DNA from: an uncultured Poribacteria bacterium
GTDB lineage: Bacteria; Poribacteria; WGA-4E; WGA-3G
Length of the DNA: 64,000 bases
Assembly: GCA_951828515.1 (NCBI GenBank)
Contig: OX639992.1
Coordinates: 2,582,217 to 2,646,216 of the forward strand
Reading direction: 5' to 3'
This document shows, in pieces, positions 1 through 64,000 of the stretch. Position 1 is the stretch's first letter; each line of letters starts with the position of its first letter. Under the pieces are notes generated by a model. That model made no database searches, was not told the origin of the DNA, and worked only from the letters and a program-made list of their open reading frames with translations. Position numbers and translations under genes: made by a program.

Positions 1-61
1 GGAGGATGAAAAAGGGTGAAACGTTTTTTTTCTTGTCTTAATAACAACAAAAACCAAGCCC

Positions 62-145
62 GTAATGTAATGGAGGGCGACTCTGAAGAGATACACGTCA
101 AAGCACAAACCCCGTCGTTCCTCCGCAAGGTAAAATTAAAAGGTC
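62..145 (+). repeat. Interspersed repeat family B, copy 1
   Basis: This stretch aligns by eye with 29868-29948. Both contain GTAATGGAGG/GAAGTGGAGG-like, AAAGCACAA/AAAGACACAA-like and TCCGCAAGGTAA segments and end in a TTAAAAG tract. Other copies sit at 33600, 56188, 63150 and 63313. In most copies the CGCAAGG-AATTAAAA end lies just before a start codon, so this copy argues that the first gene starts at 151 and not further upstream. Confidence 0.55.
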
Positions 146-150
146 TGTTC

Positions 151-1398
151 GTGATAGGGTTCAGTTTGTGTTTCATGATTGGCGCTATTGCTGTTAGCGA
201 TGCGGCTCCAAAGAAACGCATTGCTGTTCTCTATTTTCAGGATCACAGTCGCTTTGATTCTCCCACCGGATGTGGTTGTGTCCCTACCTTCATCGGCAAC
301 CTGTTCAGCACAAAGAAACGTTGGGATTTGGAGGCAGGATTTGCCAAAATGCTCAATCGGAAACTCGTCGAAACGGATGTGTATGAACCTGTTAGTAAAG
401 ATGAACTCCTCGATGCTATGGCACTTATGACGCTCTCACGGCAGAACCTGAAAAAACTCGATGAAGCGCAACTCTCAACGCTTGCGAAGCATCTCAATGC
501 AGACATAATTGTGGTGGGCGATATCCGAAAATTTAATCAAGAGCGGTTGAGAACTAACGCTTCGCGCACGCTGCGGGAAGGTGGACGTGAGGCACAACGA
601 GGCTCTGCAAGCGCAAGTTACCTTGCTCCCGTTATTCTGCGCGGATCTCTACACCGTGCCACGATTAATCTGAACATGAAATTTTACAATGCCTCCGGCA
701 ATTCCGTGGCTGAACCTCGAATTTCCGCCAGTCGAGACCACGGGTACCTTGGCACAAAATTCGCTTCCCTTGAAGCGAGTGCGACGGAGGAAGGAACAAA
801 TCTCTCTTTCGGTCAAACGAGGGACGCTCAGCGAAAGAATCCACGCCCGATTGTCAGACCAACTGAACTTAATCAGATACAGTTTGCGAGTGCCGAATAC
901 GACAGAACCCTTTTCGGAGTGGTAACCCATGAGGCGTTAATCAAAGTAGTTTTAGCACTTCGAGATAGCGTCGGACCCAATTTCATTACGCCTTGGGAAC
1001 CGAAGACCGCAACCGCCAAAGAAGGACAGGAAGCTTCGACAATGGCATCTGGGGAACCTGTCAAAGGCAAAATTCAGTACGTGGACAACGAGCATCCAGA
1101 TAAGATTTATGTCAATATCGGTTCCGGTAGGGGGATAGCTATCAACCAAGAGTTCGCTGTCTATACCAAAGGCAAGCCGGTACGCGATTTAGATACCGGT
1201 GAAATCCTTACATACGTACCGAAGCAGATCGGACTCATGGCGGTTTCTGAAATCCTGAATGATAAGGTTTCTATCTTCCGGGTTATTGAAACGACGGAAC
1301 CCCTCAAAATCGGTGATGCTGTTCGTGAGATTACATCCGATTCTGCCCCATCCGAGGAATCTACTTCAGAGTCAGACGCGTCTGAAGAACAACAATGA
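151..1398 (+). CDS. CsgG/FlgT-like exported envelope protein
   Basis: An exported protein of about 415 residues. A hydrophobic N-terminus (GFSLCFMIGAIAVSDA) is followed by KKRIAVLYFQDHS, the opening strand typical of CsgG/FlgT-type periplasmic domains. It later has LNADIIVVGDI, the usual 'look up whether the factor is present' strand of this fold. Residues of about 305-395 (KIYVNIGSGRGI, FAVYTKG, IGLMAVSEI) resemble the FlgT C-terminal domain. The tail is acidic and Ser/Glu-rich. The frame is open back to GTG 16, but 62-141 is a copy of intergenic repeat B. I therefore choose GTG 151, with AAAAGG seven bases upstream; GTG 16 or ATG 70 would give a more basic signal-peptide n-region and cannot be excluded. 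Expected role: outer-membrane-associated lipoprotein-like or secretion accessory factor; the exact function is unknown. Confidence 0.7.
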   Translation: MIGFSLCFMIGAIAVSDAAPKKRIAVLYFQDHSRFDSPTGCGCVPTFIGNLFSTKKRWDLEAGFAKMLNRKLVETDVYEPVSKDELLDAMALMTLSRQNLKKLDEAQLSTLAKHLNADIIVVGDIRKFNQERLRTNASRTLREGGREAQRGSASASYLAPVILRGSLHRATINLNMKFYNASGNSVAEPRISASRDHGYLGTKFASLEASATEEGTNLSFGQTRDAQRKNPRPIVRPTELNQIQFASAEYDRTLFGVVTHEALIKVVLALRDSVGPNFITPWEPKTATAKEGQEASTMASGEPVKGKIQYVDNEHPDKIYVNIGSGRGIAINQEFAVYTKGKPVRDLDTGEILTYVPKQIGLMAVSEILNDKVSIFRVIETTEPLKIGDAVREITSDSAPSEESTSESDASEEQQ

Positions 1399-1418
1399 AT
1401 CTCAAAAGGAGTGATACG

Positions 1419-2537
1419 ATGCGCCTTCCGACTTTTAACGGTAACTTTGGGCTCCCGAGTGTTCCCAAAAACAAAGTTTGTGTGAAGATTACATCGCTTT
1501 TCTGCGTTTTAACGGCGTGTCTCGTAATGCTGTTTGGATGTGCTGACCCCGGCTCACGAAAGGAGAGCGAAAAGGCGGATGCTACTGCCACGAAGAAAAT
1601 CAAGATCGGCTTGTCCATGGATTCGTTGCGTGTGGAACGGTGGCAGAAGGACCGAGATATTTTCACGGCTGAAGCCGAGAGACTCGGTGCCGAAGTTATC
1701 GTCCAATCTGCTGATGGAGATGAACGTCGACAGAACGAGCAAGCCGAAAACATGATTACCCAGGGTGTGGATGTTCTCGTTGTTATTCCGAAGGATAGCG
1801 TCGCTGCCGCCCAAATTGTCCAAGTCGCCCACGCAGAGGACATCAAAGTCATCGCCTATGATCGGCTCATCCGCGAGAGTTCACCCGATCTCTATATCTC
1901 TTTCGACAACGAACAGGTTGGATATTTGCAAGCCGAGTACCTACTGCGTCAGAAGCCAGAGGGTGCTTACTTCCTGCTCGGTGGTGCACCAACTGACAAT
2001 AACGCACAACTCCTCCGCCAGGGGCAACTCCGCGCCTTGCAACCCGCAATTGACAGTGGTGCTATTCGTTTGGTCGCAGGAGGTGAGCATTGGGCGGTTA
2101 ATTGGGATCCGCGGGATGCACTCAAAAAGGCGGAACAGGTCTTGACACAGACGAACAACCAAGTAGACGCTGTCGTTGCATCGAATGATGGCACAGCTGG
2201 TGGCGTGATACAGGCACTTGAGGGACAGAATTTAGCCGGAAGCGTTCTCATTTCAGGGCAAGATGCAGAACTTGCCGCCTGTCAACGGATTGTTAAAGGC
2301 ACGCAGACCATGACGGTTTACAAACCGATCCATCTCATCGCAAGGAAGGCAGCACAAGCCGCTGTCGCACTCGCAAAAGGTGAGGCAATCGCTGAAGCTA
2401 CGCAGACTGTTAACAACGGCAAAATTGACGTGCCATCGATCCTACTGACACCTATCCAGGTTGACAAGGAAAATTTAGACGAAGAAGTCATTAAAGATGG
2501 GTTTCACACACGCCAAGCCGTTTATCAAACGGAATAG
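1419..2537 (+). CDS. xylF: XylF-like sugar-binding lipoprotein (ABC substrate-binding)
   Basis: Periplasmic substrate-binding protein of a D-xylose-type ABC importer, about 372 residues. KIKIGLSMDSLRVERWQKDR, IKVIAYDRLI, YISFDNEQVG, GGAPTDNNA and TQTMTVYKPI match the XylF signature along its whole length, with the usual two-lobed periplasmic binding protein layout. Unlike enterobacterial XylF it has a lipoprotein signal (VMLFGC at about residue 41), so it is probably anchored to a membrane. The start is ATG 1419, preceded by AAAAGGAG seven bases away. An upstream in-frame ATG at 1395 overlaps the stop of the previous gene (ATGA) but lacks its own Shine-Dalgarno site. No XylG ATPase or XylH permease is present nearby. 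Confidence 0.88.
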   Translation: MRLPTFNGNFGLPSVPKNKVCVKITSLFCVLTACLVMLFGCADPGSRKESEKADATATKKIKIGLSMDSLRVERWQKDRDIFTAEAERLGAEVIVQSADGDERRQNEQAENMITQGVDVLVVIPKDSVAAAQIVQVAHAEDIKVIAYDRLIRESSPDLYISFDNEQVGYLQAEYLLRQKPEGAYFLLGGAPTDNNAQLLRQGQLRALQPAIDSGAIRLVAGGEHWAVNWDPRDALKKAEQVLTQTNNQVDAVVASNDGTAGGVIQALEGQNLAGSVLISGQDAELAACQRIVKGTQTMTVYKPIHLIARKAAQAAVALAKGEAIAEATQTVNNGKIDVPSILLTPIQVDKENLDEEVIKDGFHTRQAVYQTE

Positions 2538-2668
2538 TTATCGGTTATCAGTTTTCGGTTACAAGAGGTATCTGATGGTATCAAATCCCTCTTTAACTGA
2601 ACACTGGAAACTAAAACGTGCCGACCGATAATTACTGACTGCTGATTACTGACAACTGACAACTAATA
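2536..2668. repeat. Heptamer-phased repeat family A, copy 1
   Basis: Fills the gap between a stop codon and the next start codon. The left block is TTATCGGTTATCAG (7-base phase) and the right block CTGACTGCTGATTACTGAC followed by ACAACTGACAACTAA. The two blocks are roughly inverted copies around a variable core containing CCCTCTTT. See the other copies at 26864, 28866, 34886, 36395, 37560, 39703, 51410 and 63283. Confidence 0.75.
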
Positions 2669-2672
2669 TAAC

Positions 2673-3848
2673 ATGCCTATTTTTCTCATCGGGACAAACG
2701 CTCCAAACATCGGGATCGACGATCGACTGAGTTGGGTTTGGCGTTCCGATGCTTATCAAAATCTCATTATTATCGCATGCCTTGTCGGTGCGGGATGGCT
2801 TCTCCGATACGCCTCGCAGCAAGAGTATTGGCGAAACGCTGCACGGCAGATTCGTAGGAACTACCTCGCTATTGTTTGTCTTTTCGTTCTCTTAGGGTAC
2901 CTTCTTGTCGGTGTGTTGGATAGCATTGGCTGGCGTGATCCGCTCATACGGCGGACTGACCAAACACTCACTCGAAATGAAAGTGGTGCCATTGTCTATA
3001 GACCGAGAGGTTTGAGCCTCCTTGATAGGCTTTGTACACCGCTTCGGGAACGAACCGAGAAAACCTATTCTGCTCCCTTGGCAACGCATCTGTATGCGAA
3101 AAGTACCCTCCAGACACCCGATGGACGGACGGTTCGTGACTATCCACCACTTCAGTATCCGCGCAGTCATCTCCTTGGCACAGACAAGGTGGGCAGTGAT
3201 GTTCTTTACCGTGCCTTAAAAGGCATCCGTACCGGACTCGTTATCGGTGGATTTACCACCTTGATTGCTGTTCCATTCGCCATATTTTTCGGTGTCATCG
3301 CCGGTTACTTTGGTGGGTGGATAGACGATGCAGTGCAGTATATCTACGCCACGCTCGATTCCATTCCGTCTATCCTTCTTATTGTCGCCTTTATGCTCCT
3401 CTTTGGACAGGGGTTATTCAATCTCTGTCTCATCATGGGTATCAAAAGTTGGACGGGGGTGTGTCGTATTTTACGCGGTGAAACCTTGAAACTCCGAGAA
3501 TTGGAGTACATCCAAGCCGCCGAAGCCTTTGGTGTACGTCGTAGTCTTATTATTCTCAAGCATCTCGTTCCGAACCTCATGCATATCGTCTTGATCTCCA
3601 CTATATTGCGATTTAGTGGGTTGGTGCTGACGGAAGCGTTGCTGAGTTATCTCCAAATCGGTGTTGAACCGACGACGGGGAGTTGGGGCAATATGATTAA
3701 CACTGCGCGCTTAGAACTCGCTCGTGACCCGGTTGTTTGGTGGAATCTCACCGCGGCGTTTGTGTTTATGTTCGGATTGGTGTTACCTGCAAACCTCTTC
3801 GGCGATGCCGTCCGTGATGCCTTGGATCCGAGGTTGAGAACGGAGTAG
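2673..3848 (+). CDS. Peptide-type ABC transporter permease (OppC/DppC family)
   Basis: Inner-membrane permease of the oligopeptide/dipeptide importer class, 391 residues. Two N-terminal membrane segments (near residues 30-45 and 65-85) flank a basic stretch. A soluble region of about 100 residues follows, then the BPD_transp_1 domain with further membrane segments from about residue 190 onward. The EAA loop is recognisable as EAFGVRRSLIILKHLVPN. The C-terminus NLFGDAVRDALDPRLR is diagnostic of OppC/DppC. The extracytoplasmic insertion between the first membrane segments and the core (residues 95-165) is longer than usual. No OppB, OppD or OppF partner is present in this window, so it probably works with subunits encoded elsewhere. 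The Shine-Dalgarno site is weak; the start ATG directly follows repeat A. Confidence 0.88.
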   Translation: MPIFLIGTNAPNIGIDDRLSWVWRSDAYQNLIIIACLVGAGWLLRYASQQEYWRNAARQIRRNYLAIVCLFVLLGYLLVGVLDSIGWRDPLIRRTDQTLTRNESGAIVYRPRGLSLLDRLCTPLRERTEKTYSAPLATHLYAKSTLQTPDGRTVRDYPPLQYPRSHLLGTDKVGSDVLYRALKGIRTGLVIGGFTTLIAVPFAIFFGVIAGYFGGWIDDAVQYIYATLDSIPSILLIVAFMLLFGQGLFNLCLIMGIKSWTGVCRILRGETLKLRELEYIQAAEAFGVRRSLIILKHLVPNLMHIVLISTILRFSGLVLTEALLSYLQIGVEPTTGSWGNMINTARLELARDPVVWWNLTAAFVFMFGLVLPANLFGDAVRDALDPRLRTE

Positions 3849-3918
3849 ATAAGCGAGGATTGTGGAGACTAAAATGTCATTACCACAAATCATTCACCAA
3901 ATAGACGAACTTATCGTT

Positions 3919-5319
3919 CTACAGCGATTCCAAAAACGCAATGAGTGCATCGCGTTCCGTTTTTGACATCTGTTCAACGGCTCGCCGTGATGCTTCTGCT
4001 TCGCCGCCATGCCAGAGAATCGCTTCCATTAAGTCCCGCGCCCTGCCGTCATGGAGGAAATTGGTATGACCGTTAACCCTTTTCACCAAACCGATGCCCC
4101 ACAACGGCGGGGTCCGCCATTCGCGACCGTTGGCGTGAAAATCAGGACGATTGTCCGCTAAATCGGGTCCCATGTCGTGCAACAGCAGATCTGTGTACGG
4201 ATGGATCGTTTGGTTGCTCACTGAAGGCACGCCTGCTAAAACACCGGTTCTTAACGTCGGAACATGACAATTGGCACACTGTGCTTCAGCAAAAAGCTGT
4301 TCGCCCTGCTTAACCTGTGGATCATCTATGTCGCGTCGTGCTGGCACCGCCAATGTCTGAACATAGAACGTCACCACCTCTAAAATCTCGTCACTTACCT
4401 CCGGTGTTACGCTGTGTTCAGTGAGTTGTGATTGTCCCGCCGAGTTTTCTGTTGAGAACAGTGGGGTCGTGATGCCCATATCGTCGTTATAGGCTGCTGC
4501 AACCTGCTGAAGGAGTGTCGGTTGATTCGCTTTCCATCCGAAACGTCCGAGCGTATAACGCTGTGCTACGACATCCCATACGTAATTCGGCTTGCCTGAG
4601 ATACCGTCCCCATCGACATCGGCTTCATCTGCATAAGCAAGGATGGCGTTTTCAGGGATCGCTTCCAATAAACCGAGTCCAAAAACGGCTGGCGCGACAC
4701 GTGGCGATACTTCAACATTTTCTGGTAGGGGTTGATAAGTTTCCGTAACAGTGTAATTTGGATAGCGCAGATGTACGCGCGTGCCATCTGCTGTTGTCAG
4801 GGTCTGCTCGGTATATTCGATCTTGACTTTGCCTTCTGGGTGTGCTTTAACGATAGCGCGATTGTTAAGCTGGGTCCCAAAGCCAGGCACTGGGGTCGGT
4901 GGCTTTCCTTCCATCGTATCCTCCGCCTTTGGGAGACTGAGTCTGAAAAGCAGGGACACGAGTCCCTCGTCGGTGCTGGGTGGTCGCCCACGACCATCAC
5001 GTGCGTGACAGTTAATACACGAAACGTTATTATAGATGGGTCCGAGTCCGGGGTTTACCACCGCAGGTGCTGTTACAAAAACTGCCTCAAATTCGACATC
5101 GCCTTCCAGATGCTTCTGAAGTGCTGCTTCTGAAAGATTGGGCGCAGGGATTGAGAACGCATGGCTTGACGCATCAAAGACAGTCGTCTCGCCACCGGAA
5201 AGCTCGCTTGTTAAAAATACCGGTGTCGATTCTACAGCCACGGGGGACTCAGAATCGCACGCGCTTAGCAGAATTGACACCGAGAGAATTAGATAGAATA
5301 AACTTTGAGAATGTTTCAT
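3919..5319 (-). CDS. Di-haem cytochrome c lipoprotein (DUF1111 / COG3488 oxidoreductase)
   Basis: Envelope c-type cytochrome of about 466 residues. The lipoprotein signal ends in LLSAC. There are two CxxCH haem sites, CINCH in the N-terminal third and CANCH in the C-terminal third. DGRGRPP, LHDMGPDLADNR, EWRTPPLWGIG and FLHDGRARDLMEAILWHGGE are typical of the di-haem thiol-oxidoreductase family that accompanies imelysin genes. The ATG at 5319 is preferred over the upstream 5340 because it places the basic n-region of the signal peptide at the start and follows AAGAGA. It is the last gene of the porin-imelysin-cytochrome operon. From family context it probably supports iron handling by redox chemistry at the cell surface. 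Confidence 0.88.
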   Translation of the reverse strand: MKHSQSLFYLILSVSILLSACDSESPVAVESTPVFLTSELSGGETTVFDASSHAFSIPAPNLSEAALQKHLEGDVEFEAVFVTAPAVVNPGLGPIYNNVSCINCHARDGRGRPPSTDEGLVSLLFRLSLPKAEDTMEGKPPTPVPGFGTQLNNRAIVKAHPEGKVKIEYTEQTLTTADGTRVHLRYPNYTVTETYQPLPENVEVSPRVAPAVFGLGLLEAIPENAILAYADEADVDGDGISGKPNYVWDVVAQRYTLGRFGWKANQPTLLQQVAAAYNDDMGITTPLFSTENSAGQSQLTEHSVTPEVSDEILEVVTFYVQTLAVPARRDIDDPQVKQGEQLFAEAQCANCHVPTLRTGVLAGVPSVSNQTIHPYTDLLLHDMGPDLADNRPDFHANGREWRTPPLWGIGLVKRVNGHTNFLHDGRARDLMEAILWHGGEAEASRRAVEQMSKTERDALIAFLESL

Positions 5320-5429
5320 TTCTCTTAACTGAGATGGCACAACGGAGCGTGCCTACTACTTTGCAAAAACGAAATTGTTTCTCTTTCGTGTTTGCGTATT
5401 TCGGAATTAGAACACTTTCACAAGATATA

Positions 5430-6554
5430 TTAGTTAAACTCACTCGATTGGACGAGCGGGAGTATATCTTGTTCGAGTGTCTGTTGTATCTTGCTGACAG
5501 CATCGATTGCAGCTTGGACAGTCCCACGGTTCGCGGTAATCGAGTCGCGGAACGGATTCGGAATTGCGCCGATGGCATCAATCGCTGCCTGCACCTCTTG
5601 CTGGAAACGCGCATCTAAATCGGGATCCTGACCGTTCACGAATTCGTTGAGACCTTGTCCATCGCTTGCGAATTTTCCCATATAGACATTCTGAATTCCG
5701 CGAATGTTGTCTTGGAAATCCGAGATAGAGTTGAAGCTAAACTGAGATTCAACAAGGGTTGTGTCCGATTCGTTGTAGGGATCGGAGATCTTACCATTCG
5801 CAACTTCATCGGCAATGACGATCATGCCGTTGACCATCTCTTGCACTGCGGCACTCTGCGATGGATAGATAGCACTTCCCACACCGGCTTGTGCGACTGC
5901 ACTGCTGAAATTTTCACCTTCTGGTGCCCACGCCAACCGTAGTTGTGAGGTGCTCGCCTTGAGGTTCTCGGTCGTCGAAACGAGGTACTCCAGTTCACGT
6001 GAAGTTATATCTGATGCTTTCCGTTGATCGCCATCGCGGAACAGGAGGAACTCGATCGTGTGGAAACCTTTTTGGGTATCTTCTAATCCGCTGACGAAGT
6101 CCACTGTTAAGGTATCTCCACTGTCCAAAACGGATTGTAGGTTAACATGATCGACGGGCCAGCTGTCTAATGCCGGATCGAGTCCTTGCGTGTCAACGGG
6201 ACCGAACAGGAACGCTTCGCTCTGTTCCCACGGTGTTCGCGTTGCTTTCCACGCCTGTTGCGCTTTTTCAAGGTTTGCTTGTGAGTTATCCGCTGCCAAC
6301 GCCTTGACAGCTGTCAAGAGTTCGTCTGCTTTGTTGTCCAAATCGGTGTATGTGGCTAACACGACGGTATTCGCGAAGTCGTTGAGCATGGTGCCTGCGT
6401 CAAAAGCTTCGCGTTGTGCTTGTTCATTGCTCTCATCTTCATCATCACTTCCACATCCGACAACAAAAGCGGATGCGAGTAGCAAACAACAGAACAGGGT
6501 CCAATGGAAGCAAACCTTTGGGAACTTACGGGACTCTAATGTATAGAGTTTCAT
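5430..6554 (-). CDS. Imelysin-family (peptidase M75-like) iron-regulated lipoprotein
   Basis: Envelope lipoprotein of about 374 residues with lipobox FVVGC, then an acidic linker and the all-helical imelysin fold. GPVDTQGLDPALDSWPVD and the GFHTIEFLLF segment carrying the GxHxxE motif are the imelysin signature. Imelysins (IrpA/EfeO relatives) bind iron or haem-type ligands and are usually Fur-controlled. The start ATG 6554 is chosen because GGAG lies six bases upstream; a first ATG at 6566 overlaps that site. It sits between the porin and the di-haem cytochrome, all on the same strand with short gaps, and so probably shares the Fur-box promoter upstream of the porin. Confidence 0.9.
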   Translation of the reverse strand: MKLYTLESRKFPKVCFHWTLFCCLLLASAFVVGCGSDDEDESNEQAQREAFDAGTMLNDFANTVVLATYTDLDNKADELLTAVKALAADNSQANLEKAQQAWKATRTPWEQSEAFLFGPVDTQGLDPALDSWPVDHVNLQSVLDSGDTLTVDFVSGLEDTQKGFHTIEFLLFRDGDQRKASDITSRELEYLVSTTENLKASTSQLRLAWAPEGENFSSAVAQAGVGSAIYPSQSAAVQEMVNGMIVIADEVANGKISDPYNESDTTLVESQFSFNSISDFQDNIRGIQNVYMGKFASDGQGLNEFVNGQDPDLDARFQQEVQAAIDAIGAIPNPFRDSITANRGTVQAAIDAVSKIQQTLEQDILPLVQSSEFN

Positions 6555-6597
6555 AAAAATCTCCATTTTTTATTTTTGATTACACGCGATGCGTGTG

Positions 6598-7857
6598 TTA
6601 GTATTGAAAACCCAAGCCGAGCGAAAAAGTATTTTCCTTGTTTTTGTCCTTTGTCGCTAACCGCCGCAGTGAGTAATGACTCTTGAAAACAAGTTGCGGG
6701 TGGACGTGGTAGTTAATCCCAAACGTCCATGTGGTTCTTTCCCACCGCGGATTGTCGAAGATAATACCTTCAACACTCGCCATCGTATCGTAAAAATCGT
6801 AACGCGCGAAGACATCTAAAACCTTGTCTGGAGGTGTGTCCTTCAGGTTTTGATGTTCCGTGCTATTGTTGGGTTGTCTGAAAAATGATAAGATATCGTA
6901 ACCCGCCTCAATGTACCAACCCACAGCTGAACTCCCTATCGGTGTCCGCTTTACATTGAGATTATTGGAGAGCGTCCGGTTGACTTTAGACAAACGATCC
7001 GCGTTTTCGAGTACTCCCCAGAGGAATAATCCTCGCACCTTCACTGCATTTACCTCATAAAATCCATGAAGGCTCACTATCCCGACGTATGCATCGAAAT
7101 CTACATCAGGTTTCGGTCGGTTTGCCGCGGTGTCTCCGTAATAACCAGAAATACCGACGGTCGCGTTTTCATGGAACACATAATCGATCCGTCCGACGAA
7201 TGCGGGTGCCTCAGCGTTCACAGTTTCAAACCGCAGTTGGTGTCCGCGAACGATCCAGTGTCGGGAACTAAAACCCGTTGAATCTAATCCGTTGATAATT
7301 TGTGCTTGATATTGTAGCGAACCGAGTGAACCGAAAAATTCGACACCGGTTTCATGCCATATAGTTGGAATGAGATGTGTCTCCGCTTCGGGACGCGTCG
7401 TCGTAAAGTAGTGTTGCGGTCGATGCCGTTTCGCAACGAGTCCTACAGGGACGATGATGTGCCCGACCCGGAGGTTATAGGAGGGTTGAAAGGAGAAGAC
7501 AACAGCAAGTTTTTCAACAATAACTTCGCCGCCTTTTTCGATCTCTGTCTCAAATTCCCCGAACTCTTCAAATTTGTCGAATTCCATCGTGCTGCCCGTG
7601 CCACCATGCTCGATCTCAAGTTCCGATTCGAGTCGGATGGTATTGTTGATACGGTATTTCGGCGCGATAACGAAGCGTTCTACGTCAATAGCAGCGCGTC
7701 TATCTGGGTCAAGTTCCCAATCGAAATGGGAATAGTGAATTACGCCGTATCCGGAGACCGAGAATGGATTCAGTTCAGCAATAACACCGACATTGAGTGA
7801 AATAAACATTCCACAAACCGCGAGAAATCTAATAGAATTTGCCTGTTGTTTCTTCAT
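6598..7857 (-). CDS. Outer-membrane porin of the OprP/O type
   Basis: Beta-barrel protein of about 419 residues with a signal peptide beginning MKKQQANSIRFLAVCGMF. The mature protein opens with a short SVSGYGVIHYSHF strand. It contains the GHIIVPVGLVAKRHRP and PTIWHETGVEF motifs seen in phosphate-selective-porin-like proteins, and ends with an aromatic terminal strand (SLGLGFQY). A much longer frame reaches 7971, but the extra 38 residues would cross the leader and one Fur box, so ATG 7857 is the start. First gene of an iron-regulated operon; here its substrate is more likely an iron complex than phosphate (inference from context). Confidence 0.85.
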   Translation of the reverse strand: MKKQQANSIRFLAVCGMFISLNVGVIAELNPFSVSGYGVIHYSHFDWELDPDRRAAIDVERFVIAPKYRINNTIRLESELEIEHGGTGSTMEFDKFEEFGEFETEIEKGGEVIVEKLAVVFSFQPSYNLRVGHIIVPVGLVAKRHRPQHYFTTTRPEAETHLIPTIWHETGVEFFGSLGSLQYQAQIINGLDSTGFSSRHWIVRGHQLRFETVNAEAPAFVGRIDYVFHENATVGISGYYGDTAANRPKPDVDFDAYVGIVSLHGFYEVNAVKVRGLFLWGVLENADRLSKVNRTLSNNLNVKRTPIGSSAVGWYIEAGYDILSFFRQPNNSTEHQNLKDTPPDKVLDVFARYDFYDTMASVEGIIFDNPRWERTTWTFGINYHVHPQLVFKSHYSLRRLATKDKNKENTFSLGLGFQY

Positions 7858-7874
7858 GAATATGATTTTTAATA

Positions 7875-7895
7875 TGATATTGAGACTCATTATCA
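7875..7895. promoter_or_regulatory. Fur-box-like palindrome 2 (in the leader)
   Basis: TGATATTGAGACTCATTATCA is a near-perfect inverted repeat (10-1-10, one mismatch). Its central 19 bases agree with the classic GATAATGATAATCATTATC Fur consensus at 16 of 19 positions by my count. It lies 18 bases upstream of the porin start codon. Confidence 0.75.
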
Positions 7896-7956
7896 TATTT
7901 GATATTTGGTTGATCGGTAGTCTGAATATTTGTTGGAGATTACATTCTAAAAAATT

Positions 7957-7975
7957 GATAACGAATCTCATTATC
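7957..7975. promoter_or_regulatory. Fur-box-like palindrome 1 (at the transcription start)
   Basis: GATAACGAATCTCATTATC matches the 19-base Fur consensus at 15 positions by my count. It begins six bases downstream of a consensus -10 element on the minus strand, so it would cover the transcription start and block initiation when iron is replete. Confidence 0.75.
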
Positions 7976-7980
7976 TTTTA

Positions 7981-8009
7981 ATTATACCTGTAATTCTCGC
8001 AGATGTCAA
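7981..8009 (-). promoter_or_regulatory. Consensus sigma-70 promoter, proximal copy
   Basis: On the minus strand TTGACA and TATAAT are both perfect and separated by exactly 17 bases. It reads into the porin-imelysin-cytochrome operon and directly abuts Fur box 1. Confidence 0.8.
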
Positions 8010-8051
8010 AAAAATCGCGATAAATTTGCAAAAAACGGCAGAATTGTGTTA

Positions 8052-8080
8052 ATTATACCCACAATTTCCGTGAATGTCAA
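8052..8080 (-). promoter_or_regulatory. Consensus sigma-70 promoter, distal copy
   Basis: A second perfect TTGACA-17-TATAAT on the same strand, 71 bases upstream of the first. The surrounding sequence is a diverged direct repeat of 7981-8018 (ATTATACC...ATGTCAAAAAAATC in both), so the promoter appears to have been duplicated in tandem. Confidence 0.75.
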
Positions 8081-8238
8081 AAAAATCTGCAAAAATATCA
8101 GATTTTCTCAGTTGAATCAGAGCTTTGCTTGGATAGTATATCGGTTGCGGCAAGATATAAGGTTTTGTTCTCATTCTTAAACGGTCCGGATTTAGACGGA
8201 TTTTCTGGAAAGGACGAGAATAACTTCGCTTCACTGAT

Positions 8239-8763
8239 TTATTGTTTTTCCCAGATTTGCACGTTGTGTCCCGGCAAATCGAAAGGGTATTCCCCGTATG
8301 CAAGCGTCGGCAATCCGTTGTTGTCTACTGTGACGACAACATAGAGTCTATGTGGGGAAACGCTTGTATCCACGCGCTCAAGGAACTGCCACTGGTCACC
8401 ACTGGAGAGAGTTACTCTTATCTTTGTCCAGAGGATGCCTTCACCGTCTGTATATGTTCCATCGGATATTTGAATGCTATGCGGATCATCTGGTGGTAAG
8501 GTAAAACTTTCGCCGATCGTGGAGGTTGAATTTAAATGCGTGTGCGACACAAGCACCCAAGTCCCGGGGACAGGCACCTCAACGCCATTCTGATCCACAG
8601 CCCAGACGTGATCGCGTTCCTGCATCGAAATCGAGGGGTCTATCTCAGGAGTCCCCGGTTTTACAACTTGTTGAGCACGATTGCAAGAAGAAAATCCGAG
8701 GGCAAATGCCGTAATGGTCAATATAAATGTGAGTTTTGTGATGTGTCTGTTTTTGATGTTCAT
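8239..8763 (-). CDS. Hypothetical lipoprotein
   Basis: A 174-residue protein with a lipoprotein signal (lipobox GFSSC near residue 27) and no family I recognise. The mature part is about 145 residues, rich in beta-prone segments, including VPGTWVLVSHTHL, LWTKIRVTLSSGDQWQFLERV and RLYVVVTVDNNGLPTLAYG. The Trp-rich pattern with repeated short strands resembles small lipocalin-like or beta-sandwich surface proteins, but this is only a shape impression. The ribosome-binding site AAAGGA directly touches the end of the inverted-repeat element at 8774-8894, so expression may depend on that element. Confidence 0.7.
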   Translation of the reverse strand: MNIKNRHITKLTFILTITAFALGFSSCNRAQQVVKPGTPEIDPSISMQERDHVWAVDQNGVEVPVPGTWVLVSHTHLNSTSTIGESFTLPPDDPHSIQISDGTYTDGEGILWTKIRVTLSSGDQWQFLERVDTSVSPHRLYVVVTVDNNGLPTLAYGEYPFDLPGHNVQIWEKQ

Positions 8764-8773
8764 AATGAATTCC

Positions 8774-8894
8774 TTTATAGTAAAGTCAACAATTAACTAT
8801 ACACCAACGGGAAGGCGAGGTTAGAAACCTCGCCAGCGGCGGAACGGTGCTTGTGTTTCTAAAGTGTGCACTTATTTTTAGGATTTACTATAAA
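8774..8894. mobile_element. MITE-like element with 11-base terminal inverted repeats
   Basis: Bounded by TTTATAGTAAA at 8774-8784 and its perfect reverse complement at 8884-8894. Inside is a 9-base perfect hairpin, GGCGAGGTT-AGA-AACCTCGCC (8814-8834). It has no coding capacity. It lies between the lipoprotein start and the stop of the next minus-strand gene. Confidence 0.65.
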
Positions 8895-8898
8895 AAAT

Positions 8899-9561
8899 TT
8901 AGATTTTGTATATTTTATAGAAATCGTAGAACGTCCCAATCGGGCATTCAGGTCTCAGCACTTGGTACGGAAAGCATTGAAGGCAATCATCAACCGTTTT
9001 TTGCTTGCTAAGGCAATCCAAGAACTGTGAAGCAGTAGGTTGTCGAATGGATCCCTTATGGGCAATAAATTGTCCCCACAGTGCCCAAAACGTGGTTTCA
9101 TAACCGACGGGTTTCGCCGTCTTAACATAGTCTGGTGGAAAGAGTCTAAGATAGGCGGGTATGTTGTAAAGCCAAGATCCACCGCGCACCGTTTCTACGT
9201 CGGGGTGATGTGTTTGAATGTGCCGAAACATCGCCGACACCTCCGATTTTCGGACGGTCATTCTTGCCTTGCTCAAGGTGCCGTATTCAGAGGTATCACG
9301 ATTTTCAAAGTGTAGTCGAAGTTTTTTTGTGCCGCGCCATGGATAGACGTAGGAGAAACACCCAAAGAACTGTCGATCATCGGAAGGGTCTGGCTCCCCA
9401 GCCATTCGCTGGAGATAGAAGTCGTATGTCCACTCTTCGGGAGTATCGGACGGACGGAGACCTTCGATGAACACATCCCACAGTGGATTGGGGAGGTCAT
9501 GGGAGACTCGCAAGTTGAACAGAGTTCGCAAGATTGTGTAGTCTATTAACACATCTTCCAA
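8899..9561 (-). CDS. Hypothetical protein, start codon unclear
   Basis: A soluble protein of at least 220 residues that I cannot assign. Recognisable segments include TPEEWTYDFYLQRM, FGCFSYVYPWRGTKKLRLHF, TVRGGSWLYNIPAYLRLFPP and PYQVLRPECPIGTFYDFY, which read as a conserved, folded domain rather than noise. The first usual start in frame is TTG 9561, without a convincing ribosome-binding site. The frame stays open for a further 32 codons to 9657 (ERGRTLIRYAKDFLILQIRF...), and that part also looks like real protein. The only upstream boundary is the TGA that ends the VOC gene in the same frame. The true N-terminus therefore probably lies upstream, with a lost or non-standard start codon. Confidence 0.65.
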   Translation of the reverse strand: MEDVLIDYTILRTLFNLRVSHDLPNPLWDVFIEGLRPSDTPEEWTYDFYLQRMAGEPDPSDDRQFFGCFSYVYPWRGTKKLRLHFENRDTSEYGTLSKARMTVRKSEVSAMFRHIQTHHPDVETVRGGSWLYNIPAYLRLFPPDYVKTAKPVGYETTFWALWGQFIAHKGSIRQPTASQFLDCLSKQKTVDDCLQCFPYQVLRPECPIGTFYDFYKIYKI

Positions 9562-9657
9562 AGCCTGATGGGAGACTTCAGCGATTTTCTGGGCGAATCT
9601 AATTTGTAATATAAGGAAGTCCTTGGCATATCGTATCAGAGTTCTACCTCGTTCCGT

Positions 9658-10041
9658 TCAACCGACTGTTTTGTCCTTTCGCTGATGTATGATGACACGG
9701 TTGCCATCGAGGTCTTCGATAATCGCCCAAAAACATACAGCGGATTCACCTAACGGTGAGTGGATATGAATTCCTGATTGTTCTAATTCTTCTAAAGCAG
9801 CCTTCACGTCCTTGACAGCAAGCGCAACCATCCCTCCACCGGGTTGTGTAAAACGATCACCCTGTCCTAATACCAACGTGCCGGGATTTATCTCAAATTC
9901 TGCCCATGTCCCTTCATGCACCAAACATGCCAGTGGAATCCCAAGCATATCACGATAAAAGGTGAGCGATTTCTGCATATCGCTCACCGCAAAGAAAGTA
10001 AAGTCGATACCTAATACATTCACAACTGCAGTTTCCTCCAC
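9658..10041 (-). CDS. VOC/glyoxalase-superfamily protein
   Basis: A protein of 121-127 residues with two beta-alpha-beta-beta-beta modules. FTFFAVSDMQKSLTFYRDML opens the first, GGMVALAVKDVKAALEELE opens the second, and FWAIIEDLDGNRVIIHQR closes it, as in the glyoxalase/bleomycin-resistance/dioxygenase superfamily. The substrate cannot be told from sequence. The longest frame uses GTG 10041. GTG 10023, with GGAGG about eleven bases upstream, is an alternative. The next frame downstream is in phase with this one and separated only by its TGA stop. Confidence 0.8.
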   Translation of the reverse strand: MEETAVVNVLGIDFTFFAVSDMQKSLTFYRDMLGIPLACLVHEGTWAEFEINPGTLVLGQGDRFTQPGGGMVALAVKDVKAALEELEQSGIHIHSPLGESAVCFWAIIEDLDGNRVIIHQRKDKTVG

Positions 10042-10063
10042 TCGCCTCTACAATGGTGGTGTA

Positions 10064-11023
10064 CTAAGCGGCAAGGGTTTGGATCGGATATTCGCTATCG
10101 TGTTCGGGTGCTGTCCAGAACGGATGCCAATCTGTGGCTTGATCCTGACCGATGTAAAGGGTCTTTCCAATCACTGCCCACGCTGTTCCATTGGCTGTAA
10201 ACGCGATATAGCCCGTGCTAATCCGATCGGTGGATTCTGTGAGCTGATCGTTGAGTTGCGTCCACGTCGCGCCGCCATTCTCTGAACGGCAAAGCCAAGC
10301 ACCACCGCCTCTGGGTCCGTTCTGGACTGTGGCGATGAGTAGGTCTCGGTCTGTTGGATGTACAGCAATAGCGGTGCCGTAGCGACGCGGTAGACCTTGG
10401 GGCCGATGTTCCCATGAGTTTCCACGATCTGTACTGACATAAACACCGTTTTGCGTGTTCGCATAAACTCGATTATCGTCTGCAGGACACGTAGCGACTT
10501 GGTGTACATCTTTATGAAGTTCTGGCGTGACGGGTTCCCACGAAATTCCTTCATCCGCGGAACGCATGATACTTCCTACATGGATATCTGCGTAACAAAA
10601 ACCGTCTTGGGTTTTGGCAAAAGTCCGTACGGCTGGCGGACCGCCCCACGGCGTATACCACTCTTCTCGACACGCTAATTCATCAAACGCAACGACCCGT
10701 TCAGCCGGTCCTTCTTCTCCAACGAGGCGATAGACATAAGCACCCTCATCCGTTCCGATGAGCAGCGTCAACGGATCCTCACGAACAACGAGCAATGAGG
10801 CGATTGGATCCTCTATACCTGTTGGGATTCGTTTCTCACCATCCTCCGATAAAACCAGTAGCGTTCCATCCGACAAGGCAGACACCACGGCTTTGCCACT
10901 TGACAGTGAAACCATTGCACCGTGAGGTGCCATTCCGCCGAGTGTGCCTTCATAGGCGAGGGTAGGTTCGCTATTTCCATCATCTCCAACGGCGTAGATA
11001 GCGTTGTAAGTTGCGATAAACAT
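10064..11023 (-). CDS. BNR/sialidase-type beta-propeller protein
   Basis: A 319-residue protein without a signal peptide, made of repeated four-stranded blades. Asp-box (BNR) motifs are visible as SADEGISWE, STDRGNSWE and SENGGATWT, each followed by a short loop and the next blade, as in sialidase/VPS10/photosynthesis-stability-factor-like propellers. No sialidase catalytic arginine triad is obvious, so a binding or scaffold role is more likely than hydrolysis. AAAGGAGG six bases before ATG 11023 makes the start secure. This class is often expanded in Poribacteria-like and planctomycete genomes. Confidence 0.82.
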   Translation of the reverse strand: MFIATYNAIYAVGDDGNSEPTLAYEGTLGGMAPHGAMVSLSSGKAVVSALSDGTLLVLSEDGEKRIPTGIEDPIASLLVVREDPLTLLIGTDEGAYVYRLVGEEGPAERVVAFDELACREEWYTPWGGPPAVRTFAKTQDGFCYADIHVGSIMRSADEGISWEPVTPELHKDVHQVATCPADDNRVYANTQNGVYVSTDRGNSWEHRPQGLPRRYGTAIAVHPTDRDLLIATVQNGPRGGGAWLCRSENGGATWTQLNDQLTESTDRISTGYIAFTANGTAWAVIGKTLYIGQDQATDWHPFWTAPEHDSEYPIQTLAA

Positions 11024-11201
11024 GATGTTCCTCCTTTAGTTAAATCAGTCCCGTTTATCAATAACGCAATAGTGTTTCAACAGGTCGGCAGATTTATAAG
11101 TTTCAACTACATCGTTTGCCTCTCCATAAGTCTTCAAAGTCTTCAGTGGAAGTGTAATGCCTGAAATGTCAGCGTATCTTCAAATTTTACCATAATTTTT
11201 A

Positions 11202-12065
11202 TTAATTTGCCAGTTCATCTGTGAGCAATTCGCGACCGTTCAAAGATTGCACAGGTCTGTTATTGCCGTACAGAATCGCTTTGAACGCTGCGATTTGCGA
11301 GTGAGACATCTCAATTGGTGTTGTCAGCACAAACCATTTAACCCCTTCTGAGCAAGGCGGTGTTGTCAACGAACCCGTATAGCGATAGGTATGCTTCGGA
11401 CGCGGCAACAAATTGAGAGCGTTTAGAGTGAAATCCTTAATCTGTTCGGATTTATCCGGAACAGAGGGCAAATACTGCCAAAGGGGATCGAACGCTGTGT
11501 TGATGCTCCCGCTCTCAATGAGTACGGCAATAACAGCCAACGTACCCTCTTCGCTTTTGTGAACGAGGTGCATCTCCATGTCGGACGGGTTTCCTGACAC
11601 CGTATGTTCGCTCGGTGCGTGAAAGTGGAATTGTAGAAGATGATATTTCATCCCGTCCACCTCAATCCAACTCCCTTCTGGATACACAACTTCGATTGTA
11701 TTGCCCGTATTGCGGATATTTAATGATGTTGACTGGTAGTTGAAGGTAATAACCGGCAGTTTCGCTGGTGTCGGATTCACGATGTCAATCGGTGATTGGT
11801 GTATTCCTGCACCGCAAAGTCCATATTCTGGACTGAGTTTTTCCCAAACGTCCGGTCCGTTCTCTGCTTCGTAGCCCCAGCATACCGTTTCAGCATGATG
11901 GGCAGTTTTCTTTGTTTTTTCGTGATGGTTCATAAAAATATAAGCGGATAATAAAAATACAGGTATGGTTGTCTGCTTTGCCTGTTTATTTATCAAGTCA
12001 GTTATCTCTATTTTTCTTTCTACTTTATGTTTACTCCAACCATAGTAGATATAAACGGTGCCCAA
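11202..12065 (-). CDS. Alpha-class carbonic anhydrase
   Basis: Zinc enzyme interconverting CO2 and bicarbonate. HQSPIDIV, LLQFHFHAPSEH and MEMHLVHK supply the conserved active-site pattern, with the three zinc-binding histidines in HFH and in the EMHLVH strand. LTTPPCSEGVKWFVL is the family's C-terminal active-site loop. Alpha-type enzymes in Gram-negative bacteria are periplasmic. Here a hydrophobic segment (TTIPVFLLSAYIF) precedes the domain, consistent with export. The start is uncertain: TTG 12065 follows AAGGAG very closely, an in-frame TTG lies further down, and ATG 11933 would remove the hydrophobic segment. It follows the GNAT gene by 11 bases. Confidence 0.9.
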   Translation of the reverse strand: MGTVYIYYGWSKHKVERKIEITDLINKQAKQTTIPVFLLSAYIFMNHHEKTKKTAHHAETVCWGYEAENGPDVWEKLSPEYGLCGAGIHQSPIDIVNPTPAKLPVITFNYQSTSLNIRNTGNTIEVVYPEGSWIEVDGMKYHLLQFHFHAPSEHTVSGNPSDMEMHLVHKSEEGTLAVIAVLIESGSINTAFDPLWQYLPSVPDKSEQIKDFTLNALNLLPRPKHTYRYTGSLTTPPCSEGVKWFVLTTPIEMSHSQIAAFKAILYGNNRPVQSLNGRELLTDELAN

Positions 12066-12076
12066 AGCTCCTTGAA

Positions 12077-12643
12077 TTAAGGTGCCTCTTGTGGGAATAG
12101 TGAGAATACTATGGTATCTAAGACGTTTCCTCCGGTCGAAGAACTATCTTTCACTCTTTTTTTCTCAGAGGGGTTAAGCTTTTCAGCAACTCGTGCGCTC
12201 GGAATATTGCCAATTGAAGTCACCACATCAATACGTTTGAGTCGGAGTTGCTCGAATCCAAAACGAACGAGAAGTTTAGAAGCAGCAGTTGCCACACCTT
12301 GCCGTGTTCGAGAGGTTCTTACCCAATACCCAAGGTTCGCTGTTTGGTTGACCCAATTGACTTGGTCCAAGCCACACCCACCCAGAACGCTACCGGTTCC
12401 TACATCGGTAATGGCAAAGTGATATTCGCTTTGTTGTTCCCAGAGTTTTGGGACTGTTTTTTCAATCCACATTCGTGTTTCTTCGATTGAGTACTCTTGA
12501 TGAAGCCACGGTAGATGACGCGATACCTCTGCAATTGACTCCCGCGCAGCCTCAAAACAGGCGTGAACGTCACTGGGTTGATAAGTGCGAATAGCGATTG
12601 TTCCATCGCTGAATTCTGTTGGAGTTGGCATAGTACCTGTCAT
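12077..12643 (-). CDS. GNAT acetyltransferase, RimJ/RimL type
   Basis: A 188-residue acetyl-CoA-dependent N-acetyltransferase. IAIRTYQPSDVHACFEA, YHFAITDVGTGSVLGGCGL, ANLGYWVRTSRTRQGVATAA (the acetyl-CoA-binding loop) and LRLKRIDVVTSIGNIPSARV follow the order of the RimL/RimJ group, whose members acetylate ribosomal-protein N-termini or small-molecule amines. The last 30 residues (NPSEKKRVKDSSSTGGNVLD) diverge from the usual pattern. ATG 12643 has AAAAGG eight bases upstream. It is followed closely by the carbonic anhydrase gene, probably in one transcript. Confidence 0.85.
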   Translation of the reverse strand: MTGTMPTPTEFSDGTIAIRTYQPSDVHACFEAARESIAEVSRHLPWLHQEYSIEETRMWIEKTVPKLWEQQSEYHFAITDVGTGSVLGGCGLDQVNWVNQTANLGYWVRTSRTRQGVATAASKLLVRFGFEQLRLKRIDVVTSIGNIPSARVAEKLNPSEKKRVKDSSSTGGNVLDTIVFSLFPQEAP

Positions 12644-12711
12644 TCGTGTAACCTTTTCGTTAGCAAAGGTGGGTTAGGTGAAAGTTTGACTATTAAAGGA
12701 TGATCGTCTCT

Positions 12712-13809
12712 TTATCCATCGGCTAAATGCAAATCCGTAATTGCCGCGATGAATCGTTCGGCTACTGCTCGTGCGAGTCTGTTTTCTCGGTCATTTTCTG
12801 GATTTAACGAGGCTACCATAAGTACCGCTTGGACAAAATAACGTAATATAGCGAGCCGATAGTCCTCCCAACACATATCAAAGGTGTATCCGCTAACCCC
12901 ATTTGTCTTCAGAGTCTCATGGTAGATTTTTAAGAGGTACCGTTCTGCCACCTGCCGTTCTGATGTAACTTGTAAGCACCCGCCAATAAACCATGCCACA
13001 TCCCAAACGCCCTCTCCACGTGATATATCTTGCCAGTCAATCACAGCAAAGCTTTGTTTTCCAAGAGAAGCACCAAAAAACGTGTTTTCCAAGCGAAAAT
13101 CGCCGTGAACCAAGGTTCTCGGTGGTTTCCCAAATTGGGACTTATCCGTTAATTTCTCAGGCAATTGTTTTCCAAAAGCCTTCGCTGCATCAGTCAACAG
13201 AACTCCTGCTTTGTTTACAAAAATAGGGAAGGCATTTCGATATTGATCGAGAACCCAGCGGGTAACAGAAACAGAGTCCGTTGATGAGCCAACTAACCAA
13301 TCGATTCCTGCAAGCTTTTCACTTTGCCACCAGTGAGCATGGAAACCAGCAATTGCGCGGAGGGCAAGTGCTGTTTCTTCCGCTGTACTTCCTCTAATTT
13401 GATCTCCGACTTTTGCCGGGGAAAGGTCTTCAAGAATCCTAACATACTTCCCATCGGCGACATTTATAGCACTGTAATAACAATGCGGAGTCCGAAGGTG
13501 TGTCTCTCTTGCAAGTTGCTGATAAAACAAAATTTCGCACTTATCTGGCGTAAATGGGCGCGTTTTTGCCCGCAGCGGTTCATCTGGTGCATGTAGTTTG
13601 ACAATCAGCGTACTTGGCAATGTTGATTGAGGTTGGTTAGAACTGAGATGCAAACGTGCTAACTGTCCCGCACAAGTCAACTCCGCGATTGGTTCAATAC
13701 GAAGCGATGTTACAACGACATTCCGGAATCTTTCCGTTGAACATAAGGCTTCAGTGAGCCATTGAGATGTAATATCGTTAGGTGTGTCAGGGATACTTAA
13801 AGGTGCCAT
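12712..13809 (-). CDS. Small-molecule kinase (APH/EcKL-like phosphotransferase)
   Basis: A 365-residue protein with a protein-kinase-like fold that phosphorylates small molecules. LVHGDFRLENTFF is the Brenner-type catalytic loop with its Asp and Asn. FAVIDWQDISRGEGVWDVAW is the metal-binding IDW segment of aminoglycoside-phosphotransferase and ecdysteroid-kinase-like families. The N-lobe contains LIVKLH (nucleotide-contact lysine) and KCEILFYQQLA. The substrate is unknown; antibiotic resistance should not be assumed, because this sub-branch is mostly metabolic. A same-strand neighbour of the GNAT gene. Confidence 0.78.
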   Translation of the reverse strand: MAPLSIPDTPNDITSQWLTEALCSTERFRNVVVTSLRIEPIAELTCAGQLARLHLSSNQPQSTLPSTLIVKLHAPDEPLRAKTRPFTPDKCEILFYQQLARETHLRTPHCYYSAINVADGKYVRILEDLSPAKVGDQIRGSTAEETALALRAIAGFHAHWWQSEKLAGIDWLVGSSTDSVSVTRWVLDQYRNAFPIFVNKAGVLLTDAAKAFGKQLPEKLTDKSQFGKPPRTLVHGDFRLENTFFGASLGKQSFAVIDWQDISRGEGVWDVAWFIGGCLQVTSERQVAERYLLKIYHETLKTNGVSGYTFDMCWEDYRLAILRYFVQAVLMVASLNPENDRENRLARAVAERFIAAITDLHLADG

Positions 13810-13872
13810 CAGGTTCTAACCAGAGGTTCTTCTTTCTTGTCAGATATGCTCTAACAAAAGCGGATTCCGTTT

Positions 13873-14514
13873 TTAGGCATGTAACATTTTTATGAACGTA
13901 TCGTGGCTTGAAAAGTCTTCAACCCAAAATTCACATTTTCCCTTTAACCGTGTTCCGACTCCTATGAAATGCCATCCCAGTTCTTGGGTCGCCTGCATAT
14001 CCCATTCGGCATCACCGATGTATACGGTGTGATGGAAGTGGCTCCCTAACGCAAGTTGGCATTTCTTCATAATCGCTACGCGCTCGTCTCCGTCATCACT
14101 GGAGGTCAGAACCGTATTCTTCAAGTTAAATCCTGCGTGCCGAAGTTTCATTTTCGCGGTGTGTCTCCAACCCCCTGTTGCGAATCCAACTTCATAGCCA
14201 TCTGAGGTGAGGAGTTTGTCTATCAGGTGAATAGCCCCTTCCTTTGGACGGCATTTGCCACCGTTTTGAAGATACTGTCTAATCAATTCTCCGAATTTCG
14301 TGCGGACTTCCTTAATTTGCTCCTTTTCCTGAATCTTATTCTCTTCCATGATTTGGCGCAAACTACCTGTATCGGTCACGTTTTTGTATTTGCTCCAATC
14401 ATCATGGATATAAACTTCACCCAAGACTTCTTTTATGGCGGAGATGTAGCAGGCATCATCGAAACCAAAGCTTTCGACAAGGGTGCCGTCAATATCAAAT
14501 ATCGTAGCGATCAT
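13873..14514 (-). CDS. HAD-superfamily phosphatase
   Basis: A 213-residue HAD hydrolase. IFDIDGTLVES is motif I with the nucleophile and acid/base aspartates. VGFATGGWRHTA is motif II (Thr/Gly). KKCQLALG supplies the lysine, and VYIGDAEWDMQATQELG is motif IV. A helical cap lies between residues 20 and 90, as in the phosphoglycolate-phosphatase-like C1 cap group. Three bases separate its ATG from the stop of the upstream gene (TAA-CAA-ATG), so the two are almost certainly translated together. The substrate is unknown. Confidence 0.87.
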   Translation of the reverse strand: MIATIFDIDGTLVESFGFDDACYISAIKEVLGEVYIHDDWSKYKNVTDTGSLRQIMEENKIQEKEQIKEVRTKFGELIRQYLQNGGKCRPKEGAIHLIDKLLTSDGYEVGFATGGWRHTAKMKLRHAGFNLKNTVLTSSDDGDERVAIMKKCQLALGSHFHHTVYIGDAEWDMQATQELGWHFIGVGTRLKGKCEFWVEDFSSHDTFIKMLHA

Positions 14515-14517
14515 TTG

Positions 14518-14826
14518 TTATAATTCCTGTTCTTCATTCTCGTCTATAAGAGGTTCTGAGGGCAATCTTGGTGGGAAAATAAGCGTATCAGTTGTAGATA
14601 ATTGTTGATAGGTTTTCAAGATCTCTTGCAACTGATTGTAGAATCGTTCGCATTCTTCTTTCGTGCCGATCAGTTCTATGCTGGGCGAATTTAACAGATT
14701 AATATGCAGCTCGTACGAACGATGCCTCCCTTTGATGACCTGAACCTGATGGACATACTGAATATTCACGATCCCTCGGTAGGAAGAGTTATACTTTCCA
14801 TCCTTGTTGATGATCTCAATAAACAT
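14518..14826 (-). CDS. Hypothetical small protein upstream of the HAD phosphatase
   Basis: A 102-residue soluble protein. The first 75 residues look like a small beta-rich domain with VNIQYVHQVQVIKGRHRSYELHINLL-type strands, split here as VNIQYVHQVQV and YELHINLLNSPSIELIGT. A helix rich in Glu, Gln and Leu follows (KEECERFYNQLQEILKTY). The tail is acidic. I recognise no family; the strand-strand-helix order recalls PH-like or KTSC-type small domains. AAAGGAGA lies six to eight bases before ATG 14826. It is coupled to the HAD gene by a three-base gap. Confidence 0.7.
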   Translation of the reverse strand: MFIEIINKDGKYNSSYRGIVNIQYVHQVQVIKGRHRSYELHINLLNSPSIELIGTKEECERFYNQLQEILKTYQQLSTTDTLIFPPRLPSEPLIDENEEQEL

Positions 14827-14884
14827 TATGAATCTCCTTTAGATTTTGTCGCGACATAGAGAATAAATAATTGCGACTTATAGA

Positions 14885-15735
14885 TAAATTTACGGGCATT
14901 CGGGCGTAAAGCCCAATGCTTTAGCTTTGGGATATAAGCCCGCTAAAGGCGTAATCCCTGCGAAATAAATTTGACAAATAAGGTCAGTGATATAATTATA
15001 CTATCGCGTTGGGGACACAACCAAGCACGCTGCAAGGCGTGTCTGTCCCTAACCTATCTTGGTTGAGGGTTAAAGACGCGATACGCGATATACCATGAAA
15101 ACAGAAACATACGAGTTCTACCATCAATCTAACTTGATACAGATCGGCAATTTGATTGACGATTTGCATGGTGTGCATGTTCACCTTTTGATGTTGCAGA
15201 GACGCTATTATCGTATCTATGGGAAATATGCGTCCTTTGCCCGCATCTGCAATCATATCACGAAGTTAAAACAGCGGACGAAACCGCATTGGAATCAACT
15301 ACCGAGAGGGTATGAAACGCCTCTGGGGACGCAAAATCTCTGATATTGCTTTCGGTGAGTTTGCTCTCATTCTCCAATGGACGTGTGCGAAATATGGTAA
15401 AACATTCGCACAAGCAGGTCGTTGGACTGCCACGACAAAACCGTGTTCGGCTTGTGGACATCATAACGAAAATTTAACACTTTCAGATAGACAGTGGACG
15501 TGTTCTGAATGTGGGTTTCACCACAATAGAGACATCAACGCTGCGATAAACATTTTGCGGGTTGGGGTACCCTGGACCGAAACCAGATAAAACCGTTCGA
15601 TCGCAACCTCGTGAGTGCGGCGGAGACGGAATAAGAACCCGCGGGTGGAGCGATAATAAGACGTTCAAACCTCTGGTAAGAACGCAGTTGCTATGAAACC
15701 GAAACCCACGCCTTTAGGCGTTGGGTGGTATCACC
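14885..15735 (+). mobile_element. IS200/IS605-family (TnpB-only) element, decayed
   Basis: The left end is a run of imperfect hairpins (GGGCGTAAAGCCC, GGGGACAC...GTGTCTGTCCC, between 14890 and 15055). The right end carries the characteristic subterminal hairpin CCCACGCC-TTTA-GGCGTTGGG (15704-15724) followed by GGTATCAC. A TnpB frame lies between them but has lost its middle. No tnpA is present. The right end abuts the stop codon of the PhyH gene on the other strand. Outer boundaries are approximate. Confidence 0.75.
15095..15590 (+). pseudogene. tnpB: TnpB with large internal deletion
   Basis: Two pieces of a TnpB RNA-guided nuclease are fused out of frame. The N-terminal piece (from ATG 15095, MKTETYEFYHQSN, QRRYYRIYGKY, HITKLKQ) ends near 15300. 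The C-terminal piece (from about 15312) contains KISDIAFGEF, the four-cysteine zinc finger (CSAC and CSEC) and NRDINAAINILR with the last RuvC aspartate. The RuvC-I and RuvC-II regions are missing, so the product cannot cut DNA. Normal TnpB is about 350-400 residues; roughly 200 codons are gone. Confidence 0.82.
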
Positions 15736-16564
15736 CATAAGCCATTTCAGGATGTTTTCCAAGAACGCGCAACAGGCGTTCATCGGCACCTTCTAAGACG
15801 TAATCGGGCATACGATAGTTTAGGTAGGGCCAGAACCGCTGGGCAACAAAGCGTTGCCCGTAGACTTGGTGGAATAGGTATCGAACCCGATCTGATTGAT
15901 TCGGGGCACCTCGATGCCAAGTCTGTCCGTTGAGCAAGTAGAGGTCCCCTGCTTTCATAAGGAGTGAAACAGGTGGTTTGCCGTCGAAAGTTGGGTGTTC
16001 TGGGTCATCGGGTTGTCGTCCAGAGTAGTGACTACCGGGGACGAATTGGGATGGACCGTATTTAACATCATCTTGGTCGGTCAGAGCGATTTGCACGGAC
16101 ATACGGAGCACAGGCATCCGTAGTTTGGGGTCATGCCGTTCCATCTCTGGTGTGATCGGAAATTCCACACCATCGTCGATATGAAACCGGTTGATCCCTA
16201 AATCCTTTCGATTGAGAATACACCCTTGAGCGATACAGTGGCAATGCTCACCTAACACACTTTCAGCAATGCTGATAATCGGTTCACGCACGAGTAGGTC
16301 GCGGAACATGAGATCACACTCAAAAAGGCGATGCACCACGATAGGGTCTTTACCATCTTGTCGAGAACCTTTAACATTCCGCATCTGCATAAAGTAAGGC
16401 TCGGCAAAGATTTCGTCAACACGCGCAACGATCCGCTCACACTCTTCGCGTGAGAGCACGTTTCGGACAATCGTCACACCGTTTTGATAAAAATCCTCCA
16501 AGATAGCATTCAAAGTGTCTGGAAGTAGAGGTACAGCAGGAAGTGCCTGTTTTTTGATTTCCAT
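15731..16564 (-). CDS. Phytanoyl-CoA dioxygenase-family protein (PhyH), first
   Basis: A 277-residue Fe(II)/2-oxoglutarate-dependent oxygenase. GVTIVRNVLSREECERIVAR is the usual N-terminal helix region. NRFHIDDGVEF holds the HxD iron ligands, and LLNGQTWHRGAPNQSDRVRY holds the distal histidine and the arginine that binds 2-oxoglutarate. The substrate is unknown; members of this expanded family hydroxylate lipids and small metabolites. A 14-base tandem duplication copies the start region: an extra ATG at 16578 lies out of frame just upstream. The stop codon touches the right end of the TnpB element. Confidence 0.88.
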   Translation of the reverse strand: MEIKKQALPAVPLLPDTLNAILEDFYQNGVTIVRNVLSREECERIVARVDEIFAEPYFMQMRNVKGSRQDGKDPIVVHRLFECDLMFRDLLVREPIISIAESVLGEHCHCIAQGCILNRKDLGINRFHIDDGVEFPITPEMERHDPKLRMPVLRMSVQIALTDQDDVKYGPSQFVPGSHYSGRQPDDPEHPTFDGKPPVSLLMKAGDLYLLNGQTWHRGAPNQSDRVRYLFHQVYGQRFVAQRFWPYLNYRMPDYVLEGADERLLRVLGKHPEMAYG

Positions 16565-16578
16565 TTTTTGATTTCCAT
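16551..16578 (-). repeat. 14-base tandem duplication of the PhyH start codon
   Basis: On the minus strand ATGGAAATCAAAAA occurs twice in direct succession. Only the inner copy (ATG 16564) is in frame with the dioxygenase. The outer copy (ATG 16578) opens a different frame that ends after a short peptide. Confidence 0.85.
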
Positions 16579-16624
16579 TGTTCTGAATCCTAATGTGTAG
16601 ATTCGGATGGGTGGTATCCGCGTC

Positions 16625-17890
16625 CTATTGATATTCCCTAATGATCAGCGGAAGTTTCTCGCGGTCTTTACCTAACTCGGCGCAGACACCGTTTGGGTTC
16701 AACACCGTGATGGTGCCTGTGATGTCATGCAGCGGGAAATCACTCTCCGGTTGGGTGAATTCGATAGCAGGACGTTCACGATTGTCCTCGACGAAGCAGT
16801 TAATAAAGTCAATACCGCCCATCATCTGAACTAACTCCGGTTTTGGTAGAGACAACGAAATCGGCGACCATTCGCCACCGAACTGTTGATCAGTGGCAGC
16901 ATGGATAACCTGACAATCGGTGAACCTCACGCGCGCCCCTTTCAACGACTTTTCCTGAACCTTAATGCCATAGCCGACGGTGTTCTCAACCGTGCAGTTA
17001 TCAAATTCAATGCTACCACCCGGACCGTTATCTCCAATTTTCGTCACTCGGATGCCAGTTCCGTGTTTACTGCTGATGTAGCAATTCTCGAAGCGCAGCG
17101 TCACGTCATCGGATTCATCGTTGGTGTGTGCCAAGAATACTTCAATGCCGTCACCGACGTTATCAATGAACTGGCATCCGGAGAAGAGGACATTCTTTAT
17201 TCGCTGTTCGCTTTTGTCCGGTTCAATATCTACACCTGATGCCGGTGGTGTTCCCCATGTGTTTGAAAACGTACAATTCTCGACTTTAAGGTTTTCAGCA
17301 CTAATAACGCTGATGCCCTGCCGGTAGTGATTGTCGCAGATAAGGTCGCGTAAGACCACATTTTCAGAGGCGCGTCGTTCTTTGCCACCATCAACGTAAA
17401 TGCCATCTCCGCCGCTATCTTCGAGCGTCAAACCTGACACGTTTACGTTTTTACAACCTCGAATTGCCAAAGTCATACGCCACTCCGCCTTTGGATATTG
17501 TCCATACCAGCGGTGCCAGCCAAACTGTTCAAGGACCAGCCCGTTGATATAATCCTGTTTCCACATGCGAAAGGTCGCGCCGTAGCCACGGATAGAGAGA
17601 TTTTCAATATCCTGTGCGGTGAACAGCGAATCACCTCTGCCGCGGTACTCGCCTCGTTTTGCTGTGACGACTGTTCCGCGTTCAAAGATCAACTCTTGGT
17701 TTCCCGCAAGTTTAATCGGCTGGATTCTCCAATCGGCGTGCATATTCGGAACAACCACTCGTCTTGCACCAGAATCAATTGCCGCTTGCAATCCAACAGT
17801 AGCATCTTCTGGATCGAATCCCCACCACGCCGCGTTGGCGACTGTTCTTTTTTCAGAACGAACATCCGCAATCGCTTCGAGATTTTTCAT
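16625..17890 (-). CDS. Right-handed beta-helix protein (pectate-lyase/polygalacturonase-like)
   Basis: A 421-residue protein whose centre is a series of about 22-25 residue coils: NLSIRGYGATFRM, NVNVSGLTLEDSGGDGIYV, NVVLRDLICDNHYRQGISV, NLKVENCTFSNTWG, NVLFSGCQFIDNVGDGIEV. This is the parallel beta-helix pattern of polysaccharide lyases and GH28-like enzymes. The N-terminus, which lacks an obvious signal peptide, includes DPEDATVGLQAAIDSGARRV, an AIDSG segment like those opening many pectin-active beta-helix proteins. Catalytic residues cannot be assigned with confidence, so it may bind or cleave a glycan. It lies upstream of the PhyH gene on the same strand. Confidence 0.82.
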   Translation of the reverse strand: MKNLEAIADVRSEKRTVANAAWWGFDPEDATVGLQAAIDSGARRVVVPNMHADWRIQPIKLAGNQELIFERGTVVTAKRGEYRGRGDSLFTAQDIENLSIRGYGATFRMWKQDYINGLVLEQFGWHRWYGQYPKAEWRMTLAIRGCKNVNVSGLTLEDSGGDGIYVDGGKERRASENVVLRDLICDNHYRQGISVISAENLKVENCTFSNTWGTPPASGVDIEPDKSEQRIKNVLFSGCQFIDNVGDGIEVFLAHTNDESDDVTLRFENCYISSKHGTGIRVTKIGDNGPGGSIEFDNCTVENTVGYGIKVQEKSLKGARVRFTDCQVIHAATDQQFGGEWSPISLSLPKPELVQMMGGIDFINCFVEDNRERPAIEFTQPESDFPLHDITGTITVLNPNGVCAELGKDREKLPLIIREYQ

Positions 17891-17989
17891 CCTTTAGGCT
17901 CCATAGAGAGATTACGTGAAAACAAAGGAAACTGCCTGCCTGTCACAAACCGGACGTACAGGCAGTTTTGTCAATTTCTCGATTCCTAT

Positions 17990-19273
17990 TTACAACGCGA
18001 AGGTCTTCTCATCATCAAGTTCCATCAGTGCGAACCATGTATTGATGTCCGTACGCTCTGGAGCAATCCGGCTGATCATCTTCGCCATTAGTGCCTTGTA
18101 GCGTTCATCCGTGGGACCCGCTTGGCTCATCTGTTCGTTATAGGCTTCAATGTCTGCTTCGCTTTTGGGATGATTCGCTTTCAGCCACGCCTCAACCTCT
18201 GCATCGGTTGTCAACGTTTTTAATGCTTCAGTGAATTCTGCGGCAGATATACCAAGGAAACCGAGCGTTGTTCGATCAATCCCAGAATCTTCACCGTAAA
18301 AATATGCCCCCAACGTATTGCTATTAGATGCGCGCCCTTTGTCAATCAACCGTGCGAGTTGAACCATGCCGTAGACATCGGTGTTGTAAGGACTCCGTGG
18401 CGCACGGCGATTGAGGTCAACGATACCGAAACTCAACTGATCGTCCACGTCCTGAAGTGCTACCCACGTGGTAATGTCTGTGCGGGTCGGATCTACTTCT
18501 TGGCATCGCGCTTCAAACCGTTCACGTGTTGCTTCATTGGGCCCATAGTTTACCAACGTTTCGTTGAATTCATCGATCTCGTCCTGCGATTTACCGCAGT
18601 TTTCCAGGACCCACGCACCGAGTTCGAGATTATTCGGGTTGTTGACTGCTGCTTCCTGAAAATCCGTGGCTGAAATACCGAGGAATGCTAAAATGCGTAC
18701 ATCTTGCCCGGAATTGTCCCCGTATAGGTACTCACCGATTTTGCCTGCGCGTTCTGCTCGTGCTTTGTCTGTCATCCGTGCGACACCACAGATGCCAGCG
18801 ACATCTTTAGAGCGAGCACTGCGTGGCGGTCCGGCAGTCAGGTCGACCTGCCAGAAGCTTCCCCAATCGTCAAGCTCCATCGACTGTAATACCGTTGTAA
18901 TATCGGTTCTGCCTGGGGCAAAGCGGGCGAGTCGTTCTTTCAGCCGTTGTTTGTGTCCCTCTGTGTCAGGCAGTTGACTGAGGGCCGCGTCGTTAAACTC
19001 AGCGATCTCTGCAGCTGTCTTTCCACTTGTTTCAAGCACCCAATGCCCGAGCGCCGCATCGTCGTATTCGTCAGCTGCTTCAGCGTAAGCATCGTCGGAA
19101 ATCCCTAAAAATGTTAAGACGCGCTGATCCAAACCAGAACTCTCACCGTAGAGATAATCCCCGAGAGTTTCCGCGTTATGTGCCCGTGCCTTGTCTGTCA
19201 ACCGTGCCACACCGACAATCCCAGCGATTCCGAGGTTTGAAGGGCGACGTGGCGGTTGGTATGTCAAATCCAT
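17990..19273 (-). CDS. Three tandem DUF5069 domains in one protein
   Basis: A 427-residue soluble protein made of three copies of a unit of about 140 residues. Each copy opens with a Pro/Arg-rich LT-PPRS-like or PRSPYNTDV segment and continues GVARLTDKARA, LGDYLYGESSGLDQRVLTFL, then a helical middle (VLETSGKTAAEIAEFNDA) and ends APGRTDITTVLQSMELDD. The corresponding segments in copy 2 are RMTDKARAERAGKIGEYLYG and DPTRTDITTW, and in copy 3 RLIDKGRASNSNTLGAYFYG and APERTDINTW. DUF5069 proteins are normally single-domain and of unknown function. GGAAGGA precedes ATG 19273 at normal distance. A good promoter lies upstream. Confidence 0.85.
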   Translation of the reverse strand: MDLTYQPPRRPSNLGIAGIVGVARLTDKARAHNAETLGDYLYGESSGLDQRVLTFLGISDDAYAEAADEYDDAALGHWVLETSGKTAAEIAEFNDAALSQLPDTEGHKQRLKERLARFAPGRTDITTVLQSMELDDWGSFWQVDLTAGPPRSARSKDVAGICGVARMTDKARAERAGKIGEYLYGDNSGQDVRILAFLGISATDFQEAAVNNPNNLELGAWVLENCGKSQDEIDEFNETLVNYGPNEATRERFEARCQEVDPTRTDITTWVALQDVDDQLSFGIVDLNRRAPRSPYNTDVYGMVQLARLIDKGRASNSNTLGAYFYGEDSGIDRTTLGFLGISAAEFTEALKTLTTDAEVEAWLKANHPKSEADIEAYNEQMSQAGPTDERYKALMAKMISRIAPERTDINTWFALMELDDEKTFAL

Positions 19274-19318
19274 AATTGATGTCCTTCCAGTTCAAGAAAT
19301 GAGGTGTTAGGTCTTTTG

Positions 19319-19350
19319 CCAATATTTTATCATACCAATATTTTATCATT
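19319..19350. repeat. 16-base direct repeat overlapping a promoter
   Basis: CCAATATTTTATCAT occurs twice back to back (19320-19334 and 19336-19350). The right copy contains the minus-strand -10 element of the DUF5069 gene, so the pair could be a regulator site or a duplicated -10. Confidence 0.7.
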
Positions 19351-19367
19351 GTCACAAAGCGTGTCAA
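19340..19367 (-). promoter_or_regulatory. Promoter for the triple-DUF5069 gene
   Basis: On the minus strand TTGACA is followed after 16 bases by TAAAAT, about 70 bases before ATG 19273. Confidence 0.6.
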
Positions 19368-19397
19368 GAGAAAATTACACCGATCCCCTAATTTGTC

Positions 19398-19426
19398 TTG
19401 CCAATTTCCACGGGACATTATATATT
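19398..19426 (+). promoter_or_regulatory. Promoter for the cupin gene
   Basis: TTGCCA, 17 bases, TATATT, ending 27 bases before ATG 19454. It is divergent from the DUF5069 promoter, so the two genes share a 180-base control region. Confidence 0.45.
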
Positions 19427-19453
19427 TATGTCAAAACACCATGGAGGCATACA

Positions 19454-20086
19454 ATGGGATTTCCTGTTTACGATTACCGCACAGATGTACGAAATGTGTT
19501 AGTTACACCACAAATTCGCTCTCGGTTTTTAAGGATGGAGCCTGGGCAAAGTGCCCAACTTCATAGCCATGATTTGGGGCATGAAATTTTCCTAATTCTG
19601 GAAGGACACGTCGAGTTTGAGATTGATGGCGAAATTGAAGAGTTAGGACCAGGGCAGATGTGCGTCGCTTTGGCAGATCAACCGCACACAGTGAAAGTTC
19701 TCGGTGATGAACCGATGACAATGTATCTGTCTGTTACGCCACATATCCACCCTACACACACCCCACGTACAGATGAAGGTGAACGACTCTCGCACAATTT
19801 TTCCCCGCCTCGTGCTTACGATGTTGAACCGGATATGCAGAAGTCAATAGCGGAACTCGTTGCGCGTCAGGTACATGCCGCACAATTGTTGGAGGAACTT
19901 GCCCACACCTGTGCAGCAGTTCAACAGGAGATGGGCACTCAACTTAAGACAGCACTTGATGAGGGCGACGCGGACACCGCCACCGCAGCGCGTAAAGCGA
20001 TGTGGGAAGCTATCTATCCGGTTTACAAGGCTGTTGCTGAATTGGGTGATGTCTGGAATGCGCTCGCGCCCCGCGCAAACCAGTAG
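19454..20086 (+). CDS. Cupin-domain protein with C-terminal helical region
   Basis: A 210-residue protein. Residues 30-95 form a cupin barrel: LRMEPGQSAQLHSHDLGHEI holds the first metal-binding motif (HSH...E), and GPGQMCVALADQPHTVKVLG holds the second with its histidine. The last 85 residues are helical (QKSIAELVARQVHAAQLLEE, ARKAMWEAIYPVYKAVAELG), which is unusual for a stand-alone small cupin. GGAGG six bases before ATG 19454 fixes the start; a longer in-frame extension upstream to 19304 crosses the promoter and is rejected. The function is unknown. Confidence 0.85.
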   Translation: MGFPVYDYRTDVRNVLVTPQIRSRFLRMEPGQSAQLHSHDLGHEIFLILEGHVEFEIDGEIEELGPGQMCVALADQPHTVKVLGDEPMTMYLSVTPHIHPTHTPRTDEGERLSHNFSPPRAYDVEPDMQKSIAELVARQVHAAQLLEELAHTCAAVQQEMGTQLKTALDEGDADTATAARKAMWEAIYPVYKAVAELGDVWNALAPRANQ

Positions 20087-20192
20087 GCTATTTTTAATTT
20101 GTTTTGTTTTCGTGTTTATGCTATACTTAAGACAACAAAGGGTATGTTCGCCTAATTTACGGAAAATTATTTAAATTTGAACCGAATTTGAT

Positions 20193-20221
20193 TTGACAAC
20201 GTTTTAAAATTAGGATACACT
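20193..20221 (+). promoter_or_regulatory. Promoter with a long leader for the cohesin-like gene
   Basis: TTGACA, 17 bases, TACACT. Transcription from here would give a 5' leader of about 440 bases before ATG 20671. Confidence 0.5.
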
Positions 20222-20227
20222 TATCTT

Positions 20228-20670
20228 TTAACCTTAAAAAGTCCCATTTGAGCGACTCACCTTGCGCTCTGATTCCAATGCGCTGGTGTGGAAGAATCTC
20301 CCATATTTATTGCGGTTGAAATCTTTTGTCAAATGAGGGGCTGATGTGCAGTAGCGAATTTTGTATAGAAGATCGAAGAAAATAAAAGAAAAAAGGTGGC
20401 TGGAATTAACCTCAGTGGCTTTATCACAAGCCCAACCTCAGTCAAAATTTCTATAAATCCTTAACCCTTAAACCGTCGCCACGAGTTGCGAGGAGACGTA
20501 AAACGCTTGTAGAGTCCGTATAAGACCTCATTCGGAGGCAACGGACGTTGAAACAGGAAGTCAGACAGGAAATCTACGGATTTCTGTAAGTTCTACACAA
20601 CGGCTATCATCTTTACCGAAAGGTAAGGAACGTCAAACATATCAATGAATTAATTATGAAGGAGTGTCTT
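20228..20670 (+). other. Long untranslated leader with possible IS605-type RNA relic
   Basis: No convincing gene is present. Positions 20476-20585 contain CCGTCGCCACGAG, GCGAGGAGACG and GACGTTGAAACAGGAAGTC followed by a hairpin (ACAGGAAATC-TAC-GGATTTCTGT). This order resembles the 3' end of TnpB elements, where the omega-RNA scaffold and right-end hairpin lie, but no TnpB frame precedes it. The rest is AT-rich with short purine tracts. It could also be a regulatory leader RNA in its own right. Confidence 0.35.
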
Positions 20671-23118
20671 ATGAAAGACCAGCTTTTTAATAGGAAAATC
20701 CTTTTTTCCTTATTAGCTGTTGTAATGTGTTTCGGGTTTACAGCAATGAGTTACGGTCAAGCCGTTATTTCTGTAGAACCTGCTGAAGTAGAGTCCCCGG
20801 CGGTCGGGGAAGAACTCATGGTGAGTATTAATATAACGGGTGGCGCGGATGTCGCTGGCTATGAACTGGTCGTAAACTTTGATGCGGCTGCTCTTAGTTA
20901 TGTTTCCAGTGCAAACGCTGATTACCTGCCTGCTGGTGCCTTTCCCGTACCAACTGTTGCGACTGACAGTAGTGTCAAGGTCGCAGCAACTTCTCTGACA
21001 GGTGCTGCAGCGGAAGCCGATGGCACGCTCGCTACCATAACGTTTGAGGTTGTTGCAGCAACAGCGTCCACGATTGGCCTATCGAATGTTATCGTTGCTG
21101 ATGCCGGTGGGACTGCCTTGGATGTCACGACTGCAGACGGTGTGGTTACCGTTGATGGTGCTGGACCCGCTGCTGAAGAAGCTCCCGCTGAAGAGCCAGC
21201 CGCTGAAGAACCCGCTGCTGAAGAAGCTCCCGCTGAAGAGCCAGCCGCCGAAGAAACTCCTGCTGAAGAAGCCCCAGCTGAAGTGGCTGTTCCTGATATG
21301 CCGGTGAGCCAGATGTTCGAGATTACCCTCACGAACCTTACCACTGGTGAACCGGGAACGGGTGGACAAGTCCTCTCACCACCGATTTTTGCGGCACATC
21401 CTGCGGGTTTCAAAATTTCCGAACTCGGTCAACCTGCGAGTCCCGCACTTGTGGCACTTGCTGAAAATGGAGATACTTCAGGTCTTGCCACAATCGCAGC
21501 CGCTGGTGGTGCGAATGTCGCAATGGCAGAGGGTGTCGTTCCACCCGGTGGTTCGGTTACGGCTACAGTGACGGCTGATATGGTAAACTCTTCGCTTTCT
21601 GTCGCTTCTATGCTCGTGTCAACAAATGACGCGTTCATAGCGGCTGTTGACGTAGCTCTATTTGATGAGAATGGAGATCCCGTTTCAGCAACACTCGAGT
21701 TGATGTCTTATGATGCGGGTAGTGAAGATAATACAGAAATGGCTTCCGATATTCCGGGACCCCTCGGTTTAGATGCCGCTGTTGATCCAGAAGGAAGCAA
21801 TGAACGTGTGCCGACTGAAGGTGGTGTAATTGCAGCACATGAAGGTATCCAGGGTGTTGGTGAAGTCGGTGAAACATTTGCTTGGGATGAACCGACAGCA
21901 ATGTTGATGATTACGCCTGTTGAAGTCCCCACGGAACCGGTTGTAGAAGAACCGGTAATCCCTGGTCCTGGTTTTAGTGTGATGCTTGAAGCGGGTTTGA
22001 ACATGATTTCTATTCCGCTGATGCCAGAAGAACCCTACACAGCCAAATCCTTGGCAGAAATGCTGGGTGCGACGGTGGTCATCCAACTCGATGCGGCGGC
22101 GCAGAGTTTCACGGGTTACACGGTAGCCGATGAAGGTGATGGCTTTGGTATTGACGGTGGTAAGGGTTATATCGTAAATACCCCTGCTGGCGGCATGGTG
22201 AAGTTCACAGGTGATGCGTGGGATAACCAACCTGAACCTGAAGAAGCACCTGCTGAAGAACCAGCCGCTGAGGAAGAAGCACCTGCCGAGGAAGTTGCTG
22301 AGGAAGAAGCACCTGCTGAGGAAGTTGCTGAGGAAGAAGCACCTGCCGAGGAAGTTGCTGAGGAAGAAGCACCTGCTGAGGAAGTTGCTGAAGAACCAGC
22401 CGCTGAGGAAGAGGCACCCGCTGATGATGCCGCTGATGCTGGTGGAGATGACGCAGCTGCTGATGCCGCTGAGGAAGAGGCACCCGCCGCTCCTACACTC
22501 GCAACCTATGACAGCGCATGGGCGTTTATCGTTACCAGTGACATCCATGGTATGGAAACTGGCACAGCGTATACCCTCGTCGCAGAAAACCTCCGCACAG
22601 GTATTGTTGCTACGGAGAATCTCACAAGCGCTGCGAAACGTTCCTCTGCCGTCTGGGCAGATCTGAACCGTAAGAGCGTTGTTGAGGCAGGCGATAGACT
22701 CAAAGTCGCGCTGTATGATGAAAACAGTAGAATCGTCTCCGGTCCGTTCCAACGCACGGTCACGACGAGTGACATTCGCAACGCATTCCTGAGTCTGCAA
22801 CTGAACGTAGGAGACATTCAGCCGCAAGACACGCTCTTGGCGCAGAACTTCCCAAATCCGTTCAATCCAGAAACGTGGATTCCGTATCAGTTGAGTGCGG
22901 CGACAGAAGTGAAGATCGATATATATGATGTATCGGGTCGCTTGGTTCGTTCGTTGGATCTGGGCTGGCAACCGACAGGTTCGTATATGACACCGTCGAG
23001 TGCTGCGTACTGGGATGGTAAGAACGCTGTAGGCGAACGTGTAGCGAGTGGTATCTACTTCTATACGCTACAGACATCAGATTTTGCTGCGACCCGACGG
23101 ATGGTTATCCTGAAGTAG
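20671..23118 (+). CDS. Secreted cohesin-like / spondin-like protein with FlgD-type sorting domain
   Basis: An exported surface protein of about 815 residues. The signal peptide ends near SYGQA. Residues 25-150 look like a cohesin-type beta-sandwich (VISVEPAEVES, GYELVVNFDAAALSYVS, GTLATITFEV). An Ala/Glu/Pro linker follows, then a Spondin_N-like domain (FEITLTNLTTGEP, LSPPIFAAHPAGFKISELG, ALFDENGDPVSA). A beta region (MLEAGLNMISIPLMPEEPYT), a second long APAEEVAEE linker and another beta domain come next. The last 95 residues are the FlgD-like sorting/Ig domain (NFPNPFNPETWIPYQL, VKIDIYDVSGRLVRSLDLG, GIYFYTLQTSDFAATRRMV). The start is ATG 20671 (AAGGAG six bases upstream); ATG 20656 overlaps that site. 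It lies next to a dockerin protein gene, suggesting they may bind each other. Confidence 0.85.
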   Translation: MKDQLFNRKILFSLLAVVMCFGFTAMSYGQAVISVEPAEVESPAVGEELMVSINITGGADVAGYELVVNFDAAALSYVSSANADYLPAGAFPVPTVATDSSVKVAATSLTGAAAEADGTLATITFEVVAATASTIGLSNVIVADAGGTALDVTTADGVVTVDGAGPAAEEAPAEEPAAEEPAAEEAPAEEPAAEETPAEEAPAEVAVPDMPVSQMFEITLTNLTTGEPGTGGQVLSPPIFAAHPAGFKISELGQPASPALVALAENGDTSGLATIAAAGGANVAMAEGVVPPGGSVTATVTADMVNSSLSVASMLVSTNDAFIAAVDVALFDENGDPVSATLELMSYDAGSEDNTEMASDIPGPLGLDAAVDPEGSNERVPTEGGVIAAHEGIQGVGEVGETFAWDEPTAMLMITPVEVPTEPVVEEPVIPGPGFSVMLEAGLNMISIPLMPEEPYTAKSLAEMLGATVVIQLDAAAQSFTGYTVADEGDGFGIDGGKGYIVNTPAGGMVKFTGDAWDNQPEPEEAPAEEPAAEEEAPAEEVAEEEAPAEEVAEEEAPAEEVAEEEAPAEEVAEEPAAEEEAPADDAADAGGDDAAADAAEEEAPAAPTLATYDSAWAFIVTSDIHGMETGTAYTLVAENLRTGIVATENLTSAAKRSSAVWADLNRKSVVEAGDRLKVALYDENSRIVSGPFQRTVTTSDIRNAFLSLQLNVGDIQPQDTLLAQNFPNPFNPETWIPYQLSAATEVKIDIYDVSGRLVRSLDLGWQPTGSYMTPSSAAYWDGKNAVGERVASGIYFYTLQTSDFAATRRMVILK
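22270..22389 (+). repeat. Four 30-base units coding the EEEAPAEEVA linker
   Basis: Tandem units of 30 bases (GAGGAAGAAGCACCTGCYGA core). Units 1 and 3 carry CCTGCCGAG while units 2 and 4 carry CCTGCTGAG, so a 60-base block was itself duplicated. An earlier, more diverged Ala/Glu/Pro repeat of the same kind lies at 21166-21280. Confidence 0.85.
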
Positions 23119-23174
23119 GTATAGCAGCGATTTTTTAACGATTAGAATCTGATAGTTAAAAAATTCAAAAATAA

Positions 23175-23260
23175 AACGCCCCCCTGTGTGCTATTCGGAG
23201 GTGCCGGTTGAGCTAACCGCAAACCAATGCCGATTAGCAGTCGGCGTTGGGGCGTTTTTT
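23175..23260 (+). ncRNA. Three-stem structured RNA ending in a U-tract (terminator or attenuator)
   Basis: Outer stem AACGCC (23175-23180) pairs with GGCGTT (23251-23256). Inside are CGGTT/AACCG (23205-23219) and a 10-base stem, CCAATGCCGA/TCGGCGTTGG (23224-23250, one G-T pair). A run of six T follows. It lies about 60 bases after the cohesin-like gene and 26 bases before the dockerin gene. It could terminate the first transcript or control read-through into the second. It does not match a riboswitch class I know. Confidence 0.6.
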
Positions 23261-23285
23261 AATGTGTACATAGGAGAGAATTTTT

Positions 23286-24422
23286 TTGAGTTATCTAAAG
23301 AATGTTTTGCCCATTTGCGGGTTGTTTCTGCTGGTTTTTGTGGCAAGTAGTAGCAGCGCATTTGCTTTCTCTTCCGGTCCGCCGGATGAGAAGACAGAAG
23401 CCCCCAATGAAGGCACTTGTGCTCAGGTAGGATGCCATACTGCTAATGATCTCAACGTCTCAGGTGGTTCACTGATATTAACTGTCCCCGAAACCTATGT
23501 CCCGAGTGAAGTGTATACGATCGTCGTCGATTTGTCGCGTACTGGGCAAAGTCGTTGGGGATTTGAAATGACTGCACTGGATGCCGATGGTGCGCGCGCT
23601 GGTTCGTTTGCTGTGGATGCTGCAGGGGCTACGCAGCTATCAGAAGCAAATAGTAAGCAGTACATTAAACACACTTCTATTGGAACTGCTCAAGGTACAA
23701 ACGATACCCACAGTTGGGAATTCCAATGGACTGCACCTAATACTGATATAGGACCTATTACTTTTTATACCGCTGGAAACGCTTCCAATGGAAATTTCAA
23801 TCCTATAGATGATTATATCTACACAACACAGGCAGAATCGACACCCCCTATTCCCATAGTTGCAGGTGTGTCCTTGGAAATCGTCGGAGATACAGCACTC
23901 TCTACAATGAATGCCGTTGCAGGTGTAAACTATACCCTCAAAGTCACGAATACTGGTAATATGATGGACACGATAACGCTTGAAGCCTCAGCAGAGGCTG
24001 GTATTGGAGGGAGTGTCCTTGGAGCACTCAGCGACAGGTCGGTTGAACTTGAAGCTGGTGCAGATGCAGAAGTAACATTGAAGGTCTCAGGGGATCTTTT
24101 GACAGAACCTGGTGACTATCCCATTAGTGTGACGGCAACTTCCAAAACAGATAACACAATGACTGCTGAAGTTGCAATAACAACAACTATAGAAGTGCCA
24201 CCACCGCCTCCACCGCCAGAAGTGTCTCCACCGCCCCCGACACCTTGGGATGTCAATGGCGACGGGATGGTGAATATTCAAGATTTGGTCTTGGTTGCAA
24301 GCGAATTTGGTCAGTCTGGAGAATCCCTTAAAGGGGATGTGAATGGTGATGGCAGCGTGAATATCCTTGATTTAGTTCTTGTTTCTTCGCATTTTGGTGA
24401 AGATACAAATGCTGGTCAGTAG
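23286..24422 (+). CDS. Secreted dockerin protein with choice-of-anchor-V (Reelin-like) domain
   Basis: An exported protein of 378 residues. The signal peptide runs to about ASSSSAFAF. Residues 30-190 form a choice-of-anchor-V-type domain (FSSGPPDEKTEAPNEGTCAQ, QSRWGFEMTALDADG, ITFYTAGNASNGN, DDYIYT). The haem-like site is CAQVGCH, i.e. CX4CH instead of CxxCH. A NEW3/CARDB-like beta-sandwich follows (residues 200-300), then a proline linker and a type I dockerin with two DVNGDG calcium loops (DVNGDGMVNIQDLVLVASEF and DVNGDGSVNILDLVLVSSHF). The start is TTG 23286 with AGGAGAG about nine bases upstream. The adjacent upstream gene encodes a cohesin-like module, the known partner fold of dockerins. 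Confidence 0.85.
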   Translation: MSYLKNVLPICGLFLLVFVASSSSAFAFSSGPPDEKTEAPNEGTCAQVGCHTANDLNVSGGSLILTVPETYVPSEVYTIVVDLSRTGQSRWGFEMTALDADGARAGSFAVDAAGATQLSEANSKQYIKHTSIGTAQGTNDTHSWEFQWTAPNTDIGPITFYTAGNASNGNFNPIDDYIYTTQAESTPPIPIVAGVSLEIVGDTALSTMNAVAGVNYTLKVTNTGNMMDTITLEASAEAGIGGSVLGALSDRSVELEAGADAEVTLKVSGDLLTEPGDYPISVTATSKTDNTMTAEVAITTTIEVPPPPPPPEVSPPPPTPWDVNGDGMVNIQDLVLVASEFGQSGESLKGDVNGDGSVNILDLVLVSSHFGEDTNAGQ

Positions 24423-24531
24423 GACGGGCATTTCATAGAAGATTGAGAAAGCCGAACTTGGAATGAAGTGGAGGGCTTACTTGGGCATTCTTTAGCCCAG
24501 GAGCAATCATTAGAAAAGGAAAATTAGAAAA

Positions 24532-25602
24532 ATGGCATCTAAATATCGCGTTGGAATTATCGGATGTGGTGGTATCGCCAATGCTCATGCGCGTGGTTAT
24601 CAGGGTGTTGAGCAGACAGAAATTGTCGCACTTGCCGATCCAGTTCAAGTCGCTCTTGACAAATTCGCAGACACCTATGGCGTATCCGCTGAAAACTGTT
24701 ATTTGGATGCGCGCGAGATGTTGGATAACGAAAACCTTGATATTGTCAGTATCGCGACGTGGCATAAACTCCATGCTCCAATGACAATCGCAGCATGCGC
24801 ACGAAGTCCAAAGGCAGTGCTCTGTGAAAAACCGATGGGTGTAAGTCTCGGTGAATGTGATGAAATGTTAATCGCCGCGAATCGAAGCAGTGTCAAGGTC
24901 GTTATCGGGCATCAACGCCGCTTCAATTCCGCATGGACAGATGCACGCAACCTCATCGCTGAGGGGGCAATCGGTGAACCTCGACAGATTGTCTGCCACG
25001 GTGGTCAAGGGTTACTGAATGATTGTTCGCATCTCTTTGATATGATGCGCTATGTCATCGGCGACCCGGATCCGCAGTGGGTTATCGGTAACGTTGAACG
25101 AAAAACAGAGCGTTACGAGCGCGATATTCAGATTGAGGACCGGAGTGCTGGAATTATCGGCTTTTCAAACGGTTGCATCGGTATGCTCTTGCAAGAGATC
25201 GGTAGACCGAACTATCAGGGGGGCATCGTCTACGGGACAGATGGTATCGCAGATGTAACGGAAGGGCGCGTCCGTCTCCTCAACAATAAGGCTACAGACT
25301 GGGAAGAACGTCCCTCGGACGGAAAGGATCAGCATGTCGCACAGGCAACCGAGCTGGTTGAATGGATTGAGGGTGGCCCTGAACACCGCGGTGAAGCAAA
25401 ACATGGGCGTGCCGCTGTTGAAATTATAATGGCGATCTATGAATCCGCACGTATGCACGAAGTCGTCCAATTACCGCTGCGGACGCATGCCAATCCGCTG
25501 GATTTAATGATCGAAAGCGGAGATTTGGCTATTGAACGTCCAGGGCGTTACGATATCCGTGCGTTTTTGTTGCACGGCGAGTCAATGGAACCTGAAGGGT
25601 AA
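24532..25602 (+). CDS. Gfo/Idh/MocA-family oxidoreductase, first
   Basis: A 356-residue NAD(P)-dependent sugar/inositol-type dehydrogenase. VGIIGCGGIANAHARGY is the Rossmann dinucleotide loop. VLCEKPMGVSLGECDEM contains the EKP motif with the catalytic lysine. The C-terminal beta-sheet domain binds the substrate (GGQGLLNDCSHLFDMMRYVI). The catalytic histidine position is present as SHLFD. It is followed after 25 bases by the MacB-type permease gene; a functional link is doubtful. The substrate is unknown. Confidence 0.88.
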   Translation: MASKYRVGIIGCGGIANAHARGYQGVEQTEIVALADPVQVALDKFADTYGVSAENCYLDAREMLDNENLDIVSIATWHKLHAPMTIAACARSPKAVLCEKPMGVSLGECDEMLIAANRSSVKVVIGHQRRFNSAWTDARNLIAEGAIGEPRQIVCHGGQGLLNDCSHLFDMMRYVIGDPDPQWVIGNVERKTERYERDIQIEDRSAGIIGFSNGCIGMLLQEIGRPNYQGGIVYGTDGIADVTEGRVRLLNNKATDWEERPSDGKDQHVAQATELVEWIEGGPEHRGEAKHGRAAVEIIMAIYESARMHEVVQLPLRTHANPLDLMIESGDLAIERPGRYDIRAFLLHGESMEPEG

Positions 25603-25627
25603 AGTCGCTGACGAGAATTATAGAATT

Positions 25628-26863
25628 ATGCAGATTACACAAGGGGTGACTGTCGGCTTGACAGCACTACAACGTAACAAGTTACGCTCTGTGCTCACAA
25701 CCCTCGGAATTATCATCGGTATCGCAGCGGTTGTGGCTGTCGTTTCTGTTGGCGGTGGTGCTGAACATCTTATGCTCGCTGAATTAGAACGCATCGGCGG
25801 GGCAGGACTGATTGTCTGCTTTAGGAAAGGGGAATTTCGTAGAGAGGATGGTTCCTACTACGAAAATAAACATCCAGAATACATTGAATACGAGGATTTG
25901 GATTTTCTCCTTGAGAATTGTCCCTCTCTTAAAGCAGCTACAGCGTTGTCCGAGGTGAATTTCACCGTATCGCACAAGCACGTGAATCAGTCGCTTAGTA
26001 TCCAAGGCGTTACACCTTTCTATGAAGAGGTTAATAACTGGTACATTCAAGCCGGTAGATTTATTTCAGAAAGTGACATGGAGCGGAGAGAACCCGTCTG
26101 TGTCATCGGTTCTGAAGTCCGCAAGGACCTGTTTGAGAGGGAAGACCCGATTGGTCTTGAATTGAGAGTCGGCGAGGAACGGTTTACTGTCATTGGGGTC
26201 ATGGAGGAGAAGGGCAACAGTATGGCGAGTGAGGGATGGGATAATCGGGTAATTATTCCCCTCACTACAATGGAAATCCGTTTTATTGGGCAGCAGAAAG
26301 GTTGGATCTACTTATGGGCACAAGCCGAGAGTTATGAAAAGGTTGAACAAGCCGTCGCTGAAATCAAAGTCGCTATGCGACAACAACACGGTGATGAAAA
26401 ATATTTTGAATTCTTCACTGCTAAGGAAATTATAAAGCAGATAGGAAACGTCAGTCGGATTGTACAAATACTCTTGGGTGGTGTTGCGAGTGTTGCCTTG
26501 TTCGTTGGTGGCATCGGAATCATGAATATTATGTTAGTCTCTGTAACAGAGAGAACGCGTGAAATCGGTTTACGCAAAGCCCTTGGGGCAAAGCGTCGCG
26601 ACATCCTGATCCAATTCCTCATTGAAGCCATTGTTTTGAGTATTTGCGGTGGGCTTATCGGTATTCTCATTGGAAGCAGCCTCGCCTCTGTTTCCGGTTT
26701 GGTTATTTCAAAACTGATGAAGGCGAGTTGGCCCGCTGTTGTGTCTGTCCAAGCCGCTTTGGTCGCGTTTAGCGTTTCCGCATTAATCGGCATATTTTTT
26801 GGACTCTATCCAGCGAACAAAGCCGCAGGTCTCACCCCAACAGAGGCACTGCGCCATGACTAA
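25628..26863 (+). CDS. MacB/FtsX-type ABC transporter permease
   Basis: An inner-membrane permease of 411 residues with the four-helix FtsX/MacB plan. The first helix lies near residues 25-45 (VLTTLGIIIGIAAVVAVVS), followed by a periplasmic domain (residues 50-280) and three C-terminal helices. ERTREIGLRKALGAKRRDIL is the conserved cytoplasmic loop that contacts the ATPase. LTPTEALRHD is the typical end. The nearest matching ATPase is at 34982, about 8 kb away and on the other strand, so the partner is not certain. The start is ATG 25628; a longer frame overlapping the oxidoreductase gene is rejected. Confidence 0.88.
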   Translation: MQITQGVTVGLTALQRNKLRSVLTTLGIIIGIAAVVAVVSVGGGAEHLMLAELERIGGAGLIVCFRKGEFRREDGSYYENKHPEYIEYEDLDFLLENCPSLKAATALSEVNFTVSHKHVNQSLSIQGVTPFYEEVNNWYIQAGRFISESDMERREPVCVIGSEVRKDLFEREDPIGLELRVGEERFTVIGVMEEKGNSMASEGWDNRVIIPLTTMEIRFIGQQKGWIYLWAQAESYEKVEQAVAEIKVAMRQQHGDEKYFEFFTAKEIIKQIGNVSRIVQILLGGVASVALFVGGIGIMNIMLVSVTERTREIGLRKALGAKRRDILIQFLIEAIVLSICGGLIGILIGSSLASVSGLVISKLMKASWPAVVSVQAALVAFSVSALIGIFFGLYPANKAAGLTPTEALRHD

Positions 26864-26985
26864 ATTAGCAATCATCGGTCAGCACGGTTTTTTCTTGCGA
26901 AAAAACCTTTCGGCAGTCAGTAAAAGAGGTTTTTGTTTAAAAATACCCTCTTTGCTGATTGCTGACTGCTGATTACTGACCGCTA
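26864..26985. repeat. Heptamer-phased repeat family A, copy 2
   Basis: Starts directly after a TAA stop and ends before the next Shine-Dalgarno site. The right block is TTGCTGATTGCTGACTGCTG (7-base phase) followed by ATTACTGACCGCTAA. The left block (AATCATCGGTCAGCACGG) is more diverged. The core contains two short hairpins (GGTTTTTTC-TTGC-GAAAAAACC and AGAGGTTTTT...ACCCTCT). Confidence 0.75.
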
Positions 26986-27006
26986 ATAAATAAAGGAGCA
27001 CGTGCT

Positions 27007-28053
27007 GTGTCAAATCGAACAACGAAAGTTCGCGCGGCTGTCGTCGGGCTCGGTTGGCCCGGGATGCAACATCTTAAAGGCTATACCACCGATCCGCGTT
27101 CAGAAGTGATCGCCATCTGTGATTTAGATAAAAAGCATGTCAAGCAAGTGGCATCGGAACATAAAATACCGAATACGTATACCAACCACTTGGAGATGTT
27201 AAAAAATAAGGATATTAATGCCGTTAGTGTCTGTCTGCCGAATTTCCTCCATGCCCCTATCTCTACTGACGCTTTGAACGCTGGCAAGCATGTACTTTGC
27301 GAGAAACCGCCTGCTCGAAGTGCCAAGGAAGCAAAGGCGATGGCTGATACAGCCACTGAAAATGGCAAGACATTAATGTACGCCCTCGTGCAGCGGTTTG
27401 ATGGAAGTACTCAACGACTCAAGCAGTTGATACGGGAAGGCGAACTTGGTGAAATTTACTTCGGTAAAGCGGGTTATGTCCGACGGCGTGGTATTCCTAT
27501 CGGCAAGGAAGGTTGGTTTGTTGATAAAGAACGCGCAGGCGGTGGTGCTCTCATTGATATTGGAGTCCATGCGTTAGATTGTGTTTGGTGGCTCATGAAT
27601 TCTCCGAGACCTGTTGAGGTTATGGGAACATCCTATTCTCACTTCAAGCATCTCGTGCCTGATGACGTTAAATACAATGTTGACGATGCAACCTTTGCAC
27701 AGATCCGCTTTGAAAATGGCGCGACTATTATCCTTGAAACGACGTGGGCACTGAACTTACCGGGCGATAATTACATTAAAGTGGCGGGAACGAAAGCAGG
27801 AGCGACTCTCAGTCCGTTCACCCTTTATACAGAACAGGATGGCAAAGAGTTGGATAAACCGCTTAACGCATCTTCGATTAACAGTTTTGACGAAGAAGTT
27901 AAACATTTCGTTGAGTGTATTGTTGACGGTAAAGAGCCTATCTCTTCAGCGGAACAGGGTATCATGCTGATGCAGATGCTTGATGGTATCTACGAATCCG
28001 CAGAAAAGGGACGATCTGTGCCTATTGCAAATCTAAGTGCCGCTACCGAATGA
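27007..28053 (+). CDS. Gfo/Idh/MocA-family oxidoreductase, second
   Basis: A 348-residue NAD(P)-dependent dehydrogenase. AAVVGLGWPGMQHLKGY replaces the usual GxGxxG loop with GLGWPG. HVLCEKPPARSAKEAKAMAD carries the EKP lysine. GGALIDIGVHALDCVWWLM carries the catalytic aspartate and histidine. The start is GTG 27007 with AAAGGAG eight bases upstream. It overlaps the ABC-2 permease gene by four bases (ATGA), so the two are coupled in translation. It shares family but not close sequence with the enzyme at 24532. Confidence 0.88.
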   Translation: MSNRTTKVRAAVVGLGWPGMQHLKGYTTDPRSEVIAICDLDKKHVKQVASEHKIPNTYTNHLEMLKNKDINAVSVCLPNFLHAPISTDALNAGKHVLCEKPPARSAKEAKAMADTATENGKTLMYALVQRFDGSTQRLKQLIREGELGEIYFGKAGYVRRRGIPIGKEGWFVDKERAGGGALIDIGVHALDCVWWLMNSPRPVEVMGTSYSHFKHLVPDDVKYNVDDATFAQIRFENGATIILETTWALNLPGDNYIKVAGTKAGATLSPFTLYTEQDGKELDKPLNASSINSFDEEVKHFVECIVDGKEPISSAEQGIMLMQMLDGIYESAEKGRSVPIANLSAATE

Positions 28054-28865
28054 AATCCCTCTCTTTGGCGTTCCAGGTCTATCTGGCGTTTATAAAGAAA
28101 TCGTTTCAGAGAAGGATGCAATATCGGGTCGCAAACCTTGTTGGCTTGACGACTAATTTCTTCTTTCTGCTGGTGCATATCTTTGTCTATACTGCTTTCT
28201 ACGCAGCGCGTACCGTTCCCCAACCCCTTAGTCTGAATGAAATTATCACCTATTTCGTTCTGTGTCAGGTGTCTTTCATGCTCATGCCGCTTTGGGGGAC
28301 TCGCTCTGAAGTTACGAGCGCGATTAAAGACGGCAGCGTTGCACTCCAATTAACCAAACCTGTCGATTTCCAGGCATATTGGTTTGCCGATGAGTGCGGG
28401 AGAGCCTGCTATTACTTACTCATGCGGGGATTTCCAACCTTTCTTATCAGTATTCTCTTCTTCGAGGTTACAATTCCGCAACAGCCCACCGTTTTGGTAG
28501 CGTTTACAGTTTCAATGATGCTCGCTATTTTCATGAGTAATGCTATCACGATAACAATTTTTAGTTCTGGGTTCTGGACGCTGGATACAACAGGGATTCC
28601 TGGAATGTCTTATTCCATAATCACCCTGTTTTCTGGAATGTTGGTCCCAATTGCGCTATGGCCCGAATGGTTGGCACACATCGCCAGATGGCTACCCTTT
28701 GAAGGCTTGATTGACATCCCATTTAGTATCTATTTGGGCAAGATTACAGGTATTGAAGTCTGGATTGCTATAGGCAAACAGATGGGTTGGAACCTCTTTT
28801 TTATTGGCTTGGGACGGTTTCTCTTAACCCGTGGCTTCTCGCGGTTGGTTATACAAGGCGGTTAG
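28050..28865 (+). CDS. ABC-2-type exporter permease, subunit 1 (COG4587-like)
   Basis: A 271-residue membrane protein with six predicted helices. QRRMQYRVANLVGLTTNFFF, SAIKDGSVALQLTKPVDFQ and WLPFEGLIDIPFSIYLGKIT follow the ABC-2 family pattern of the three-component exporters with COG4586 ATPases. The start overlaps the previous gene by four bases. It works with the permease at 28976 and the ATPase at 29951. Confidence 0.85.
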   Translation: MKSLSLAFQVYLAFIKKSFQRRMQYRVANLVGLTTNFFFLLVHIFVYTAFYAARTVPQPLSLNEIITYFVLCQVSFMLMPLWGTRSEVTSAIKDGSVALQLTKPVDFQAYWFADECGRACYYLLMRGFPTFLISILFFEVTIPQQPTVLVAFTVSMMLAIFMSNAITITIFSSGFWTLDTTGIPGMSYSIITLFSGMLVPIALWPEWLAHIARWLPFEGLIDIPFSIYLGKITGIEVWIAIGKQMGWNLFFIGLGRFLLTRGFSRLVIQGG

Positions 28866-28973
28866 TAGAATAGCAGTCAGCAATCAGCAGTCAACGGTTG
28901 GTAAAGAAGGTGTTTGCTTGGGTATTTTCCTCGTTTCAGATTACCTCTTAACCGACAGCCGACAACGAATAAA
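28866..28973. repeat. Heptamer-phased repeat family A, copy 3
   Basis: The left block AGCAGTCAGCAATCAGCAGT is the reverse complement of the right block seen in other copies, and ACCGACAGCCGACAAC forms the other arm. It lies between two exporter permease genes. Confidence 0.7.
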
Positions 28974-28975
28974 AA

Positions 28976-29776
28976 ATGCACCATCTTTCTCTCTACTTCC
29001 ATTTTGTCAAACTCCGCATCCGGTCGCAGATGGAGTATCGACTTTCGTTTGTCTTTGACTTCTTTGCCCAAGTGAGCATCTCTGTCATCGATTTTTTCAT
29101 GATTGCTCTCCTCTTTAACCGTTTTAAAGAGTTAGCGGGATGGAGTCTATGGGAAGTCGGATTCCTCTACGGCATGATTGGTATCTGCTTTGCCCTTGCT
29201 GAGATGGTTGGGAGGGGTTTTGATGTCTTTCAGAGACATATTGTGCGCGGCGACTTTGATACAGTTCTCATCCGTCCTCTTGGCACTTTCTTTCAAGTGT
29301 TTTCGCATGAATTCCTGCTTCGTCGGTTAGGGAGAATCGCACAAGCCTTGGTTGTATTCCTTATTGCCAATTCGCAGATAACTATATCATGGTCACTTAC
29401 CAAAGTGGGGTATCTGTTGATTTCGTTGGTAAGCGGGACCTGTTTTTTTGTAGGTCTCTTCGTAATTGGCGCGACAAGTTGCTTTTGGACTGTTCAATCA
29501 ATTGAGATTATTAATATCTTCACGAACGGCGGCGTTTTCATGGGAAGTTACCCATTTTCCATTTATCGATGGTGGTTTCGACATTTTTTTACTTTTATTG
29601 TTCCGTTGGCGTGTGTTAACTATTTCCCAGCTCTCTTTCTGCTCGAAAAAATTGGATCATCAGGAGGTTCACCAATTGGTGTCCTGTTGGCACCGTGTGC
29701 CGGTTTTCTGTTTCTCGGTATCACCATGCTATTTTGGAGATGGGGGGTCTTACACTACCAAAGCACGGGGCACTAA
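28976..29776 (+). CDS. ABC-2-type exporter permease, subunit 2 (COG3694-like)
   Basis: A 266-residue membrane protein with six predicted helices. VKLRIRSQMEYRLSFVFDFF, IVRGDFDTVLIRPLGTFFQV and FVIGATSCFWTVQSIEIINI match the second permease of COG4586/4587/3694 exporters. Conserved RG-DFD-LIRPL in the cytoplasmic coupling region is clear. ATG 28976 follows repeat A with only an A-rich spacer, so the ribosome-binding site is weak. Confidence 0.83.
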   Translation: MHHLSLYFHFVKLRIRSQMEYRLSFVFDFFAQVSISVIDFFMIALLFNRFKELAGWSLWEVGFLYGMIGICFALAEMVGRGFDVFQRHIVRGDFDTVLIRPLGTFFQVFSHEFLLRRLGRIAQALVVFLIANSQITISWSLTKVGYLLISLVSGTCFFVGLFVIGATSCFWTVQSIEIINIFTNGGVFMGSYPFSIYRWWFRHFFTFIVPLACVNYFPALFLLEKIGSSGGSPIGVLLAPCAGFLFLGITMLFWRWGVLHYQSTGH

Positions 29777-29867
29777 TTTATTCGGTTTCGGTTTCCCCGC
29801 TCTCTACTACGCTTACGAACAGATTTTCGGTTATTCTATAAGTTTTTCTTAAAGTCGGAACCGTAGT

Positions 29868-29948
29868 CCGTAACGAAGTGGAGGACGAATTTGAGAAACG
29901 GACTACAAAGACACAACGACCGCTATTTCTCCGCAAGGTAAGTTTAAA
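29868..29948 (+). repeat. Interspersed repeat family B, copy 2
   Basis: Contains GAAGTGGAGGACGAATTTGA and CTCCGCAAGGTAAGTTTAAA, and ends two bases before the ATPase start codon. The CGCAAGG stretch is placed to act as its Shine-Dalgarno site. Confidence 0.65.
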
Positions 29949-29950
29949 AG

Positions 29951-30976
29951 ATGATTGAAGTTGACAACCTTAGCAAAACCTTCAAGGTTTATCATCATCG
30001 CAAAGGATTTTTTGGGAGTTTTGCGAACCTCTTTTCTCGCAAGCACCGTATTGTCCAAGCGGTGGACAGCATTTCATTCACCGTCGAACGTGGCGAGATT
30101 GTGGGATATTTAGGCCCAAATGGTGCTGGAAAGTCAACCACTATCAAAATGCTGACTGGTATTTTGGTGCCGACATCCGGCAGTGTGACTGTGAATGGGT
30201 ATATCCCACATCGGCAGCGGAAGGAGAACGCCAAACACATTGGGGTCGTGTTTGGACAAAGATCACATCTGTGGTTCGATTTACCCGTTCGAGAGTCGTT
30301 TGAACTCTTACAACGTATCTATCGGATTCCAGAGGTGCAATATCGCTACAACGTGGAGATGTTTGACGAATTGCTCAGTATTGGCGATTTTTTCCAGACA
30401 CCTGTTCGTCAGTTGAGTCTCGGTCAACGGATGCGTGCCGACATTGCAGCTGCCTTGCTCCACGATCCGGATGTCCTGTTTCTTGATGAACCAACGATCG
30501 GTTTGGATGTCGTTGCCAAGGCGCGTATCCGACAGTTTATTCAAAAAATTAACGCTGAACGGCAGGTCACGGTTGTGCTAACGACACACGACTTAGACGA
30601 TGTCGAAAAACTCTGCAAGCGTGTCATTCTCATTGACAACGCGCGTCTCCGTTTTGACGGGGAACTCGCCACACTTCGGCGTTTACTTTCAACAGAACGG
30701 ATTTTGAGTGTTGATTATGCCGAAGCGTATCCAGATGTCAGTATTCCCAGCGCGCACATTGTGTATCAGGAGGGGGCTCGCGTGCAGTACCGATTTTCAC
30801 CAGAGGAAGTTAGCACGGCGGATCTCATCGGGGCAATCCTTCAGAAATTCAAGATTGTAGATATATCTGTCCAAGAACCTGATATTGAGGAGTTAATCAA
30901 AACCGTTTACGAGGACAATCTCACGCTTGAACGCAAATTGACAGAACCAATATCTCCAAACACACAGGCAAATTGA
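29951..30976 (+). CDS. ABC exporter ATPase (COG4586-like)
   Basis: A 341-residue nucleotide-binding subunit. GYLGPNGAGKSTTIKML is Walker A, LSLGQRMRADIAAALLHDP the signature and VLFLDEPTIGLDVVAKARIR Walker B. VVLTTHDLDDVEKLC contains the switch histidine. A C-terminal region of about 110 residues follows, as in the COG4586 subgroup. VFGQRSHLWFDLPVRESFEL is a hallmark of this subgroup. It forms an exporter with the two ABC-2 permeases just upstream; the cargo is unknown. Confidence 0.9.
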   Translation: MIEVDNLSKTFKVYHHRKGFFGSFANLFSRKHRIVQAVDSISFTVERGEIVGYLGPNGAGKSTTIKMLTGILVPTSGSVTVNGYIPHRQRKENAKHIGVVFGQRSHLWFDLPVRESFELLQRIYRIPEVQYRYNVEMFDELLSIGDFFQTPVRQLSLGQRMRADIAAALLHDPDVLFLDEPTIGLDVVAKARIRQFIQKINAERQVTVVLTTHDLDDVEKLCKRVILIDNARLRFDGELATLRRLLSTERILSVDYAEAYPDVSIPSAHIVYQEGARVQYRFSPEEVSTADLIGAILQKFKIVDISVQEPDIEELIKTVYEDNLTLERKLTEPISPNTQAN

Positions 30977-30977
30977 C

Positions 30978-31007
30978 TTGACAGACCCAAAATATATACA
31001 GTAAAAT
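30978..31007 (+). promoter_or_regulatory. Promoter for the LamG-protein gene
   Basis: TTGACA, 18 bases, TAAAAT. It lies directly after the ATPase stop codon and about 185 bases before ATG 31194, which would give a long leader. Confidence 0.45.
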
Positions 31008-31193
31008 GTATAGAAAGATTTTGGTGAACCTAATAGGGACAGATGTGTCTTAATTGTTGTCGACTGATGACTGAAGGTGCTGGGTAATCCTTATACTCCC
31101 TTTACCTTGTTGGCCATACTGAGAAACGTGTCTATAACAAATGGGTGTTTAGAAAATAGAACCTGATGTCTGAAACCAAAAGGAGCAATACAA

Positions 31194-31964
31194 ATGAATT
31201 TGAAGGATATTAGAGCAATTTGCATTCTCGGTGTCCTCCTTACCACGCTCTGGTATGTGAGTGCCGCTGATGCACAAGATTTCGTAACGGATGGTCTTGT
31301 CGCTATATATACGCTCAATGAAGCAGATCTGGATGGCAAGGTCGTCAAAGATGCCCTTGGCAAAAACGATGCAGAAGTCGTCGGTAAACTCAAATTTGTT
31401 GAAGGGGCGACGGATGGCACCGGAGAAGCGATGGAATTTGAAGGGAAACCTGACAACTACGTTCAAATCCCCGATATGGGTGACTTTGAATTCGTGTCTA
31501 TTGAATGCTACGCGCTTGAGGGTCAATTCGGTGGCATTCAAGGCATCGTTTCGACATGGATGTGGGAGGCAGGCAAAGTCCATTTCAAATTTGAGGGAAA
31601 CCAGATCCAGGTGCATAAGAACGACGGTGTCAAGATTCGTTTAGCTGCTGAAACCGACACGTGGTATCACATTATTTACACCAGTAATACCAAAGATAAC
31701 GAACTCAAACTTTATGTTGATGGTGAGTTAGTTGATGAAGGTAATGCTGGCACTACACCTGAAAATATGAAGGAACGTCGGATTGGCAGTGAGCACAATG
31801 GCAGATTCCTCATCGGTATGATAGATAACGTCCGTATTTACGATCGGATTCTTGACGAGAAAGAGGTTCAGCAGAATTTTGAGTCCAAAAGCGATCAATT
31901 ACCTGTGGAACCTGCTGGCAAACTCTCGGCGACTTGGGGCTACCTCAAGGCATTGAGAAATTAA
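31194..31964 (+). CDS. Secreted LamG (concanavalin-like) domain protein
   Basis: A 256-residue exported protein. The signal peptide ends near VSAADAQ. A single LamG/concanavalin-A-like jelly roll follows: GLVAIYTLNEADLDGKVVKD, DNYVQIPDMGDFEFVSIECY, TWYHIIYTSNTKDNELKLYV, FLIGMIDNVRIYDRILDEKE. The order and the closing DNVRIYDR strand are typical. The C-terminus (SATWGYLKALRN) has the short 'TWG.LK' end common on Poribacteria/planctomycete-type secreted LamG proteins (from memory). AAAAGGAG precedes ATG 31194. Likely a glycan-binding surface protein. Confidence 0.82.
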   Translation: MNLKDIRAICILGVLLTTLWYVSAADAQDFVTDGLVAIYTLNEADLDGKVVKDALGKNDAEVVGKLKFVEGATDGTGEAMEFEGKPDNYVQIPDMGDFEFVSIECYALEGQFGGIQGIVSTWMWEAGKVHFKFEGNQIQVHKNDGVKIRLAAETDTWYHIIYTSNTKDNELKLYVDGELVDEGNAGTTPENMKERRIGSEHNGRFLIGMIDNVRIYDRILDEKEVQQNFESKSDQLPVEPAGKLSATWGYLKALRN

Positions 31965-31974
31965 AATAGTGGGA

Positions 31975-31989
31975 GGGATTTGTAATCCC
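31975..31989 (+). promoter_or_regulatory. Hairpin next to the galU start
   Basis: GGGATT-TGT-AATCCC forms a perfect 6-base stem that ends one base before ATG 31991. It partly covers the GGGAGGG ribosome-binding site, so it could dampen translation of galU. Confidence 0.45.
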
Positions 31990-31990
31990 G

Positions 31991-32896
31991 ATGTCTTCGC
32001 GCATTCAGAAAGCGGTTATTCCCATTGCTGGATACGGGACACGCCTTTTCCCCGCAACGAAAGCCGTGCCGAAAGCACTCTTTCCAATTATCGCTCAGGA
32101 TGGTATCGCAAAGCCGATCATTCAGTTGATTATTGAGGAAGCGTTAACGGCAGGTGTGGAAGAGGTGTGTCTCGTTGCCCAACCCCAGCAGGTCGAGCCG
32201 ATTGCCGACTATTTTTCTGGTACCGTTGCGGACGCGATTCGAGAAAAGGCGGAATTAGCAGCGCAGGCGGATCGGTTAGAGGAAATTGGCGAACGGTTGC
32301 ATTTCGCAATTCAGGCAGAGCCGGAAGGCTTCGGACACGCCATCTATTGTGCAAAGGATTTCGCCGCTGGTGAACCTGTCATGATTCTACTCGGGGATCA
32401 CCTCTATATTTCCGAGTCGAGTGTCTCTTGCGCTAAACAATTAGTGGATGTCTACACACAGGTTGGGCAATCTGTCACGAGTCTTGATCTCTGCCATGAG
32501 AGTGAACTCTCGCTCAATGGCATCGTTCACGGTAGTCCTTCCACTGAATCCCCAAGAGGCTTTACATTAGCACAAATCTCCGAAAAACCGACGGTCGAAT
32601 TTGCGCAGGAGCATCTTCGCGTTGAAGGAATTCCAGAGAAACAGTATCTCTGCAACTTCGGCATCGATCTCCTTAACCCTCTCCTCTTTGATATTCTCGA
32701 CTATAACTATAGACACCAAATTGTGACGCATGGCGAGATTCAACTGCGGGATGCAATGTCGGAAGTGATAAAACGGGAAGGCATGTACGGGTATCGCGTC
32801 GCAGGTCAGCGTTACGATACGGGGAACCCACAGGATCTGCTAAAGACCGTGAATGCCTTTGGTCTCCAGGGTCCCTATCAGAGTGTCTTAATCTAA
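31991..32896 (+). CDS. galU: UTP-glucose-1-phosphate uridylyltransferase (GalU-type)
   Basis: A 301-residue enzyme making UDP-glucose from UTP and glucose-1-phosphate for surface glycans. AVIPIAGYGTRLFPATKAVP is the nucleotide-binding signature, with KALFPII next. EPVMILLGDHLYI holds the metal-binding aspartate, YLCNFGIDLLNP the sugar-binding segment, and GQRYDTGNPQDLLKTV the conserved C-terminal lysine-adjacent motif (YDTGN). The length is typical. The 3' end overlaps the convergent MBL hydrolase gene by nine bases. Confidence 0.9.
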   Translation: MSSRIQKAVIPIAGYGTRLFPATKAVPKALFPIIAQDGIAKPIIQLIIEEALTAGVEEVCLVAQPQQVEPIADYFSGTVADAIREKAELAAQADRLEEIGERLHFAIQAEPEGFGHAIYCAKDFAAGEPVMILLGDHLYISESSVSCAKQLVDVYTQVGQSVTSLDLCHESELSLNGIVHGSPSTESPRGFTLAQISEKPTVEFAQEHLRVEGIPEKQYLCNFGIDLLNPLLFDILDYNYRHQIVTHGEIQLRDAMSEVIKREGMYGYRVAGQRYDTGNPQDLLKTVNAFGLQGPYQSVLI

Positions 32897-33598
32897 GGTT
32901 TCCCCAACTTCTAACGCAATAATTTCTACATCCTGAGATGCCGTCAATTTACGGAGTTCTTCGGGCGTTCCTGTTAATAGTGGAAAAGTCCCGTAATGGA
33001 TCGGCAGAATTGCTGGAACATTGAGTAATTGCGCGGCATAGGCGGCTTCACGCGGTCCCATCGTGAAATGGTCGCCGATGGGAAGCAACGCAAGGTCAGG
33101 TTGGTAAATCTCACCGATAATTCGCATATCCCCGAACACGTTCGTATCCCCGGCGTGGTAAATTTTGTAACCGTTCCTGAATTCAATCACGTAGCCTGCG
33201 GGTTCACCCAGATAAACTGTCGTACCGTTTTCCTCTGTGAAACTGCTACTATGGTTTGCTGAGACCATCGTCGCTTTCACGTCGCCGACAGTGACAGTGC
33301 CACCCTTATTCATGCCAATTGTGTTCTCAACACCCTGTTTACCAAGCCATCCTGCGATTTCAACGATAGACACAACTGTCGGCGTATGTTTTTTCGCCAG
33401 CGGCACCGCGTCGCTAATGTGATCCGCGTGCCCGTGCGTTATGAGGATAGCATCGAGACTGTCGAAAGTCTTGAGCGCATCAGGACACACTGGGTTGTTG
33501 GTTACCCACGGGTCTATGAGGAGCGTTTGTTCTTCTGTTTCGATTTTAAAGGTGGAGTGTCCGAGCCACGTTAGGCGGATACCGTTGTTAAGTTTCAT
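32888..33598 (-). CDS. UPF0173-type metallo-beta-lactamase-fold hydrolase
   Basis: A 236-residue metal-dependent hydrolase. LTWLGHSTFKIETEEQTLLI, LDAILITHGHADHISDA (the HxHxDH zinc motif), VSANHSSSF and KIYHAGDTNVFGDMRII are diagnostic for UPF0173. LPIGDHFTMGPREAAYAAQL and ILPIHYGTFPLL complete the metal site. The physiological substrate is unknown for the family. The start is preceded by repeat B. Confidence 0.88.
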   Translation of the reverse strand: MKLNNGIRLTWLGHSTFKIETEEQTLLIDPWVTNNPVCPDALKTFDSLDAILITHGHADHISDAVPLAKKHTPTVVSIVEIAGWLGKQGVENTIGMNKGGTVTVGDVKATMVSANHSSSFTEENGTTVYLGEPAGYVIEFRNGYKIYHAGDTNVFGDMRIIGEIYQPDLALLPIGDHFTMGPREAAYAAQLLNVPAILPIHYGTFPLLTGTPEELRKLTASQDVEIIALEVGETLD

Positions 33599-33599
33599 T

Positions 33600-33690
33600 T
33601 TTTATTTTTTAATTTTACCTTGCGGAGGAAGGACGTGCGTTTCGAGTTTGGCGTGCCTCTCTCAAATCCGCCTGCGCCGTTGTTGCAGGC
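33600..33690 (-). repeat. Interspersed repeat family B, copy 3
   Basis: On the minus strand it reads GGATTTGAGAGAGGCACG..., then TTCCTCCGCAAGGTAAAATT, and ends in an A-rich tract about ten bases before ATG 33598. Confidence 0.65.
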
Positions 33691-33755
33691 TTAGGTTTTT
33701 GTTTGCAAACGATACGCTTATGTCAAACTCACGTTTGGCAAAGAATACATTGCCC

Positions 33756-34880
33756 TTAAGAGGGTTTCCCAAAAAGAATTGCTTTTAGTCTTTGGGCAAT
33801 GATTTCTACCTCACCGGGCATGAGCGTTTGTCCATTGATGATGACACCCGCTTCCCCTGATCCAGGAATGTCAATGGAGGGTTCACCTTCTACGAGTTGC
33901 TGAAGGATTTCGTTCCGTGTAATGCCGAGCTGCTCCGCATCAAATCGGATTTCGGTACGGGGCATCGGTTGTCCGGCTTCGGAGGGAAAGATACGATGTA
34001 CTGTAACGCCTTGGATGTCCGAAAACACTTCGTCGTAGTAAGTAACCTGATCCTCGTAGGATTGTTGTAATTTGTCGTGATCCTGACCCAAGTACCATTC
34101 GACAGCAGCGAGTAGTCCTACCAGTTCTTCTTTCCCGACCTTCATTCCCCTACCGATAAAAGGGTGTGGTGGTCCGTTGAAGGCGATAGCATCAATTAAC
34201 GCTTTTTTTCCGACGATTAACCCACTACTCTGCGGTCCGCACAAGCCTTTTCCACCACTAAAGAGTACCAAATCAGCACCCATCTGAGTGAAACGCCATA
34301 GGTTTTCTGGGGGAGGTAACTGTGCGGCGGCATCAACAATGAGGGGGATGTTGTGCTTTTTGGCAATCGAGATGGCTTCTTCATAGGGGACCCAGAGATG
34401 TTCTCTACCGGGGTTTGCGAAATAGAAGATTGCGGCGGTCTTCTCCGTAATGGCGTTTTCTAACTCGTCAGGAGTTGTACCCTTTTCATCGCCTATCTCT
34501 ACAAAAGTGATGCCGACTTGCCGAACAGCATAATCATATCCGACACGACCATGACGATGCACAATAGCTTCACTTTTCATTGACGTGTCAAGATGAGGCA
34601 ATTTTTCGCGCTTGTCAGGGTCAAGTCCAGTGATACATGCCGCAGTGCTGAGTGTCAAGGCTGCAGCGGCACCACAGGAGACATACGCCGCTTCGTTATG
34701 GGTGAGTTTCGCAATCTCTTCCCCAACCCGTTTTTGGAGTTCAATGATGTCTACAAAATGCTTGGCGGCATCTGCCATCGCCGCGACAACTTCAGGCGGC
34801 ATAATCGAACCACCGAGCCGTGTGAGCGTTGCGTTGCCGTTGATGACTGTAGGGATGCCTAAGCGTTTGTAGATATTCAT
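33756..34880 (-). CDS. SelA-like PLP-dependent enzyme
   Basis: A 374-residue fold-type I PLP enzyme of the SelA/DgaE-like family (selenocysteine synthase relatives, many acting as ammonia lyases on amino-sugar acids). NGNATLTRLGGSIMPPEV, YVSCGAAAALTLSTAACITG, IFYFANPGREHLWVPYEEAI, IPLIVDAAAQLPPPENLWRF and LVLFSGGKGLCGPQSSG (Schiff-base lysine) define it. No selB or SelC-type tRNA is in view, so it is probably not a true SelA. With DgoD and the isomerases it fits a sugar-acid catabolism theme. Confidence 0.84.
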   Translation of the reverse strand: MNIYKRLGIPTVINGNATLTRLGGSIMPPEVVAAMADAAKHFVDIIELQKRVGEEIAKLTHNEAAYVSCGAAAALTLSTAACITGLDPDKREKLPHLDTSMKSEAIVHRHGRVGYDYAVRQVGITFVEIGDEKGTTPDELENAITEKTAAIFYFANPGREHLWVPYEEAISIAKKHNIPLIVDAAAQLPPPENLWRFTQMGADLVLFSGGKGLCGPQSSGLIVGKKALIDAIAFNGPPHPFIGRGMKVGKEELVGLLAAVEWYLGQDHDKLQQSYEDQVTYYDEVFSDIQGVTVHRIFPSEAGQPMPRTEIRFDAEQLGITRNEILQQLVEGEPSIDIPGSGEAGVIINGQTLMPGEVEIIAQRLKAILFGKPS

Positions 34881-34885
34881 TTGAG

Positions 34886-34980
34886 TGGTTATCGGAAACT
34901 ATCGGTTTTCAGCAAAGACATCTTGTGGCAGTTCTGCAATTTTTACATGCCACACACCGACTGCTGACTGCTGACAACCA
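34886..34980. repeat. Heptamer-phased repeat family A, copy 4
   Basis: One block is GTTATCGGAAACTATCGGTT and the other CCGACTGCTGACTGCTGACA. It fills the whole gap between the LolD-type gene stop and the SelA-like gene start. Confidence 0.75.
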
Positions 34981-34981
34981 T

Positions 34982-35794
34982 CTATCCGACTTCCTCACCG
35001 TCTAATTTACCGACGTGGAGGTCGATCTCATCGCGCGATTCAATCTTGTCCACCTTACCGTCTGCCATGTGGAAGATGCGGTCGGAGACGTCTAACATCT
35101 TGTGGTCGTGCGTTGCAGTGATGATGGTTACGCCGTTTTCAGCATTGAGTCGACGAAGTAGGGCGATGATTTCGAGTCCGGTTTTAGTGTCTAAGTTTCC
35201 CGTCGGTTCATCGGCGAGAACAATCGCAGGATCGTTTGCAAGCGAACGTGCGATTGCGACACGCTGTTGTTGTCCACCAGAGAGTTCTAACGGCTTGTGT
35301 TGCACGCGGTCACCCAATCCAACGAGTGTAAGGAGATCTACACCTTTCTCTCTGCTTTCGTCTGCGCTCATACCGGCGAAAATCATCGGGAGTGAGACGT
35401 TTTCGAGTGCCGTCATAACAGGAATGAGGTTAAACGATTGAAAGATATAACCGATCTTTCGACAGCGGAGCCATGCGAGTTCGTACGCGTCAAGTTGCGC
35501 GATGTCCACCTCGTCGATGTAAACTCTGCCTTCGGTCGGTTTGTCTAAACCACCAATCATGTTGAAAAGGGTCGACTTCCCTGAGCCGGAGGGACCCATA
35601 ATAGAGATATATTCACCGCGCTGGATTTGGAAATTAACACCGCGGAGAGCATCCACGGTCTGCGTTCCCATTTCATATCGCTTGATGAGGTTCCTGACGC
35701 GAACTGTATTTTCCTTCGGAAGAATGCGTTGGAGCTTTTCTGGCGTTTCGGCGAGAATTGCACTCACATCGCCGATTTCTGTTGGGATGTTCAT
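34982..35794 (-). CDS. LolD/MacB-type ABC transporter ATPase
   Basis: A 270-residue ATPase with a 35-residue N-terminal extension before the core (VRVRNLIKRYEMGTQTVDAL). IMGPSGSGKSTLFNMIGG is Walker A, ELSGGQQQRVAIARSLANDP the signature, IVLADEPTGNLDTKTGLEII Walker B, and ITATHDHKMLDVSDRIFHM the switch region. This is the type that pairs with FtsX/LolC/MacB permeases. It heads a minus-strand run that also contains the giant FtsX-type protein, its likely partner (inference). Confidence 0.9.
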   Translation of the reverse strand: MNIPTEIGDVSAILAETPEKLQRILPKENTVRVRNLIKRYEMGTQTVDALRGVNFQIQRGEYISIMGPSGSGKSTLFNMIGGLDKPTEGRVYIDEVDIAQLDAYELAWLRCRKIGYIFQSFNLIPVMTALENVSLPMIFAGMSADESREKGVDLLTLVGLGDRVQHKPLELSGGQQQRVAIARSLANDPAIVLADEPTGNLDTKTGLEIIALLRRLNAENGVTIITATHDHKMLDVSDRIFHMADGKVDKIESRDEIDLHVGKLDGEEVG

Positions 35795-35836
35795 TTTTTT
35801 CTCCTATTTTACCTAAATTTCCGATGAAGGCACGGG

Positions 35837-36304
35837 TTATCGTCTCTGCCAGAATCCAAAGAGTCCTGATTTTTCAGGTTCGGGTTCGGGCGTTACGGGG
35901 GCATTCTGTTGAGGATTCGGAATGGCGAACCCTATGAAATTCCGTTTGCCAAGTTGCTGCATAAATGTAAAGAGGGACGTTTCCGCTTCTTTCCGAGTCA
36001 ATTGGTACTGGTTTTGGACTCCCTTTATAATCTGTGAAATGGTATGCTTACCGTCGCACATCTTCCACACATAAGTTCCGATGGAATCTAATACAATAAC
36101 CCTTTTATCGGGGAGCATAAAAAGTTTGCTGGCGAGTCGGGTCCAGAGTTTGTCTTTCTGTGGAACAACGAGCGAGGCTTCGCCTTTGTCATCTATCTCC
36201 CAGTTTATCAACTGGTTCCGAACAGGGAACGACTTCATGATCCGAGTCCGATCCATATCCGGACGTTTCTTAAGTTTGAGAGCGTATAGAATTCTGTTTA
36301 GCAT
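35837..36304 (-). CDS. PqqD-like peptide-chaperone (RRE) protein
   Basis: A 155-residue protein. Residues 25-120 have the PqqD order: NQLINWEIDDKGEASLVVPQ, KRVIVLDSIGTYVWKMCDGK, HTISQIIKGVQNQYQLTRKE, AETSLFTFMQQLGKRNFIGF. PqqD domains bind precursor peptides for radical-SAM or other modifying enzymes (RiPP recognition elements). No radical-SAM gene or obvious precursor is nearby. The C-terminal tail (TPEPEPEKSGLFGFW) is a flexible linker. The start region is duplicated in an 83-base tandem repeat, giving an upstream short frame that ends over this start codon. Confidence 0.78.
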   Translation of the reverse strand: MLNRILYALKLKKRPDMDRTRIMKSFPVRNQLINWEIDDKGEASLVVPQKDKLWTRLASKLFMLPDKRVIVLDSIGTYVWKMCDGKHTISQIIKGVQNQYQLTRKEAETSLFTFMQQLGKRNFIGFAIPNPQQNAPVTPEPEPEKSGLFGFWQRR

Positions 36305-36417
36305 CTTTTAATGGTTGTCGGTACGGAAATCTGCTCCATATCCGGACGTTTCTTAAGTTTGAGAGCGTATAGAATTCTGTTTAGCATCTTTTAATGGTTG
36401 TCGGTACGGAAATCTGC
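36252..36417. repeat. Perfect 83-base tandem duplication over the PqqD start
   Basis: Positions 36252-36334 and 36335-36417 are identical. The unit holds the first 17 codons and start of the PqqD-like gene and the adjoining edge of repeat A. As 83 is not a multiple of three, the outer copy is out of frame. Confidence 0.95.
36298..36387 (-). CDS. 29-codon upstream frame created by the duplication
   Basis: The outer copy starts MLNRILYALKLKKRPDM, like the real gene, then reads EQISVPTTIKRC and stops at a TAA that overlaps the real start (ATGCTAA). It could act as a leader peptide coupled to the PqqD-like gene, or as an inert by-product. There is no direct evidence of translation. Confidence 0.4.
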   Translation of the reverse strand: MLNRILYALKLKKRPDMEQISVPTTIKRC

Positions 36418-36507
36418 ATGAGCAGATTTTCTTTCAGTCATCAGTTAAAAGGTCTCATTTAACCGAAGTCTCTTTACCGACTGCTGATTGCTGACTGCTG
36501 ACCGCTA
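36395..36507. repeat. Heptamer-phased repeat family A, copy 5
   Basis: One arm is GGTTGTCGGTACGG...TCAGTCATCAGTTAAAAGG and the other CGACTGCTGATTGCTGACTG continuing CTGACCGCTATTA, which includes the stop codon of the next gene. The first arm is shared with the 83-base duplication. Confidence 0.75.
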
Positions 36508-37554
36508 TTAGTGGCATGCAATACTTTCAGCAACCTTTTGAACGGTCGAACGTGCATCGGTACTGCCGATGGATTGGATAACATAGATACGGTTGGACTG
36601 ATTACATTGCCATAGATGAAATACAAGTGCTGTCCTTTTGGATAACTTATCAAACATCAACACGGGACTGAATGGCACACCATCATAGAGCCGCGTCTGT
36701 TCCCCAATAAGCGTCAGGCGTTCATCCATCGAATCTGTATCGGATGTTACTTCAAACCCATAGCCACGAATGGCTTTTGCGTATTTGGCACGAAACCATG
36801 CCTCTAATGGATTTTCGGCATCTTTATGGTCGCTCAGCATCACTTCTGCTGGTCCATATCGCTCCACACTCAGTCGTCCTTTGTCGGAGACGGACGAAGT
36901 TACCTCACCCCTACGATCTTCTATAGAACCATTATTTCGTAGGCGACTGCTTGCCAGTTTCGCAAGCCTTACTGCACTCTGAAAGCGAACAGGCTTTGCA
37001 GCGAAGGCAAACAACAGGTAACCACTGAGCAGTTTCTGACTTTCCAACTTGTATTCTTTCGGAACCCCTAACTTAAGTCCGTAAGCACTCCAGAGCGTTA
37101 GGGGTGCGTCCCCGCGGTCTGTAATTGATTTGAAAATCCGAAGAACCGTGGGTCGCCAATTCTCCTTGAGCCGTCCCATCACCTGTACGATTGTAATTCG
37201 TTTCCCAGTGTGAAAAATCAGCCCATTCGCACGAATACTCCCCTTCCAACTAAAACCGAGAACGGTGCGTCCATCAGAAAATTCGTCTTCTTTGATGAGA
37301 TTAACGTTCCGGCGGAAGGAGAGTTCGGTGCCCTTCTTATAAGTCTTGCGAATCAACTTGAAGTATTCGTCAAGCGTCGCATGAAGGTCTGGCTTTTTGC
37401 GTCGGGTATGCGCCCATTTGAGCTCAAGACGAGGCATCTCTGCATCGTCGAGTCGGAGATATCCTGTTTTCTGATCTCCGCTGAGTCCGCTAAGTTCCCA
37501 TGTCGTGGGGATTTCGAGTTGTATGCCTGCCCAGCCAAAAAGTGTCCAGTCCAT
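36508..37554 (-). CDS. Unknown protein with two copies of one domain
   Basis: A 348-residue soluble protein with no family I know. Two halves appear homologous. WTLFGWAGIQLEIPTTWELS...GYLRLDDAEMPRLELKWA at residues 3-50 corresponds to LWSAYGLKLGVPKEYKLESQ...GYLLFAFAAKPVRFQSAVR around 155-200. Each is followed by a helical part and a strand pair ending in HLWQCNQSNRIYVIQSI or GLIFHTGKRITIVQVMGRL. This pattern of a small alpha/beta unit repeated in tandem suggests a PsbP/Mog1-like fold (weak guess from strand order). It lies between the PqqD-like gene and the OPT-like transporter, all on one strand. Confidence 0.7.
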   Translation of the reverse strand: MDWTLFGWAGIQLEIPTTWELSGLSGDQKTGYLRLDDAEMPRLELKWAHTRRKKPDLHATLDEYFKLIRKTYKKGTELSFRRNVNLIKEDEFSDGRTVLGFSWKGSIRANGLIFHTGKRITIVQVMGRLKENWRPTVLRIFKSITDRGDAPLTLWSAYGLKLGVPKEYKLESQKLLSGYLLFAFAAKPVRFQSAVRLAKLASSRLRNNGSIEDRRGEVTSSVSDKGRLSVERYGPAEVMLSDHKDAENPLEAWFRAKYAKAIRGYGFEVTSDTDSMDERLTLIGEQTRLYDGVPFSPVLMFDKLSKRTALVFHLWQCNQSNRIYVIQSIGSTDARSTVQKVAESIACH

Positions 37555-37559
37555 TTTTT

Positions 37560-37687
37560 TATAGTTATCAGTTATCAGAAGAATCGCTATCGGTTTCCAT
37601 CAGCCATCAGCCATCAGCCATCAGTTAAAACGCAAACGTTACAGAACGCATCTTTTCTGACCGCTGATTGCTGACCCCTGACGGCTA
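37560..37687. repeat. Heptamer-phased repeat family A, copy 6
   Basis: Shows the clearest heptamer phase: CCATCAG repeats four times (37597-37624). It is flanked on one side by GTTATCAGTTATCAG and on the other by TGACCGCTGATTGCTGACCC. It ends in the stop codon of the OPT-like gene. Confidence 0.8.
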
Positions 37688-39703
37688 TTAAAACGGTTTG
37701 ACGATAACGGCTTTAGAGACAAGGGCTATTGCGACAGTTCCCATACCGATCAGACCGACGCCGCAGGCAAACCCTGCCGCAAGTACCGGATTGAACATGT
37801 ACCAACGCCGCATTCCAAATCGCTTAATCATGTAGAACCGCCCGATAATTGCACCGAGTAATCGGGCAACCATGCTTCCCGGATCCGCGCCGATGCCACC
37901 GACAATACCGTAGAACCACATTGAGGGTAGTTTAAATACCCACAACATTCCATAGATTGCAAGGCTTCCGGTAAATCCAGCAGCGATGTAATCCCCCCGA
38001 ATTGCTTGAAGCATTTGGCTATTTCCATCCCGAAGTGACGTTTTCCAGAGACATTCATTTGTCGCGTTAATGGGCCACATCATCTGTGCGAATGGATATT
38101 GGGCACTCGGGATAGGTGCAATCTTCCAAATAAAGTGAAGCACCACAATTCCACTGACAAGTAGGATCGGCATAATCAGTAGGGTGCCAGCGAGATTTGA
38201 AGTGAAGGTAGTTCCTGTCAATTCGAGGACTCGCCAACTCTGCGTGCCGCGTCCATAATCTTCGTCTGGGAGTGGCGCGAACCAGATATCTACCTCTTCA
38301 TAGCGGCTCAAAATAAAGGTAATTTCGTGTAGATACGGTATCTCAAATAGGTCGCGCCCCAATACACCGAAGGTCCGTGCGGTAATATACGAATTGATCG
38401 GTGTATACAGGAAAGCATAACCTAACAGGAAACTCAACGGGAAATTCGGGACCATCCAGTGAATGAGCCATACAAATCCACCCATACCGAGGAGCCACAT
38501 TAATCCCATCAACCATATCGGGAAATCACCACGGTTCGGAGGCGGAGCGAAGGAACCGCGTTCGCCTGCGGTTTTCTGAGCCCTCCGCATTTTAAAGAGC
38601 ATCGGAATCGAAGCCGCCATACCTGCGATGGCGAAGCTAAAGGATTTTCCCATGCCGGCACTCTGCCAGAAATCCAGTCTGTTGAACAACTCGACACCAC
38701 GAACATCCAAACCCGGAGACCATTGGTGGAGAATCTCATACCGGTAAAGGATTTGTGGGTTCAAGACAAATTGCGTCGCCATTGCGGCAATAAATTCTGT
38801 CATCACAATCGGGAACGGTAACACGAACCCGAAGAGCATTTGTCCAAAGTCGGTTCGGAGGGCGAAAACACCCGTTGGTGCGAAACCTTCTATACTCTGT
38901 GTGAAATCTATCCACGGGATCTTCAGAATCTGAATCGGCTGACTCATCATGACACCGGTGAGCGCAGGCACACCGATGTAAAGGAAGCCCCAGATAAGTC
39001 CTGCCATTGAGCCAATAGAAAAGACCCGCCATCGCCACGTCTCTTCTTTGCCTGTCGTTTCTGCGAGTGCTGTTGCCCCTTGGGCACTAATCGGTGCCAT
39101 CGGATATGGGAGTCGCTCGAGGTCCGCCGTGAGCCGGAACAGAATATACTGTCCGCTGACAAAACGCAGGGTACCCAAGAGTTTTCCTATGAGATAGATA
39201 CCGATAGGCAGGAACCAGTCTGGATGTATCAGACTTCGCGTGAGCACGCCGACGGAATCACCTGCGGGTACAATCCATTCTGGAATCTTATCCGCGATTT
39301 CGTAGGATGCCGCCTGCGGGGTGTTGACAAAGTAGGCGTACCAGATAAAGTTCCGGTACTGAAGCCCACTTCCGACAGCTGCCCCTGTTAACCCGAGGAG
39401 CATGTAAAGCTCCTGTCGCCGGGCAGTTGTAAAGGAACGCCGCGCGAGTTCGGTAAATAGAATAACGGCAACCCAAGGTGCTGCACCAGCACCGGATTCA
39501 CCGGATACATAACTCAGATAGATGGAACCCGGCATCATCAGCAGGCCAACGAAAAGTGCTCCGATGAACACCTTAATTGTTAGCCCTGACTCAAAGGTAC
39601 GAATACCGCCTTCAATGTCGTATCGCTGTGCCCAAGCTTGCCATTCATCTGCTTGTGATACTCTTTCTCTCGCCAAATTGAGTGCTCTCCTTCCATTAGT
39701 CAT
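37688..39703 (-). CDS. OPT-like multi-pass transporter (DUF6785/DUF6784-type)
   Basis: A 671-residue integral membrane protein with about 13-15 hydrophobic helices. FESGLTIKVFIGALFVGLLM, FGQMLFGFVLPFPIVMTEFI, PNFPLSFLLGYAFLYTPINS, GDYIAAGFTGSLAIYGMLW and LLGAIIGRFYMIKRFGMRRW show an arrangement like oligopeptide (OPT) transporters. The PLPDEDYGRGTQSWRVLEL loop sits in a large soluble segment. I place it in the OPT-like group found in planctomycete-type genomes from memory. The substrate is unknown, possibly peptides. It lies between the unknown two-domain gene and a small membrane protein gene upstream of it. Confidence 0.75.
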   Translation of the reverse strand: MTNGRRALNLARERVSQADEWQAWAQRYDIEGGIRTFESGLTIKVFIGALFVGLLMMPGSIYLSYVSGESGAGAAPWVAVILFTELARRSFTTARRQELYMLLGLTGAAVGSGLQYRNFIWYAYFVNTPQAASYEIADKIPEWIVPAGDSVGVLTRSLIHPDWFLPIGIYLIGKLLGTLRFVSGQYILFRLTADLERLPYPMAPISAQGATALAETTGKEETWRWRVFSIGSMAGLIWGFLYIGVPALTGVMMSQPIQILKIPWIDFTQSIEGFAPTGVFALRTDFGQMLFGFVLPFPIVMTEFIAAMATQFVLNPQILYRYEILHQWSPGLDVRGVELFNRLDFWQSAGMGKSFSFAIAGMAASIPMLFKMRRAQKTAGERGSFAPPPNRGDFPIWLMGLMWLLGMGGFVWLIHWMVPNFPLSFLLGYAFLYTPINSYITARTFGVLGRDLFEIPYLHEITFILSRYEEVDIWFAPLPDEDYGRGTQSWRVLELTGTTFTSNLAGTLLIMPILLVSGIVVLHFIWKIAPIPSAQYPFAQMMWPINATNECLWKTSLRDGNSQMLQAIRGDYIAAGFTGSLAIYGMLWVFKLPSMWFYGIVGGIGADPGSMVARLLGAIIGRFYMIKRFGMRRWYMFNPVLAAGFACGVGLIGMGTVAIALVSKAVIVKPF

Positions 39704-39774
39704 CGGTTATCGGTTATCAGTTATCGGTAGAAATTGGCTTTCTGACAACCGATAACTGATGACTGACAACTAAT
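39703..39774. repeat. Heptamer-phased repeat family A, copy 7 (compact hairpin)
   Basis: The shortest copy and an almost complete palindrome: GTCATCGGTTATCGGTTATC AGTTATCGGT on one side, ACCGATAACTGATGACTGAC on the other, with a loop of about 20 bases between. It lies between the OPT-like gene and the small membrane gene. Confidence 0.85.
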
Positions 39775-39776
39775 TC

Positions 39777-39965
39777 TTACTCTTCCCCTGGTTCTTCGGT
39801 GTCGCCGGTGTCTCGTAGTTCTTCCCAGAAATGTGCACAGAAAATACCAACTGTCAGCACAAGAGCTGAGAACATCTGCCATTGCCAACGTCCTTTGAGG
39901 GCGAAAATACTGAACAGCCATAAGAAGGTGCCAATGATGATAATAAGACTTGCTAATTTTTCCAT
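39777..39965 (-). CDS. Small membrane protein
   Basis: A 62-residue protein with two predicted helices (ASLIIIIGTFLWLFSIFAL and QMFSALVLTVGIFCAHFW) joined by KGRWQW, and an acidic tail (EELRDTGDTEEPGEE). No known family. Its place between the OPT-like transporter and the giant FtsX protein, with the same spacing element, suggests an accessory membrane subunit. Confidence 0.65.
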   Translation of the reverse strand: MEKLASLIIIIGTFLWLFSIFALKGRWQWQMFSALVLTVGIFCAHFWEELRDTGDTEEPGEE

Positions 39966-39966
39966 T

Positions 39967-40135
39967 TTTTAACTATGGTCCTCTGAGCATCGTTCTGTAT
40001 GGGCTGGCGTTACCCAGCCCTGGTTACGCATTGACTGCGCATTTCACGATGATTTCTGATTAATTTTCTGCTGGGTTTGGGAACTATTACGTGCTCCTAA
40101 TTTTCGTTTGGACTTTACCGAAAACCTGCCCAAAA
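39967..40135 (-). repeat. Interspersed repeat family C, copy 1
   Basis: Matches 51936-52065 by eye over TTTTTTAACTATGGTCCTC, GAGCATCG, GATTAATTTTCTG/GGTTAATTCTG, ATTACGTGCTCCTAATTTTC and ACCGAAAACCTGC. An extra hairpin (GGGCTGG...CCAGCCC) interrupts this copy. It ends one base before the start codon of the small membrane gene. Confidence 0.8.
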
Positions 40136-40208
40136 TATTGTCTCACAAGCTTCCTCTATAGGATACCTACGCAAGGAGGACAACCCAGATTTAATAATTT
40201 CAAAAACC

Positions 40209-43200
40209 TTAATCTGCCGGTGTCGGTACGGGATCCATCTGTGCTGTTTCTTCGTCCACCCCGTCTGTGCCTTCGGTTCTTCCGCGTTCATGAAACTCTG
40301 CCCTGATATCAACGCTAAACGTCCGCCAGATCAAAAGCTGTTTCCGCAGCAAGTTCAGGAACCGTCGGTTAACTCGCTTCCAAGAGGCAATCTCACCACT
40401 CTCGCGATGCACATCCAACGTGATTTTGTAAAGATCTTCTTCTTCACCACCCACCGGGGATGTGACAAACTGAATAGACTGGCTCACACCCAAGTCATAA
40501 GGTGCCAACCAAACCATCATCCCGATCTGATAGGAATCTTCAGTTTCCAATTGGCTAAACGCAACTTGGTCTGTGTAGAAATCACTGGCAGATTCGTCTG
40601 CATGCGCCTCGAAATAATCTCGCATAAAGACGTTCAGACCGAGTGCCTCTTCTTCAAGAACGGTGAAAGGCAGGTTGAAATGCCATACATCGCCTTCAGG
40701 TTCCGGGAGTTTCCATTTACGTTCAATATCGGGAACAGCCATCCGTGAGGCTTTGATCGCTGGGTACAGCGTACTCAACAGCACGACGATCATGACGATA
40801 ATCGTTGCAACAACGGTTGACATTGACGAATAGTTGAGTGTTAACCCAGCAAGCCAGCCGAAATGCACAAGGGTTGTTGCTATCGCTTGTCCCATGAGAT
40901 AACCTAACACCGCACCAACGATGGCGTATACGCATGCCTCTGCCAGGAAGAGGAAGGCGATATGCACAGGTGCGAGTCCGACGGAACTGTAAATACCGAT
41001 TTCTCGGACCCGTTCATAGACAGCACCAAGCATGGTGTTAAGGACGATAAGAGCCGCGATAAGGATCGGTACAAACAAGTTACCCATCCCGCTGAAACTC
41101 GTCATTCCGATACTACTGTAGAGGTATGTATCTTTATCACGCCCCACGAAGAAGTCAAGAGCAATGCGGTTCATAAGCGGTGCCATGATGAGATCCAACT
41201 TATCTATTGCCTCTAATAATTGTGGGTCGTCCTCTCTCGGTTCCATGTTAACAGCAACGCTTCGGAGCGTCCCACCTTGGTTCATGACCACCTCGTATGG
41301 TAGGATGGCGACACTGTCTGGTGTGAGATGGAGGTACTTCTGTAATTCACCTTCAAGCGTCTCATCACCGGTGGCACCGCGGCTCCGCTGCTGTTGCATT
41401 AACTGATAATCAACAGGTGTAAGTTCTTCTCCATCGTTATCGGTGAGGTCCTTGAAGCCGATACCGAGGACACCGACGACGGTAAAGTCCGCGCCGTAGA
41501 CAGAAACGGTGGCTTTCCCCATATCGCTTTCGGTGATCTTGAGCAACTCTGCCATCCCTTTGGGTAGCACAATAGCGTAGGGCCACTCTGTCGGCCATTC
41601 GTCAGCATCTGCAGGGTCAAACCATTTTCCGTATTGAAGGTATCTGTTGATGCCGCTGACACCGGGTTCGGACTCGTTCATGCCCACGAGCATGTTTGCA
41701 GCGAAAGTCAATGCTTCACCCGTGAGTTGGTGCGTCGGCGGCGATGGATCTGCTGGGTTTTCCGTACGTGTGAGTTGGACAAACGATTGGTCACCAGTTC
41801 CTGACGATTGATACCATGCCCGCGGGGCGACGACATTCCGGACAATCAGTAGGGATTCTTCGTCTACCTGTTCAATAAAGCCACCTTCTTCTAAATCCCT
41901 GCGTGCTTCTGCGATGTCAATCGGTTGCTGCCCTTGCTTGATTAAGAGTTCGTTCTTACGTTGAAGAAGTCGTTCTAAAGCGGTAAGTGTGATTTGCGTC
42001 TTTTGCATGTCATTCAGCACGGAGGTAAGCACCGGTTCCTCAAGTGGACGCCAATACTGGTCACGAATGAGGAGTCCGGTATAGCGCGGTGTCACTTGCG
42101 GGAGGCTCGTTCTATTCGGGTGCATAAACGTCCGCACGGAGGTAAACGATATAACAGTAAAGGTAAGGATTACCAACGTACAACATGTCAGGATCGTTCG
42201 CCCTTTTCGCTTCCGCATGTTGGAAATACCTAAACTAAATGCGGCAGCACTCGCACTCAACCTACCGACATCGGCTTTATAAACCTTACTGCCCTCTTGC
42301 CGGATCTTTTCGAGTTGCTCCTCGAATTTTCGGACAATGATACTGATGACAATGACCGTCAATGCAAGCACTACGAACGCGATCAGGATAATCACAGGTG
42401 TGGTGGTAATCTGGAATGCCGGGTGAACTTGGCTTAGGAAGAAAAATACAAGTAAAAAGATACCGAATGATCCCAAAATCTGCTTGTGGATATTCGGGAA
42501 TCCGAAAATGAGTCGCTCCATAAAGTACGCGAACGGCATGAGTAAAGCGAGATAGAACATTACACCGTTAACGACATCGTTACCGGTCTGTTTGACATCC
42601 GGATATGCCCGCGATTCGTAGCCCCATGCCGCACGGGCGAGTTTGAGGGCTTGTTGATAGTCGCTTTGGAGTAATTCAGTCTCGGCGCGTGCGAGGTAAT
42701 CGTTCGCAAATTGATGGAGTTTATCAAGTCGGTCACTGGAGATACCAAACCGTTTATAAAGCCGTGAGCGGTTCTCATCGAGCCACCACATATCCCGGAC
42801 AACAACGTACGGAGTGAGACGAATCTGCCCGTTTTCTCGGACAACAAATCCTTCACCCGTGTAAAGCGTCGGATTCTTCATACCGCTCTTTGTCGCTTTG
42901 ATGAGCAGGAGACGTTTACCGATCTGTCCGTATGCCATCCCGATTTTAATGCGGGTGTTAGGTTCACTATACACAAGGGCAATAGGTTCAGCTGCAGACA
43001 CACCTTCTTGCTGCCACGGTTTAGACATCCCGAACTTCTCCGGCGAACTGTCGGTAAGAGCGTCATAGACTTCGAGTTCCCGTAGCGTCCGAAGATACCG
43101 CTGATCTACCAAGTCGTAAATGGTTGTGGATACACAGGGGAATGTAACAACACGACAACCGCGCCTGCGGGTATTAATGGGAACTTTATTCGGCAGTAAT

Positions 43201-46200
43201 TTCGCACCGTAATTCCCTAAATCTGGGGCATAGACGATGTCCCCTGAATCCTTGTCAAGGATGTATGCTTCCACTTCCTGTGCACCACCAAGACGGCGTG
43301 TGGCTCTACCTTCCATGGCTAACCCGGCAACTTCAAAGTTTCCCTTGTTGTCGCCCATCACAAATAGGTCTCCACGAACACCCATCATAGTTTTATTTTT
43401 TCTGCGGAGCGTCAAGATAGGATAAGGCACCGGTTTGTTCGGTAGTGCGGACTCCCGCGCGTCAAATTCAACGACATCCCCGAAAAGGTTGCAGTAGAAA
43501 TTTCCCACACGTGCAGCGGTGGGCATTTCTTCGTCCCGAAGTGCTTGTATAAGTAATGATGCTAATGTCTGTGCTTGCTGATGGAGATTGCCGTCTTCAC
43601 GCAGATCAACGCGTTCAATCGTATCAAGTGGTGTGTCTGTTAAGACGCGGGCATCCTCAATGGTCGCGAAAGCGATTCCGGTTTTTCCAACAAGCGTTGC
43701 AACCTCGCTGTCAAAAGCAATCTTACCGGGGATATAGGTTTTCCACGTCTTTCCGCCGCTTGCGGAGATAGCGTTAACGAAATTTGAATCACCACCGAGG
43801 CCCGCGATTGAAATGAGCGTTTTAATATCCTCAATTTCTTCATCGGAGAAAGTGTCCGGATCTTCGTGTCGAAGTTGGAGCATTGCATCCAACTGCTCAC
43901 GTGTACGGATGTTGTTCTTTCGATTCTTCTTGGCAGTGCGGACATCGTTTCGGATGAAACGCTCGACCTCCTTACGGATGTAATCCATATCCTTGAGCAT
44001 GTCCTCGGAGGGTTCACCTTGATTGCGCCACTGCTCAAACTGCATTTTCATCAGTCGACTCACGCCGCTGAGATCGGTGAGTTTGCTAAAGTGCGAACTC
44101 AGTAGCGTTTCAAGCGTCTTTCCTTCAAGGGCGGCTTTATCAGAGATCCCATTCGCAACTGTCCATTGACGTGCCATAACGGCTTGTCGAATTTGGTCAT
44201 CTGTCCACTGCCAAAGTTTGCGGACACGGACACCAAAATCAGCGTCTTCGGCGTAAGAGGCAAGCTTATTGCCGATGCTTGCAAACTCGCGACGTAATAC
44301 AAATTCGGGTTGCTGATCGTAGAACCATCCCTTGTTGAATACTCCGAACTGATTCGATTGTGAGGAGAGGTCAATGCTAATATAGAGGGAAGTGTAATAC
44401 CGGTTAAACAGGTCTTGAAGGGCAATAGCCGCCTCAATTTGTCCAAGTTTCCGGTTGTATTCATTGGTGTCAATACGTAACATCTTTTCGATGCGACTTT
44501 GAATGTTACGGAAACGTGCGTTGCGGAGTGTCAGCATATTATCGCGTAGGAGCACTTTAGTCTCCGCATCTAAATCGGTATCTAATGTGGGTAACCGTTC
44601 AATGAGGTTTCCGAGTGCTACGATATCTGTGTCCGCACGCTTTTTGACAATATCTAACAGTTCTTTTTCGTTAATATGTGATGAGATGCGAGAGCGCAGC
44701 GACAGTACCTGTTCGACTTCATCGTCTGATAGGTAGTTTTCCAAAATGAGGCGTTCTTCATCCAAGTATACCCGCCCTAACGTTCCGGCTGTCGAGATTA
44801 AGTTCTGGATACGTGTTTGTTCCAATCGAGCGTTCCGAAGTGCGATTTCAAAGATACCTTGTTTATCTTTGAGAAGATCTGCTATCAATATAGCGACATC
44901 AACAGGGTCTTCAGATTCGTTTAATCGCTGTCGAAGTTGGGCATCAATGGTGTTGAGACGTTCTATCCCAGCTTTCGACAAAAACTTACCGCCATAAATC
45001 AGAGAATCCCCACTTGGTCTCCCCATCGGTGTTTCCTTGAGTTGCCGAATGCTACCTTTAATATTGTCTTCAACGGGTTGGCTGTCAGGTATTTGTGCCA
45101 GGACCTTTTCAAGTAGTTGGATCTCTCGCTGGATCGCGACTTCTTGGGTGTTGTTGGCATCGCGTAAAACACTGCGTGCTTCTTTCGCTTTGTTGAGTGA
45201 ATGTAAATCGAGATGCCGGTCGAGTATCTTCTCAGGCGTCCACATCAGCGCGAATTTGCGTTTATCGCTCATCTCCCAGTTTGCGAGGGTTTGGTTAAGC
45301 AACTTGATATCGGGGATGAGTTCTTGCGGAAGGTCTTCCGGTATTGGGATTTGCCAGTCTGAACCCTGTTGCACCGGAATAAGGTATGCGTCATTTGGGT
45401 GCGTTTTATATTCGTCGGCACTGCCGGTCTCTATAGCGTGAGTGAGTTTCTTTACCGCCCATGTGTCAAGACGGGCAATCGGTAGCCCGAGCGTTTCGAT
45501 TAATTCGCGCTGCGCGGTTCGGCTGGTATCGAGCGCGACAGCACGAACCTCAGCTAACCTGCTGACAATATCTCGGAGGAAATGCGTCGTTTGCAGAGCC
45601 TCTTTCTTCGAGCGGGCAAGATTTGCTAACAAACGACTCTTCTCTTCGCCTGTGAAGCCTTGTTTTTCACGCTTTCGATTCCGATCTGTCTGCTTCTTCT
45701 GGCGCTCTGAAAAGTCCCGCTGTTGCTCCGTGAGGGATTCAATTTCAGACCGTGTTTCTGCCAAGCCACCCAGTGTAGTCGTGAGGGAGTCCAAGTCAGA
45801 CTTTACGTGGTGTATACCGTGGAAAAAATCAGCAGGGAGATCAACGAGGACAGTCCGGTCAATCGAGAGTAGAAGCCTTCTGCCCAATTCTTCAAATTCG
45901 AGGACATCTGTAGAGAGTCCACGGCGAAGTCCGTGCATTGTTGGAGTACCGGGCGAATCGGTGTCAGAACCGACAATGTCTTGTCCAATGCCTTCCATGA
46001 AAGCACGTATGCCAGCAAGCCCTTGGAAGTGTCCATCAACTGCAACAAAGAGGACGGAATAGCCGGGTCGATATTGCGGTTGACTAAAGAGACGGGCAAG
46101 TTCCATGAGGGTCGCGATACCGCAAGTCGGATCAGCACCGGGTGCCATTGCGGGGACAACGGACATGGAGTCGTAATAAGCTGTAAGAACGATGAGTTCA

Positions 46201-47567
46201 TCGCGTAAGGTTGGATCTCCGCCTTCCAAGAACCCACGTATATTTTGTCCTACGCGGCGTTCCCAGGTCATCTTACCTCTGACGCGAACATTAACTTGAT
46301 TACCCTGAGCGTGTTGTTCTTCCAACAAATCGGTTAGGACAGCCGCATCTTCTTTGGAAATCCAGAATCGCGGTATGTTGGCAGGAACGGTACCAAACTT
46401 ATTTTCTGCTTCCCCTCGGATGGTTGTTTCGGGTTGGATGAAGATAACGGCGGTGCCACCGAGCATTGCCGCATTAATATAACGGGTGCTGGAGTTAAAA
46501 TCGAGAAGGACTATCGCACCTTTCGGGATAAAAATGTGGGATTCACTCGCAGCGACAAACTCGCCGGATTCATCGACTTGTCCATTGTTGTTGTTGTCGA
46601 TGCCATCGGTAGCGTCACCGGAAATTTCGTCTGTCCAACCATCGGCATCGTTATCAATGCCATCTGTTGCCCACCCAAGGATTTCAGAGAGCAGCGGAAT
46701 TTCACCGTACTCATCAATAGTGCCATCCTCATCATTATCAATGCCATCGGACGCTTTTTGAAGGTGTTCATTAAGTATATCATCGGTGATGCTGGCTTCG
46801 GTGATACGGTAGCGTCGGGCGAGCGTTGTGAGCGTATCTCCGTCTTGGAGTCTATACCAAAATCCGCCAATGTTGGTGCCGTTGAAATCGGCAAGTTCGC
46901 CATCATCGCCGTAAAGGAGGGGACCAGATAAACCTCCTGTTGGAATAAACACGGTGCTTCCTTCAACAACTGGAGTCGCCAGAAATTTATTCCGGTCATC
47001 TGCGAGGATAATCTCCTCGTCAACTTGGTAACTTTCTGCGATGTCTTTGAGTGTTTCTTCTGCTAATGCAGTGTGTTTAATTCCGTCTGCTAACAGGGAG
47101 GTCCGTACAAGGTTGGGCCAGAGTGGAGTGAGTTTAAAAGTGTGTAGTAGGTTGGCTTCTGGCGAGAGTACTTCAATAACACTATCACCGTGGTCGATCG
47201 GCACAGTGACGGAGAACTCGCGGCTCTCTACGTTTTGCAAGCCGGTTTCAACGAAACGATCAAAAATGTATTTGCTGCCACTCGCGGCTTGTGGATAGCC
47301 GGTTACTCGACTGTCGAGGCTTGAGAGGCGTGCAATGTCCTTTCGAAGGTTGCCAATAGAGAGGTCATCCCGAATCTGAATGGCTGCAGATTTCATACCA
47401 GTACTGGAAACTGTTTGTGCGTAGGCAGTATCGGATAGTGGTCTCCCAGTGACAAGCAAAACGAAAAGGGAAAACATTAATACATTGTCCCGCAAGCCTC
47501 TATAGGCTTGCGCAAAAAGTGCACTGAAGCGTCGCATGTTGCATTCGTGCCTACTATGAATTTTCAT
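40209..47567 (-). CDS. Giant envelope protein: degenerate M28 fold, LysM, DGIDND repeats, coiled coils and FtsX permease
   Basis: About 2,450 residues. Order: signal/anchor segment near residues 28-50 (LMFSLFVLLVTG); LysM-like motif at 236-262 (YRLQDGDTLTTLARRYRI); three calcium-type repeats at 274-333 (DGIDNDEDGTIDE, DGIDNDADGWTDE, DGIDNNNNGQVDE). An M28 aminopeptidase-like N-half follows at 455-530 (LIVLTAYYDSMSVVPAMAPG, SVLFVAVDGHFQGLAGIRAF), then long coiled coils to about 1280. The M28-like C-half is at 1295-1345 (GIAFATIEDARVLTDTPLDT). Three membrane helices lie at 1675-1745 and a complete FtsX unit at 1780-2285 (first helix near 1795; EIGIYSSVGLAPVHIAFLF loop). A 160-residue C-terminal domain closes the protein. 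The zinc ligands expected in AHYDS/GADD/GEE are Y, P and GH here, so it is probably not a peptidase. ATG 47567 (GGGAG upstream) is preferred to 47690. LolD-type partner probable. Confidence 0.85.
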   Translation of the reverse strand: MKIHSRHECNMRRFSALFAQAYRGLRDNVLMFSLFVLLVTGRPLSDTAYAQTVSSTGMKSAAIQIRDDLSIGNLRKDIARLSSLDSRVTGYPQAASGSKYIFDRFVETGLQNVESREFSVTVPIDHGDSVIEVLSPEANLLHTFKLTPLWPNLVRTSLLADGIKHTALAEETLKDIAESYQVDEEIILADDRNKFLATPVVEGSTVFIPTGGLSGPLLYGDDGELADFNGTNIGGFWYRLQDGDTLTTLARRYRITEASITDDILNEHLQKASDGIDNDEDGTIDEYGEIPLLSEILGWATDGIDNDADGWTDEISGDATDGIDNNNNGQVDESGEFVAASESHIFIPKGAIVLLDFNSSTRYINAAMLGGTAVIFIQPETTIRGEAENKFGTVPANIPRFWISKEDAAVLTDLLEEQHAQGNQVNVRVRGKMTWERRVGQNIRGFLEGGDPTLRDELIVLTAYYDSMSVVPAMAPGADPTCGIATLMELARLFSQPQYRPGYSVLFVAVDGHFQGLAGIRAFMEGIGQDIVGSDTDSPGTPTMHGLRRGLSTDVLEFEELGRRLLLSIDRTVLVDLPADFFHGIHHVKSDLDSLTTTLGGLAETRSEIESLTEQQRDFSERQKKQTDRNRKREKQGFTGEEKSRLLANLARSKKEALQTTHFLRDIVSRLAEVRAVALDTSRTAQRELIETLGLPIARLDTWAVKKLTHAIETGSADEYKTHPNDAYLIPVQQGSDWQIPIPEDLPQELIPDIKLLNQTLANWEMSDKRKFALMWTPEKILDRHLDLHSLNKAKEARSVLRDANNTQEVAIQREIQLLEKVLAQIPDSQPVEDNIKGSIRQLKETPMGRPSGDSLIYGGKFLSKAGIERLNTIDAQLRQRLNESEDPVDVAILIADLLKDKQGIFEIALRNARLEQTRIQNLISTAGTLGRVYLDEERLILENYLSDDEVEQVLSLRSRISSHINEKELLDIVKKRADTDIVALGNLIERLPTLDTDLDAETKVLLRDNMLTLRNARFRNIQSRIEKMLRIDTNEYNRKLGQIEAAIALQDLFNRYYTSLYISIDLSSQSNQFGVFNKGWFYDQQPEFVLRREFASIGNKLASYAEDADFGVRVRKLWQWTDDQIRQAVMARQWTVANGISDKAALEGKTLETLLSSHFSKLTDLSGVSRLMKMQFEQWRNQGEPSEDMLKDMDYIRKEVERFIRNDVRTAKKNRKNNIRTREQLDAMLQLRHEDPDTFSDEEIEDIKTLISIAGLGGDSNFVNAISASGGKTWKTYIPGKIAFDSEVATLVGKTGIAFATIEDARVLTDTPLDTIERVDLREDGNLHQQAQTLASLLIQALRDEEMPTAARVGNFYCNLFGDVVEFDARESALPNKPVPYPILTLRRKNKTMMGVRGDLFVMGDNKGNFEVAGLAMEGRATRRLGGAQEVEAYILDKDSGDIVYAPDLGNYGAKLLPNKVPINTRRRGCRVVTFPCVSTTIYDLVDQRYLRTLRELEVYDALTDSSPEKFGMSKPWQQEGVSAAEPIALVYSEPNTRIKIGMAYGQIGKRLLLIKATKSGMKNPTLYTGEGFVVRENGQIRLTPYVVVRDMWWLDENRSRLYKRFGISSDRLDKLHQFANDYLARAETELLQSDYQQALKLARAAWGYESRAYPDVKQTGNDVVNGVMFYLALLMPFAYFMERLIFGFPNIHKQILGSFGIFLLVFFFLSQVHPAFQITTTPVIILIAFVVLALTVIVISIIVRKFEEQLEKIRQEGSKVYKADVGRLSASAAAFSLGISNMRKRKGRTILTCCTLVILTFTVISFTSVRTFMHPNRTSLPQVTPRYTGLLIRDQYWRPLEEPVLTSVLNDMQKTQITLTALERLLQRKNELLIKQGQQPIDIAEARRDLEEGGFIEQVDEESLLIVRNVVAPRAWYQSSGTGDQSFVQLTRTENPADPSPPTHQLTGEALTFAANMLVGMNESEPGVSGINRYLQYGKWFDPADADEWPTEWPYAIVLPKGMAELLKITESDMGKATVSVYGADFTVVGVLGIGFKDLTDNDGEELTPVDYQLMQQQRSRGATGDETLEGELQKYLHLTPDSVAILPYEVVMNQGGTLRSVAVNMEPREDDPQLLEAIDKLDLIMAPLMNRIALDFFVGRDKDTYLYSSIGMTSFSGMGNLFVPILIAALIVLNTMLGAVYERVREIGIYSSVGLAPVHIAFLFLAEACVYAIVGAVLGYLMGQAIATTLVHFGWLAGLTLNYSSMSTVVATIIVMIVVLLSTLYPAIKASRMAVPDIERKWKLPEPEGDVWHFNLPFTVLEEEALGLNVFMRDYFEAHADESASDFYTDQVAFSQLETEDSYQIGMMVWLAPYDLGVSQSIQFVTSPVGGEEEDLYKITLDVHRESGEIASWKRVNRRFLNLLRKQLLIWRTFSVDIRAEFHERGRTEGTDGVDEETAQMDPVPTPAD
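47491..47512 (-). repeat. Palindrome inside the giant gene's 5' end
   Basis: CGCAAGCC-TCTATA-GGCTTGCG is a perfect 8-base stem, encoding part of AQAYRGLRDN. A related sequence with GACAATA and CCTATAGAGGA blocks lies in the intergenic stretch at 40132-40176, so a repeat seems to have been taken into the reading frame. Confidence 0.7.
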
Positions 47568-47892
47568 GTTGTGAAATCTCCCGCCTTTTTCTGGTTTTTC
47601 AAATTTCTCTCCAAGCGCATTTGGATGTTTCTGAGAGGATACGCAAAAAAACAGCGCGCGAAGAGTAAGGCATCCCCAGCTTCCGCTCATTCTTACAAAG
47701 TAGAATGCAGTTTATATATCTTTTTTTCTATCTTTTCGTGTTGGCTCCGCTCTTCTTTAAATTCGATGGTTGCTTTTATGCCGCCTCTTTTAAGTGCCGG
47801 TCAGTCACATACGGGCATGAAACAGTTGCTTTTCACTATGGATTCCCGTTTTCGGAGCCTATTGGCGTAATTTTCGGAGGCAATATGTATAT

Positions 47893-47920
47893 TGTATATT
47901 ATTATTGCAATTTTTGTCAA
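47893..47920 (-). promoter_or_regulatory. Promoter of the giant gene
   Basis: On the minus strand TTGACA, 16 bases, TATACA, about 325 bases before ATG 47567. Confidence 0.55.
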
Positions 47921-47928
47921 ATTAAAAT

Positions 47929-47957
47929 TTGCATTTAACGCTTTTTTGGGTTAAAAT
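47929..47957 (+). promoter_or_regulatory. Promoter of the XRE regulator gene
   Basis: TTGCAT, 17 bases, TAAAAT, about 140 bases before GTG 48100. It begins nine bases from the opposite promoter, so one bound protein could control both. Confidence 0.55.
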
Positions 47958-48099
47958 ATATTTCACGGTTTTGCCTCTCATCGAAGCAGAATTCTCTTCA
48001 AACTGCATTTCACTGTAATACTGCAGCAATACTAAAAAATTTAGAAAACTCAGCGGCAGCCCAATAGTAATTTTGCTGTCTGATGTTAAGGAGCCAAAC

Positions 48100-48471
48100 G
48101 TGGGCAAAGAACCAAAAGACTCTAATACGGATAAAGTCGTCTCACGTATAAAACTACGTCGTCGTGAACTGAAGTTGACACAAACAGAGCTGGCAAAGGT
48201 GGCAAACCTAACGCCTGCTGCGATCTCCCAATTTGAATCAGGAGCCCGAAAACCGTCGTTTAAAACACTTTCAAGTCTTTCCGATGCCTTAAAAGTTACT
48301 ACCGATTACCTACTTGGAAAAGCCGACAAAAGCTACGATGACCTCTTAGCCGATCCAAAGATTAGTGCTATGTTCAAGGGGATGATGGAATTTACGGAAA
48401 AAGACAAGGAAACGCTCTACGAGTTCTATGAATTTATTAAAATGAAAGCGGAAAAATCCTCGAATACATAG
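48100..48471 (+). CDS. XRE-family helix-turn-helix regulator
   Basis: A 123-residue DNA-binding protein. IKLRRRELKLTQTELAKVAN and LTPAAISQFESGARKPSFKT form the Cro/C1-type helix-turn-helix, with LSDALKVTTDYLLGKADKSY closing the domain. A 45-residue helical tail (FKGMMEFTEKDKETLYEFYE) probably dimerises. GTG 48100 with AAGGAG six bases upstream is the start; an ATG at 48073 lacks a ribosome site. It is divergent to the giant gene and a candidate regulator of it (inference). Confidence 0.88.
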   Translation: MGKEPKDSNTDKVVSRIKLRRRELKLTQTELAKVANLTPAAISQFESGARKPSFKTLSSLSDALKVTTDYLLGKADKSYDDLLADPKISAMFKGMMEFTEKDKETLYEFYEFIKMKAEKSSNT

Positions 48472-48565
48472 TAGACTGTTTCGTGTTGAACAAAATCTAA
48501 CTGGGGTTGCGAGAATTCGGTTCTGTTAGTCAAGAAATCAGGGAACACCTGAGCAAAAACACCGT

Positions 48566-49630
48566 TTAAATTTGAAGATTTGGACAGAGACAGATTTTTC
48601 CGAAATTTTGTCGGTTCTCTAATAGCAGGTGCGCTTCACCCGCACGACGGAGCGGTAAAATCCTGTCAATAATAGGTTCCAATTTTCCTTGTCCAGCGAG
48701 ATGGATAAGCGTTCGGAGTTCAGGGACTGTGCCGAGGGCGGAGCCCATCACTGTTAGTTGTTTTTGATACATCTTTCGGATGTTAATTGTTCCAATGTTG
48801 CCTGTTGTCACACCACACGAAACAAGCCTTCCATTTTTAGCAAGACTCGCGATACTTTGATCCCATGTCGCCGCACCGACATGCTCAAGGACAACATCCA
48901 CGCCTCGTCCTTTGGTTACATCAAGTACGATCTCCGAGAAGTCTCTGTCTTTATAATTAATTGTAACATCCGCCCCCATTTGTCGTGCGCGTTTAAGTTT
49001 CTCATCGCTGCTCGCTGTGGCAAAAACTCTGGCACCCGTTAATTTTGCGATTTGTAATCCCGCGCTTCCGACACCACCCCCCACGCCGAGAATTAAGATA
49101 TCGTCCTGAGGGCGAAGTTGTGCACGCGTCATCAACATATGCCATGCTGTGAGATACGCTATCGGCATCGCAGCGGCGTTGACGAATGACAGTGCCGCTG
49201 GTATCTGAATAGCGTTTTGGGATGGGGCTTTTACGTATTCTGCGTATCCGCCGTTTGTTTGGAAACCGATGAGTTCTTGTGTGTCACACAAGTTTTCGGC
49301 ACCGCGATGGCAGTCGCTACAGATACCACACGGGATGCAGGGCGCGAGAACGACACGATCCTCGACTGCAACACCGCGGACCGCGTCACCAATTTCGGTG
49401 ATTGTCCCAGCGATGTCGGAACCGAGGATATGGGGTGTATCCCCTCGACGAAGTTTTGCTTCTATTTCGGGGCGGTTCCGTCGAGCATGAATATCCAGAT
49501 AGTTTACCGCACAGGCTTCGACTTTAACCAGTACTTCATTCGTATCAAGCGTCGGTTTCGGTACGTCTGTGTACTGAAGTACCTCCGCGCTGCCTTGTTC
49601 TGAGAAAACGATGGCTTTCATATTTTTCAT
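48566..49630 (-). CDS. Zinc-type alcohol dehydrogenase / quinone-reductase-like enzyme
   Basis: A 354-residue MDR-superfamily oxidoreductase. HILGSDIAGTITEIGDAVRG and VVLAPCIPCGICSDCHRGAE with the four cysteines bind structural zinc. ILILGVGGGVGSAGLQIAKL is the NAD(P)-binding Rossmann loop. GRGVDVVLEHVGAATWDQSI is typical. The catalytic-zinc cysteine is replaced in the usual position by the YLDIHARR segment, as in zinc-poor quinone-reductase-like members, so the exact activity is open. The start could also be ATG 49621. No clear operon partners. Confidence 0.85.
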   Translation of the reverse strand: MKNMKAIVFSEQGSAEVLQYTDVPKPTLDTNEVLVKVEACAVNYLDIHARRNRPEIEAKLRRGDTPHILGSDIAGTITEIGDAVRGVAVEDRVVLAPCIPCGICSDCHRGAENLCDTQELIGFQTNGGYAEYVKAPSQNAIQIPAALSFVNAAAMPIAYLTAWHMLMTRAQLRPQDDILILGVGGGVGSAGLQIAKLTGARVFATASSDEKLKRARQMGADVTINYKDRDFSEIVLDVTKGRGVDVVLEHVGAATWDQSIASLAKNGRLVSCGVTTGNIGTINIRKMYQKQLTVMGSALGTVPELRTLIHLAGQGKLEPIIDRILPLRRAGEAHLLLENRQNFGKICLCPNLQI

Positions 49631-49697
49631 TGGGTGGTGGACAAGAAAACGGACAATAGATAGCGTAGGTGTTTTGATTCATTTTAGGGTGAGTGGC

Positions 49698-50525
49698 TTA
49701 AAGTCTATGTAATTCATTTAAACAATCAGAAAGCCCTAATATCTGTAATTCTCTGGAGACATAATTGAGGACAGCTTTTTCCAATGCCAACGGATAAACG
49801 ACTCCGTGCTGTTTGGCAATATCCGGTCCGTACCGCTGCATCATCGCTGTTAACCGGAGATGTGCTTTTGCAATGCCTTCTCTATTAATACTTTGCATCG
49901 TTAATGCATCTTCGATTTCTTTTCTGAGAACTTGCGGTACAAAAGCATTAATGTTTTTTACACCTCTGTCTCTTTGATGCCCACCCCCTATGATGAGGAC
50001 TTCTGTCAGCGACATCACAGCAAATGTGGTGCCCATAAATCCGGCAATGCGTTCCTCGCGTCCCAAAACTGTAGGAAGGATAGCAAGCACACGCCAAAAC
50101 TCGTTGAAATGCTGCTTTAGTAACGAACTGACATCTTTTGATTCTTGGTCTCTGCGCGCTTCCTTGAATTGAATACATCCTTCGGCAGCAGACAGCAGAT
50201 GGACTTTAGGACGTTCAAGGATGATTGTATCCCCGGTGTGTAACCAGACATCAACTCGCAAGCCTGCTGTCGTGATGCAGGTCATCATCTGCCCAGGAAA
50301 CGTGTCCTTGAAGAGAACCAACGACTGAATGTCGGATAGCCAAGATTCTAATCCGTGTTGGAAAGTTTCTTTATTCTCTTCGGCGACCAATAGATGAATG
50401 TCAATATCTGAGTATCTGTCGGCAGTGCCTTTTGCGAAACTCCCTTCAAGCCATGTCCCTAATACGCGCACGTCCGATGCTACTTTATCGGCAAATGCTT
50501 TCAGATATTCTTGATGCATTTCCAA
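49698..50525 (-). CDS. Nucleotidyltransferase-domain protein
   Basis: A 275-residue protein of the Pol-beta/AadA-like nucleotidyltransferase superfamily. LGTWLEGSFAKGTADRYSDI followed by DIHLLV is the GSx(10)DxD motif with the metal-binding aspartates, and RVDVWLHTGD supplies the third. A C-terminal helical domain (residues 130-275) resembles those of adenylyltransferases acting on small molecules. The substrate is unknown and resistance should not be assumed. It lies 55 bases upstream of... the dioxygenase stop on the same strand, so both may be co-transcribed. Confidence 0.8.
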   Translation of the reverse strand: MEMHQEYLKAFADKVASDVRVLGTWLEGSFAKGTADRYSDIDIHLLVAEENKETFQHGLESWLSDIQSLVLFKDTFPGQMMTCITTAGLRVDVWLHTGDTIILERPKVHLLSAAEGCIQFKEARRDQESKDVSSLLKQHFNEFWRVLAILPTVLGREERIAGFMGTTFAVMSLTEVLIIGGGHQRDRGVKNINAFVPQVLRKEIEDALTMQSINREGIAKAHLRLTAMMQRYGPDIAKQHGVVYPLALEKAVLNYVSRELQILGLSDCLNELHRL

Positions 50526-50579
50526 TCCTTTGCGACAAATTGCTCAGGCATGCTATGTTTGACGACACGGCGCGGAAGT

Positions 50580-51389
50580 TTATCCATAGGCACCGTGGTT
50601 GAGGAAACCGAGGAGTCGGCGCAGACGGGGGCTCGCTTCTTTGTGGACAGAATCCGGCATATTGTAGTTCATAAACGGATAGTATTTATGCCCAACAAGG
50701 CGGCGTCCGTAGGTCACCTGTGTGATATATCGGATGCGATCGGTCTGGTTCGGGCCCCCGCGATGCCATACCTGATTGTTGAACATGATAACGCTTCCCG
50801 CTTGTCCAAGGTTATACTGAACTTTGTCCTCCCATTCCGTTCCTTCTATCGGATTCGGAGGCGATGCGCCGAAAAGATGTGAACCTGGGACAACTTCTGT
50901 GCCACCGTATTCTATTTCAGGGACATCGGTGAGGTAGTAATTTGCCGTAAAGAGTAGCACCGGCAACCGAACATTCTTTGGCGGTTCACCGTCCGTTACG
51001 ATGTAGTGTAGCGCATCATCTTGATGCCACGATGTGATTCCACCACCTGGGAACGTCTGGAACGAATTGTTGTGAATGACATGACAGTTTTCCGCAACGA
51101 GTGCTTCGGCGAAGGAAACAATAGGTTCGAGGTCGAACAATCGACGATTCGCTTCGCTGTGTTCAAACATCCGATGGCTTAAGTGCATACGACCCGTAGG
51201 GTTGCCACTATTTAAGCCATTCGGATCTTTCTCAAGTGCCCACTCTAAATCTTGTCGAAGTTGCGCGCATAAATCAGGCGGTAGGACGTTTTTCAAAAAC
51301 AAACAGCCTCGCTGATGGAATGTTTCTACCCATTCCTGAATTTGTGTCTCGCTGACAACCTGATCTGCCAAGTAGGTTGTTTGTGCCAT
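50580..51389 (-). CDS. Phytanoyl-CoA dioxygenase-family protein (PhyH), second
   Basis: A 269-residue Fe(II)/2-oxoglutarate oxygenase. SWHQDDALHYIV supplies HxD and VWHRGGPNQTDRIRY the distal histidine and arginine. FPGGGITSWHQDD places the site mid-protein. The end NHGAYG matches the AYG end of the PhyH at 15731, so the two are related, although clearly diverged. ATG 51389 (GGAGG eight bases upstream) is preferred to ATG 51404, which overlaps that site. The substrate is unknown. Confidence 0.87.
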   Translation of the reverse strand: MAQTTYLADQVVSETQIQEWVETFHQRGCLFLKNVLPPDLCAQLRQDLEWALEKDPNGLNSGNPTGRMHLSHRMFEHSEANRRLFDLEPIVSFAEALVAENCHVIHNNSFQTFPGGGITSWHQDDALHYIVTDGEPPKNVRLPVLLFTANYYLTDVPEIEYGGTEVVPGSHLFGASPPNPIEGTEWEDKVQYNLGQAGSVIMFNNQVWHRGGPNQTDRIRYITQVTYGRRLVGHKYYPFMNYNMPDSVHKEASPRLRRLLGFLNHGAYG

Positions 51390-51409
51390 TTTTCCACCCT
51401 CCATAGAAT

Positions 51410-51570
51410 GGCTATCAGTCGTTGGAAACTGTCAACATGCTTCGCAGTGGGAATAAAGAGAATCGTGTGGCAGGTGAAAACTATTTCAACCGCCACAACG
51501 ACCTACTGATTACTGATGGAAACCATCTTTTTGATCGCTGACCGCTTCTTTGCTGATTGCTGACGGCTAT
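51410..51570. repeat. Heptamer-phased repeat family A, copy 8
   Basis: Arms GGCTATCAGTCGTTGGAAAC and CTGATTACTGATGGAAACC, then a second block (GATCGCTGACCGC, GCTGATTGCTGACGGCTATT). It is longer than other copies, with about 60 bases of unrelated core. It lies between the DUF350 gene and the PhyH gene. Confidence 0.7.
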
Positions 51571-51572
51571 TG

Positions 51573-51911
51573 CTAACCCATTGCTGCGGCGACGATAATG
51601 CCCAGTGAGATGAGAACGCCCGCAACCGCAACGCCAGCAGCAGTGTTGTTCTCTTCGGCAATCTGACGGTTTAAGTCGTACGGGGTCGCCATATCGAAGA
51701 CTTTGTAACCTACCATCAGAATGATTAAACCGACGATGCTAAAAACAACGCCTTCAATAATAAAACCACCCAAGGCTTTGAAGTCTATCATTGGGGCGTC
51801 TCCAGACGCAGCGGCATCAGATTGGGCAACGGCGTTATGTGAAAATAGGACAAAGGCGGCAATTGCTACAGTAACCAGAATAAGTGTGGTGAATACAATT
51901 TTTTTAGCCAT
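51573..51911 (-). CDS. DUF350-type small membrane protein
   Basis: A 112-residue protein with three hydrophobic segments. An N-terminal signal-like helix (VFTTLILVTVAIAAFVLF) is followed by FIIEGVVFSIVGLIILMVGY and AAGVAVAGVLISLGIIVAAA. LNRQIAEENNTAAGVAVAG is the DUF350 hallmark. AAGGAGA precedes ATG 51911. It lies between the 1362-residue protein and the PhyH gene; DUF350 proteins have often been seen near membrane-remodelling genes, but the function is unknown. Confidence 0.8.
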   Translation of the reverse strand: MAKKIVFTTLILVTVAIAAFVLFSHNAVAQSDAAASGDAPMIDFKALGGFIIEGVVFSIVGLIILMVGYKVFDMATPYDLNRQIAEENNTAAGVAVAGVLISLGIIVAAAMG

Positions 51912-51935
51912 TTTAACAGTCTCCTTATTTTGCGT

Positions 51936-52065
51936 TTTTTAACTATGGTCCTCCGAGCATCGCTCCGCTACATTCCATGATGGTTTCTGGTTAATTCTGT
52001 GCCGAATTTGGGAGTGATTACGTGCTCCTAATTTTCGCTTGAACTTCACCGAAAACCTGCTCGAA
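51936..52065 (-). repeat. Interspersed repeat family C, copy 2
   Basis: The uninterrupted copy of the repeat at 39967. It ends 25 bases before the DUF350 start; beyond it 52066-52095 resembles part of family B (GAAACGTAGTGGAG). Confidence 0.8.
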
Positions 52066-52098
52066 ACGTAGTGGAGAGCAGAACGAAGACCTCAGTAA

Positions 52099-55000
52099 TT
52101 AAAAAATCTCAAACTGCACATCCGTGGTGGCGTGCAGATACTTTATCAATATAGCGTCCTTATCTTCGATATAAAGCCATCCGGATTCGACATCTTCGAG
52201 TGTTTGGGCACCTGCAATCTCGGTTTCTGCATATTTGCCCGATATGTTGACGGATTCAGAATCGTCAGCGGGTGTATCCGCATCGGTAATTGGTTGATCG
52301 TCTATGGATGATGAAAACTGATAGCGTACCCGAAGTGCTTGTGGCGCGCGTCCATAGCCAACGATCAGGGTATGACTCGTTTCGTTATTGGCGTAGTTGA
52401 GTTGCCAGCTCAATTGACCTTTATCGGTCAAGGTGAGTCCATCTACCCTCGCCCCAGAACTGAGGTGTATCTCCCCAGCGATAGCGGTTTTAATTCCCGG
52501 ATCGAGCCCTCGGAGTGTATAAACGTTCATCATAATATCTTCGGGATTCAAGTGTGGTCCTCTGCTTTCGGTACAGAAACCGTAAAATCCATCGGGATAG
52601 GTGCCTTTAAGCTCGCCGTCTTCCCACTGTTGATACATTGCACTTACCGTAATACCTTCAGCGATTTGAAGCCATCTGTCATCTTCGGTGTGCTGATTCA
52701 GGCGTTGTAAGTAATAGGCGAGAACTAATCCGTTCCATTGAACAGGAACACCGAACCACGGATGCGTGTAGAAACTCGTCCCGAAAACAGGGATTGAGGC
52801 GAACTGCATACCGGGTCGGTCTGGGAGATGCCAATGGTAGAGGAATGGCAGGGCTGTTGCCGCCCAATATGTTGCGCGTTTGAGGTGTTCTTTTTCTGCC
52901 GTTAATTCATAAGCCTCAACATAGGCACCGACAGCATGAGCAGCCGCGAGGACATCTGGTTGATACATTGGGCATTCCCACATTTGTGCACCACGTGGCA
53001 CGGAGAATTGCTGAGTGAACTTAAGGGCTTTCAAACCTGCTTCACGCGAAGCTTTGTTTCCTGTAATTCGAGCATGTTTAAGGAGTAGGAGTGCTGATTC
53101 AGCACACGTGCCGAGCACTGCTTCACCTGCCTTTCCGAGGGAGGCAGTTTTCGCATTTGTCGGTTGCCACCGCCAACTTCCATCCGATTCTTGTGTAGCA
53201 ATACGTTGTTGAATCTCTTCCGCCATGTGGAATAATGCTGGATCGATGTTACCGATATAGAATGGGAATTCCCATCTTAAAATGTGGCACGAACCGCGTG
53301 CAGCCAAGCTGCCTTCCCCGGATTCAGTTATGGTGTTTTTGGCTATTTCTAACACCCGTTCCTTTACATGCTCATCTTTTGTCGCAAGATAGTCGTACCA
53401 AAGTAGAGTGCCGAAGCCCGGTTCGTTGTGTGGTGCCCAGTCTACGCAGTGCCGGGATTTTCGGGTGACTTCGTCCCATGTCGTCTGCATAAACCCGTGC
53501 CGCGAAAGTAAGACCTCTTCTTCGTCGCTACGGGGTGGTGATAACGGTTCAGGAGCACCGTAAGCATCGTTCCAATGCGCTATGGCATCTAAAATAGTGG
53601 CGTTTCCATCCACGATAATTTCGGTTTTGATGGATACCGGCTGCGACGGTATGAGTGGGTAGGGGATAGAAGCCTCTGTCTGATTTTCTGGAACCCATGC
53701 TGGTACAGTTGGAACGAATACACCGAGGGCGTGATTTTTCTGGTACTGATGCCAATTGGGTGAGGCAAATACCGCAGAGAGCATCTGATTCTCACCATCC
53801 CAAGTGTCCAGAGGATTCCAGACGATGCCGACCACTGATTTCTGCATCTCTACTGCCATGACTGGCACTGTGATTTTATACGGATGCGGGACAAGACGGT
53901 TATCGAACGGTGGAGCTGCGTCACGTGTACTTGAGGAACGTTCATTGTTTTCCAAGAATTCGAGCCCGGGGAAAAGTGCTGCTGTTTTCTTCTCACGATT
54001 CCGCCCTTGCCCCGCATAAAGCATCGGACCGCGAAAGGCGAGAAGTTCTCTGTTTCCATTCGTTTGCAGCTGATATTCCGTTTTCACTCGCGTCGCACTT
54101 TCGCTGAGTGCCCACTGCATCTCATAAGTCCACTCAATGCCATCTACATCCGTATCCGAACCGCTTAGCCGGACAATTGACTCCCCTTGATTGTTTCCAG
54201 CAAGTTGATAGTCTGTAGGCGCAAGTTGCGAAGTTTGACGGTTTTGCGATGCATCTAAATAGACAACCTCGGAGAGGGCAGGACAGGTGGCTACCTGCTG
54301 GTAATTACCGCCTTTTGCGACAAAGATTATATAGTACTCAAACCCTCCCTCAACAACCTTTTTGTCAAGGAGGTTCGTTTCTTGGTTGTTTTCGTTGTTG
54401 ATTTCCGATGTTGCTTCAGGTCCACGGACGAAAACAATGCGAAGATGTTTATTTCCCAGCACAACGCTACCATTTTCCGTGTAGGTGTGCAGTTCTTTCA
54501 TCACTTTGGCAGCGAGTTTAGGAGGCTCAGGAAGAACCGAAACGCTTTCCTTGGTTGTTTGACGTTCTTCGCCTGCTGACGTTTGACATTTGAGCGAGAC
54601 AGAAATGGGGGCTACAGTCGGATTTGGGTAACGGCGGGCTATCCAAAAGACGGAGGCTTCTTCACCCGGTTCGATTTCTTTAATGGTTTGTCTGGGGCGT
54701 CCACGCCGTAGTTTCATACCGTTGATAGAGATGCGCGCAGTATCCACTTTACCGAGCGGCGCTGTGCCGGTATTCCGAAGTGTGCATTCCACTTCAAAAT
54801 CTTCACCTGCAGTTACAACTGCAGCTGTCGCACCTACATTCACAATTTCTAATTTCGGCTGTGCCGCGTAAAGCGATATTTTGACAGGAGGCTCTTCTGA
54901 TTCGTGCGACTCGAGACAAATTTTTACTAAATCGGATACGGTTGTTGACGTGGATTGACTAAACTCACGTAACAGCATCGTCTCATCGTTGGCGTGTAAA

Positions 55001-56187
55001 ATAGCAATTCCACATCGCAGTTCCGGTTCGGTGTCTCTTTTCCCTTTCCGAAGGGACATCTGTTTGAGTTTGCGTAACTGCGGCTTACCCCACAAAGCCC
55101 ACGCGTAGTTACTGTTGCCTTCTATATTGCATTCCGTCAGGAATGAGATGACGACCTCTTTGCCAGCGTATGACGTCAGTTCGATGCTGTCTTCTACCCA
55201 CTGACATTCGGTTGATACAGATTTGAAGCATCTTTCCGGTACGGCTTCTAAACCTGTATTAAGAAGATCGAAAATTTCGATGGCGAACTTTACGCCTCCA
55301 GGTTGGCGGTCCGCGTTGTCAAAAACAACACCATCCCGCAATCCGATGGAAAAATGTAGGAAGAGTTTCTCTTTTTTGTTAACATTTGGAAGGGACAGCG
55401 TGTAGTCGATTTTTGCGGTTTCGGTTGGGGTCGGATGTTCAAAGATAGCGGGCTTTGTCACGCCTCCGGAACGGTCCGCTCCACTGACGGATGCCTGCTC
55501 TGTACCGGAAACAGTACTTTGTCCGAACATCTCCACGAAGTCATAAATCTCTTCAATAATGCCGAGTTCTAAAGGCATTGCTTCCTGTTCTGCTTCCGTT
55601 TCGGCATCGTCGGTTTCGTCGGTTTCCTCCGTTTTAGTTGCTATGACTTCTGCGTGCTGCGCTATGGCATCCTCGCTTTCCTGTTCAGATATTACAATCT
55701 CTGTTGGGGATTCTGTCTCATCTTCGGAAACGGGATCAGTATCTTCCGCTGACTCAGTTGCTTCGTCCTCGGACGGAGTAAGGTTGGCGATTTCGGCGAC
55801 AGGTGTTTCTTCTGTACTGAGTGTGCCGGAAATGTCGTCCTCACTGGTATGCGTCTCTTCGTCTACAGAGATAGGTAAGACCTCACTGTTGGGTTGCGTC
55901 TGAGGACTCTCATCATTTATAGCGACAGACGGTGCATCGTCTTCAGAAGATGTTTCCTCTGACTCAGACAGCGCGTCAGCGTTTTCGATTTCTGAGGATT
56001 CAGAAATCGCGGTATCGGAGTTATCCGATGCTACGGATTCAGCATCATTCGTGGAATTATCGTCAGTTGCGAATTCTAATTCCGTTTGGTGTTCGTCACG
56101 CTGCTGTGCATCGGAAACCGATGGATCGGTCTCTTCCTCCGTATTTCCGATACACGCGGCTAAAAACTGTTGAAAACTGGTGAGCAT
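52099..56187 (-). CDS. Large unknown protein with acidic N-terminus, CARDB-like domain and alpha/alpha toroid
   Basis: 1362 residues. Residues 15-205 are a low-complexity acidic Ser/Glu/Asp/Thr stretch, probably disordered. Residues 215-375 form a beta domain with carbohydrate-binding-module-like order (LFLHFSIGLRDGVVFDNADR, KEVVISFLTECNIEGNSNYA). Residues 440-555 form a CARDB-like beta-sandwich (FEVECTLRNTGTAPLGKVDT). 600-880 is another beta-rich region. 890-1240 is a helical toroid like family-127/six-hairpin glycosidases (SLAARGSCHILRWEFPF, GEAVLGTCAESALLLLKHAR, TYWAATALPFLYHWHLPDR). A small C-terminal beta domain follows. The start has no classic signal peptide, though LAAC near residue 10 could be a lipobox. 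Probably a glycan-binding or -processing protein; location uncertain. Confidence 0.75.
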   Translation of the reverse strand: MLTSFQQFLAACIGNTEEETDPSVSDAQQRDEHQTELEFATDDNSTNDAESVASDNSDTAISESSEIENADALSESEETSSEDDAPSVAINDESPQTQPNSEVLPISVDEETHTSEDDISGTLSTEETPVAEIANLTPSEDEATESAEDTDPVSEDETESPTEIVISEQESEDAIAQHAEVIATKTEETDETDDAETEAEQEAMPLELGIIEEIYDFVEMFGQSTVSGTEQASVSGADRSGGVTKPAIFEHPTPTETAKIDYTLSLPNVNKKEKLFLHFSIGLRDGVVFDNADRQPGGVKFAIEIFDLLNTGLEAVPERCFKSVSTECQWVEDSIELTSYAGKEVVISFLTECNIEGNSNYAWALWGKPQLRKLKQMSLRKGKRDTEPELRCGIAILHANDETMLLREFSQSTSTTVSDLVKICLESHESEEPPVKISLYAAQPKLEIVNVGATAAVVTAGEDFEVECTLRNTGTAPLGKVDTARISINGMKLRRGRPRQTIKEIEPGEEASVFWIARRYPNPTVAPISVSLKCQTSAGEERQTTKESVSVLPEPPKLAAKVMKELHTYTENGSVVLGNKHLRIVFVRGPEATSEINNENNQETNLLDKKVVEGGFEYYIIFVAKGGNYQQVATCPALSEVVYLDASQNRQTSQLAPTDYQLAGNNQGESIVRLSGSDTDVDGIEWTYEMQWALSESATRVKTEYQLQTNGNRELLAFRGPMLYAGQGRNREKKTAALFPGLEFLENNERSSSTRDAAPPFDNRLVPHPYKITVPVMAVEMQKSVVGIVWNPLDTWDGENQMLSAVFASPNWHQYQKNHALGVFVPTVPAWVPENQTEASIPYPLIPSQPVSIKTEIIVDGNATILDAIAHWNDAYGAPEPLSPPRSDEEEVLLSRHGFMQTTWDEVTRKSRHCVDWAPHNEPGFGTLLWYDYLATKDEHVKERVLEIAKNTITESGEGSLAARGSCHILRWEFPFYIGNIDPALFHMAEEIQQRIATQESDGSWRWQPTNAKTASLGKAGEAVLGTCAESALLLLKHARITGNKASREAGLKALKFTQQFSVPRGAQMWECPMYQPDVLAAAHAVGAYVEAYELTAEKEHLKRATYWAATALPFLYHWHLPDRPGMQFASIPVFGTSFYTHPWFGVPVQWNGLVLAYYLQRLNQHTEDDRWLQIAEGITVSAMYQQWEDGELKGTYPDGFYGFCTESRGPHLNPEDIMMNVYTLRGLDPGIKTAIAGEIHLSSGARVDGLTLTDKGQLSWQLNYANNETSHTLIVGYGRAPQALRVRYQFSSSIDDQPITDADTPADDSESVNISGKYAETEIAGAQTLEDVESGWLYIEDKDAILIKYLHATTDVQFEIF

Positions 56188-56275
56188 TTTTTAATTATTC
56201 CTTGCGGTTCGGTAAGCTGGGTTGGGGATTTGATGTGCCTTTCCGTATGTCCGCCTTCCACTTCGTTTCAGGCTA
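56188..56275 (-). repeat. Interspersed repeat family B, copy 4
   Basis: On the minus strand: CTGAAACGAAGTGGAAGG, then GGCACATCAAATCCCCAACC, then ACCGAACCGCAAGGAATAAT and an A-rich end two bases before the ATG of the 1362-residue protein gene. Confidence 0.7.
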
Positions 56276-56342
56276 AGTGCTTTGGCTTACGACCGGCTCC
56301 ATTTCTGCTTCATCAAAATCTTCGGGATGGAAACCTCGCGCT

Positions 56343-57365
56343 TTAGCGCGGGGAGGCAATCCCGCTCCTATAGTTGAAATTCAGACGCGTAAGCACCTTA
56401 AAATCAGAGGGTTTTGCATTTTGGCAAAGGCGTTTCCCTGACAAAGAATATAAGGAAATCCCTCTTTTTCCAAAGCCAGCAATACGGGTGAGACCATACT
56501 GAATGTGTCTCACAAGAGTGTTTTTCACAAAACCACCCCACGTCGTCCCACCATACCGGGGCCTTTTCCCATTTGCCTGTGAGTTCTGACGATGGAGTTG
56601 ACGCCTGACAATTGGTATCGGTGAAACGCACATCAACTCGGTGTTGTCTACAATAGACTTACCCCCAACTGTGTGGTATGCCAGACACCAGCTATCCACA
56701 CAATGTGCGTCAAAGGTTTCAGAAAGTTTCTTTGAAGACTTCTTCAAACCGAGCCTCTCTCGAATCGCTTTCGTCTCCCAGCCCTGGAGCGTCAACACCT
56801 CCCACCGTTTCTGAATCTCAGCGTAGAACCATCGCTTTCCCACTTCTAAGGGACTAAAGGATTGATTCCACTTTTTCGCACGTGCTATCGTGCGTGCTTT
56901 AATATCTTCAACACAGATATGGGTGATAGGAAACATCTTTGAAAACCAGTCAAGGATACGGAGTTTCCAGTCCCATCTCGCACGGGTTCCAGCGGGAATC
57001 CGTACGGTGTTAGCGAGACGGTTGGTGCGCTGTTTGCGGTTTGGACACTTCCGAGAACGTCTGCCTCTGCGCAACTCACGCCGTTTTTCTACTTTCTTAC
57101 CGACCTTATTGTGAGCATCTGCTTGGACATTGAGATAGGTGTGTGCCTCACTTTTGACCGTAAAGCCTTCTTTCTTACTACCGGGGTCTACCCCGACGAC
57201 GATCTTTTGTTTGTAATCATCAGAGGGATCGACATTCAGACGCACGCAAAACACGCTATTCTTCCAAAATGGTGTCGCTTTGCCTGATTTTATCCACTTC
57301 CCCGCGCGCTGAGGTGTTGTCGGCATTAGTGGTTTTTGGTTCTTATCAACAACAGGAACAAACAT
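56343..57365 (-). CDS. isrB: IsrB, RNA-guided RuvC nickase without HNH domain
   Basis: A 340-residue relative of IscB/Cas9. Residues 10-35 are the PLMP domain (KPLMPTTPQRAGKWIKSGKA). RuvC-I has D60 in VVGVDPGSKKEG. An arginine-rich bridge helix spans 92-117 (KRRELRRGRRSRKCPNRKQR). RuvC-II has E153 in HICVEDIKA, and RuvC-III has H221 and D224 in TFDAHCVDSWCLA. Between RuvC-II and RuvC-III there are only about 60 helical residues and no HNH domain, which separates IsrB from IscB. All RuvC catalytic residues are present, so it should be active. A C-terminal stretch of about 110 residues with RYGGTTWGG follows. The stop lies in the right-end hairpin. It probably nicks DNA guided by the RNA at 57366-57572. 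Confidence 0.85.
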   Translation of the reverse strand: MFVPVVDKNQKPLMPTTPQRAGKWIKSGKATPFWKNSVFCVRLNVDPSDDYKQKIVVGVDPGSKKEGFTVKSEAHTYLNVQADAHNKVGKKVEKRRELRRGRRSRKCPNRKQRTNRLANTVRIPAGTRARWDWKLRILDWFSKMFPITHICVEDIKARTIARAKKWNQSFSPLEVGKRWFYAEIQKRWEVLTLQGWETKAIRERLGLKKSSKKLSETFDAHCVDSWCLAYHTVGGKSIVDNTELMCVSPIPIVRRQLHRQNSQANGKRPRYGGTTWGGFVKNTLVRHIQYGLTRIAGFGKRGISLYSLSGKRLCQNAKPSDFKVLTRLNFNYRSGIASPR

Positions 57366-57572
57366 AATTTGTAATCTCCCTTACGGGTTGTGTATTACCC
57401 CATCCAGATCACGGTATCCGAGAGGAATCAGACTTGGGGAGTATCCGAAACATCGTGCGGGCTGCCACGCCAAGATACCGCGATATTTTACTGTAGAAAA
57501 CTGTTTCGTCCTATGCAGGGAACGTTGGGCTACGCTATGCACAAGCCTCCCCGTTTAGGGGGAGGTAGTTGA
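57366..57572 (-). ncRNA. Predicted omega-RNA region of IsrB
   Basis: In IscB/IsrB loci the guide RNA lies upstream of the protein gene, with its guide taken from DNA next to the element's left end. Here about 205 bases lie between the left-end hairpin and ATG 57365. They contain short paired blocks, such as GGGGAGG with CCTCCCC, GATACCGTGATCTGGATGG, and GGATACTCC facing GGATACC. The guide would be the minus-strand sequence just beyond, near 57573-57592. Confidence 0.65.
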
Positions 57573-57709
57573 CCCAAATATGATTGATACAGCCGGTTCC
57601 TTGAATGGCTGCGATAACACGGGTTTCGCCGGGTTCGACATTCCAAGCGTAGTGAGCGTGCTTTTTTAACGCGCGTCAGCGATGACAATAATCCGTCAAC
57701 GTAAGTCAT
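57571..57709 (-). pseudogene. DUF2961-like 5' fragment, frameshifted and cut by the IsrB element
   Basis: On the minus strand an ATG at 57709 (AGGAAA upstream) opens MTYVDGLLSSLTRVKKARS. A one-base shift near the run of six A at 57661-57666 leads into HAHYAWNVEPGETRVIAAIQ and GTGCINHIWV, the start of a DUF2961 domain (typical EPGET...ADIQGPG-ITHIW). Coding similarity ends at the element's left end. No matching remainder was seen on the far side. Confidence 0.6.
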
Positions 57710-57828
57710 AATTTCGTTTCCTAATATACATCACGCTGCACTTACGTGCAGCGTTCAAAAAGTTGCTCCTTACTATACAATTATAGCATATACTACCAGA
57801 AAAGCAACAGGAAAATCCAATTTTTCTG

Positions 57829-58797
57829 TTATTCTGTTTCTTCGGAAAGAGGGTTTTCCAAAGTGTATGTCCATTGCTTTTTCTGACGAATAAATCTCAA
57901 CTGTAGCGCGTCTGCTGCATAGTTGTCAAGTTCGTCAGTGTTTTTTCTCGGTCCAGATGCTGCCGGTTCAAAATTGGTGATGAGTGCTTCCAACATCGGT
58001 TTTCTATTCGATTCCTTTGCACCGACATGATAAAAATGTTCCCTTGTGATGACATTAAATTCTGACCATAGATTCGGGATCGCGGGATTTTCTCTATGTT
58101 CGTTGCTATGCCAGGTTGAGAGGATGAACTGTGCTTTGGTTGTTTTCAAATCTTGATAAAGCGATTTTTCATGTGTTTCATTCCAAGTGTTAAAGTAATC
58201 GGTATGTCGCCCGGCATAAGGTGGGTCACAGTAGATAAAGTCTGCTTCAGTCGCACAAGATAGCGTGAGGCGAAAATCCTGATGCAAAAAAGTCCAGTCA
58301 CTGAGGCTAGCACGTTTGGCGACCCATTCTACCTGATTCACAATTTTGGTGACATACGCTTTAGAGAAGCGCTCGGGCTTATGTCCGAATGGTACATTAA
58401 ACTCGCCCTTCCTATTGAAACGGAGAAGCCCATTAAAACAAGCGCGGTTCAAAAACAGGAAGTCCAAAGGAGACTTTTCTCTATTAAATCGTTTTCGGAC
58501 TTCATAATAATAATCGGCACCCTGTTTCGCTAACTGGGGCCCTTCTGATTCAAGAAATTCGCGAACAACAATCGAAGTTATCGTGCCGCTATTTATTCCT
58601 TGATAGAAGGAGATAAGATGTGGATTTGTATCGCAGAAAAGTGCCTTACGCGGTTTGAGGTTGAACCCAACGACCCCCGACCCCATAAATGGTTCAATCC
58701 AAACCCCTTCTCCGCTCCATTGGTGTGTCTCTGCTATCCATTCAACCAGTTTACTTTTGATACCTTGGCACTTTATCGGTGGAATAAGGACCTTCAT
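57829..58797 (-). CDS. Adenine-specific DNA methyltransferase (Dam/D12 class)
   Basis: A 322-residue N6-adenine methyltransferase. IEPFMGSGVVGFN is motif I (SAM binding), FLFLNRACFNGLLRFNRKGE the D12 signature, and ATEADFIYCDPPYAGRHTDY motif IV with DPPY. KCQGIKSKLVEWIAE fits motif X at the N-terminus. The length and order match the alpha/D12 group that partners type II endonucleases. Its ATG overlaps by four bases the end of a frame that resembles an EcoRV-type endonuclease N-terminus. The target site cannot be read from sequence; GATATC is a guess by association. Confidence 0.88.
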   Translation of the reverse strand: MKVLIPPIKCQGIKSKLVEWIAETHQWSGEGVWIEPFMGSGVVGFNLKPRKALFCDTNPHLISFYQGINSGTITSIVVREFLESEGPQLAKQGADYYYEVRKRFNREKSPLDFLFLNRACFNGLLRFNRKGEFNVPFGHKPERFSKAYVTKIVNQVEWVAKRASLSDWTFLHQDFRLTLSCATEADFIYCDPPYAGRHTDYFNTWNETHEKSLYQDLKTTKAQFILSTWHSNEHRENPAIPNLWSEFNVITREHFYHVGAKESNRKPMLEALITNFEPAASGPRKNTDELDNYAADALQLRFIRQKKQWTYTLENPLSEETE

Positions 58798-59012
58798 TTT
58801 GAGCGCGTTTTCCTTATCAGACGCGGAAATAAATGGATTTCTAATAGTTTAGATACGATTTTCGTATCCGCTGAAATCGTATAAATTCTCCGGTAAATGT
58901 CAATGAAACCCTTGATAGTCCATTGTCCATCAGGGGTAGCAACGTAGGAGTTGAGCGTTTTAACAAATTCATTGAGTTTTGTGCTAAATACGCTTTTTGC
59001 TGATTTTTCCAT
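58794..59012 (-). pseudogene. Remnant of an EcoRV-like restriction endonuclease
   Basis: A 72-codon frame: FVKTLNSYVATPDGQWTIKG, FIDIYRRIYTISADTKIVSK, LLEIHLFPRLIRKTRSK. The IYTISADTK-SK-E--FP order recalls EcoRV (GKIYPLGSDTKVLSTIFELF from memory). The catalytic part that would follow (PD...DxK) is absent, and the frame ends at the methyltransferase start (ATGA). It is probably a deletion product, leaving the methyltransferase alone. Confidence 0.5.
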
Positions 59013-59162
59013 AAAATCGGCTCATCGGAAAATTAACGGTGCTAAATCGATTGGACAAATGTAGTTGTTAAGAGCACTTTACTACTGGACCGGCTCCACT
59101 GTAGAGAACACTTCTTCCCATATCTCATCAAGAAGGATCTCCGCGTCAATTCCTGCGGGTTT

Positions 59163-59696
59163 CTACCCCAGTTTCCGATGATTCCAGCGTTTCAAGGCAA
59201 ATTTTACAATCTTATCTCTTCTGTTGCTAATAGAAATATGATTCCATCGATCTGGTTTTGGGTTACAGAACTTGCTCAATTCAAGTTGTGACTTGATCGG
59301 TGCTTTGCTATACTGTTCATCTTTGGTTTCAAAGTCTTGATTTGATTTACTGGTATTTGCTGAGCGTGAGTCTAACACCAAATTCCCAATGCTATGAAGA
59401 TAATTTTCCTCGAAATCGGTAATTGATAGGATTGAGTTATCTGCAACAACTTTCTTACTGTCTCTAGGGTTTTGTGGGATAATATGCTCAATCGTGAGTT
59501 TTGTCTGCGATTTCTCGTTCCTAAACGTCTCAGTGGACATCTCAGGGAAAATCGGTTGTTCTGCTAATCTGAGATGGTTCTCGTATTTCCAGAATAGATA
59601 CCGTTGATCGTTTCCATCAACAACCTCGTGAAATCTAGGTTGGCGTAGACTACGTTCAAACTCAAAATCGCCACAATACCAGTCAACAAACTTGGA
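59163..59696 (-). pseudogene. C-terminal fragment of a GmrSD-type (DUF262/DUF1524) restriction protein
   Basis: The minus-strand frame is open from the TGA at 59697-59699 down to TAG 59163. TKLTIEHIIPQNPRD is the HNH-like DUF1524 centre, and YLHSIGNLVLDSRSANTSKS continues it. The part upstream of ATG 59540 (SKFVDWYCGDFEFERSLRQP, DGNDQRYLFWKYENHLRLAE) is also real coding sequence. The DUF262 half is missing. After TAG 59163 the same frame stays open for 26 more codons (KPAGIDAEILLDEIWEEVFS, TVEPVQ). Confidence 0.75.
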
Positions 59697-59780
59697 TCAG
59701 CATCTGTTTGCTCCGCACGCGCCGGTTGCGCAGGCGCGTCATTGAAATGGAAGACAGCAATTTTAGTGCCGGGAATGCCC
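59696..59780 (-). pseudogene. 85-base fragment of a sugar-isomerase gene
   Basis: Encodes GIPGTKIAVFHFNDAPAQPA-RAEQTDAD, matching GIPGNKIAVFHFNDAPAEPA-RAEQTDAD of the intact isomerase at 60340. Nucleotide identity is about 86% by eye. It sits between the truncated aspartyl protease and the GmrSD fragment, and both junctions are sharp. Confidence 0.85.
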
Positions 59781-59796
59781 GCGTAAAAACTCATTA

Positions 59797-60054
59797 TCAA
59801 ACCTGTAATCTGCTCACTGCGATAATTTCAGCATTCGTAATACCATTAGCTGTGATAAAATCAATCCTACGCAAATTTGGATCTGAAAGATCATATCCTA
59901 AATCTGATAAAATATCTGGATTAATAGTCGTAAGCGAGGCACCAGTATCTAATATTAAATCTACAGTAACATGCTTGCTATAGTCCAATGCATATATTGT
60001 CGCTTGAACCATAATTAATTTGTCCGGGCTTAACGCAAAACGTGTCTGACGCAT
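59797..60054 (-). CDS. Retropepsin-like aspartyl protease, truncated at the C-terminus
   Basis: About 85 residues from ATG 60054. VTVDLILDTGASLTTINPDI carries the DTGAS catalytic motif, then LGYDLSDPNLRRIDFITANG and ITNAEIIAVSRLQV. The family normally continues another 35-40 residues through a hydrophobic-hydrophobic-G segment; here the frame stops at the junction with the isomerase fragment. Start and upstream stop share one base (TAATG), so translation is coupled to the small protein upstream. A longer frame from ATG 60066 exists. It is likely inactive or unstable as it stands. Confidence 0.72.
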   Translation of the reverse strand: MRQTRFALSPDKLIMVQATIYALDYSKHVTVDLILDTGASLTTINPDILSDLGYDLSDPNLRRIDFITANGITNAEIIAVSRLQV

Positions 60055-60293
60055 TATAACAGGCACAATCTCCCTTCTGGAATCTCCCCAGTATAACGTA
60101 TAGCGGCACCGCCTTTCAGGGTACTTAGTTCACTATAAACATCATCCCTTAAATCGCTATGGGCAGTAACTATGCCTGATATAAGCTCCGAAGTTTCATT
60201 ATTGATTTCAGGATCAACAATAAACAACCACTGGTCGGGATACTTCTCTACCATTTCACCTAATGTCAGCCGCTCACCTGTCTCTATAGACAT
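60054..60293 (-). CDS. Small protein paired with the retropepsin
   Basis: 79 residues: LTLGEMVEKYPDQWLFIVDP, EINNETSELISGIVTAHSDL, KGGAAIRYTGEIPEGRLCLL. I recall near-identical small proteins next to retropepsin-like genes in many bacteria, although no function is known. AAGGAGG precedes ATG 60293. The stop shares one base with the protease start. Confidence 0.75.
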   Translation of the reverse strand: MSIETGERLTLGEMVEKYPDQWLFIVDPEINNETSELISGIVTAHSDLRDDVYSELSTLKGGAAIRYTGEIPEGRLCLL

Positions 60294-60339
60294 TTCACTT
60301 CCTCCTTAATCATTACAATCGCTTAAACCCAAAACTGCA

Positions 60340-61152
60340 TCAGGACTGTAGAACGGCTTTCATCTTTTCTAATCCGATGCGTGCGACTTCTGCAGGATCT
60401 TGTTCCCAATAACTCGGATTGAACAATTCCAGTGAGATGACACCTGCGTATCCCGCATCTTTTAGAATAGAGATCATCTGTCCGAGATCGAGGATACCAT
60501 CGCCGGGATAAACTCTATCTGCATCAGTTTGTTCCGCGCGCGCGGGTTCCGCAGGCGCGTCGTTGAAGTGGAAGACTGCGATTTTGTTGCCGGGAATGCC
60601 TCTCATGTCGTCTATTTCCCCGTCACCACGATAGATATGGAACGGATCGAGGACAATCGTACTATCCGGGTGATCCGCCACTTCCATCACTTTCCAGGCA
60701 TGCTTGACTTGGTTGACACCATCAACGAAGCCGAGAAATTCCATAGCGGGTTTAACGCCGAATTCGCGTCCGAGTTCAAGCAGTTCGCGGTAATTCTCGC
60801 CACCTAACTGGAGGTCTGCAACTTCACGCGGCGGACTTGAGATGATGTAGGTTGAACCGACAGCGGCGGCTTGTGCCATCCGACGTTTCGCTTCTTCGAT
60901 CGCTTCCTGATGTTCGGTGCCTGTGGTGTCGAGCCAACCGTGCAAGGCGATAACGGTAGGCACTGCAAGCCCGTGATCGTCGAGTGCCTTTTTGACATCC
61001 GTAAGCGAACCACCTTGTTCCTCGTAAGCGGTTAAATCGTCGTTCCATAGTTCAATCGCTGAATAGCCGGTTTCGGCAGCGATCCGAATCTTATCCATTA
61101 ATCCGGCAGGTCGGATTGTGCTTGTATTTAAGGCTAATTGAAATTGTGCCAT
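60340..61152 (-). CDS. Sugar-phosphate isomerase/epimerase-family TIM barrel, first
   Basis: About 270 residues of the xylose-isomerase-like TIM-barrel superfamily (AP_endonuc_2). FQLALNTSTIRPAGLMDKIR opens the barrel, and AAETGYSAIELWNDDLTAYE follows. ALHGWLDTTGTEHQEAIEEA, MEFLGFVDGVNQVKHAWKVM, STIVLDPFHIYRGDGEIDDM and YAGVISLELFNPSYWEQDPA place the metal-ligand Glu, Asp, His and Glu in the usual order. ATG 61152 is the start; the upstream TTG 61173 is weaker. The substrate is probably a keto-sugar or inositol derivative. Confidence 0.85.
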   Translation of the reverse strand: MAQFQLALNTSTIRPAGLMDKIRIAAETGYSAIELWNDDLTAYEEQGGSLTDVKKALDDHGLAVPTVIALHGWLDTTGTEHQEAIEEAKRRMAQAAAVGSTYIISSPPREVADLQLGGENYRELLELGREFGVKPAMEFLGFVDGVNQVKHAWKVMEVADHPDSTIVLDPFHIYRGDGEIDDMRGIPGNKIAVFHFNDAPAEPARAEQTDADRVYPGDGILDLGQMISILKDAGYAGVISLELFNPSYWEQDPAEVARIGLEKMKAVLQS

Positions 61153-61199
61153 GCTTTTTGGCGAAGCTTGCAAGCCAAAACTTGCTCTTCAAAACCCCC

Positions 61200-62000
61200 T
61201 TATTTGTCCATCAAACTGCTAATGAAGCGGACATCTATACGCGCAAGATCGATGACAGTGTCCACAGGCTCTCCGCTGTATTCGCTATGAAAACTCACGG
61301 GACCTGAAAAGCCGATTGTTTGTAGCGTATTGACTGCCGTTTCCCAGTCAACGAAGCCGTGTCCCATTCGGACGACGCTGCCGCCTCGCATGCCGGGCGA
61401 ACGCGCCAGATCCTTGAACGCCATAACTGCGAGATGCGATTTGACGATATCGAGTGCCATGTTGATCGGTTCCCCGACGATGGACAGATGTCCTGTATCG
61501 GCAAAAACGCCGACGTGCTGCGCGTCGAAACCTTTTACGAGGTTCATCACTGCACACGAATTCAGTCCCATGGAGGTCCCCGAATGGTTATGGATGCATG
61601 TCCGAGGTCCGTATTGCGCAGAGAGTTTCGCAAACCCGTCCAATTGCTTACGGATAAAATCGACCTGTGCCCAGTAGCCGCCATCCTCTGCGTGCCAGTG
61701 CCAGTATCCCAGTTTGATATTTTCGACGCCTGCTTCACCAGCAGCGGCGTAGACACGACGCGTCTCTTCCTGCCCCGGATCAAGAAAATCACCCGGTGTT
61801 GTGACAAGTGGAATGGACAAGCCAGCAGCGGCGAACTGCTTTGCGGCGGCAGGTAACGCCTCCGTCGCGTTTTCTGGGTTCACCGGATAACCTGGACGAA
61901 CACATAGATCGGCACCACTAACACCTACCGATTGCAACGCGGTGATAATATCTGGAATTTCTAAGCCTTCCAGATGTTTCGTGAACATGATAAATTTCAT
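61200..62000 (-). CDS. Sugar-phosphate isomerase/epimerase-family TIM barrel, second
   Basis: A 266-residue TIM barrel of the same superfamily but clearly different from the first. MKFIMFTKHLEGLEIPDIIT, GVSGADLCVRPGYPVNPENA, GVENIKLGYWHWHAEDGGYW, RTCIHNHSGTSMGLNSCAVM and HVGVFADTGHLSIVGEPINM carry the metal-binding His/Asp/Glu pattern, ending in FSGPVSFHSEYSGEPVDTVI. It lies between the other isomerase and DgoD on one strand, so all three probably take part in one sugar-acid or keto-sugar pathway. Confidence 0.85.
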   Translation of the reverse strand: MKFIMFTKHLEGLEIPDIITALQSVGVSGADLCVRPGYPVNPENATEALPAAAKQFAAAGLSIPLVTTPGDFLDPGQEETRRVYAAAGEAGVENIKLGYWHWHAEDGGYWAQVDFIRKQLDGFAKLSAQYGPRTCIHNHSGTSMGLNSCAVMNLVKGFDAQHVGVFADTGHLSIVGEPINMALDIVKSHLAVMAFKDLARSPGMRGGSVVRMGHGFVDWETAVNTLQTIGFSGPVSFHSEYSGEPVDTVIDLARIDVRFISSLMDK

Positions 62001-62045
62001 ATTTTTTCCATCGGTTTTGTGGCACAGCGAAACGTGCCTATTACG

Positions 62046-63149
62046 TTACCAATCGACAACAGAGCCGTCATCGGGATGGTATGTCACGGGATTCTCCCAA
62101 TCGTGGTCAATTTTATCTTCGAGCGCATCTTCGTCGAGTTCGATGCCGAGTCCCGGACCGGTGGGAAGTTCAACGAATCCATCTTTGAAGACGAAGGGGT
62201 TCTTGAGATAGCCTTCACCGAGTGTTGTATGCTCCTGCATCAAGAAGTTCGGGATGGACGCATCTAACTGAATACACGCCGCTAAAGAGATGGGACCGAG
62301 AGGGTTGTGCGGAGCAATACCGCCGTAGTAGGCTTCTGCCATACCAGCGATGATACGCACCTCGTTGATGCCCCCGGCGTGACAGAGATCCGGTTGGAGA
62401 ATAGATGCTGCCTGTTTCTCTAAAATCTCACGGAAACCCCACTTTGTGAACACCCGTTCACCTGTCGCAATCGGAATGTGCGTACTCCGTGCTATTTCGG
62501 CGAGGGTGTCCACATTTTGGCACTGGATAGGTTCTTCAATGAACATCGGTTGGTAGGGTTCTAACGCTTTAATCAGAACCTTCGCTGTCTGTGGGCTGAC
62601 TGCACCGTGAAAGTCAATCGCGAGGTCAACTTCTGTGCCTGCCGCTTCACGTAACGCTGCGAAGTGATCCACGGCTCTGTCGATAAAGGCTTTGTTTTCG
62701 ATGATGCGTGCGGGTCTTCCGCCTGCAGGACCCGTTTTGAATGCGGTAAAGCCTTTATCAATCCACTCTTTGATTCCATCTGGATCGCCACCACCTTTAT
62801 AAAGCCTGATGCGGTCGCGCGTCGGTCCACCGAAGAGTTGATAGACGGGAACACCGAGTGACTTCCCCGCCAGATCCCAGAGTGCCTGCTCTACGCCGCT
62901 CAATGCGCTTGTGAGGATGGGACCACCACGGTAAAATGCGTGGCGATACATCGCTTGCCAGTGGTGGACAACACGTCTCGGATCTTGACCGATGAGGTAT
63001 GGGGCAAGTTCGTCTACGGCTTGCGCACACGTTTTCGCACGTCCCTCTAAAATTGGTTCGCCAAGACCGACTAACCCTTCATCCGTATGGATTTTAAGAA
63101 AGAGCCAGCGCGGTTGCACCAGAAAAGTTTCCAATTTTGTTATCTTCAT
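62046..63149 (-). CDS. dgoD: Galactonate-dehydratase-like enolase-superfamily enzyme
   Basis: A 367-residue mandelate-racemase/muconate-lactonising-group enzyme. MKITKLETFLVQPRWLFLKI, GEPILEGRAKTCAQAVDELA, AMYRHAFYRGGPILTSALSG, DLAIDFHGAVSPQTAKVLIK, MFIEEPIQCQN, PIATGERVFTKWGFREILEK and SILQPDLCHAGGINEVRIIA follow E. coli DgoD closely. They include the Asp and Glu metal ligands, the active-site histidine in DFHG and the APHNPLGP histidine. It dehydrates a D-galactonate-like sugar acid to a 2-keto-3-deoxy acid. AAGGA in repeat B precedes the ATG. Confidence 0.87.
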   Translation of the reverse strand: MKITKLETFLVQPRWLFLKIHTDEGLVGLGEPILEGRAKTCAQAVDELAPYLIGQDPRRVVHHWQAMYRHAFYRGGPILTSALSGVEQALWDLAGKSLGVPVYQLFGGPTRDRIRLYKGGGDPDGIKEWIDKGFTAFKTGPAGGRPARIIENKAFIDRAVDHFAALREAAGTEVDLAIDFHGAVSPQTAKVLIKALEPYQPMFIEEPIQCQNVDTLAEIARSTHIPIATGERVFTKWGFREILEKQAASILQPDLCHAGGINEVRIIAGMAEAYYGGIAPHNPLGPISLAACIQLDASIPNFLMQEHTTLGEGYLKNPFVFKDGFVELPTGPGLGIELDEDALEDKIDHDWENPVTYHPDDGSVVDW

Positions 63150-63240
63150 GTTTTAATTGTTCCTTGCGGTTCGGTCAGGGGAGTTAGGACTTTATACTGC
63201 CTTCCCGTAGACCTGGGGAAACGCCCAAGCAAAAACCCCT
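63150..63240 (-). repeat. Interspersed repeat family B, copy 5
   Basis: On the minus strand: GCGGAGCGGAGGGG..., GGAAGGCAGTATAAAGTCC, then GACCGAACCGCAAGGAACAA and an A-rich end two bases before the dgoD ATG. Confidence 0.7.
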
Positions 63241-63282
63241 CCGCTCCGCTTACGGGCTACGCGCTTAGGTCTAACAAAACCT

Positions 63283-63312
63283 CTTTACCGACTGCTGGTT
63301 GCTGATTGCCAA
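63283..63312. repeat. Heptamer-phased repeat family A, partial copy 9
   Basis: CGACTGCTGGTTGCTGATTG with the preceding CCTCTTTA core edge. Only one arm is present; it is joined directly to a family B copy. Confidence 0.6.
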
Positions 63313-63385
63313 TCCTTTCCTTGCGGTTAGATGACGCGGGTTTGGACGTTAGCGTTCCTTTCTCGAATCTGATCTCCATTTCATT
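63313..63385 (-). repeat. Interspersed repeat family B, copy 6
   Basis: On the minus strand: GATTCGAGAAAGGAACGCTA, CGTCCAAACCCGCGTCATC and TAACCGCAAGGAAAGGATTG. It is not next to a start codon. Confidence 0.55.
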
Positions 63386-63793
63386 ACGAACTACGGTTTT
63401 CTATTTTACGGACACCTTGAAAGTTAATAGGTGCTTGCAAGCGACAATTCCCCAGTTAAAACGGATCGCTTTGTGGATTTTGATGTTACGTTACCATTTT
63501 CCGTAAATTTTGTCAATAATCGGATTTGTTAGCGTCTGCACGGTGGGAATATTTTAGTTTTCACGGAGGTTTTTATGGTCGTAGGTGGGCCGTGGGTTTC
63601 CAAGATACAATATATTGTCTCTTCGTGAAAAAACGAATGTGAAATTATATTTAACTTATAGTATAGATGTTTTTATTTTTTGCAGAATTATGCACCAGTT
63701 TTACATCCAATAAGCGTCATTATAGGACAATCGGAGGTGATTGTAGGAATTAAGTCGTAAACTGGTATCTTAAGTTTATCGTTTAAAATTATT

Positions 63794-63913
63794 AGGACTT
63801 ACGCACTTGACCCGTTTTCGTGTGGTCTTTGGTTCGTAGTAGCGCAATTTATTGCGCCTTCTTGGGGAATATCCGCTCAATTTTGGCATGAAAGCCAAAA
63901 TTGCGTAAGTCCT
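63794..63913. mobile_element. MITE-like element with 12-base terminal inverted repeats
   Basis: AGGACTTACGCA at 63794-63805 and its perfect complement TGCGTAAGTCCT at 63902-63913. Two internal hairpins: GCGCAA-TTTA-TTGCGC (63842-63857) and AATTTTGGC-ATGAAA-GCCAAAATT (63879-63902). 120 bases with no coding capacity. Confidence 0.75.
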
Positions 63914-64000
63914 GATTATATTAGGCACTCCACCTAAGTATCCACAAGATTGACACATGCCCTCAGACGTGTTATTATTTTTACAGTACCTTGGTTCCGT

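What the first reader, a model, noticed from the sequence alone, without database searches (positions are those of the whole stretch)
56331..57709. Intact IsrB element inserted in a DUF2961 gene, with a possible family-directed guide
The 340-residue protein has PLMP, bridge helix and all RuvC residues (D60, E153, H221/D224) but no HNH, so it is IsrB-type. Its omega-RNA region is intact. The flanking DNA that would supply the guide encodes the conserved GTGCINHIW motif of DUF2961. As this family tends to be multi-copy in such genomes, the guide could recognise related genes elsewhere. The family assignment follows known IscB/IsrB architecture; the guide target is inference.
Basis: partly seen in the sequence, partly recalled or inferred. 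Interest (0 to 1): 0.78.

Follow-up and report, generated by a model that had tools for sequence, protein, structure and literature searches.

The report
IsrB transposons sitting at start codons
A small RNA-guided DNA-nicking transposon (IsrB) of a sponge-symbiont bacterium really is there, and its relatives mostly slip in between a gene's ribosome-binding site and its start codon while carrying a spare ribosome-binding site; the copy in this window is an exception that destroyed its host gene.

Summary
Confirmed: window 57573..56314 (minus) is an intact 1260-bp IsrB element of a Candidatus Poribacteria genome. It has a 340-aa IsrB (closest solved structure DtIsrB), all RuvC residues, no HNH, a covarying omega-RNA and both ends. 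It lies in the only DUF2961 gene. The two junctions are two ATGA sites 945 bp apart in the orthologues, so the element came with an exact ATGA-to-ATGA deletion. DUF2961 is single-copy in the genus and otherwise absent here, so the guide has no target in its own genome.

The larger finding lies outside the window. Empty sites show that these elements insert directly 5' of NTGA, which is the IsrB TAM. In about half of ~87 insertions that ATG is the start codon of an intact gene, often with its original Shine-Dalgarno left in the guide flank. The element's right end carries its own Shine-Dalgarno, a covarying hairpin, then 6-10 nt to the ATG, also in ORF-less elements. TAM base 4 covaries with the residue matching DtIsrB Q326. 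I infer that the right end resupplies translation initiation. I found no report of this.

The parts
56314..57573 (-). Whole IsrB element, 1260 bp, left end GTCAACTACC, right end GAAGATTTTG
   Evidence: Boundaries aligned across about 85 copies and fixed by empty sites of sister copies
56343..57365 (-). isrB ORF, 340 aa; D60, E153, H221, D224 present, no HNH; Q315 = TAM base 4 reader (DtIsrB Q326)
57366..57573 (-). omega-RNA scaffold
   Evidence: 49-sequence alignment: 33 consensus pairs, 22 with changes on both sides; sub-threshold full-length HEARO (RF02033) matches at the same place in sister loci, best E=4e-4
57574..57593 (-). Guide: GCTGTATCAATCATATTTGG, from the DUF2961 coding sequence (GCINHIW)
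   Evidence: Flank position; matches orthologous site with ATGA TAM in 12 congeners at 1-5 mismatches; no target in own genome
56310..56313 (-). ATGA: insertion target / TAM tetranucleotide at the right junction
   Evidence: Empty sites; TAM base 4 covaries with residue 315
56365..56369 (-). AGGAG, Shine-Dalgarno-like, directly 5' of the right-end hairpin
   Evidence: synonymous-codon constraint; kept in ORF-less elements. Function inferred.
56323..56364 (-). Right-end hairpin (outer stem CGGGAT/ATCCCG, loop CTAAAG holding the isrB stop codon)
   Evidence: many different perfectly complementary outer stems among relatives
57574..57709 (-). 5' remnant of the DUF2961 gene (start to codon 58, with a 38-nt deletion that shifts the frame)
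   Evidence: Alignment with L150-L161
56287..56313 (-). 3' remnant of the same DUF2961 gene: last 8 sense codons and stop (MKQKWSRS*)
   Evidence: site 2 lies 945 nt downstream of site 1 in congeners and 27 nt before the end of the gene

Best explanation
This is an intact IsrB (OMEGA nickase) element of the IS200/IS605 kind, presumably moved in trans by a Y1 transposase. SHOWN: it inserts directly 5' of NTGA without target duplication; that tetranucleotide is also the IsrB TAM; the sequence 5' of the left end is where the 20-nt guide lies. SHOWN: in this lineage the NTGA is very often a gene's start codon, so the element sits between Shine-Dalgarno and AUG. INFERRED: the right end replaces the lost Shine-Dalgarno. 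An AGGAG directly 5' of the right-end hairpin is brought to 6-10 nt from the AUG when the hairpin folds, so the host gene stays translated, while the host promoter supplies the guide-bearing omega-RNA. INFERRED: the RNA-guided nick acts on the empty allele and favours recopying of the element, as proposed for other OMEGA systems. The window copy is an exception: it lies inside a single-copy DUF2961 gene whose 945 bp between two ATGA sites are gone. This could be two insertions that recombined, or one insertion followed by a transposase-type deletion from its left end to an upstream ATGA.
For: Protein. Omega-RNA. Exact junctions from empty sites of five sister copies, e.g. TTCT|ATGAAAATT in L162 against TTCT|GTCAATAACC...GAAGATTG|ATGAAAATT. 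TAM: residue 315 is Q/T with ATGA or GTGA and R with ATGG (9/10) or ATAG (3/3); it aligns with DtIsrB Q326, which reads TAM base 4 and accepts G when mutated to R (PMC9581776). Start codons: 47 of 87 junction triplets open an ORF of at least 80 codons, against 18% of control GATG sites; 25/82 start-like with SD against 2.2%; only 3.3% of ATGA sites, or 20% of start plus intergenic ones, are gene starts; Pfam domains of 8 such ORFs begin at residue 4-7. SD resupply; the downstream genes with long ORFs tested keep dN/dS 0.02-0.05. Window deletion.
Against: No expression or nicking data. The AGGAG lies at the foot of a transposition hairpin and could serve the transposase instead of the ribosome. 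About half of the insertions are not at a recognisable start codon. The test of SD-lacking ends (1/11 at starts against 46/76, p=0.002) uses hand classification and clustered relatives. No transposase gene with the same ends was found among the Y1 loci of the genome. The window copy itself shows no benefit to the host gene.
Confidence: 0.78

Rival explanations
1. Start-codon adjacency is only survivorship: the transposase takes any NTGA, insertions inside genes are purged, and the AGGAG is a transposase recognition feature. Host genes are translated by re-initiation after the isrB stop codon, or not at all.
For: The AGGAG abuts the transposition hairpin; the isrB stop lies in the hairpin loop close to the AUG; insertions in genes occur (own L021, W).
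Against: 54% at starts exceeds the 20% expected if only non-genic sites survive. ORF-less elements have no stop codon to re-initiate from, yet keep AAAAGGAG and mostly intact downstream genes. Ends without AGGA-like sequence include those with ATAG targets.
Confidence: 0.3
2. One reading: a family-directed guide that recognises multiple DUF2961 genes of the same genome.
For: The guide does encode the conserved GCINHIW motif; other genera of the order carry up to 7 copies.
Against: No other DUF2961 in the genome; one per genome in 22 of 23 congeners.
Confidence: 0.03
3. The element is domesticated as an RNA-guided repressor of ribosome-binding sites, like the nuclease-dead TldR proteins at flagellin genes.
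For: Guides of start-codon copies often cover Shine-Dalgarno regions.
Against: The RuvC residues are intact in 28 relatives; insertion sites differ between copies and genomes; several copies in this genome are broken, as for a mobile element.
Confidence: 0.05

Closest known systems
DtIsrB (Desulfovirgula thermocuniculi IsrB, PDB 8dmb; PMC9581776)
   Same: PLMP, bridge helix, RuvC without HNH, TAM-interacting domain, omega-RNA 5' of the gene, NTGA-type TAM, base 4 read by Q326 (here Q315)
   Different: Shorter omega-RNA (about 228 nt with guide against 284); start-codon preference and right-end SD-hairpin not described for DtIsrB in the paper read
IscB / HEARO RNA (RF02033)
   Same: Omega-RNA layout; sub-threshold full-length HEARO matches in sister elements
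   Different: No HNH domain; the NCBIfam IscB model scores 95.7 against a cut-off of 175
IS200/IS605 elements and their transposase-less derivatives
   Same: Subterminal hairpins, no target duplication, exact insertion beside a tetranucleotide
   Different: No transposase in the element; the end carries a Shine-Dalgarno placed for the downstream gene
TldR (TnpB-derived RNA-guided repressors)
   Same: Guides that can lie over gene 5' regions
   Different: Here the nuclease site is intact and the guide follows from the insertion site

Membership tests
IsrB | PLMP domain and RRXRR/bridge helix with split RuvC, about 350 aa | tested here: met
   340 aa; PF14239 E=2e-32; 8dmb aligned from residue 3 to the C-terminal domain
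IsrB | No HNH domain | tested here: met
   E153 and H221 separated as in DtIsrB; IscB NCBIfam model below cut-off
IsrB | Catalytic RuvC residues present | tested here: met
   D60, E153, H221, D224 invariant in 28 sequences
IsrB | Structured omega-RNA 5' of the gene with guide at its 5' end | tested here: met
   22 of 33 consensus pairs with compensatory changes; HEARO-like. Transcription not tested.
IsrB | NTGA-type TAM 3' of the target | tested here: met
   Right junction NTGA/ATGG covaries with the TAM-reading residue
IsrB | RNA-guided nicking of the non-target strand | not testable with these tools
   Needs biochemistry
IscB | HNH domain between RuvC II and III | tested here: not met
   Absent
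IS200/IS605 | Insertion beside a fixed tetranucleotide, no target duplication, terminal hairpins | tested here: met
   Empty sites and end alignment
IS200/IS605 | Mobilised by a Y1 transposase | tested here: inconclusive
   Six Y1_Tnp matches in the genome, none of five checked with the same ends

The most novel reading that the evidence does not exclude
IsrB elements form a start-codon-specialised class of mobile element. The TAM is the start codon plus one base, the guide is the host gene's own Shine-Dalgarno region, and the right end supplies a hairpin-bridged replacement Shine-Dalgarno, so the insertion is silent and the host promoter transcribes the guide. ORF-less derivatives keep this and fuse the omega-RNA to a domain carrying the SRP helix-8 core.
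Probability: 0.55. Interest if true: 0.86.

Novelty: new variant of a known kind. Interest (0 to 1): 0.72.

Why it matters
The 5'-guide OMEGA systems need transcription from outside the element, and a transposon must not kill its host gene. Insertion between Shine-Dalgarno and AUG with a replacement Shine-Dalgarno would solve both and would explain why natural IsrB TAMs look like start codons (ATGA, GTGA, ATGG). It makes the biology of IsrB, so far known mainly from structures, testable with a simple reporter. The natural Q/T-to-R switch at residue 315 with the TAM change also independently supports the DtIsrB Q326 result.

Tried and rejected
Rfam at gathering thresholds: nothing in the window; relaxed search of the window copy gave only a chance snoRNA; HEARO appears only in sister elements. 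Multi-copy DUF2961 target: rejected. A Y1 transposase with matching ends: not found. IsrB relatives of the Poribacterial profile in viral contigs: none, but a cyanobacterial query found 15. An automatic SD classifier mislocated the hairpin foot in about ten loci, so those were corrected by hand; the p value is therefore soft. Literature: no paper found linking IsrB with start codons, within an open-access library only.

Full report
WHAT IS THERE. The window is part of a 5.85-Mb single-contig genome whose IsrB relatives are all from Candidatus Poribacteria. The ORF at 57365..56343 (-) is a 340-aa IsrB: Pfam RRXRR, best solved relative DtIsrB, below the IscB model cut-off, with D60, E153, H221 and D224 invariant in 28 relatives. 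The genome holds six near full-length copies including this one (the others 66-76% identical to it, one with a stop codon), several fragments and ORF-less copies. Most congeners carry several copies.

ENDS AND TARGET. Alignment of copies gives the left end GTCA(A/G)(T/C)NACC and the right end GAAGAT(TTT)G. For five sister copies in this genome, congeners without the insertion give the empty site: e.g. L162 TTCT|ATGAAAATT against TTCT|GTCAATAACC...GAAGATTG|ATGAAAATT. In four of the five the element lies directly 5' of the ATG without duplication. In own L021 one ATGAAT unit of the site is also missing. The element in the window is 57573..56314, 1260 bp.

THE RIGHT-FLANK TETRANUCLEOTIDE IS THE TAM. 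DtIsrB has an NTGA TAM and reads the fourth base with Q326; Q326R also accepts G (PMC9581776). Among 82 IsrB/right-flank pairs, the protein column with the highest mutual information with the fourth base is W residue 315: Q or T with ATGA, T with GTGA (7/7), R with ATGG (9/10) and ATAG (3/3). The profile alignment places it on the Q of DGKRIGQ in 8dmb; with the offset of 150 that also puts R100 and R104 of the paper on arginines, this is Q326. Column choice was by maximum, but it fell on the one residue with an experimental role.

THE WINDOW COPY. Its left flank is the DUF2961 orthologue up to codon 58 (...GCINHIW), its right flank the last nine codons, stop included, of the same gene. In congeners both junction points are followed by ATGA (or a close variant of it) and lie 945 nt apart. 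The 5' remnant also has a 38-nt deletion. So the gene was destroyed by an exact ATGA-to-ATGA deletion carrying the element. DUF2961 occurs once in 22 of 23 congeners and nowhere else here (the Pfam search rang in relatives, so it works). The guide has no other target in the genome but matches the orthologous site, with ATGA, in 12 congeners at 1-5 mismatches. 'Family-directed' therefore fails within the genome, and holds only across species.

START CODONS. In the other copies the right end is often followed by an intact gene start: 47 of 87 junction triplets open ORFs of at least 80 codons, against 18% of control GATG sites; start-like with a Shine-Dalgarno in the last 16 nt of the left flank, 25/82 against 2.2%. 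Only 3.3% of ATGA sites, and 20% of start plus intergenic ones, are gene starts. Pfam models of eight of the 18 downstream proteins searched (UvrD, ThiI, epimerase, glycosyltransferase, YjgF and others) begin at residues 4-7. Two cyanobacterial IsrBs have the next annotated CDS start at the right end, and most IsrBs of viral contigs with a recognisable right end open a long ORF there.

A SPARE SHINE-DALGARNO. Directly 5' of the right-end hairpin stands AGGAG or a close variant in at least 75 of 97 ends; with the hairpin folded it is mostly 6-10 nt from the ATG. Outer stems differ widely yet stay complementary (CGGGAT/ATCCCG, CGGTGT/ACACCG, CGCTGT/ACAGCG, CGGCAA/TTGCCG). Where the AGGAGC is coding (Arg-Ser), AGG is used 38/41 times against 11% overall and AGC 30/35 against 11%, so nucleotides and not residues are kept. 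In subfamilies whose ORF stops earlier (e.g. L092, L101) it is kept after the stop. ORF-less elements of about 405-485 nt (one 575) keep an even better AAAAGGAG and mostly abut ORFs of 95 codons or more. Ends that lack it include L110, L111, L113 (ATAG targets) and L106 (ATAA). Downstream genes of own L022, L024 and L026 remain under strong constraint (dN/dS about 0.02-0.05, like uninterrupted orthologues; the short L023 gene evolves fast everywhere).

HOW IT WORKS. Shown: place, ends, TAM, start-codon excess, conserved SD-hairpin. Inferred: the SD-hairpin restarts translation of the host gene; the host promoter transcribes the guide with the omega-RNA, since the guide lies outside the element; the nick acts on the empty allele. 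The main rival is that AGGAG belongs to the transposase and that start sites merely survive; ORF-less copies and the excess over the non-genic expectation speak against it, but only an expression test can decide.

COMPARISON. As a protein and RNA this is a new member of IsrB. The start-codon habit with a replacement Shine-Dalgarno was in no paper found, so I call it a new variant of a known kind.

Noticed in passing
L028, L030, L031, L032 (own genome) and L221-L250: ORF-less IsrB-type elements (about 405-485 nt, one 575) whose 3' half carries GTCAGGTC...GAAGCAGC, the exact strands of bacterial SRP RNA helix 8, with an extended apical hairpin (loop GTGNNAG) and a covarying outer pair (T-A, G-C). 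28 distinct copies found; reversed pattern control 2 hits against 35. Rfam SRP does not match them; the genome's real SRP RNA is L220.
   Followed up: partly
56310-57593: Both junctions of the window element coincide with ATGA sites 945 bp apart in orthologues: an exact target-to-target deletion, possibly transposase-made or from recombination between two insertions.
   Followed up: partly
57829-59012: Dam-type adenine methyltransferase followed by a 72-aa ORF matching only the N-terminal 45 positions of EcoRV: probably a broken restriction-modification pair.
   Followed up: no
59163-59540: Fragment matching the C-terminal domain of GmrSD restriction endonuclease.
   Followed up: no
59564-59800 and 60340-61173: A short ORF repeats a piece (IPG.KIAVFHFNDAPA.PARAEQTDAD) of the xylose-isomerase-like protein encoded just beside it, suggesting a partial duplication.
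   Followed up: no
L066, L070, L237, L246 right ends: Right-end hairpin loop enlarged by a similar 25-30 nt (GTGTTTTTGCTTGGGCGTTTCTTCTAG-like), in elements of different genomes.
   Followed up: no
L201-L204, L205-L219: IsrB relatives in cyanobacterial plasmids and viral contigs, several with the same end layout.
   Followed up: partly
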